Positions 1 to 22,254 of a DNA stretch of 22,254 nt are shown here, piece by piece. The translations under genes and the position numbers were made by a program. Under the pieces are notes generated by a model. The model made no database searches and had not been told where the DNA came from. It was given only the letters and a program-made list of their open reading frames with translations. The DNA is from a virus. How positions within the stretch are numbered: the stretch's first letter is position 1; every line of letters starts with the position of its first letter. The DNA is taken from the IMG/VR virus record IMGVR_UViG_3300045286_000034, positions 1 to 22,254 of that record, one strand, 5' to 3'.

Positions 1-1808
1 AGCGCCTTGCCGAGTGCGGTCTTGCTCTGCTGGCACCAAGCGCCGACCGCATTGACGACCGACTTCGCGCGCACGCGCACGAGGTAGGACACATCTTCCT
101 GAACCGGCGGCGTCGCGTAGGTGAGATCGGTCGTCGTGCCGGAATCGATCAGCACCGCTCCGACCCACGTCTCGACCTCGTAGTGCAGCAACCACATATA
201 GCTCGCTGGCGTGGGCGTGATCGTGGCGCGCAGGCGCGATGAATACAGGCCGTTCTCGAGTTGGTAAACCTCCTCGTCGAGCGCGATGCTCACGCTCGGC
301 GGCGTCACCGGATCGTCGAAGGTTGTGTCGACGTAGGTGGGCGCTGTCTGAACGACGGTGCTGTAGTTCGCGTCGTCGTACTCGGTCAGGTCGTATTGCC
401 AGATGCCATCGCTTACCGCGCCTGGTGGCGAGCCGATCCGCATGTACTTGGCGTCGAGTCCGCCGGGATACGTCACCGAGATCACATCGCCGATCTGGTG
501 CTTGATGCCGGAGTCGAAGACGCCGAGAGTGAACGTGAGATCGTTGTTCAGTTTGTTCAGCCGCTCGATCGCCTCGCGGTACGCCTGCGAATAGCGCGTG
601 ATCCCCGGAAGCTGCACGGACGAAACGCGCCGCGGCAACGTGCCGTTGGTGACGCCATCAAGTTGCTTGCGGGCGACCCCTTCACGGTTCGGGATCGAAC
701 TTGTGTCCGTGTAGCGGATTTCCATCACGGTCGGGATGTTGCCGAGATCCGCTTTCTTCCTCGGCGAGATCGAGGCGATCGTTCCGTCCGCGTGCGCGTA
801 CGAGGCGCAGGGCGATGCCACCCCGTCCACCAGCAGCTTGAACTGGTTACCGTCAGGAATGACGAAGCACCCGGCATACGTGCGCAGCGTCTCGACGATC
901 TCTTTGACAAGGGCAGGCTCGCGGAAGGCGATGCTCAGTTTCCGCCGCGTCTCTGCCGGACTGCCGATCTGTGCATCGCACGCATCCGCTGCTGTTGCCA
1001 GAGACGTTGAATCAACCGGGATGCCAAGACCGTAAGTAGTGTTAGAGAGAAAATCTGCGAGACATAGCGCCGGGTTGTCCGACCAACGAGTCCCCGGAGT
1101 TCCGCGAGGGTCATAGACGAGGCGTCCTTTCACTCTGGCGGTGATGTCGATCATGCCGTTGAAGTCAGCGGCGGGGATCTTCACGACCGAGTATGCGTAC
1201 CCGTTCAACGTGTCGTTGTAATCGACTGCCGGTGACTGGGCGGCGAACGCGGCTTCGAGCGTTGGATCGACCGTGTTCTGAGATCCGGTGTAGTTCGTGT
1301 ATCTGCCCGCGACTGCAGGCTTCGCATTCACGTACAGGTCGTTGACCGAATCAAGCGCGTAGCCCCAAAGGATCTGCACGACGATCCACTGCTGATACGG
1401 CAGGAAGTTCAGCAGCAGTCCGCCGACTCGAGGCTCGCCATAGTGAAACGGGATCGCCGAACCTTCACCCGCGAGCGTCAGTTGCCGATCGGTCGGCGTC
1501 TCGGCGACGTTGTTGATCGTCGCCGCCGAGGCGACGGTCGTGCTCTTGTAGACGGTGGGCGGCAGCAGCGGGTGAGAAATCTGGTAGTTGACATAGTCCC
1601 GAGTCATGTCATCGAGCCACGTCTGCGCGGTGGCGATGTCGAAACTCGCGTCACTCTGCGTCGCCAGCCATTCATTCCCGACGCTGTATGCCGCCTCGAT
1701 GTTGGTGACCGACGCGGCGTCCCCGCGCGCCTTCACCGCCTCAAGTGCGTTCTGGTACAGATCGTCGAGCGCCGCCTTCGCGCTCGCCAGATCGGTGACT
1801 ACCGTCAC
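1..1808 (-). CDS. Tail tip / host-specificity protein, J-like (C-terminus outside window)
   Basis: A frame of 602 codons is open from GTG 1808 to the left edge, so the protein continues beyond the window. The N-terminal 80 residues are helical (SAKAALDDLYQNALEAVKAR; WLATQSDASFDIATAQTWLD). From about residue 220 it follows the lambda J-type tail tip/hub pattern: GMIDITARVKGRLVYDPRGT, RWSDNPALCLADFLSNTTYG (near 240-260), a helical IVETLRTYAGCFVIPDGNQF near 300-325, GVARKQLDGVTNG.L.RRVSS, and QIGDVISVTYPG near 450. The last part in view (LRATITPTPASYMWLLHYEV; DVSYLVRVRAKSVVNAVGAW) looks like fibronectin type III repeats. GTG has GGAGG 4 bases upstream and a GTGA overlap with the preceding stop. 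It probably forms the tail tip that contacts the host receptor. Confidence 0.9.
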   Translation of the reverse strand, partial: MTVVTDLASAKAALDDLYQNALEAVKARGDAASVTNIEAAYSVGNEWLATQSDASFDIATAQTWLDDMTRDYVNYQISHPLLPPTVYKSTTVASAATINNVAETPTDRQLTLAGEGSAIPFHYGEPRVGGLLLNFLPYQQWIVVQILWGYALDSVNDLYVNAKPAVAGRYTNYTGSQNTVDPTLEAAFAAQSPAVDYNDTLNGYAYSVVKIPAADFNGMIDITARVKGRLVYDPRGTPGTRWSDNPALCLADFLSNTTYGLGIPVDSTSLATAADACDAQIGSPAETRRKLSIAFREPALVKEIVETLRTYAGCFVIPDGNQFKLLVDGVASPCASYAHADGTIASISPRKKADLGNIPTVMEIRYTDTSSIPNREGVARKQLDGVTNGTLPRRVSSVQLPGITRYSQAYREAIERLNKLNNDLTFTLGVFDSGIKHQIGDVISVTYPGGLDAKYMRIGSPPGAVSDGIWQYDLTEYDDANYSTVVQTAPTYVDTTFDDPVTPPSVSIALDEEVYQLENGLYSSRLRATITPTPASYMWLLHYEVETWVGAVLIDSGTTTDLTYATPPVQEDVSYLVRVRAKSVVNAVGAWCQQSKTALGKA

Positions 1809-2137
1809 GCTTCCTCCATCTTCACGCGCACGCGCCACATCCCGCCTGGTAGCCACTCTTCCTGCGGTGGGCCGGCGAAGCGCACGACGCGAGTGACGCG
1901 GTCGGACAGATCGGTGAAGTCGATGTCCAGATCCTTGTTGTTGCCATAGAACGTGACATAGTTGTCGCGCTCCGTCTTCGTCATGTAGTGCTCGAGATCG
2001 AACGTCGACTTGTCGTCCGTATACATTCGCCTCGTCTTCAGTTTGCCGTTCGTAGCGCGCACGGAGATGCGTCCGTCCGCCGCGGCGCGCTGCGGTCCGG
2101 CGACCGTGATCAGAGTCGGGTAAGCGGCATTCGCCAT
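1805..2137 (-). CDS. Minor tail protein (distal tail, lambda M-like position)
   Basis: A 110-residue protein between the DUF2163-like gene and the tail-tip gene. It has an N-terminal VAGPQRAAADGRISVRATNG, a centre with TFDLEHYMTKTERDNYVTFY (an 'f..a....f..fy' element common in small tail proteins that contact the tube), and a C-terminal TRVVRFAGPPQEEWLPGGMW ending VRVKMEEA. The RFAGPPQ...PG....V.V element is one I recall from minor tail proteins of many siphoviruses. No membrane or signal segment is present. It starts in a one-base TGATG overlap and ends in a GTGA overlap with the next gene. Its last codons supply GGAGG, the Shine-Dalgarno of the tail-tip gene. Confidence 0.76.
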   Translation of the reverse strand: MANAAYPTLITVAGPQRAAADGRISVRATNGKLKTRRMYTDDKSTFDLEHYMTKTERDNYVTFYGNNKDLDIDFTDLSDRVTRVVRFAGPPQEEWLPGGMWRVRVKMEEA

Positions 2138-2658
2138 CAGTTCCTCTCAACCGTATAGATCGTCTGCCCGATCCTGAAGGTCTTGCCGACCGGGACGACG
2201 GTCGTGAATCCGTTGGCCGGCGTCACGAACTGCCTCGGAGCGTAGACATATTCCTTCGCCGAGCGCACGGTGATCTGCGCCGCGTCCACATCGACGGTCG
2301 CCTCGCCACCAACGCCTGACGCGAGGAAGACCGGGTCGGTCGCGCCGAGCACAGAACCGATCCCGGCATCGAATCCGTATATCTGGATCGCCCGGTCGCT
2401 GATCCCGTAGGTCAGCAGCAGAGATCCGATCACATCGTCGACGTTGCCGATCTTGAGTGTCCCGCTGATCTGCGCCGCATCGACACGAAGGTCACTCACC
2501 ATCACGTTCGCCGACTGCCACACCTGCCCGCTCGGCCATTCGACATCGCCCTGCGTCGAATAGCGGAGCGGCTGATTGAAGGCGATGTAGATCAGGTAGC
2601 CTGGTCGAGTGACCGGTTTGCCCTGCGCCGTGTTCAGCGCATCACTGAGCGTTCTCAT
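2137..2658 (-). CDS. Minor tail protein, tail-tip assembly (DUF2163-like pattern)
   Basis: A 173-residue protein right after the tape measure. It is beta-rich with no cysteine. Recognisable stretches are PGYLIYIAFNQPLRYSTQGD (residues about 20-39), WPSGQVWQSANVMVSDLRVD, GTLKIGNVDDVIGSLLLTYG, RAIQIYGFDAG and EATVDVDAAQITVRSAKEYV. 'R.V.L.tf..p.ry...g.v.w.G..w...gl.v..i......l.i.N.d......l....' is the general pattern of phage tail-tip or hub N-terminal proteins (DUF2163 type), so I assign it to the distal tail with moderate confidence. In lambda the genes at this place are M and L, and this one could fill an L-like role. It starts in an ATGA overlap with the tape measure and overlaps the following gene by one base (TGATG). 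Confidence 0.78.
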   Translation of the reverse strand: MRTLSDALNTAQGKPVTRPGYLIYIAFNQPLRYSTQGDVEWPSGQVWQSANVMVSDLRVDAAQISGTLKIGNVDDVIGSLLLTYGISDRAIQIYGFDAGIGSVLGATDPVFLASGVGGEATVDVDAAQITVRSAKEYVYAPRQFVTPANGFTTVVPVGKTFRIGQTIYTVERN

Positions 2659-5600
2659 GGCGAGTTGACTTCAGCGGGCGGTTGCATGTTGACGATGACA
2701 TTGATCGGGCGATTGGCAACCTGCCCGATAGCATTGGACACGATGGCCCCGATCGCCTCGGCGCTGCGGTTGACGGCGATCACCACCTGATCGATGCCGG
2801 TGCGGACACCCTGAATGCCGGAGTCGATCAGGCCAAGCTGCCCCTGCTCGATCGACTGACCGTTCTGCGTGACGAGAGTCAGGTAGTCAACCGGCGCCGT
2901 GTTCGCCAGCGCATCGAGGTTCGTGTTGTTCTCTTTCAGGTAGTCGGCGATCGACGTGAACGCATCCTCGGTATTCAGCAGCGCGGCGATGGCCGGCGAA
3001 TCCCCGGCGCGCAGCGCGTTCGTCATCAGATCCTTGAACTCGGCCATCGTGTCGAGTCCGGCCGTCTCGATGCCGGCGCCCTGCAGATTGGTGACGATGC
3101 CGCGGGCGGTGATGCCGGCGCGCTCCGGGTCCGAGTAGAAATGCTCGATGTACGAGTTGACCTTGCTGGTGAAACTGCTGATGCCACCGGTCAGTTGCAC
3201 CAGTGCGTCGCGCGCCTCGACCGACATATTCGCGAGGTTGCTGAACGCGCCGCCGATGTACTGAACTGCCCGCGCCGCCTCATACGCGTTGCGCGCCATG
3301 CCCATCGACGCCTTCAGGTCGTCGATCGAGATCGTCACCAGATCGAGGGCGCGAACGAAGTTGACCACGATCGCGTCGGCGTCGACGATCTCGTTGACGC
3401 CATCCATGATCTCGGCGATGGCATCCGCCCGAACCTTCGCCTCTTCCTCGGCTTTTTTCTTGATCTCCGCGGCCGTCGTTTCAGACGCATCGATGACCGC
3501 CGTGAATGCCGGGACCAGTTTCATCAGCGAAACGAACAGGCGTCGATCCGCTTCGTCCGTGAGATTCAGACTGTCGACCACGTCGCGGAACTCTGCCCTA
3601 GTGTCGACCCATCCGAGATTCAGTTCCTCGAGAACGGCGGTGACATCCTTCGTCTGGATGGCGAGCTTTTCCTCGGCCGTATACATGCGGTCGAAGTACG
3701 TGCTGACCGCACTGCCCATCTGACTCAGGCCACCGAAGAGTTCGATCAGCGATGTGCGCGCCTCGACCGTCATGTCCGGCAGTTGCGCGAACACGCCGCC
3801 GAGTTCGGTCAGTGCATCCTCGAGTTCCTTCGCCTGCGACGCGAGCGCAATCATCGCGTCGATATCGTCCTTCGTCGCCGTCGTCAGGTCGACCTTGGCG
3901 AAGAAATCGGCGAACGGTTTGGCGAGATCCGCGCCCTGCAGTCCGGCGATGAACATGCGCTGCAGCGCATCCTCGATCGTTTTCTGCGCATCCTCATTGG
4001 CGACATTCTTGTCGAACGTGTAGTCGACGTTGCCGCCAGTGACGCGGCCGTACACCTGCTCGCCCTTGTTGTCGGGGCTGGCCGAGGTATAGATCGCGAA
4101 CTGCTGTGCGTTCGCCGTCCCGCCCAGTTTCTTGATCGCGTCGGCGATGCTGGTGGTGAGTTTCTTCAGCGGTTCGTCGTACGCAGTTGCGCTCTGCAGG
4201 TTCGGCGCCTCGGTGAACCATCCGCCGAGATTGGTCTGTCCTGCCAGATTCGCGGTCGAGAAATTCTGGATGGCCGGGTGCGACTTGTTCGCGCTGATAA
4301 TCGAGTAGATCGCGTAGGCCGCGGCGATCCACGGCACCGCCTGCCCCATCATCGCGACGACTTCGCCCGCGCCCGTGAGCGTCGGCGCGATCAGGCCGGC
4401 GCCCTCCACACTCATGTTCGACAGCGTCGAAAGGCCGAGCGTCTGTCCAACGCCTGAAAGCGCGAACGTCTCGCCGAGCGTCCCGGCTTTCGTCCATAGG
4501 TTCGCAATGGAACTCAGTCCGGTGATGCCGGAAGATTTCTCTGACGCCGCGGCAGCGCCAGCGGCGCCGAGTCCGACCGCGCCGAGCGCGGTGCCGACGA
4601 TCGACTTCACTACCGGCTCGACCATCAGTTTGATCACCAGCGTCTTGAACGCGTTTTTGATCGAGTCGACGAGGTTCTGCAGGAATCCCTTGCCCTTGTC
4701 GAACCCGCGCATCAGCGCATCGGTCAGCGCATTGCTGATCGACTCACTGACGCGTACCCATTCTTTCTCGACATCCTTGGCTTCCTCGACGGTCTGCTTT
4801 TTCTGGCCGTGCGCCAGTTCCGCGGCATTGAGATCGCGCAGCGCATCGATGCGTTGACGGATCAGCAGCAGATCCTCTTCGGTGGCGCCGCGGGCGAGTT
4901 GATCCGTCGCCCACGATTCCATCCGGTTGATCTCAAGCTGGCGCTCGACGAACAGGAGTTGCGCCTTGGCTTCGGCGTTCAGGCCGAGCACGTTCGTCTC
5001 GTCACGGATCTTGTTCGCCTTTTCCGTGATCTTCGCCGTCTCGGCGGTGTACGCGTCGATGAATTTCTGTTCCTGCTTCAGATACTCGGCCTGGTCCTTC
5101 GCGAGCCGCGCCTGCTGATCGGCCAGATCCTCGGACGCAATGGCCGCATACATCAGAGACAGCACGGCCTGACGCATCCCCTCGGACCATTTGGCGAACG
5201 CCGGATTCTTCAGGATCTCGAGCAGCAACGTCTGCGACTTCGACAGGTCGGCGGACTTCGCCTCACTCTTCGTGAGCAGATCCAGACCTTTCTCGTAGAA
5301 CGATGCCCACTCTTTCGCGGCGGTGCGCTGATCGGCGAACTGGTCGCCGCCCGCGCCCTTTTCCTTGAATTTCTCGCGGATGGCGGCGATCCGTTTCTGG
5401 ATCTCTTCCTCACTCTTGCCGGCCAGTTCACCGAGGCGGCGTGCCTCGGCGATCTCGCGTTCCATCTTCACTTTCTTGCTGAGGTACTGATCCTCATCCT
5501 TGTACCAGCGGTCCATCGCCCGCGTGCGTTCCGCCTGCTCGGCGAGACTGCCGGCGATGCGACTGTTCAGGCGCGCAACCTCCTGCAGTTCCGCCTGCTG

Positions 5601-6902
5601 CTGGCGCAGCGAGTTCAGTGTTGCGTTCGCCGATTCGATTGCGCGTGCGTTGTCGACGCCTGGTCCGAGCCGCTGCAGGTTCGCCACGCGTGATTCCTGC
5701 GCGCGGATCTTGTTCGATATCTCCGACAGAGGATCGCCAGCACGACCGATGCCCATGATCGCGTCGATCACTTCCTTGCTGACATCCTTGATCGCCAGCC
5801 ACGCGCGGCTGACCAGTCCGAGATTCTTGATCATCTCGGGCGTGCGTTCCTCGATCGCCTTCGCGTAGGCGTCCTGCGCCATCCTCGCGGCACCGGTCAT
5901 GTCACCGGTCTGCTCCAATGCGCGGATCTGCTCGTACATCGCGGGCGTGAGGAAGTTCATCGCCTCGTTCAGCTTGATCACCGACTTGAGCGGATCTTTG
6001 CCGAGATCGGCGAATGCCTCGGCCGTCTTGGCGATGGCGGGGCCGCCCGCGCGCTCGAGCTCGATCGCGGCCATCGAGAACCGCTGCAGTTCATCGGCGG
6101 CGACGCGGCCGGTGCGTACGAACACGTCGAGCACATCGGTCGCCTTGCCCTGCGTCGTGCCGATACGGTCCATCGCCGCGGCCATTGCCGTCAGGCGTGG
6201 AACCGTCGTGCCGACCATGTTGCCGCTTTCGAGCAGCGCGAGATTGAGTTGCGTCGTTTCCTCGCGCCCCTTGGCGAAGCCGTAGGCGAGCACGCCGATC
6301 GCGGTGGCGCCGATCGTAAGTGGCGTGATCAGCGACCAGAGCAAGGTGCCCATCGCCTTCGCCGCGGCACCGATGCCGCCGAACATATCCTTGATCTGCC
6401 CGCCTTGCTGCAGGAAGACCATCATCGGCGGCTGGCCCGACGCGAGCGACACGAAGATGTCGGTGAACTGCGCCGGCAGTCCGCGCATCGACGCCTGAAT
6501 CTGCTTGGCGGACAGACCCATGCGGTCCATCGCCTTGCCGGTGCCGATCTGTTGCGCCTCAAGTGCCTTGAGCGCGTTGAGTTCGGCCTGCAGCGGGCCG
6601 ACATCGACGCCCTTGATCTGCGCCAGTTTCTCGTAGTACGCGCTACCCGATTTGCCGAACGCCGCGAACTCCGCAGTGGTCCGCTGGATCTGGTTGCGGA
6701 TCGCGTTCTGCTGCCTGGTGAGTTTCTGCTCGGACGCCGCGCCTTCATCGCCGATTTTCTTGACGCCGACCGCGGCTTCCTGTCCTGCAGCGGCGACCGT
6801 CTCGCCGAGCTTTTGTCCGGCAGATGCGAGTGCGGCGAGTTCCTGCTTGCCCTGCGTCGCATCGACGCCGATCTTCAGATCGACTTCGCGTTCATTAGCC
6901 AT
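2655..6902 (-). CDS. Tail length tape measure protein (lambda GPH-like)
   Basis: A 1415-residue tape measure protein, which sets tail length and later helps DNA pass the envelope. The N-terminus MANEREVDLKIGVDATQGKQ and the segment PPMMVFLQQGGQIKDMFGGI, followed by hydrophobic MGTLLWSLITPLTIGATAIG (from residue 184), match the prophage tape measure family. A long Glu/Lys/Arg/Ala-rich helical region spans about 400-730. A GKGFLQNLVDSIKNAFKTLV block with a Gly/Ala-rich hydrophobic stretch (SIVGTALGAVGLGAAGAAAA) lies near 735-790. The C-terminal third holds an internal duplication (MTVEAR at 1044, MSVEAR at 1226; unit about 182 residues). By the lambda ratio of roughly 0.15 nm per residue, the tail would be near 200 nm; this is an estimate. 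It overlaps the T frame upstream and the next gene (ATGA) downstream. Confidence 0.96.
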   Translation of the reverse strand: MANEREVDLKIGVDATQGKQELAALASAGQKLGETVAAAGQEAAVGVKKIGDEGAASEQKLTRQQNAIRNQIQRTTAEFAAFGKSGSAYYEKLAQIKGVDVGPLQAELNALKALEAQQIGTGKAMDRMGLSAKQIQASMRGLPAQFTDIFVSLASGQPPMMVFLQQGGQIKDMFGGIGAAAKAMGTLLWSLITPLTIGATAIGVLAYGFAKGREETTQLNLALLESGNMVGTTVPRLTAMAAAMDRIGTTQGKATDVLDVFVRTGRVAADELQRFSMAAIELERAGGPAIAKTAEAFADLGKDPLKSVIKLNEAMNFLTPAMYEQIRALEQTGDMTGAARMAQDAYAKAIEERTPEMIKNLGLVSRAWLAIKDVSKEVIDAIMGIGRAGDPLSEISNKIRAQESRVANLQRLGPGVDNARAIESANATLNSLRQQQAELQEVARLNSRIAGSLAEQAERTRAMDRWYKDEDQYLSKKVKMEREIAEARRLGELAGKSEEEIQKRIAAIREKFKEKGAGGDQFADQRTAAKEWASFYEKGLDLLTKSEAKSADLSKSQTLLLEILKNPAFAKWSEGMRQAVLSLMYAAIASEDLADQQARLAKDQAEYLKQEQKFIDAYTAETAKITEKANKIRDETNVLGLNAEAKAQLLFVERQLEINRMESWATDQLARGATEEDLLLIRQRIDALRDLNAAELAHGQKKQTVEEAKDVEKEWVRVSESISNALTDALMRGFDKGKGFLQNLVDSIKNAFKTLVIKLMVEPVVKSIVGTALGAVGLGAAGAAAASEKSSGITGLSSIANLWTKAGTLGETFALSGVGQTLGLSTLSNMSVEGAGLIAPTLTGAGEVVAMMGQAVPWIAAAYAIYSIISANKSHPAIQNFSTANLAGQTNLGGWFTEAPNLQSATAYDEPLKKLTTSIADAIKKLGGTANAQQFAIYTSASPDNKGEQVYGRVTGGNVDYTFDKNVANEDAQKTIEDALQRMFIAGLQGADLAKPFADFFAKVDLTTATKDDIDAMIALASQAKELEDALTELGGVFAQLPDMTVEARTSLIELFGGLSQMGSAVSTYFDRMYTAEEKLAIQTKDVTAVLEELNLGWVDTRAEFRDVVDSLNLTDEADRRLFVSLMKLVPAFTAVIDASETTAAEIKKKAEEEAKVRADAIAEIMDGVNEIVDADAIVVNFVRALDLVTISIDDLKASMGMARNAYEAARAVQYIGGAFSNLANMSVEARDALVQLTGGISSFTSKVNSYIEHFYSDPERAGITARGIVTNLQGAGIETAGLDTMAEFKDLMTNALRAGDSPAIAALLNTEDAFTSIADYLKENNTNLDALANTAPVDYLTLVTQNGQSIEQGQLGLIDSGIQGVRTGIDQVVIAVNRSAEAIGAIVSNAIGQVANRPINVIVNMQPPAEVNSP
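2883..3875 (-). repeat. Internal protein-level duplication in the tape measure
   Basis: Two copies of a roughly 140-residue segment lie about 182 residues apart, at residues about 1010-1145 and 1190-1340. Matching elements are ELGGVFAQLPDMTVEAR with YIGGAFSNLANMSVEAR, LIELFGGLSQMGSAVSTYFD with LVQLTGGISSFTSKVNSYIE, and DTRAEFRDVV with DTMAEFKDLM. The similarity is only at protein level, so the duplication is old. Confidence 0.8.
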
Positions 6903-7604
6903 TGGTCGTTCCGGTCATCGTTTCCATCGCCGCCGTTTCAAGGATCTGGATGTCATCGAGCATCTGTTCCCAGTCGTCGCCCTTCAAGCCTTTCTCATCC
7001 ATCAACCGGAACGCGACGGAATAATCCAGCCCCGAAGGGCCAGAGAATCCAGTCCGCCATTGCGTCCCGAGTCGACAGAACAGACAAACCGCCGCCCAGT
7101 TATCGGGCCAGACCTCCGTTTCCTTGTTCCTGTAAATCTTGCCAAGATCGAATCCACCCGCGGCCGGCGTCTCTTTCTCTTCCTTCGCGTAGAGCGCCGC
7201 CGCCGCGGCTCTCAGTTTCCCACTCGCCCTTCCGAGATCGCGGTGCGGTACGTGTTAATGATCGCCAGCGCCACACCGGGCAGTTCATCGCAAAGCTGCG
7301 CGACGTTCTCGCGGTTGAATTCCGACTCGAGGTTCCATCCCTGCGCGACCTTCAGGATGTAGTCGGCGTTCGTGTCGCGCGTTTTCGACAATGCCTCTTC
7401 CAGCGATGAGGCGATCTCATCCTCGGTGCGCGCGGTCGATGCAACCTTCGCCTCGGCAAAGAGTTCATCGATGAATTTACCGAACTCCGTGCGTGTTCGG
7501 TAAAGGTAGACCATCTCGACCGTGCCCTCTTCGCCCTCGGGGAGCATGACCTTGATGTTGTGCTTGAACGTCTTGGGCCTGTTGCCCAATTTGATCTTCG
7601 GCAT
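6895..7604 (-). CDS. Frameshifted tail assembly chaperone fusion (lambda gpGT equivalent, DUF1799-like T part)
   Basis: This is the -1 frameshift product: about 130 residues from the zero frame joined to 106 residues from the -1 frame, 236 in all. The shift occurs at 7215-7221. The -1 frame is open from the heptamer to TAA at 6895 and has no ATG until MDEKGLKG, in its last third, so it depends on frameshifting. Its translation begins LRAAAAALYAKEEKE and contains VWPDNWAAVCLFCRLGTQWR, GFSGPSGLDYSVAFRLMD and WEQMLDDIQILETAAM. The pattern W.W..V.lF..l.TQWR.G..GP.GLDY is that of DUF1799, the usual T part in lambda-like phages of Gram-negative hosts. Its end overlaps the tape measure start by 8 bases (ATGGCTAA). 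A minority GT product should load chaperones onto the tape measure, as in lambda. Confidence 0.88.
7212..7604 (-). CDS. Tail assembly chaperone (lambda gpG equivalent)
   Basis: A 130-residue protein between the tail tube and tape measure genes, the fixed place of the lambda G-type tail assembly chaperone. It has a short beta-rich N-terminus (MPKIKLGNRPKTFKHNIKVM, then EGTVEMVYLYRTRTEFGKFI) and a helical C-terminal half (DYILKVAQGWNLESEFNREN; VAQLCDELPGVALAIINTYR). 'GWNLESEFN.EN...L....PG....I...Y' is a recognisable chaperone pattern. The start ATG 7604 has only a poor ribosome binding site (AGAAAG). The zero-frame stop TGA follows directly after the slippery heptamer GGGAAAC, so this is the non-shifted product. 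It binds tape measure and tube subunits during assembly and is absent from the mature virion, by analogy with lambda. Confidence 0.9.
   Translation of the reverse strand: MPKIKLGNRPKTFKHNIKVMLPEGEEGTVEMVYLYRTRTEFGKFIDELFAEAKVASTARTEDEIASSLEEALSKTRDTNADYILKVAQGWNLESEFNRENVAQLCDELPGVALAIINTYRTAISEGRVGN
7215..7221 (-). promoter_or_regulatory. -1 programmed frameshift site GGGAAAC
   Basis: In the chaperone frame the minus strand reads G GGA AAC TGA, a canonical X XXY YYZ heptamer placed immediately before the stop codon. Slipping back one base pairs GGG AAA and continues with CTG AGA. A GC-rich segment with an AGAGC/GCTCT pair and the palindrome GCCGCGGC follows within a few bases and may act as stimulator. 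Confidence 0.9.
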
Positions 7605-7618
7605 CTCGGTTCTTTCTA

Positions 7619-7634
7619 GTTATGCAGTTATGCA
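7619..7634. repeat. Tandem 8-base repeat between terminator and chaperone gene
   Basis: The sequence gttatgca occurs twice in tandem. On the minus strand it reads TGCATAACTGCATAAC, just after the terminator and before the chaperone ribosome binding region. CATAAC is 4 of 6 to a -10 box, but no -35 is visible at suitable spacing. It may be an operator-like site or chance. Confidence 0.45.
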
Positions 7635-7640
7635 TGTTTG

Positions 7641-7670
7641 AAAAAGCCCGCACGCATACGGTCGTGCGGG
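7641..7670 (-). terminator. Probable intrinsic terminator after the tail tube gene
   Basis: On the minus strand CCCGCACG and CGTGCGGG form a perfect 8-bp GC-rich stem around an 8-base loop, followed directly by CTTTTTC. This is a good rho-independent terminator arrangement within an otherwise unbroken late operon. It should lower expression of the chaperones, tape measure and tip relative to the tube protein. Read-through or an unseen promoter is needed for the downstream genes. Confidence 0.8.
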
Positions 7671-7675
7671 GTAAA

Positions 7676-7693
7676 GGCCGCGCCCAAGCGGCC
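7676..7693 (-). terminator. Upstream hairpin of a tandem terminator
   Basis: On the minus strand a perfect 6-bp stem GGCCGC/GCGGCC with a six-base loop (TTGGGC) begins 15 bases after the tail tube stop and is followed by TTTA. The U-run is short, so alone it would be weak. It lies six bases ahead of the stronger hairpin at 7641-7670. Confidence 0.5.
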
Positions 7694-7707
7694 AGAGGAG
7701 ACAACTA

Positions 7708-8367
7708 TTAGGAGCCGTAGGTGACGGCCTTGCCGAGCAGCGAGAAAACCGCGGTGATCTGGTTCGCCTGCCCCTGTGCCAGCATCGGCACTTCGGACAC
7801 GGCCATGTAGCCGTACCCGTAGGTGACCGCGCCGCTCGCCAGCGCCAGCTTGAAGGCGACGGGAGTCAGCACACGCGACAGCGCCATCATCGCCTGCAGC
7901 GTCGCGTCGGACGAGTCGTAGCCGATCGTCAGCGTGATGTTGGTCGGGTTGAATCCGGTCGGCACCTGAATCGCGGTGCGGCGCGCCAGCGGAGATATCG
8001 TCGTGAAGCGAGGATCGCCACCGGATGTTGCGATGGTGAGCACCTGCGGGATCGCCACCCATGTCGAGATTTTCTTCACGGTGCTGCTTGCACCAGCGCC
8101 GGCCGGGAACGTCGCCACGTTGGTCGTGTCGAGTCCGGTCAGACTGAAGGTGTCGGCCGTCAGTTGATCGAGTTTGAACACCGAGTCGGCCGCTTCGGGC
8201 CATCCGGCCGAGTTGAAGTAGACGATGTCGTTGTCGAGCAGGCCGTGCGTGGTGCTGGTGGCAACGCCGGGGTTCGCGTTGGTGAAACCGGTAATCGTCT
8301 TCGCCGCGGCGAAGGCAGTCGAATCTGCGTAAGAGAAGGTCGCGCCTTCCGGAAAACTGTATGACAT
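7708..8367 (-). CDS. Major tail tube protein
   Basis: A 219-residue protein placed where the tail tube subunit is expected, between the tail-completion and chaperone genes. It starts MSYSFPEGATFSYADSTAFA and carries a domain with GLLDNDIVYFNSAGWPEAAD and VFKLDQLTADTFSLTGLDTT, a pattern I know from other phage tail tube proteins. It continues with LSRVLTPVAFKLALASGAVT and the ending QANQITAVFSLLGKAVTYGS, typical of the tube beta-barrel ('i..v.aTFsllg....y'). AGGAG sits 7 bases before the ATG. It is bracketed by a strong upstream hairpin and a downstream terminator, so it may be expressed separately and abundantly, as this protein is needed in many copies. Confidence 0.87.
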   Translation of the reverse strand: MSYSFPEGATFSYADSTAFAAAKTITGFTNANPGVATSTTHGLLDNDIVYFNSAGWPEAADSVFKLDQLTADTFSLTGLDTTNVATFPAGAGASSTVKKISTWVAIPQVLTIATSGGDPRFTTISPLARRTAIQVPTGFNPTNITLTIGYDSSDATLQAMMALSRVLTPVAFKLALASGAVTYGYGYMAVSEVPMLAQGQANQITAVFSLLGKAVTYGS

Positions 8368-8412
8368 TTTTCACTCCTGAGTGATTAGCCCGGTTGGGCA
8401 ACATGAAGCAAT

Positions 8413-8437
8413 CGCCCTCGCGGGCGCGCGAAGGGCG
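8413..8437 (-). other. Strong GC-rich hairpin before the tail tube gene
   Basis: On the minus strand CGCCCT-T-CGCG, loop CGCC, CGCG-AGGGCG gives ten base pairs with one bulged T. It lies in the 79-base gap between the tail completion and tail tube genes. No U-run follows (ATTGC), so it is not a canonical terminator. It could stabilise the 5' end of a processed tail-tube mRNA. Confidence 0.55.
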
Positions 8438-8446
8438 GACGAAGAT

Positions 8447-8800
8447 TCATCGTGCCGCCCAAATCGAAAAGTCCTGAATCGTTCCGCGCAGGCCGGTGTC
8501 TTCATCCAGAGTCGCGATGAACTCCGAACTGGCGCGAGCAATGAAAAGCGGTGTCTCGGTCAGAGCGCGGTGAATCGCCTGCGCCATCGTGTTCGCCTCG
8601 AGCCGCGTATCGGAGAACACATTGATCTGAATGAACGCATTGCGCGAGTTGTGCCACTCGTTCTTCAGCGGGGCGATCAGCGAGCCGCCGATCTGCTGCC
8701 ACGTTATGTACGGCCGCGGCGGATCGTTCGGCGCGATGTCCGGGTAGACGTTCGCGCAGATCGCAACCAGCACGGAACGAAGATCAGTCTCGAGACTCAT
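8447..8800 (-). CDS. Tail completion protein, DUF3168-like
   Basis: A 117-residue protein matching the small tail-completion (DUF3168) family that caps the tail before head joining. It has SLETDLRSVLVAICANVYPD at the N-terminus, PYITWQQIGG, a central AFIQINVFSDTRLEANTMAQ and a C-terminal IQDFSIWA. The order 'YP....RPYI.W', then 'i.I.vfs....a..ma..I..al' is characteristic. ATG 8800 lies one base after the preceding stop (TGAGATG) with GGGGA about 8 bases upstream. The frame is open further upstream to 8902, but that part is shadow sequence inside the gp10-like gene. The junction shares the 11-base run TGGGGACGTGA with the previous junction. Confidence 0.88.
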   Translation of the reverse strand: MSLETDLRSVLVAICANVYPDIAPNDPPRPYITWQQIGGSLIAPLKNEWHNSRNAFIQINVFSDTRLEANTMAQAIHRALTETPLFIARASSEFIATLDEDTGLRGTIQDFSIWAAR

Positions 8801-8801
8801 C

Positions 8802-9434
8802 TCACGTCCCCAAGTTGATCTCTGCGAAGAACTTGTCCTTTGCTGCGCCGAGCGCCTGGTCGAACTTCGACGCGGCGGCACGGACGAACGGGCGCGCGGC
8901 AACCTGTTTCGGCGCAGGATGACGGATGTAGAACTCGTCGCGACGACTCTTCGGTATCGATTTCATTCCACCCGCCTTCATCGCCAGCCATTCCTTGAGC
9001 TTTCCCGCCTTGATGCGCGTGTGATACTTGCCGTCGCGTCCGAAGTAAACCTCGTACGTCAGCAGGTGACCGTACTCGACCAGATGCCCATGCGGCGCCT
9101 TCGTCTTGTTCCACGAGATCCGGTAGTACGACTCGAGATCGCCGGATCTCTTGTCCATGAACGCCTGATAGACCGCCTCGCGCAGCACGCCGCGCATAAT
9201 GAAGCGCTTGCCGAGCATCCGGTCGACGTTGCTCACAACCTCGTCGTGAAGCACCTGCGCGCCCGCTTGCGCCGCCGGCCGCACGGCCTTGGCGACCTTG
9301 ACGTTGATGTCGTCGATGATCGAGGCGAACTTCGCGGTGTCGAACGTCATCTTGAAGCCGCGGTCACCCGGCGCCGCATTGGAACTTGGCGTGCGTCCGT
9401 ACCGGTTCAGGAACTCTTGTGCGTCGATCGCCAC
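8802..9434 (-). CDS. HK97 gp10-like head-tail joining / tail protein
   Basis: A 210-residue protein of the HK97 gp10-like family, which sits between the head-closure and tail-completion genes and takes part in head-tail joining. The family core starts near residue 29 (MTFDTAKFASIIDDINVKVA) with an amphipathic helix (KAVRPAAQAGAQVLHDEVV), followed by HLVEYGHLLTYEVYFGRDGK and a conserved ending PKQVAARPFVRAAASKFDQA, with the ARPF.R.A motif typical of the family. I chose GTG 9434, with GGGGA about 7 bases upstream and one base after the preceding stop. The Met at residue 29 (9350) is where many relatives start, but it lacks a ribosome binding site here. The extra N-terminal 28 residues are therefore probable but unproven. 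Confidence 0.87.
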   Translation of the reverse strand: MAIDAQEFLNRYGRTPSSNAAPGDRGFKMTFDTAKFASIIDDINVKVAKAVRPAAQAGAQVLHDEVVSNVDRMLGKRFIMRGVLREAVYQAFMDKRSGDLESYYRISWNKTKAPHGHLVEYGHLLTYEVYFGRDGKYHTRIKAGKLKEWLAMKAGGMKSIPKSRRDEFYIRHPAPKQVAARPFVRAAASKFDQALGAAKDKFFAEINLGT

Positions 9435-9435
9435 G

Positions 9436-9774
9436 TCACGTCCCCACTTTCGTTTCGCTGACGCGATCCGCCGTCAGATCCAGATACCGGCCGCGCTCCT
9501 GCTCCAAGACGCTCGTGATGTGATAGACGTAATCGTTCCAGAGGATTCGCATCCCCGAATTGACGACCAGACTCGGATGATTGCGGATGCGGAACGACGC
9601 CTTGACCAGACTCGTCTCCGCGCCCGCGCGCAGCGACTCGAGGCCGCGCAGGTGCCGCAGATCCGACATCGTCTTTTCAACCTCGGTCCACTCTTCCGAA
9701 GGTTGCCCCAGTGAATCCTGTCCGGTGACGCGACGCTGGATCGTGATCTGTGCCCAAAACTTCGCAATGATCAT
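9436..9774 (-). CDS. Head closure / head-tail adaptor protein
   Basis: A 112-residue protein of the SPP1 gp16-like head-tail joining (adaptor) family, which stops DNA leak and docks the tail. The protein has the short beta-barrel pattern of the family: QITIQRRVTGQDSLGQPSEE, WTEVEKTMSDLRHLRGLE (usually W..v.kvwA.i..lrG.E), ASFRIRNHPSL, MRILWNDYVYHITSV and RYLDLTADRV. The frame stays open upstream to 9999, but that part lies inside the connector gene and encodes Arg-rich shadow sequence. ATG 9774, in an ATGA overlap with the connector stop, is the clear start. The stop is followed by the GTG of the next gene one base later. Confidence 0.9.
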   Translation of the reverse strand: MIIAKFWAQITIQRRVTGQDSLGQPSEEWTEVEKTMSDLRHLRGLESLRAGAETSLVKASFRIRNHPSLVVNSGMRILWNDYVYHITSVLEQERGRYLDLTADRVSETKVGT

Positions 9775-10352
9775 ACTGTCAGCACCCGGAACGGCTCGAG
9801 GTACGAACTGAAGAACGCCGGCGGCAACTCGAAGGCGGTCATCGGCATCGGTGCGATGTCGACGCCTGATGTCACGTCGTACATCGCGCCCACGGCGAGC
9901 AAGATCCAGCGCTTGACCTGATACGGCATCATGTCGCCCGGATACCCGGACTCGTAATGCACGACCACCCCGTTCGTGTGTTCCCACGTATCGGGCCATG
10001 AATAGCCGGGTGCCGGGTAGATCCAGTTGCGGATGTCACTGGCGTCGTCGACGACGTAGTTCGACGGGTCTAGTGTGAGCAGCGTTCCGGCCGGGTCGCG
10101 GTACTTGAGCGTGAAGACCTGACTCACCCGTGGCCGCTCGAGCAGGATGTCGGTCGGGAACCGGTCGAGCGTCAGAACAAGCTGCTGGCGCGCGAAGCAC
10201 CGCTGCGTGATGTCTTCCGCCTGCTCGCGTGCGGTCGAGATGAGTTGCCGCACCAGGTTGTCGTGCTCGCTGAACGAGATGTGGCAATGAGTCTTCGCCT
10301 CATCGAGCGTGACCGGTTCGGTGTCTGGCATCGTGAGTCGAACAACTGGCAT
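9771..10352 (-). CDS. Head-tail connector protein (gp6-like / phiE125 gp8-like)
   Basis: A 193-residue protein of the HK97 gp6-like connector family, whose ring binds beneath the portal. The N-terminus has the family pattern: EPVTLDEAKTHCHISFSEHD (residues 12-31), then NLVRQLISTAREQAEDITQR as the second helix, then QLVLTLDRFP. The middle and C-terminus include a WPDTWEHTNGVVVHYESGYP region and PYQVKRWILLAVGAMYDVTS, typical of phiE125 gp8-type relatives. The ATG has GAGGG about 6-7 bases upstream and lies 11 bases after the upstream stop. It overlaps the next gene as ATGA. In most siphoviruses this gene follows the capsid gene almost directly; here more than 9 kb intervenes. Confidence 0.9.
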   Translation of the reverse strand: MPVVRLTMPDTEPVTLDEAKTHCHISFSEHDNLVRQLISTAREQAEDITQRCFARQQLVLTLDRFPTDILLERPRVSQVFTLKYRDPAGTLLTLDPSNYVVDDASDIRNWIYPAPGYSWPDTWEHTNGVVVHYESGYPGDMMPYQVKRWILLAVGAMYDVTSGVDIAPMPMTAFELPPAFFSSYLEPFRVLTV

Positions 10353-10363
10353 CTGTGCCCTCT

Positions 10364-12772
10364 TCAGGTCCGGTGTGTATCAGGCGTCCGCGGACGCTTC
10401 GATTCCTGCGTTTCCGGCCGCACGGTCGGTATTGTGACGGGGCGGGCCGATTCTTCAATGCGCCCGCGCCTTCCTTCCCCGGTCCGTCCCTGACCGTAGA
10501 CAATCGGGGACAGATCCGCGACCAGATCGGCGAGCGCGGCCGCGGTGTCGCTGATCTCCGCGGTCTTGACCACCGCGGCCGAGTACGCGTCTCGGGCGAC
10601 CACCGTCGACTGGTAGATCCCCTCGCCGCCGAGTTCGCCCTTGTATGTCCAGAACGCCCGCGCGGCCGACTCAAACAGGACGCCGATGATTTCGGTGGCG
10701 CCGATCGCGTAGGAAGCCGATGCGGTGGCAGCGTGATTGGCCGTGATACGTGCTGTGGCCGTCAGATCGGCCGCTGCGGCCGCGGACGCTGCGTGGGTGA
10801 CCGAGTACCTTACCGTGGCCGAGATCGCGTCGCCTGCGCCCGCCTGGTAGGCGACGAAGTCACTCCCGCCGGTTGACGTGTCGGTAACGAACCCGGCCGC
10901 GGCGGTTGCGGCATGGGTGACCTGTAGCCGCTGCTTCGTCGTGATCGAGTCGGTGGCGCTCGCCGACCCCTGATGCGCCGCCACCCCGATCGTCTTAACG
11001 GTCAGTGTGAACGTGGCCGCGGCGGTCGCCGTGTGGGCGGCGACCAGTCTCAGGGCGACCGTGGCGGTGTAGACCGCCGTTGCCGCCGACGTGTAGGTGA
11101 CCGGACTGTTCTGCTGCGCCGCAAACGAAGTCGCTGCTGCCGCCGCGCTCGCGAACGTGCCGGCCGATACCTGCTTGGCAGAAACCGTGTCTGTCGCGAT
11201 CGCCTCGGGCGTGTGGGCGTACTCGCCCGGACGCATGGCGGTGACGCCGAACGTGGCCGCGGCGGTGAAGTCGGCCGCGGCCGCAATGATCTGCGTGCCG
11301 GTGAACGATGCGGTCGCCGCCGCCAGCCCATCGTGGACGCCGATCTTGCCGGCGATCCCGGTGAGGGTCAGCAGCGCCGCCGCCGTCTCGGCGTAGGTCA
11401 CTGCCTGAACTCGAATGCCGCTTACCGCGTCCGTCGCCGCCGCCGCGCTCGCGAAGGTCGGGCTGAACTTCAGCAGTCCGGTTGCCGCCCCGGTCGCCGC
11501 TGCAGAGCTCGCGAAGGTGACGCCGATCTTTCCAGTGACCGCGTACGAGTCGGCCGCTATGGCCGCGGCCGTGTGCGTCCCGGTCTGCGGTCCGCCGGCA
11601 GCGGGAGTCGGCACGCGGAACTCGATCCAACTGATCCGGAATTCAGCGCCGCCGACGTAAGTGGAGTCGGTCGTGAATCCGGATGCGGCCGACGTGGCGA
11701 ACGTGACGAAGATATTGCCCGCGCCGGTATTGCTGTCGGTCGCCACCGCGGACGAGGCGAAGGTGACCTGGAGACTGCGCGCACCCGAGTTGCTGTCGGT
11801 CGCCACCGCGCTCGACGCGAACGTGGCGGCGGATTTCTGAACCGCGGAGACGCTGTCAGTTGCGCCCGCAGCGGAAACAAAGGCGGCTACATACTTTCCG
11901 ATCGCCGACTGACTGGTGGTCGCGATAGCGGCTGATGCGAATGCGTCCGATATGCCACGCGATGCGGCAACAGCATCGGTCGCAACGGCGACAGATGCAA
12001 AGGTGACCGATTTCGCGACGCGGCCGGAAACGGAATCGGCGGCGGTCGCCACGGAAGAAAACGTGTGCGCCGATCTCTGCACCGCCGAATCACTATCCGT
12101 CGCAGTCCCGGTCGACGTGAAGGTGTCGGAGAGAATCTGCGTGGAATCGATTTCGATCGCGGCACTCGCGAACGCAGAAGCAGAGGTGCTGCCCCATGTG
12201 ACCGTTGCGTTCGTGATGCCGGTGATCTTGTACGCGGCACGGGCACCAGTTACCGGAGTGTTGTAACCCTGGTCAGTCGCCGCCGTGTAGGTGCTCGGGC
12301 CAGTTACGCCTGATGTGTTGGTTCCGTTCGCAACCGCCGAAATGATCGTGTTCGCCGTCAGTGGCGTGTTGCTCAGTACAGGCGCAGGCGTCGTTCCAGA
12401 TCCGCCGCTTGATTGACCGCCTGAAGACCGGATAGCGCTTGAGCCGTATCGAGAACCCCCTCCGACTCGATAGACGAACAGTCCGCCGCCAGTGGAACTC
12501 GTCTGCGTCGCTGTGACCGTCATCGCCGAGGCGCTCACGGCGGTCGTGCGCGCCCACACACTCAGGGTGCCGGTTGTCGAAAACCCGGTGTAATCACCCG
12601 CGACCTTCGTCCAACTTCCAGACTGTGAGTCGGTGATGCCTGACGTTGCGACACCGGTTGATACGCAGACGGCGATAAGCAGATCGCCAGCGGCCGGAGT
12701 GAACGAACCAGTCGACTTGTTCCCGATCGCGGTGGTTAATACCGGGGTGACCGCGGTAATGGACAGTGCCAT
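10364..12772 (-). CDS. Long 20-residue-repeat virion protein, putative fibre
   Basis: An 802-residue protein. Residues 1-about 212 form a Ser/Thr/Gly-rich beta domain (AAGDLLIAVCVSTG; GSWTKVAGDYTGFSTTGTLS; AAYKITGITNATVTWGSTSA), a jelly-roll-like pattern common in phage structural proteins. Residues about 215-702 are about 25 units of a strict 20-residue repeat (consensus near VTFASAAVATDSVSGxxxxx), with an aromatic or His at 218, 238, 258 and on to 358, then 400, 420 and on to 700. Residues about 755-802 are a basic, Pro/Arg-rich disordered tail. There is no cysteine apart from Cys36, no signal peptide and no coiled coil. The start overlaps the preceding stop as TAATG. The first connector gene begins 11 bases after its stop. 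Tail fibre, head fibre and stalk protein are all possible; position favours head or head-tail junction. Function is unknown. Confidence 0.82.
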   Translation of the reverse strand: MALSITAVTPVLTTAIGNKSTGSFTPAAGDLLIAVCVSTGVATSGITDSQSGSWTKVAGDYTGFSTTGTLSVWARTTAVSASAMTVTATQTSSTGGGLFVYRVGGGSRYGSSAIRSSGGQSSGGSGTTPAPVLSNTPLTANTIISAVANGTNTSGVTGPSTYTAATDQGYNTPVTGARAAYKITGITNATVTWGSTSASAFASAAIEIDSTQILSDTFTSTGTATDSDSAVQRSAHTFSSVATAADSVSGRVAKSVTFASVAVATDAVAASRGISDAFASAAIATTSQSAIGKYVAAFVSAAGATDSVSAVQKSAATFASSAVATDSNSGARSLQVTFASSAVATDSNTGAGNIFVTFATSAASGFTTDSTYVGGAEFRISWIEFRVPTPAAGGPQTGTHTAAAIAADSYAVTGKIGVTFASSAAATGAATGLLKFSPTFASAAAATDAVSGIRVQAVTYAETAAALLTLTGIAGKIGVHDGLAAATASFTGTQIIAAAADFTAAATFGVTAMRPGEYAHTPEAIATDTVSAKQVSAGTFASAAAAATSFAAQQNSPVTYTSAATAVYTATVALRLVAAHTATAAATFTLTVKTIGVAAHQGSASATDSITTKQRLQVTHAATAAAGFVTDTSTGGSDFVAYQAGAGDAISATVRYSVTHAASAAAAADLTATARITANHAATASASYAIGATEIIGVLFESAARAFWTYKGELGGEGIYQSTVVARDAYSAAVVKTAEISDTAAALADLVADLSPIVYGQGRTGEGRRGRIEESARPVTIPTVRPETQESKRPRTPDTHRT
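10667..12130 (-). repeat. 20-residue (60-base) repeat array, about 25 units
   Basis: The array is in near-perfect 60-base register. For example, a 21-base identical run (ttgctgtcggtcgccaccgc plus g) occurs at 11730 and again at 11790. Two units are longer or divergent and resemble each other: SGFTTDSTYVGGAEF (364-378) and AGFVTDTSTGGSDF (626-639). They contain the only breaks in the aromatic/His ladder. Confidence 0.9.
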
Positions 12773-14337
12773 TACGTCACCTTGCCGCGCACATGAACAT
12801 CGGTGTAATCCGAGATCAGATCAGCCTCGGCGCCAGCCATCGTTAACCAGAAAGGCGCACCCGCAGCGATCGGTCCTGCGACCGACCATTCAGATAACTT
12901 CGTGGACGTTCCCTGCCAGATCGCGAACGTGAGCGTCTTGCCGGAAGGGATCTCGACCGGAACCTGAAAGCCGAGTTCGTGATGGTCGTTCGCGCCGGGA
13001 TCGGTGAGCGCACTGACCTTGATGTCGAACTCTGCGCCGAGCGTCACCGTCTTGATGTAATCGCCATCATCGGGCACAACTTCATCGACGACCGCGTACA
13101 GGTCCGGGCCGCTGCTCGCCGTCCATCCGGTCGTTGTGATGTCTGCGATCGGATGCGATATCTGGTAGGCGATGCCACTGACATCGAATCCGGCCGTCAC
13201 CGCCGCGACGATGCTCGCGACGTAGGCAACGATGCTCGAGACGCTTTCTCCCGCCCGCGCCTGCGCGGTCACGGTGGCGAGCAGAGCGAGAACTGCCGCT
13301 TGACTGGATGCCGCGCCTGCTGCCTCTGAGATCGCGGCTACGAGTTTCGCGGCAGCGGACGCCTGGTCTGTCGCCGCCGCCGCTGATGTGAGTGTCGCGA
13401 ACAGTTTGCCAACGGCGGTGATCTGGTCGGTCGATGCGCCTGCAGATGTCAGCGTCGCAAGCAGTTTCGCAACCGCAGTCGTCGTGGCCGTGGCCGCGGC
13501 AGAGTCGGCAATCGTGCCGGTGAGTTGCTGAACCGATGACTGCGCACTCGTCGTGAATACCGCCGCCGCATCGCTGGCGAACGTGGCGGTAAGCACCTGC
13601 GGCCCCGCGGCAGCTTCGCTCGGCACCACCCACGGGACGAAGTGCAGGCGCGGTGGAGCGCGGAAGAGTTGCCACGGGTCAGTTTGCAAAACTGAAGCAG
13701 CAAGAGCGACATTCAATTCGCCGGTTCCAAAAACAACATAACCAGTCGAACCAAGACTGTTGTATCCCGTGTAGAACGACCCCCATCCCGTGAAGGCAAC
13801 CCCATCATCATCGAATGTCCGAAGATCGGCGGTCGTCCCTGTGCCAACGGTCACAGTGCCGTCAACGGCGATGATTGGCGCAACGCCAGACTTTCGGTAT
13901 CCAATGACGGTGCTGTACGCGCCGAGCGCATTCGATGAGGTTACTGAGCCGCCACCCCATGTGCTAAGTACAAGTTTGTTTGTCGCGTAGGTTTGGCCGA
14001 GCGATACGTTGAACCATGTGTATGCGTTGCCGGTATCAGAAAGCCAATAGCCATCGCTAGCAAGCGACAAATTCGGTTTGATCCGCGCAATGAACCACCA
14101 CGGCGCTGTCGGCGGAACAACGTAGTACAGGCACTTCTGGTTTATCTTTACAACGCTGTTCAGCACATGGTAGATCGAACCACCTTCGACATTCGGCCTG
14201 AACTCATAGCCGCTGCTTCCACTGGCGACGTACCCGTCAATCTGACTGCTAGGAGTGCTGGCCGAACAAAAATCCAATGACCGTAAGACACGACCACCGC
14301 AGAACTCTTTACGCGGGACGAATGGGCGTTGTTTCAT
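12772..14337 (-). CDS. LamG + 20-residue-repeat virion protein
   Basis: A 521-residue three-part protein. Residues about 1-225 form a LamG-like domain (WWFIARIKPNLSLASDGYWL; GYVVFGTGELNVALAASVLQ) ending in DPWQLF at 220-225. Residues about 248-405 hold roughly eight Ala/Ser/Thr-rich repeats; from residue 276 the phase is exactly 20 (GTIAD 274, ATLTS 294 and 314, AAISE 334, ATVTA 354, ASIVA 374). Residues about 405-521 form a beta-type C-terminal domain ending ADLISDYTDVHVRGKV, a pattern I remember at the C-terminus of other phage structural proteins (D.I.DY.DL.VR). Junctions with both neighbours overlap (ATGA, TAATG). Base composition changes abruptly at the LamG/repeat boundary: 43 of 60 G+C in the block at 13621, 25 of 60 in the next. 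The LamG part therefore looks like a foreign head joined to a resident stalk. Confidence 0.82.
   Translation of the reverse strand: MKQRPFVPRKEFCGGRVLRSLDFCSASTPSSQIDGYVASGSSGYEFRPNVEGGSIYHVLNSVVKINQKCLYYVVPPTAPWWFIARIKPNLSLASDGYWLSDTGNAYTWFNVSLGQTYATNKLVLSTWGGGSVTSSNALGAYSTVIGYRKSGVAPIIAVDGTVTVGTGTTADLRTFDDDGVAFTGWGSFYTGYNSLGSTGYVVFGTGELNVALAASVLQTDPWQLFRAPPRLHFVPWVVPSEAAAGPQVLTATFASDAAAVFTTSAQSSVQQLTGTIADSAAATATTTAVAKLLATLTSAGASTDQITAVGKLFATLTSAAAATDQASAAAKLVAAISEAAGAASSQAAVLALLATVTAQARAGESVSSIVAYVASIVAAVTAGFDVSGIAYQISHPIADITTTGWTASSGPDLYAVVDEVVPDDGDYIKTVTLGAEFDIKVSALTDPGANDHHELGFQVPVEIPSGKTLTFAIWQGTSTKLSEWSVAGPIAAGAPFWLTMAGAEADLISDYTDVHVRGKVT
13123..13596 (-). repeat. 20-residue (60-base) repeat array, about 8 units
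   Basis: This array encodes the stalk of the 521-residue protein. Five-residue cores of the type A-[TA]-hydrophobic-[TSV]-[SAE] recur every 20 residues, and several units share Lys-Leu just before the core (KLLATLTS, KLFATLTS, KLVAAISE). The units are related in period and composition to the array in the next gene, but the aromatic/His core residue is mostly replaced by Leu, Ile or Val. Confidence 0.75.
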
Positions 14338-16664
14338 TGCGGCACCAGAATCGCGCTCTTAGGCATGCGCTGCGCGGGCGAGGGGAGGAAGATCGTGCGG
14401 CACCGAAGTTCACGGAAAATCTGCCACGGATCGCGCTGCCACTCCAACATCTCGACATCCAACAGTCGGCGATTCCAAACCGCGATCAGGTAAATGCGTC
14501 CATAGAAGTAAGTGACCAAATCCGCCCTGCTTGCGATCCACGTTTCCCGCGTCGTTGGTGGGTCAAGCAACACATTCGATCCGGCGTATTGGAGTACACC
14601 GGCAGAACCGGGGACGCCATTGACCATGAACGTCGGCACATCGTTGAGATAGCCACTACTAGAAACAGAAACCTTGTGTCCTATCCCCGCAGCAAGCATG
14701 TTGGATGCCGAGCCGCGCCAAATTGAGTAGTAGGTAGCGGTTGACTGAATGAGGCAGATGTGGGAGTCCGTAGGTCCGTCACCAATTCTTAATTCAATGC
14801 CACCACCTATTCCGTTACTGCCATTGGCGGCGCACAGAATCGCGCTGTAGTTTGCCAGCGAGTAGACATCCACGTAGGCGCCAATCGTGAACGGCCCCGA
14901 CTTGAGCTTTATGGCATTGATTGCGTGGTACTGGATTTGACCAGTCGTCGAATTAGCCGCGAGGCCGCAAGGTCCACCGCTAAGTGGCATCCACCACGGA
15001 CTTGTGACCGGAGACGCATTGATGAGTGAGACGCCAAGATTCGCAGAAAAGGTCGAAGCCAATCCAACAGTCAACGGATTGGTGTTGTTAAACTCGATGG
15101 TGCGCGGTTGCCTCGTCACCCTCGACGGCAGATGCAGCGCAGGCGTAGCGAGTGCCTTGGCGCGCGGCACGCCGACACCGGGGACGTTGGGGATGAAGAT
15201 AGTGCGCGACGGACCGGGCGAGCGGAAGAGTTGCCAAGGGTTTGCAGTGAGTTCCCTCAACATCAAGTCTGAAAGCGCAACGTTCCAATCGGCATGTAGC
15301 AACAGCGTGCCGTCAAACACTTCAGATCCTGAAGTATTCCTCGCCCCATAGATCACGTTCGGTTCGGTAGGATTGGAAAATGACGCTGATGCCGTCCCGT
15401 TGCGAACCAGCCGACCATTGACGTGATCTAGCCTCACGTTCTGACCGCCAGAATAGGAAACGCTTGCACAAGCGAGCACACCTTGAGTCAGGCCAGCACC
15501 ACTCGTATTCCCCAATTCCGAAACGCCCTGAATAACAAGGCGCATCTCGCTACCGGAAACTGCCCACTGGCAGGTGAAATTCTCGCCCGAAGAAAGTGTC
15601 CCGCCGCTCGCGCCGGGAATGAATATCGCCAGCCGCGTGAACTCATTTGCGTTTGCAGGGCGCAGTGCTTTTGTCCCAACCCTGATGTAACTGCTGCCTG
15701 CGGTGTTTAGTTTCCACCCGGCCCCTATGGAAGAGCCGCCGAGCGAAACACCAGCACTGTCGTTGACAAATCCACGGCATCCGAATGACGCGAGATCGTA
15801 AAGACCTATGCCATTCGGCAATGCCACTGAAATGATGTCTTTTGTATACGGAGTTTTTGATAGTTCAATGGTGCGCGGTTGCCTCGTCACTCTCGACGGC
15901 AGACTAATGAACGGCACTGCGCTTCGCTTGACGTTCTCAAACAACGCCCACGGATTTGATTGATACTGCCGCAGGTCTACCGTGCCGGTCGAATCAACCG
16001 CGAACATGATCGGGCTGGCGTATGGGCCACCAGAGGAAAACCGCGATCCGATGTATGGCACGCCAGTTATCAATGAAGGCGACCCGCCGCCTTCTGTCTG
16101 CGTCGGCATCCGGCCATCAACCCAAATCTCATACGTCGATCCGGTCCAATGGAAAACGGCAACATGCACTCCGTTGTTGAGCGCGTAAGAAGCCTCGGTG
16201 ATCCCTCGCCGACCACCATTGAGTACGGACAGCACTTCATCTGTTAGATAACCAGTGCTACCACCGAACTGAATGCTTCCTTCGACCGCCGAACCATCGG
16301 CAATCGTCGCCAGCAATTGATTACCACTGACCGAATTGATCGGACCTAGCGAAACGGAAAACAAACACAAGACGCTGCGCCATTCGCAGGAGCCGAACGC
16401 GGTCCGCTGCGTGGGTCCAGAAGCAGTTGCCCTGAGAACTTGGAACCCATACTCATCGCTTGGAATCCAGTTAGCGCTTGGTTGCTCCTTCGATTTGCGG
16501 TCAGCGCGATAGAACCCACCATCGAGAACGTACCCGGCTTGAATGGGCAAACCAGATGTAAGGCCAACAGGTGTGTCGGGTTGCCTCTCCCAACGCGAAG
16601 AGGCGAGGATGAGTGCGCCTTGCGAGGTCGATCCATCAGGCGCGCGGGTGAAGTAGGAGCGCAT
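14334..16664 (-). CDS. Triple-LamG virion protein (tandem lectin-like modules)
   Basis: A 776-residue protein with three tandem LamG-like modules. They end at NPWALF (residue 237), NPWQLF (475) and DPWQIF (745). Modules 1 and 2 are each followed by the linker LPSRVTRQPRTIE (residues 255 and 512, exactly 257 apart). Modules 2 and 3 show clear LamG endings (GTLLLHADWNVALSDLMLRE; YGRIYLIAVWNRRLLDVEML); module 1 is less typical (YEIWVDGRMPT and VDLRQYQSNPW). There is no signal peptide or membrane segment. The ribosome binding site is weak, so translation relies on the TGATG overlap with the previous gene; it overlaps the next as ATGA. The DNA is about 50% G+C in sampled blocks, lower than head and connector genes, suggesting separate acquisition. 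The likely role is a surface-exposed adhesin or decoration on the virion; the binding target is unknown. Confidence 0.85.
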   Translation of the reverse strand: MRSYFTRAPDGSTSQGALILASSRWERQPDTPVGLTSGLPIQAGYVLDGGFYRADRKSKEQPSANWIPSDEYGFQVLRATASGPTQRTAFGSCEWRSVLCLFSVSLGPINSVSGNQLLATIADGSAVEGSIQFGGSTGYLTDEVLSVLNGGRRGITEASYALNNGVHVAVFHWTGSTYEIWVDGRMPTQTEGGGSPSLITGVPYIGSRFSSGGPYASPIMFAVDSTGTVDLRQYQSNPWALFENVKRSAVPFISLPSRVTRQPRTIELSKTPYTKDIISVALPNGIGLYDLASFGCRGFVNDSAGVSLGGSSIGAGWKLNTAGSSYIRVGTKALRPANANEFTRLAIFIPGASGGTLSSGENFTCQWAVSGSEMRLVIQGVSELGNTSGAGLTQGVLACASVSYSGGQNVRLDHVNGRLVRNGTASASFSNPTEPNVIYGARNTSGSEVFDGTLLLHADWNVALSDLMLRELTANPWQLFRSPGPSRTIFIPNVPGVGVPRAKALATPALHLPSRVTRQPRTIEFNNTNPLTVGLASTFSANLGVSLINASPVTSPWWMPLSGGPCGLAANSTTGQIQYHAINAIKLKSGPFTIGAYVDVYSLANYSAILCAANGSNGIGGGIELRIGDGPTDSHICLIQSTATYYSIWRGSASNMLAAGIGHKVSVSSSGYLNDVPTFMVNGVPGSAGVLQYAGSNVLLDPPTTRETWIASRADLVTYFYGRIYLIAVWNRRLLDVEMLEWQRDPWQIFRELRCRTIFLPSPAQRMPKSAILVPQ
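15097..15132. repeat. 36-base direct repeat, copy 2 (LamG linker)
   Basis: This is the second copy of the linker repeat, between LamG modules 2 and 3. The surrounding LamG modules have diverged far more than this linker. That implies recent duplication, gene conversion or selection acting specifically on the linker. Confidence 0.9.
15868..15903. repeat. 36-base direct repeat, copy 1 (LamG linker)
   Basis: This is the first copy, in transcription order, of a 36-base direct repeat encoding the LPSRVTRQPRTI linker between LamG modules 1 and 2. It matches the copy at 15097-15132 at 35 of 36 positions; one C/T difference is silent. The copies are 771 bases apart, an exact multiple of three. Confidence 0.9.
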
Positions 16665-17329
16665 CAGATTGGCTCACTCGCGTAAACGGCCCAAGGGTTC
16701 ATCGCATAATCAAAGTGCTCTCTGGCGGATAGCGCGCGACGAAACAGCGCCGCGAAGTAAGCCACTTCTGCGGAAACACCCGTGGTCAAGACACTGAAAT
16801 CCACGTTGGCATTGTTGACGGCACCCACGCTGAAAGGACTGTCAAACTGCTTGCCGTTCACGTAGAAAGTCAGCAGCGATCCTGTGTTGGTGAACCCCAC
16901 CACCATGATCTGACTGTCTCCGTATGAAGTGCCGTCCCAAATTGAAGTGGTCGTTTGGTAGTCGGCAATCCCACCATGAGTGAAACGCAGATACCCATAA
17001 TTCGCCTCTTGAAACGCCAACCCAACACCGGCAGAAAACTGGTAGAAAAAATTGAAGTTGCCACCGTAAGGAATGATGTTGGTCAGGAACACTCCTGACA
17101 ATGGAAGTTTCAGGACGGGGAGCGCCGGGTAGATTATGTTGTTACCAGTAACGGGGATGACACTTCCAAGTCCCCATTTGGTCGCGCGAGTGCCGAGCGT
17201 GTAAGAACCCGCCGCGCCGCGCACCAACTCTCGATTCCGCACGCAGTCGAAAAGGAACAGCAAATCATTCCTCGGGCGAGCAGGACCACTCGGTTGCCTT
17301 CTAACCGCCCCCGGCAACTGAACCAGCAC
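16664..17329 (-). CDS. LamG/concanavalin-like domain protein, single module
   Basis: A 221-residue protein made of one LamG-like (concanavalin A-like) beta-sandwich, a fold that usually binds carbohydrate or protein ligands. The N-terminus holds the linker LPGAVRRQPSG, a diverged copy of LPSRVTRQPR found twice in the next gene. Visible LamG hallmarks are the strand pattern QIMVVGFTNTGSLLTFYVNG followed by KQF, and the closing FAALFRRALSAREHFDYAMN, ending in NPWAVY near the C-terminus. That NPW[AQ][LV][FY] end motif is shared with all the LamG modules downstream. The start is GTG with a consensus Shine-Dalgarno. Its stop overlaps the next start as TGATG, so the LamG genes are translationally coupled. 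G+C is low here (26 of 60 in the block at 17041). The protein is probably virion-attached; the target is unknown. Confidence 0.82.
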   Translation of the reverse strand: MLVQLPGAVRRQPSGPARPRNDLLFLFDCVRNRELVRGAAGSYTLGTRATKWGLGSVIPVTGNNIIYPALPVLKLPLSGVFLTNIIPYGGNFNFFYQFSAGVGLAFQEANYGYLRFTHGGIADYQTTTSIWDGTSYGDSQIMVVGFTNTGSLLTFYVNGKQFDSPFSVGAVNNANVDFSVLTTGVSAEVAYFAALFRRALSAREHFDYAMNPWAVYASEPI

Positions 17330-17334
17330 GACAA

Positions 17335-17340
17335 CCTCCT
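17335..17340 (-). promoter_or_regulatory. Consensus Shine-Dalgarno AGGAGG deciding a GTG start
   Basis: The minus strand reads TAGGAGGTTGTCGTG. A full AGGAGG sits 5 bases before the GTG of the first LamG gene, and the upstream gene's TAG stop supplies its first two bases. This is the strongest ribosome binding site I noticed in the window. It justifies the GTG start and implies efficient re-initiation. Confidence 0.85.
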
Positions 17341-17818
17341 ACGCTGCGGGCGCGTAGGTGAACGGCTTGATCTTGACCGTGATCGGCGTGGCCGAGTAGA
17401 CGAGTGATTGCGCGGTCGAGTTCTTGATGAGGAACTTGGCTTTCTGCACGCCTTCGAGCGAGATCACAATCGAGCGCGATCCGGCCGCCGTCACGTCTTC
17501 CATCACGAACGATCCGAAGAACTTTGTGCCGCCTGGTACGTCGCTCGTGCCAGCCGCCACTGGCGACTCGGCCGCACCGTCTGCGCCCTGAGTGATATAG
17601 CCGTAAAGATCAATGGTTGATCCTGCGGCTGGCGCCACGCTCCACGCGGTCGGCCACGTCAACGTGGCGAGGCCGTACGGGTAAAGGTTCACGGAGTTGT
17701 CGAGTTCCGCAACGGTCGTGCTGCCTCCGTCGTAGGTGTTCGATCCCGATGTGAGCGTTGCCGCGTGCGAAATGACCGTGGTCAAACTGCCGAATTTCAT
17801 TGCCGCTTCGTTGCTCAT
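17339..17818 (-). CDS. Putative small beta-rich virion protein
   Basis: A 159-residue Ser/Thr/Gly/Ala-rich protein with no cysteine and a beta-strand-like pattern. It has an N-terminal GSLTTVISHAATLTSG, then VAELDNSVNLYPYGLATLTW, an exposed loop (SIDLYGYITQGADGAAESPV), and a C-terminal SIVISLEGVQKAKFLIKNST with ITVKIKPFTYAPAA. The arrangement (LDN..NLY..., ...TIDLY.Y...DG..Y/E, ..FG......) resembles small phage proteins that often precede LamG-domain proteins, and suggests a jelly-roll or beta-sandwich subunit; this is pattern memory, not a search. The ATG has AGGAG six bases upstream, and the previous gene's TAG stop is embedded in that AGGAG (TAGGAG). Its own TAG is again embedded in the next Shine-Dalgarno, giving two successive stop-in-SD junctions. 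G+C is about 57-63% in the blocks I counted, unlike the next gene. Confidence 0.75.
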   Translation of the reverse strand: MSNEAAMKFGSLTTVISHAATLTSGSNTYDGGSTTVAELDNSVNLYPYGLATLTWPTAWSVAPAAGSTIDLYGYITQGADGAAESPVAAGTSDVPGGTKFFGSFVMEDVTAAGSRSIVISLEGVQKAKFLIKNSTAQSLVYSATPITVKIKPFTYAPAA

Positions 17819-17827
17819 CGCCCACTC

Positions 17828-18316
17828 CTAGAAACGGTTGAGTGCGTTGCTGACTTCATCCTCAGTGACCAACGCACTGAAGTCGCGTTTCTTGGCGGTG
17901 ACGGTGCCGGTGGTTGCGTCGGTGCCAAGGCCAATGATGACCTGTGCGTTGGTCATGTTGACCAACGCGGCCTGAAGGATCGCCTCGGCGTCGCTGCCGC
18001 CAGTGGCGTTGCCCCAAACGTCCGTGACCCACTTGCGGACCTTGGCCCGGCTGAAGTCGCGCGGGAACCGCATAAACGCCTGATTCCATGAATCGCGCTT
18101 TCCGGCGCTCAGAGTATCGAAGGCTACCCAATTGGTCGCCTCATCAGAGTCTTGCGCCGCCATGCTTTCGTTCCACGCCTTGATCGGCCCCGGCGCGCTC
18201 TGGTTGCACCAGACCGTGATGGCGGCGCGATTGCCGATGGCAAGTGCGGCCACGACGGTACTGTCCGCTGAGGCACGTATCCCGGCCGCGAGCGCTTGCT
18301 TTTGTGCGTCGTTCAT
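17828..18316 (-). CDS. Conserved small phage protein of unknown function
   Basis: A 162-residue protein. The N-terminus is Ala-rich and helical (MNDAQKQALAAGIRASAD). A tryptophan-rich centre follows: TVWCNQSAPGPIKAWNESM, then TNWVAFDTLSAGKRDSWNQA, then RDFSRAKVRKWVTDVWG. The C-terminus has IGLGTDATTGTVTAKKRDFS and DEVSNALNRF. From memory, the order V[FW]...S.P...W....W...D.LT.GK...W, P.D.S.A.IR.....W, TGT, D[ED]V..ALN recurs in small unnamed proteins of Gram-negative phages near capsid and LamG-protein genes, so I am confident it is a real phage family but not of its role. The start overlaps the previous stop as TAATG and has AAGGA about 7 bases upstream. Its own TAG stop lies inside the Shine-Dalgarno of the next gene. 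Confidence 0.78.
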   Translation of the reverse strand: MNDAQKQALAAGIRASADSTVVAALAIGNRAAITVWCNQSAPGPIKAWNESMAAQDSDEATNWVAFDTLSAGKRDSWNQAFMRFPRDFSRAKVRKWVTDVWGNATGGSDAEAILQAALVNMTNAQVIIGLGTDATTGTVTAKKRDFSALVTEDEVSNALNRF

Positions 18317-18627
18317 TACCTTGTCCTTTCAAATTTCACCGGATGATTCCGCGCCTCATACTCGGCGGTTTCCTTGATTACCCGCAGTCCGCACTTGGCG
18401 CACTTCGTTTCGAGTTCAACGATGCGGCTCGCCCATTGCTGGTTGACCCTCGCCAGCGCAACTCGCTCACGGTGCTCGAGTGCGAACGCGTGAAGATCCG
18501 CGGGCAGCGATGCGATGAAGTGTTCCAGTTCCTTTATCTTGTCCGACAGCACTCCGTTGCGCTGCCTGAGCCGGTTGACTTCATCGCACAGCGCAACCCG
18601 TGTCCATCGGGCAAGATTCTCGGACAC
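18316..18627 (-). CDS. Small coiled-coil protein with one CxxC motif, unknown function
   Basis: A 103-residue, highly charged, probably all-helical protein starting with GTG one base after the upstream stop. Residues about 15-40 (DEVNRLRQRNGVLSDKIKEL) and 50-75 (EHRERVALARVNQQWASRIV) form two heptad-like helices. A single ETKCAKCGLRV motif near residues 73-83 could make half of a zinc knuckle; a dimer could supply four Cys ligands. I do not recognise a named family. The ribosome binding site is weak (GAG about 12 bases upstream), so translation probably depends on coupling to the gene before it. The stop overlaps the next gene as TAATG. Small helical proteins at this position can be packaging or assembly helpers, but nothing in the sequence proves that. 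Confidence 0.7.
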   Translation of the reverse strand: MSENLARWTRVALCDEVNRLRQRNGVLSDKIKELEHFIASLPADLHAFALEHRERVALARVNQQWASRIVELETKCAKCGLRVIKETAEYEARNHPVKFERTR

Positions 18628-18628
18628 A

Positions 18629-18982
18629 CTATTTTTTCTCGACCTTAATGATGTGACTGTCGAGCCACTTCGTCCCTGCGTGCAGCACTGAGTTGACCGC
18701 GCCCCACTTCATTCCAGGTGTCACGATCGTCGGCTCGCTGTTCCATGTCCACTCGATCGAGTAGGCGCCGCCCTTGTCCTGGTGCTTGGCCGCCATGTCG
18801 AGCGTTTTCATGCCCGACACCTTCAGGTCTTGCGCTTGGGCATCGGTGACGTTGTGCAGCACGGTCGTCTGTTCCAGTTTCACGGCGTCGCCGACCTTGA
18901 CAACCATCTTGGCGGTGACATCCGCGGCGCTCGCGAACGCGGTCGCGAACAGCAGTGCAATGAAAAGCATGATTGATTTCAT
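18629..18982 (-). CDS. Small exported protein with Sec signal peptide
   Basis: A 117-residue protein with a textbook signal peptide: Lys2, a hydrophobic core (IMLFIALLFATAFA) and an AxA-type cleavage site (ASA|ADV) around residues 19-20. The mature part of about 98 residues looks beta-rich (VTAKMVVKVGDAVKLEQTTV; YSIEWTWNSEPTIV) and has no cysteine. I do not recognise the family. ATG 18982 has GAGG 5 bases upstream (GAGGATCAG-ATG). An export signal inside a block of virion genes is unusual, because structural proteins assemble in the cytoplasm. It may be a moron-like cargo gene acting in the periplasm of the infected cell or lysogen, for example by altering an envelope receptor; that role is inference. 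Its stop is one base before the next start, and six consecutive A residues precede the stop. Confidence 0.8.
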   Translation of the reverse strand: MKSIMLFIALLFATAFASAADVTAKMVVKVGDAVKLEQTTVLHNVTDAQAQDLKVSGMKTLDMAAKHQDKGGAYSIEWTWNSEPTIVTPGMKWGAVNSVLHAGTKWLDSHIIKVEKK

Positions 18983-19007
18983 CTGATCCTCGGGTTGTGG
19001 AGTGATT

Positions 19008-19032
19008 GCGGCGACCGTCAGTGCATCGCCGC
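19008..19032 (-). other. Short GC-rich inverted repeat before the secreted-protein gene
   Basis: In the 58-base gap after the previous stop, GCGGCGA pairs perfectly with TCGCCGC around an 11-base loop. No U-run follows on the minus strand, so termination is unlikely. It may only reflect base composition. Confidence 0.3.
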
Positions 19033-19040
19033 CATCACGG

Positions 19041-19661
19041 TTAGCCTACGTCGATCGAGACGGAGACGGTCACGAGCAACTGGTCGCCCACGCTCGAAAT
19101 CGTCTTGTCGCCGCTGAATAGCGCCGCGGAGTACAGCGGTGCCGTGGTCGACAGCCTGGTCGCGCCGCCTGCAATGAACGCGCCCTTGACCGTGCCGGTG
19201 CCGCTGAACGTGAAGTCGACGGTGCCGGTGCGCGCCAGCACGACCGGGTCGGCCGTGGTGGGCGTGCCCCAGTTTCCCGACAGCGCGCCCCTGTTGGTGC
19301 CCGATGGCGTGCTGTAGTTCGGTGCGTACGTCGCCGAGCATTCGGCCCAACTGTTTCCCACACCAGACAGGTTCGCTGCGGTGTCGGCCGATGTCGGTCC
19401 GGATGTGTAGCTCGCGCCCGAGATCAGGCCGAGATAGTTGGCGGCGGTGTAGGCCGACCCCTTGAAATACTGGGTCAGCAGATCCTTGCCGCCTTCGATC
19501 GTGACAAGGTTCTCGGCGTAGAACTCGTCGATTACCTCGCCATGATGGATGTGAACGCAGTCGAAGCGGAACCGAGGAGCGTGGCGGCGGAAGTCGACCC
19601 CGCCGCTGCGAATCAGTTTCGCAAGGAGTGCATCGGTCATGGAACCCAAACTCTTGAACAT
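19041..19661 (-). CDS. Putative virion structural protein (small beta-rich phage protein)
   Basis: A 206-residue protein directly downstream of the capsid gene. A short polar N-terminus (MFKSLGSMTDALLAKLIRSG) leads to FYAENLVTIEGGKDLLTQYF, then a Gly/Ser/Thr-rich beta region with LGLISGASYTSGPTSADTAA, a tryptophan segment (SWAECSATYAP), GTVDFTFSGTGTVKGAFIAG and a closing ALFSGDKTISSVGDQLLVTV. I recognise this pattern (EG...L..YF..., Y.GLISG..., GT.KG.F..., LFS....V..GD.L.V) from small unnamed proteins beside capsid genes in many tailed phages, but I know no proven function. ATG 19661 is preferred because AGAGG lies 7 bases upstream. An in-frame ATG at 19721 would add 20 residues but has no ribosome binding site and would cover the hairpin. 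Decoration or head-fibre subunit is a guess from position. Confidence 0.75.
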   Translation of the reverse strand: MFKSLGSMTDALLAKLIRSGGVDFRRHAPRFRFDCVHIHHGEVIDEFYAENLVTIEGGKDLLTQYFKGSAYTAANYLGLISGASYTSGPTSADTAANLSGVGNSWAECSATYAPNYSTPSGTNRGALSGNWGTPTTADPVVLARTGTVDFTFSGTGTVKGAFIAGGATRLSTTAPLYSAALFSGDKTISSVGDQLLVTVSVSIDVG

Positions 19662-19693
19662 GCTTTTTCCTCTCGTCGTTGAGTTGTCGGACG

Positions 19694-19719
19694 GATCGTC
19701 GCCGATCCGGCCGACGATC
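19694..19719 (-). other. Inverted repeat after the capsid gene
   Basis: A 26-base inverted repeat lies in the 67-base gap between the capsid stop and the next start. On the minus strand GATCGTCG pairs perfectly with CGACGATC around a 10-base loop. Alternatively, 7 bp plus GCC/GGC form with one bulged base. No U-run follows, so it is not a standard intrinsic terminator. It could protect or process the abundant capsid mRNA; that is inference. Confidence 0.5.
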
Positions 19720-19728
19720 ACTCACTGG

Positions 19729-21015
19729 TTAGGCGTTGGTGACCTTGATGCACTTGAGGGCGTTTTTGTTCAGGATGATTCCACCCTCACGACGACGGAT
19801 GTAGAACTTCACGAAGCCGATGTTCGTGACGTTGTCACGCGTCACACGCAGGCCGACGCGGTCGGCGAGCACATAGCCGCGGCGGAAGTCACCGAACAGG
19901 ATCGGGTACTTGTTGTTGCCGGGGTCGTCCATCTGTTCCCAGATGGAGATCGGCTTGCCAAGCAGCATATCGGGCTGGCCGACGATGAGGCTCGGTTGCC
20001 AGAGGTACTGAAGATCCTGATCCTTGAGCTTGCGCAGTGCGCCGGCCGTGACGGAGTTGAACGCCCACGTCCCGTTGCCGCGATAGCGCGAGTTCACGCG
20101 GTACTGCAGATCGATCACCGAATCCGGCAGGATCGCATTGGTCGCGCTGACGTTGGCGATGAACTCGATCTCGTCCGCATCGCGCGTACCGGCAGCGTCC
20201 GTCTCGTTGGTCGGCGCGCTGTTGAAGATGCCGGTGGGCTTCGACGTTCCGTTGCCCGTAAGGACGGCCGTGGCTTCCGCAATCGCGAATTCCTCGGCGA
20301 CCGCTTCCGACAACCACGCTTCGACATCGAAAAAGATGTCGTCGAGCGACCATTCGGACGCCTGCGGGTACGCATACAGTTCGCCGAAGGTCGGAGCGAT
20401 CTCAACCAGCGACGGCGATGCCGTACCCGGCCGAGCATCCGACTCACCGACCCACCCGCTCGTGGCCGTATTCACGCTGACCAGTTCCTTGTAGTCAGCC
20501 GTTCCGGAGCGGACCACCTTCACCAGCGAGCGAACGGGCGAGAACTTGAGTTCCAGTTTCTCGATCGCCGTGCTGATCTGCTCGGGCACCGCGTAGCCGC
20601 CAGCACCGGGCGTGCCGACCGTGACATCCGCCTTGAACTCGGGGCGACGCATGAGATCTTGCATCTTGCGTTCGTCGTCCGCCGATTGGCCGCGCGCACG
20701 GAACCACGAAAAGAACGCGGTCTTGTACTCGTCGCGCAGTTTTTCGATGTTCGACATCCCCTGCCCGCTGCGCTTCGATTCCAGTTCCTCGATGCGGTCG
20801 CGCTGGAACTGCACTTCGCGTTCCAGTGCATCGCGTTTGGTGACCGATTCCTTGATCACCGCTTCGATCGACGCGAGCTTCGTGTTCAGGTCGTTCGCGA
20901 GTGCTTCCTTGCCCTCGGCGATCGCCTTGACTCGAGCGTCGTTCGTTTTCTTGAATTCCTCGAATGCCGTGGCGGTTGCGTCAATCGCCGCCTTGATTTC
21001 TACAAAACTAGACAT
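19729..21015 (-). CDS. Major capsid protein, HK97 fold
   Basis: A 428-residue HK97-family major capsid protein, the icosahedral shell subunit. Residues about 1-85 are charged and heptad-like (EEFKKTNDARVKAIAEGKEA; ALEREVQFQRDRIEELESKR), as expected of a delta/scaffold domain removed by the upstream protease. The capsid core follows: GGYAVPEQISTAIEKLE near 139-155, GWVGESDARP near 187-196, the A-domain motif GNGTSKPTGIFN at 254-265, and a C-terminal FRRGYVLADRVGLRV.RD.. pattern. The start has AAAGGA about 7-8 bases upstream. A 34-base gap separates it from the protease, and a hairpin lies just after its stop. Its exact cleavage site cannot be read from sequence. No separate scaffold gene is present, consistent with the built-in delta domain. 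Confidence 0.95.
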   Translation of the reverse strand: MSSFVEIKAAIDATATAFEEFKKTNDARVKAIAEGKEALANDLNTKLASIEAVIKESVTKRDALEREVQFQRDRIEELESKRSGQGMSNIEKLRDEYKTAFFSWFRARGQSADDERKMQDLMRRPEFKADVTVGTPGAGGYAVPEQISTAIEKLELKFSPVRSLVKVVRSGTADYKELVSVNTATSGWVGESDARPGTASPSLVEIAPTFGELYAYPQASEWSLDDIFFDVEAWLSEAVAEEFAIAEATAVLTGNGTSKPTGIFNSAPTNETDAAGTRDADEIEFIANVSATNAILPDSVIDLQYRVNSRYRGNGTWAFNSVTAGALRKLKDQDLQYLWQPSLIVGQPDMLLGKPISIWEQMDDPGNNKYPILFGDFRRGYVLADRVGLRVTRDNVTNIGFVKFYIRRREGGIILNKNALKCIKVTNA

Positions 21016-21049
21016 GGTTCGTTCCTTTGTGGAATGCCTGTGGTCGGAA

Positions 21050-21748
21050 CTACCTCATCGACGCCGCGCCGACTGTGTCCAGCAGCGAGTTCGCCAGTTT
21101 CAGCAGTTCCATCTCTTCGTCGCCTTCCGTTCCGGCATCCCACCGGTCACCGTTGGGCATCCCACCCATAGGATCAAGGTCGAGCGACAGTTTCGCGATT
21201 AACGTGCGCGACACGTTTTTCGAGCATCCCAACTTGCGCAGGTATTCCTCAAGTTCGCGCTCAGTCGGGACGTATTCACCCAACGCCGAAAGCCGCGCCT
21301 TGAGGGCTTCGACCTTCGCCAGAGGATTCATTGCCATCGAAACGATCGATACTTCAAACAGTTTCACTTTTTGCAGAATCCGGGTGTCGCCACGCCACGC
21401 AACCTCTTCGGGGCGAAAGCCGATCGACAGACCGCGCACCGCCTTTTTCTCGAGCAGCGTACGGACATCGCGTCCGAGACTGGTATCGAGCACTTCGCCG
21501 TGGACGAAGAGTCCACTCTTGTCTTCGGCCATGTTGAGCCACACTCCGGGCACCTGGTCGGCCCGGTGCATCCAGAACATCAGGGGCATCGTGCCCTCTG
21601 CCTTGAATTCCTTGAGCGACGCATCGAATGCGCCCGGAGCGACAACGTCGCCGCCGAAGTCCACGTTGTTGAACACCGAGCCGTACCCGGTGAACTCGCG
21701 GGCACCGACCGATTTGATCTCAAGCGGGACGCTAACTTGCATTGTCAT
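21050..21748 (-). CDS. HK97-type prohead protease (peptidase S78 family)
   Basis: A 232-residue maturation protease that would cleave the capsid N-terminal scaffold domain inside the prohead. The N-terminal core carries the usual GYGSVFNNVDFGGDVVAPGAF pattern in slightly divergent form (residues 21-41). The probable catalytic residues are His61 in MFWMHR and Ser108 in RGLSIGF, with a conserved acidic residue at Glu132 in LFEVSIV. The C-terminal helical region (EREL.EYLRKLGCS) matches the usual end of the family. I chose ATG 21748 because GGAG lies 6 bases upstream and the overlap with the portal gene is then only 17 bases. An in-frame ATG at 21799 would need a 68-base overlap and has no obvious ribosome binding site. 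An ATG two codons downstream (21742) is also possible. Confidence 0.93.
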   Translation of the reverse strand: MTMQVSVPLEIKSVGAREFTGYGSVFNNVDFGGDVVAPGAFDASLKEFKAEGTMPLMFWMHRADQVPGVWLNMAEDKSGLFVHGEVLDTSLGRDVRTLLEKKAVRGLSIGFRPEEVAWRGDTRILQKVKLFEVSIVSMAMNPLAKVEALKARLSALGEYVPTERELEEYLRKLGCSKNVSRTLIAKLSLDLDPMGGMPNGDRWDAGTEGDEEMELLKLANSLLDTVGAASMR

Positions 21749-22254
21749 TTGCTGCTCCGTTTGGCTTGTCGGGCGGCTTCGCTGGTTGATTGGGCACACT
21801 GGTCTGCCCGCTCGGACCTTGCTGCCAGTAGGATTCGCCGCCGTCTTTGGCGGGGATCGGATTCATGCCTTCGCGCTCGCGCCAATCGTTCGGCGTGATA
21901 ACTCCGGCTTCGCGCTGGATCTTCAGTCCCTCCTGACGCGACTTGAAGTCCGCGCGCAGGCCAGCATCGAGGTTGAAGCGGATCGTGACGCCGCCGCGGC
22001 GATCGTCGTCGGTCAGCAGATCCCGTTCCATCGCATCCTCGAACATCGAGACGTACGGCAGGATCACTTTCTCCTGAAATTCCTGCGACTGGTGCTCGAT
22101 GTTTGAGAACGTGCCGCGCTCGAGATCGCCGACCAGATGCGGCGGCACGCCGAACGCGCCCGCGATGATGTTCCGCTGCAGCTTGCGGGTGTCGAGGAAC
22201 TGGGTTTTCTCGTTGTCGACATCGGCTTTCGTCGCCTCGCCGATGCCGAGCGGC
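21732..22254 (-). CDS. Phage portal protein, C-terminal part (cut by window edge)
   Basis: This is the C-terminal part of an HK97-family portal protein, the dodecameric ring at the capsid vertex through which DNA is packaged and the tail attaches. The frame is open to the right edge, so the true start lies outside the window. Visible residues include the portal signature GAFGVPPHLVGD, then an amphipathic helical stretch (FEDAMERDLL) and a segment resembling the usual portal clip/C-terminal pattern (RADFKSRQEGLKIQREAGVI, then WREREGMNPI). The tail is Pro/Asn-rich and probably disordered. A GTG at 22148 falls inside the VPPHLV motif and is not the start. The gene ends in TAG and overlaps the protease start by 17 bases, the standard portal-protease-capsid order. 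The family call is from recognised motifs; no search was run. Confidence 0.93.
   Translation of the reverse strand, partial: PLGIGEATKADVDNEKTQFLDTRKLQRNIIAGAFGVPPHLVGDLERGTFSNIEHQSQEFQEKVILPYVSMFEDAMERDLLTDDDRRGGVTIRFNLDAGLRADFKSRQEGLKIQREAGVITPNDWREREGMNPIPAKDGGESYWQQGPSGQTSVPNQPAKPPDKPNGAANDNAS

Follow-up and report, generated by a model that had tools for sequence, protein, structure and literature searches.

The minus-strand tail region of IMGVR_UViG_3300045286_000034, an IMG/VR viral record analysed here as a window of 22,254 bases, contains what is very probably (probability about 0.88) the G/G-T frameshift cassette of a siphovirus-type phage, with a lambda-style -1 frameshift predicted to yield a rare G-T fusion. 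The slippery heptamer lies directly against the stop codon of the chaperone gene, and the abutting stop, the weak heptamer ending in AAC and a putative 3' hairpin recur together as a conserved unit across Phage_TAC_4/DUF1799 members. At the sequence level, this reading is carried by the layout of the locus, its conservation, selection on a GGA codon and on the stop position, and an excess of hairpin stability; from these we infer that frameshifting occurs, as well as its low rate and the part played by the stop.

Organization of the predicted frameshift locus

All tail genes and the whole frameshift locus lie on the minus strand (Table 1). The 3' end of G reads GGG CGA GTG GGA AAC TGA, with zero gap between GGGAAAC and TGA. 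In the -1 frame, GGG AAA CTG AGA GCC continues for 108 codons, 106 of them after the slip, and reaches a TAA (6897..6895), overlapping the first 8 bases of the tape measure gene, whose ATG is at 6902. The predicted G-T fusion would comprise 130 + 106 = 236 residues. The original prediction had proposed a GGGAAAC site touching the stop of the chaperone gene, a 108-codon -1 frame, an 8-base overlap with the tape measure gene and a 236-residue fusion, and all of these are confirmed; the layout, together with the conservation described below, also agrees with the lambda G/GT-like mechanism that it put forward for the predicted fusion. Its remark that the gene is easily missed for want of an early start holds too: T has no ATG, GTG or TTG until codon 71 of its 106, which already lies within the conserved domain, and several public records miss or shorten T.

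With four copies in the window, GGGAAAC occurs at about chance level for a 7-mer, and by itself it is not rare; the significance of the slip site lies in its register, place and conservation. G contains a single in-frame X_XXY_YYZ heptamer, G_GGA_AAC. As expected of a phage G/G-T -1 frameshift, it is in register close to the 3' end of the gene that precedes the tape measure gene; from the heptamer the open -1 frame leads into a conserved T domain, which relatives retain.

Elsewhere on the minus strand, four large genes (221, 776, 521 and 802 aa; 10364-17329, about 7 kb) lie between the head genes and a gp6-like head-tail connector (PF05135), a position unusual for such proteins. One of them carries a Laminin_G_3 lectin-like domain and two have Ala/Thr-rich repeats.

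Table 1. Features of the predicted frameshift locus and its neighbours in the window
Feature	Coordinates	Strand	Description
Tail tube protein	7708..8367	-	Upstream of G; expected T partner; Pfam PF08813 Phage_tail_3, E 1.7e-32
G, tail assembly chaperone	7212..7604	-	130 aa, ends ...GRVGN, TGA; Pfam PF08748 Phage_TAC_4, E 3.3e-29; PHROG 569
Slippery heptamer G_GGA_AAC	7215..7221	-	Read from the sequence, register checked
TGA stop of G	7212..7214	-	Abuts the heptamer; first two bases within the -1 codon CTG
Putative 3' stimulatory hairpin	7189..7211	-	GCCGC/GCGGC core 5 nt after the heptamer; from folding of the segment
T, -1 frame extension, DUF1799	6895..7215	-	106 aa + TAA; Pfam PF08809, E 4e-23
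Tape measure protein	2655..6902	-	1415 aa; Pfam PF06791 TMP_2, E 3e-68; start overlaps the T end by 8 bases

Protein families and fold

In profile searches, G matched Phage_TAC_4 (PF08748) over residues 2-130 with 102.1 bits against a curated cut-off of 21.1, and residues 28-100 of T matched DUF1799 (PF08809) with 81.9 bits against a cut-off of 26, placing each protein within its family. The DUF1799-like domain foreseen in the -1 frame is thus present, including its VWPDNW...TQWRTGFSGPSGLDY signature. Neither G nor T matched the lambda G/T families PF06894 and PF06223 at E up to 0.1, and lambda's own proteins do match them; the two proteins would work like lambda G and T while lying, by sequence, outside the lambda families.

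The structure of T was predicted with confidence (mean pLDDT 86.7). Its best matches among viral models were tape measure chaperones, the best match alone falling below E 0.001, and the matches include long chaperones of fused size from Serratia phage Scapp, Klebsiella phage Solomon, Caulobacter phage CcrColossus and Acinetobacter phage Loki. Fold searches of T and G against solved structures gave no significant match, and sequence searches against solved structures returned chance matches alone.

Conservation of the heptamer and the abutting stop

Viral contigs, bacterial genomes and named phages together gave 103 related loci, which reduced to 74 distinct relatives at 90% G identity or, in the case of L106, by stop position. 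All close relatives from viral contigs have GGGAAAC-TGA and an open T frame. Across the 74, the heptamer lies directly against the stop as GGGAAAC in 59, as AAAAAAC in 13 and as GGGAAAT (before TGA) in one; in the one remaining relative, GGGAAAC precedes TAG by a single sense codon. The stop itself is TGA in 53, TAA in 17 and TAG in 4. Members include the Tlsvirus Stevie, phages of Vibrio, Serratia, Pseudomonas and Stenotrophomonas, and a Synechococcus phage. A -1 frame broken in relatives had been named at the outset as a possible refutation; the T frame is intact across them, save in contigs that end within T.

Because heptamer and stop are in direct contact in almost all relatives, abutment is, on the loci compared, the ordinary layout of the Phage_TAC_4/DUF1799 group and no quirk of a single phage. 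The original prediction had presented it as a variant of this phage; it is instead the norm for the family, and had been reported earlier for Burkholderia phage KL1 (PMC3483164) and Loki (PMC5313236).

The same layout prevailed among the loci found in a random draw of 398 Pseudomonadota genomes, a sample independent of similarity to this phage. Phage_TAC_4 loci in these genomes carried the heptamer in 12 of 12 cases and the abutting stop in 11 of 12, one of the 12 being the centre genome, which was already known. Distinct DUF1799 loci had an in-register heptamer in 31 of 32 cases; of these slip sites, 30 of 31 were XXXAAAC and 25 of 31 abutted the stop, the remainder having it 3, 9, 18, 27, 54 or 105 nt away. 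In four distant DUF1799 loci (L155, L171, L181 and L182) AAAAAAC is kept but the stop lies 9 to 105 nt beyond it. These loci offer natural contrasts for the role of the stop, and it follows from them that the mechanism in the wider family does not depend on abutment. The displaced variant GGGAAAC TCG TAG occurs in two different lineages (L106/L137 and L153). DUF1799 genes were also seen on the plasmids NZ_CP123758 and NZ_CP137518 (Arsenophonus, Pseudomonas aeruginosa), apparently phage-plasmids, and the P. aeruginosa locus reads GGGAAAC-TGA. Avoidance of a GTG or ATG start was considered as the reason for the C that ends the heptamer and was ruled out, as the C persists with TAA and TAG stops.

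Nucleotide-level selection at the slip site and stop

The glycine codon of the slip site is GGA in 60 of 60 cases, against 26 of 632 (4.1%) for the other glycines in G, which points to selection on GGA at this position. Naive probabilities for such codon-bias counts ignore relatedness and do not serve as tests. On the T side, residue 2 is variable (K, R, T, I, M, S, V or E), yet the first base of its codon is A in 70 and G in 3 of 73 loci, as TGA, TAA and TAG require. Codon 1 of T is CTG or CTA, or TTG once in the GGGAAAT case, and never CTC or CTT, although these two account for 42% of the CTN leucines in the rest of T. Given the other leucine codon use of T and the bases that follow, we estimate arithmetically that a stop would be expected there at a frequency of about 14%. 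A free residue 2 with an A- or G-initial codon, combined with the missing CTC and CTT in codon 1, indicates that the stop position itself is under selection.

The bases that follow TGA show no bias (TGAC 14, TGAT 14, TGAG 13, TGAA 12). Conservation extends to the C-terminal residues of G, where N130 does not vary across the alignment because it belongs to the slip codon. An upstream Shine-Dalgarno-like GAAGG/GAGGG is found in most close relatives, but conserved Glu-Gly codons explain the motif and it is missing from distant relatives such as L023; it is not claimed as a signal.

A putative hairpin downstream of the slip site

No consensus RNA structure was found by alignment across the relatives, and structure was therefore tested sequence by sequence, comparing the 45 nt from the third T codon with a null that preserves the amino acids and local codon usage. 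In 73 relatives this segment is more stable than the null (mean z -1.36, p 3e-11, treating relatives as independent), with mean z of about 0 to -0.3 further downstream in T. In the random genomes the mean z is -1.24 (p 1e-5, again treating loci as independent), and there the rest of T shows a slight negative shift as well (-0.4 to -0.6). The excess is family-wide, though some members in both sets lack a hairpin.

For this phage the codon-preserving z is -1.9, in line with the earlier suggestion that the GC-rich 3' segment is structured. A 90-nt fold compared with dinucleotide shuffles gives z -1.33 for this phage alone, and it is the family test that carries the hairpin claim. A longer alternative stem of the putative hairpin extends to about 7158. 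Across the family, stems begin about 5-8 nt after the heptamer and their sequences differ between lineages. Stimulators of -1 frameshifting usually lie 5-9 nt after the heptamer, and are often present without being obligatory.

Comparison with known frameshift sites

Among the closest known systems is gp18/gp19 of phage KL1, where GGGAAAC stands immediately upstream of the G-gene TGA and is followed by a -1 extension and a predicted 3' stem-loop (PMC3483164); unlike the locus in the window, KL1 G falls below Phage_TAC_4 in Pfam, and KL1 has an extra gene between T and the tape measure gene. Loki gp12/gp13 likewise has its heptamer immediately adjacent to the stop (PMC5313236), and the Loki chaperone is a weak fold match of T, but the heptamer is AAAAAAC where the window has GGGAAAC. 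Escherichia phage T1 (ST40/ST39) and the Tlsvirus chaperones, as in Stevie, share AAAAAAC directly before TAA and a -1 frame open towards the tape measure gene; T1 G is a Phage_TAC_4 protein, whereas Stevie G is only about 25% identical to that of the window, and the heptamer differs in both.

Lambda G/T is alike in slipping back one base at G_GGA_AA(N) towards the 3' end of G and in having T in the -1 frame ahead of the tape measure gene, but its heptamer is GGGAAAG, its stop lies 15 nt downstream and its proteins belong to Phage_TAC_2 and Phage_tail_T. In two other sets of phage chaperones the stop is also further off, on average 26 and 36 nt away (PMC10885494). A stop immediately 3' of the heptamer is found at some -1 sites used by eukaryotic ribosomes, as stated in PMC4373837, although these involve other heptamers and stimulators and unrelated proteins. 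In the openly readable literature covered, we found no paper linking DUF1799 by name to frameshifting and no statement of abutment as a family rule.

Proposed mechanism and alternatives

The majority of ribosomes would translate G and terminate at TGA, while a minority would slip back by one base on G_GGA_AAC, read CTG from the last base of the heptamer and the first two of the stop, and continue, for 106 codons in total, to give the 236-residue G-T. Lambda is the model, with G as the binder of the tape measure protein and the rare G-T recruiting the tube protein (PMC5009743); by analogy, G would coat the tape measure protein here and the rare T domain would recruit the tail tube protein. Release factor would compete with slippage at the abutting stop, keeping G-T rare, and the hairpin would favour slippage. 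Both GGGAAAC and AAAAAAC have low efficiency in E. coli, where A_AAG versions perform best (PMC4066793). In the sole direct bacterial test found, earlier work described in PMC4373837, a stop after the HIV -1 heptamer, a different site from the phage G_GGA_AAC, lowered shifting and extra RF2 abolished it. HK97-like chaperones, which profile searches place in another family, Phage_TAC_1, shift at 6-7% in E. coli (PMC3711429). We favour, as an unproven reading, a low-rate design in which a weak heptamer and a competing stop are offset by the hairpin. More tentatively, the Phage_TAC_4/DUF1799 family may use a natural bacterial -1 frameshift with the stop in the A site, in which slippage would follow translocation and the G:G-T ratio would depend on competition from release factor, with the hairpin as the tuning element.

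Expression of T as a separate protein, through termination and reinitiation at the CTG overlapping TGA or from a later start, would need no frameshift, and could draw on that overlap and on database records that annotate a short separate T gene (Aval, VarioGold, Marilyn). It is very unlikely: there is no ATG, GTG or TTG here before codon 71 and no conserved start position across the 74 relatives, the overlapping codon becomes CTA where the stop is TAA or TAG, and the 60 of 60 GGA codons and the heptamer would be left unexplained. RNA polymerase slippage on an A run, giving some mRNAs one base longer or shorter, might be entertained for the AAAAAAC relatives with their runs of six or more, but GGGAAAC, the majority form and the one present here, has runs of three only, and we regard this as extremely improbable.

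The remaining alternatives concern the stop. It may have no role in decoding and simply trim the G C-terminus to the slip codons, with no zero-frame tail across the T hairpin; such minimal overlap would be a simple means of sparing G a junk extension and of protecting the hairpin from being melted by terminating ribosomes, and the conserved last residues of G, including N130, would fit. This account is less likely than not, as the invariance of N130 is due to the slip codon, other chaperone families tolerate tails (15 nt in lambda, means of 26 and 36 nt in the two sets of PMC10885494), and L106 and L153 carry one extra codon. The stop could instead act as a stimulator, as the original prediction had claimed. 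On this view the slowly decoded stop would hold the ribosome with Gly-tRNA in the E site and Asn-tRNA in the P site, and the pause would drive the -1 slip. Stops do stimulate +1 frameshift sites, such as prfB, and the position of the stop is strictly conserved here; in HIV constructs, moreover, the codon after the heptamer enters the A site before part of the slippage (PMC4373837). Against this stand the lowered shifting and its loss with excess RF2 in the bacterial test cited above, the use of all three stops with no bias in the following base, and the DUF1799 members that keep the same heptamer without an abutting stop. We therefore consider stimulation unlikely, and the claim that the stop promotes slippage, at heptamers both of low efficiency, is unsupported and may be backwards.

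Implications for annotation and for -1 slippage in bacteria

The locus represents a known mechanism in a new phage, and the family-wide rule of abutment is its modest new content. For annotators, the rule offers a simple pattern, XXXAAAC-stop with a DUF1799 frame after it, by which to find a gene left out or truncated in several public records. Truncated separate T genes, likely misannotations, are recorded at L112 (1938-2249), L113 (2001-2189), L114 (1908-2219), L129 (1040-1207) and L133 (1058-1321); in each the frame runs back to the slip site, and one is called an FAD-dependent oxidoreductase. The family also supplies a large set of natural bacterial -1 sites, that of the laboratory phage T1 included, relevant to the old question of whether -1 slippage can take place once the A site is occupied by the following codon.

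Follow-up and report, generated by a model that had tools for sequence, protein, structure and literature searches.

Structural precedents for accessory adhesins exist at two sites of the virus particle, namely the head (RcGTA and HFTV1) and the tail (Agrobacterium phages 7-7-1 and Milano). According to the available parts of the reports, RcGTA head spikes combine a jellyroll base pentamer with a flexible fiber and aid capsule binding (PMC7296036, PMC10218006), and the turrets of HFTV1, located on the capsid, consist of a base, TBP gp30, and a carbohydrate-binding head protein, THP gp31 (PMC12494034). In the accessible text on phiCbK, gp76 is a proposed head filament with a ConA-like lectin domain, and its gene lies nearer to the head than to the tail genes (PMC3556154). 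On the tail, 7-7-1 gp014 and Milano gp125 and gp127 are presented in the consulted sections as garland proteins of the receptor-binding complex, which encircle tailspikes and tail fibers at their distal ends (PMC12796354, PMC10811340).

In this work, we describe a block of LamG-type and repeat-protein genes in a viral DNA stretch of 22,254 nucleotides (IMG/VR record IMGVR_UViG_3300045286_000034), referred to as the window. We consider it rather probable that the block carries a transferable accessory virion adhesin with the core A-B-C-LamG, enlarged here to three LamG-type genes and a repeat protein. A capsid or neck spike and a tail garland are about equally probable as its site.

Gene Block between the Capsid and Connector Genes

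Nine open frames, all on the minus strand, separate the HK97-type capsid gene from the gp6-like connector, and the gene order and coordinates given in an earlier note on this DNA were confirmed. The block and its borders, from the capsid gene to the connector, are as follows:

19729–21015, minus strand: HK97-type major capsid gene, left border (PF05065, E 2.8e-72)
19041–19661, minus strand: 206-aa protein (start 19661), possible slot A (phrog_8123, unknown function, E 4.5e-10)
18629–18982, minus strand: 117-aa protein with a signal-peptide-like start, as read from the sequence
18316–18627, minus strand: 103-aa protein, putative coiled coil with one CxxC (sequence; coiled-coil matches below the cut-off)
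17828–18316, minus strand: g162, slot B, seed of 14 related loci
17339–17818, minus strand: g159, slot C, modelled beta jellyroll (AF2 model; middling fold matches)
16664–17329, minus strand: 221-aa protein, one LamG module (profile E 4e-9), end motif NPWAVY
14334–16664, minus strand: 776-aa protein, three LamG modules (Laminin_G_3; three profile domains; three end motifs)
12772–14337, minus strand: 521-aa protein, DPWQLF end motif at 220 and 20-residue repeats (motif, period)
10364–12772, minus strand: 802-aa protein, 20-residue repeats (repeat period)
9771–10352, minus strand: gp6-like head-tail connector, right border (PF05135, 25.9 bits against a cut-off of 21.2; phrog_442, E 1.1e-21)

The genes had also been described as translationally coupled, which applies to four of the ten junctions (overlaps of 1, 1, 4, and 1 nt); the other six are gaps, which measure 1–11 nt at four junctions and 58 and 67 nt at the remaining two.

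Five LamG modules had been proposed for the block. In the Pfam search of the block proteins, the 776-aa protein was the only one to match Laminin_G_3 (PF13385), at 40.6 bits against a curated cut-off of 27.6. Our own profile, which combines 28 LamG sequences taken from other loci, resolved three domains in this protein (domain E 4e-6, 2.8e-16, and 5e-12) and was the only method to detect the single module of the 221-aa protein. Four modules are thus backed by the profile, while the fifth, in the 521-aa protein, goes back to the DPWQLF motif, the only part of that protein that aligns with LamG. ORF14 of Marinobacter phage PS3, a ConA-like lectin, likewise carries PF13385 and belongs to a structural region; unlike the LamG genes of the window, it follows the tape-measure gene, which is a customary place for tail proteins, according to the available description (PMC8424206).

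The 802-aa protein, which matched no family in Pfam or PHROGs, is a repeat protein, as had been recognized earlier; its 20-residue period was found by lag identity (0.31 at lag 20 and, across a longer stretch, 0.28). The 521-aa protein has the same period at its end (lag identity 0.21), and its C-terminal domain is common to L002 and L010. The best lag was 20–22 residues, or double that, in 26 of the 38 proteins whose tail was of sufficient length for the test.

The 117-aa protein gave no family above the cut-off in Pfam or PHROGs, and the 103-aa protein gave only the sub-cut-off coiled-coil matches in Pfam. The AF2 model of g162 is mostly helical (pLDDT 74.8, pTM 0.66), and fold searches with it returned no match with E < 3 (best VIA Z 2.6). 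The jellyroll fold of C is a modelled one: the g159 model (pLDDT 72.3, pTM 0.73) is a beta sandwich or jellyroll whose best VIA match is CBM6 (Z 8.0), followed by tied matches, a capsid chain of Pam1 (Z 6.5) among them. In the window, 9 nt separate g159 from the first LamG gene, which lies downstream, and the spacing was at most 11 nt in 22 of 25 hand-chosen pairs of C and LamG genes. Profile comparison gave no link between cl10 and other C families and weak links among the rest, the score between C_cl13 and C_58 being inflated by the one member that the two sets have in common. PDB sequence searches with the A3 or A5 profiles of C retrieved no head-spike chain at E up to 10, a result compatible with a distant relation, and those with alignments A1, A3, A5, A7, and A8 gave nothing or chance-level matches.

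A Recurring Cassette Core and Its Positions

The core recurs in the order small protein A, B (g162), C (g159), and a LamG protein ending in NPWQLF, often with repeats of 20–22 residues. A C-type and a LamG-type gene come immediately after g162 in 12 of its 15 records; an extra small gene lies between in L013 and L014, and L011 is without a called C gene. Gene calls and clusters were made by custom scripts. The LamG codon pattern was matched by 47 records, of which 34 were kept and 13 left out as having no called gene that carries the motif in frame (L016, L017, L028, L029, L039, L040, L047, L048, L049, L050, L057, L061, and L062). L039, left out in this way, still has B and C genes.

All 15 g162 records (L013 through a cluster common to L014) and 23 of the 34 LamG-motif records carry a head, packaging, or neck gene on the same strand no more than five genes away; these are raw counts, and they are not independent, as many records are close relatives. 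The neighbors include scaffold genes in L005–L007, the capsid gene in L012, and portal and MuF genes in L010, and the cassette was found with at least six head types and in several slots. A lysis-gene reading of four small or middle-sized L010 proteins between portal and MuF was dropped, as Pfam found nothing for them.

The idea that the cassette is always head-side was rejected, since a few pairs of C and LamG genes occupy tail-fiber positions. Two of the 34 records (L018 and L052) have the pair after a tape-measure gene; they represent one lineage, with 99.99% identity across 17,225 bp between the extended versions of these loci, L063 and L071. One further record (L043) has it after a T7-type internal virion protein. 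Although PHROGs labels this protein 'head and packaging', L043 was kept apart from the head-side count because T7-type tail fibers are encoded after the internal virion protein. The remaining eight records were without a resolved placement (L020, L024, L026, L030, L033, L036, L053, and L059). L030 shares 90.0% identity with the head-side locus L072 across 6,042 bp and still stands outside the head-side count, and the neighbors of the L059/L073 cassette, which include a recombination exonuclease, are not structural by annotation.

Movement of the Cassette as a Unit

The earlier note suggested comparing gene order across relatives to learn whether the lectin-type set travels as one cassette, and both the recurrence described above and DNA comparison support such travel. 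Among 40 chosen loci (pieces > 150 bp, E up to 1e-10), the similarity between L022 and L032 is confined to the cassette (84.7% over 528 bp and 77.3% over 1703 bp). Because these two loci belong to different portal and capsid families, the comparison shows that the cassette moves as a unit between phages of differing head type.

Relation to the Garland Proteins

Among the cassette families, slot A alone has a relative of known structure; the family concerned was seen in the relatives of the window. Their slot-A family, phrog_3758, matches PDB 9rkv_A (E 4.7e-8), the 'Tail fibers' model of phage 7-7-1. In a set of 17 proteins, the phrog_3758 profile matched 7-7-1 gp014 (E 4.8e-12) and Milano gp127 (E 2.1e-23), with further matches to 7-7-1 gp012 and Milano gp125. 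The label 'head and packaging' of phrog_3758 was rejected as evidence for a head location, as the described relatives are tail garland proteins. The 206-aa protein of the window matched 7-7-1 gp014 weakly (HMM, E 0.007), and its cluster showed no garland link against an enlarged garland alignment (hhalign probability 0.14%). Similar proteins (cluster 29) lie near cassettes in L027, L033, and L059.

The slot-A homologues of Agrobacterium phage 7-7-1 are encoded between terminase genes. Together with the tail-side pairs of C and LamG genes, this weakens the step, taken in the earlier note, from a head-side gene position to a location on the capsid or collar. Head-side gene position is a poor guide to a protein's place on the particle, and display of the cassette proteins on the head or collar is possible by analogy with RcGTA, HFTV1, and phiCbK.

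Proposed Role and Site of the Adhesin

The accessory-adhesin reading draws on the observed gene order, recurrence, unit transfer, LamG homology, and repeats. The cassette products would be expressed late, alongside the remaining structural proteins, and would then join the virion, in which the small protein C (and A) may build an oligomeric base or garland. Stalks of 20–22-residue repeats would carry the LamG modules, whose fold suggests that they bind glycans or other polymers of the host surface weakly and multivalently, before the tail binds irreversibly. If this is true, tailed phages of differing head types swap a ready-made adhesin set via their most conserved gene block, and their particles gain, besides the main tail fiber, stickiness to capsules, flagella, or other surfaces. 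Several observations weigh against it: a specific docking site is harder to picture given the movement between unrelated virions, eight of the 34 LamG-motif records could not be placed, the L059/L073 neighbors are non-structural by annotation, the links among C families are weak, with cl10 unlinked, and the protein searches of phage records described below found no match.

A capsid or neck head spike, with a jellyroll base C and a LamG fiber holding the particle to a capsule, flagellum, or other glycans, is a tentative specification of the site. It agrees with the head-side address of all g162 records and of 23 LamG-motif records, and with the separate tail-fiber gene that the L032 phage has after its tape-measure gene. 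RcGTA, with its jellyroll base Rcc01079 and flexible carbohydrate-related fiber Rcc01080 under consecutive gene numbers, resembles the cassette, in which a small base-type gene directly precedes a fiber-type gene. In the available accounts, the RcGTA spikes attach to a polysaccharide capsule, as the cassette proteins may, and sit on five-fold vertices; the PDB searches found no sequence match to C, and LamG domains or 20-residue repeats are not reported in those accounts. The HFTV1 turrets likewise pair a base with a carbohydrate-binding partner under consecutive gene numbers, but HFTV1 is an archaeal virus, and deacetylase-like and galactose-binding-like domains, with no LamG, appear in the available text (PMC12494034). 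phiCbK gp76 shares the lectin domain, the low-complexity repetitive character, and the head-near gene; it is a single 2,799-aa protein that its authors did not detect in virions, and the accessible text describes no A-B-C set (PMC3556154). The head-spike reading is further weakened by the solved slot-A relatives, described as garland proteins of the tail whose genes lie among those for packaging, by the absence of a PDB sequence match between C and a head-spike protein, and by the occurrence of the cassette with unrelated portal and capsid families. In its boldest form, a self-contained mobile spike module would dock on unrelated capsids (HK97-type, P22-like, and Mu-like) and make each of them glycan-clinging, which we regard as doubtful.

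A garland-type tail receptor-binding complex, with genes among head and packaging genes as in phage 7-7-1, is possible to a similarly limited degree. Beyond the slot-A homology, the available accounts of 7-7-1 and Milano agree with the cassette in grouping small protein genes with a receptor-binding protein, and garland-family genes among packaging genes are a further likeness to 7-7-1. The tail-side pairs in L018, L052, and L043, the beta-helix or tailspike-like neighbors in L012 and L035, and the phrog_290 tail gene common to L032 and L037, whose head genes differ, point the same way. However, the homology is limited to A, as searches of 7-7-1, Milano, and CKB-S1 proteins with profiles of B, C, and LamG yielded nothing convincing, and the described garland partner is a beta-helical tailspike, whereas that of the cassette is LamG. 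The missing garland link of the window's 206-aa protein, the separate tail-fiber gene of the L032 phage, and the presence of phrog_3758 proteins in only 5 of the 15 g162 records by clustering (6 with looser clustering) also count against this site.

Non-virion products acting in or on the host cell as late-operon passengers (e.g., in surface modification or phage exclusion) would fit the mobility between virion types, the L059/L073 copy, and the signal-peptide-like protein of the block, but are improbable given that most resolved records have the cassette embedded in a late operon of head genes, that the inspected starts of B, C, and LamG proteins mostly do not look signal-peptide-like by eye (the long g162 start call of L015 excepted), and that the slot-A homologues are described as virion proteins.

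Searches for Further Carriers

Protein searches with g162, g159, L037 B, L037 C, L021 C, and L045 LamG gave no match in 50,697 phage records, so no cultured phage with the cassette is at hand. Megablast of the block against phages returned nothing useful, scans for related loci with the connector and the 776-aa LamG protein gave candidates of which none was confirmed, and a profile search of genome contigs with the g162 alignment led nowhere. A prophage of this kind, L075, is carried by Massilia rhizosphaerae.

Composition of the Block

A lectin-type block beside the capsid gene is confirmed in the window and recurs in other records. The minus strand of the window, a virus record of 22,254 bases, carries the portal end, a protease gene, an HK97-type capsid gene, nine genes (10364-19661), a gp6-like connector gene and tail genes, with portal, protease and several tail gene names assigned from position and sequence. 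The nine genes occupy the place between capsid and connector that the earlier note described. Its proposal that the block is translationally coupled holds for the 4 of 10 junctions at which genes overlap and not for the remaining junctions, and four of the five LamG modules that it counted are backed by a profile, the fifth being recognized by its end motif (DPWQLF) alone. The G+C content is 0.547-0.556 at 14-17 kb versus 0.589-0.682 in the other 1-kb steps, which is compatible with a foreign origin and does not prove it. The dip to about 0.55 at 14000-17000 covers the LamG genes.

Recurrence and Genomic Slots

The search of the viral collection with g162, the 162-aa protein of slot B, returned 14 related loci, giving 15 records including the window. 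Genes of the C (g159) type and the LamG type follow g162 directly in 12 of the 15; an extra small gene intervenes in the loci L013 and L014, and in L011 no C gene was called. The small gene between g162 and the C/LamG genes (L011:7363-8019, L014:10492-10995, L013:2400-2903) appears glycosyltransferase-like by eye; the L011 copy matches phrog_1574 (unknown function) in PHROGs, and Pfam gave no match.

A second, independent scan used GC-rich codons of the LamG end motif NPWQLF and yielded 47 records, in 34 of which a called gene contains the motif in frame. In many of them the order is unchanged and B belongs to another family: A (a small protein of phrog_3758 or phrog_644), B, C and LamG. Profile comparison linked the B families (clusters cl4-cl21, E 2e-8; g162-cl4, E 2e-4, 47% probability). 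Among the C families it gave weak links for several and none for cl10. Of 38 proteins tested, 26 had their best repeat period downstream of LamG at 20-22 residues or double that.

Marker genes were named by PHROGs and Pfam, and a cassette was called head-side when a head, packaging or neck gene lay at most five genes away on the same strand. All 15 g162 records are head-side, as are 23 of the 34 LamG-motif records; of the remaining LamG-motif records two, from one lineage, lie after a tape-measure gene, one lies after a T7-type internal virion protein gene, and eight have no assigned position.

Slots occupied by the cassette in related loci (L, locus handle)
Capsid to gp6-like adaptor (the window's slot), both borders visible: L022, L023, L037, L042 (as L069), L060
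Capsid to gp6-like adaptor, found with the C profile: L075, a Massilia rhizosphaerae contig
Portal to protease: L041, L045, L055
Portal to scaffold: L005, L056
Portal to fused capsid/protease gene: L019, L032
TerL to portal: L009
Mu-type capsid to adaptor: L015
Upstream of TerL: L014, L038 (as L068)

The cassette of L059 and L073, which has B, C and LamG genes and a slot-A-like one, occupies its own strand, and its opposite-strand neighbours include a recombination exonuclease gene. An 857-aa gene after the L014 cassette (L014:13105-15678) looks by eye like a putative large terminase with an intein-like insert, and L012:6946-8784 encodes a 612-aa, tailspike-like right-handed beta-helix protein (PF13229, 45.5 bits) directly before g162.

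For the question of whether the gene set travels as one cassette, the earlier note had called for gene-order comparison across relatives; this comparison, together with shared DNA, shows that it does. L022 has its portal and capsid in phrog_12/phrog_10 clusters and L032 has a phrog_21 portal and a phrog_4523 capsid/protease; their shared DNA consists of two pieces only, one of 528 bp (84.7%) covering A and the first part of B, and one of 1703 bp (77.3%) that runs from the last part of B through C and most of LamG. L056 (portal phrog_1216, capsid phrog_1328) and the HK97-type L054 share 77.8% over 672 bp. Across these different heads, C proteins of the L037 family show 55-78% identity with the L037 protein.

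Slot A and the Garland Proteins

The slot-A family phrog_3758 matches two PDB chains, 44nx_B and 9rkv_A, both titled just "Structural protein"; 9RKV is the model from Agrobacterium phage 7-7-1 that is titled "Tail fibers". Homologues were found by tblastn in 9 of 50,697 phage records (7-7-1, in two records, Milano, also an Agrobacterium phage, and six Vibrio phages), and local profiles also hit gp012 and gp014 of 7-7-1, gp125 and gp127 of Milano, and Vibrio CKB-S1 17. Of these, 7-7-1 gp014 is a garland protein modelled at the baseplate (PMC12796354), and Milano gp125 and gp127 are garland proteins fitted with AlphaFold models (PMC10811340). In CKB-S1, the homologue follows a baseplate assembly gene. 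The 7-7-1 garland-family genes sit between those for the small and the large terminase subunit, after which come the portal, protease-like and capsid genes; a head-side gene address can therefore belong to a tail protein. This solved relative of one cassette family makes it unsafe to place the proteins on capsid or collar from gene position, as had been done earlier. The homology is confined to A: profiles of B, C and LamG gave no convincing match to 7-7-1, Milano or CKB-S1 proteins, and profile comparison did not demonstrate garland-family membership of the window's 206-aa protein (19041..19661). A slot-A profile of phrog_644 type also matches 7-7-1 gp011, a virion structural protein (L077:12454-13962, E 3.6e-6 when compared with a set of 17 proteins), possibly a second link between the cassette and this gene cluster.

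Predicted Folds and Possible Location on the Virion

In its predicted model (six-row alignment, pLDDT 72.3, pTM 0.73), the C protein g159 of the window is a beta jellyroll. VIA related it to CBM6 (Z 8.0, rmsd 3.0, 109 aligned), a chain of the lambda tail tip (Z 7.3) and one from the capsid of cyanophage Pam1 (Z 6.5, rmsd 4.3, 114 aligned); these are middling scores of the kind against which the tool cautions. Foldseek placed a BC2L-C lectin domain on top (TM near 0.4). The fold therefore settles neither a head nor a tail location. The g162 model (pLDDT 74.8) had no match in the fold search.

The block is supported as an adhesin cassette, and for its proteins two locations, head display being one of them, appear about equally probable. 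Display on the capsid or neck is favoured by the frequent address in head operons, by the L032 phage's separate tail-fibre gene, located downstream of its tape-measure gene, by the phiCbK gp76 proposal as a published precedent, and by the C and LamG gene pair, whose products would resemble the base-plus-fibre pairs described for RcGTA (PMC7296036, PMC10218006) and HFTV1. A garland-type position on the tail draws on the garland homology of slot A, the cassette copies in tail-fibre slots, the neighbouring beta-helix or tailspike-like proteins of L012 and L035, and the tail family phrog_290, common to L032 and L037 although their head genes differ. That the products have no virion role is less probable than either.

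Among the papers listed by searches of an open-access library, none had a title or abstract opening that mentions a LamG/jellyroll cassette beside capsid genes, and it may be described elsewhere. Its recurrence across head types would be notable to a specialist, while every single ingredient has precedents. Also reported are a ConA-like lectin gene downstream of the tape-measure gene in Marinobacter phage PS3, T4 Hoc as an example of Ig-like capsid adhesins (PMC13370021), an Ig-like pentamer at capsid vertices in the Peru-2 preprint, and the decoration of the Milano capsid by other proteins (PMC10491603).
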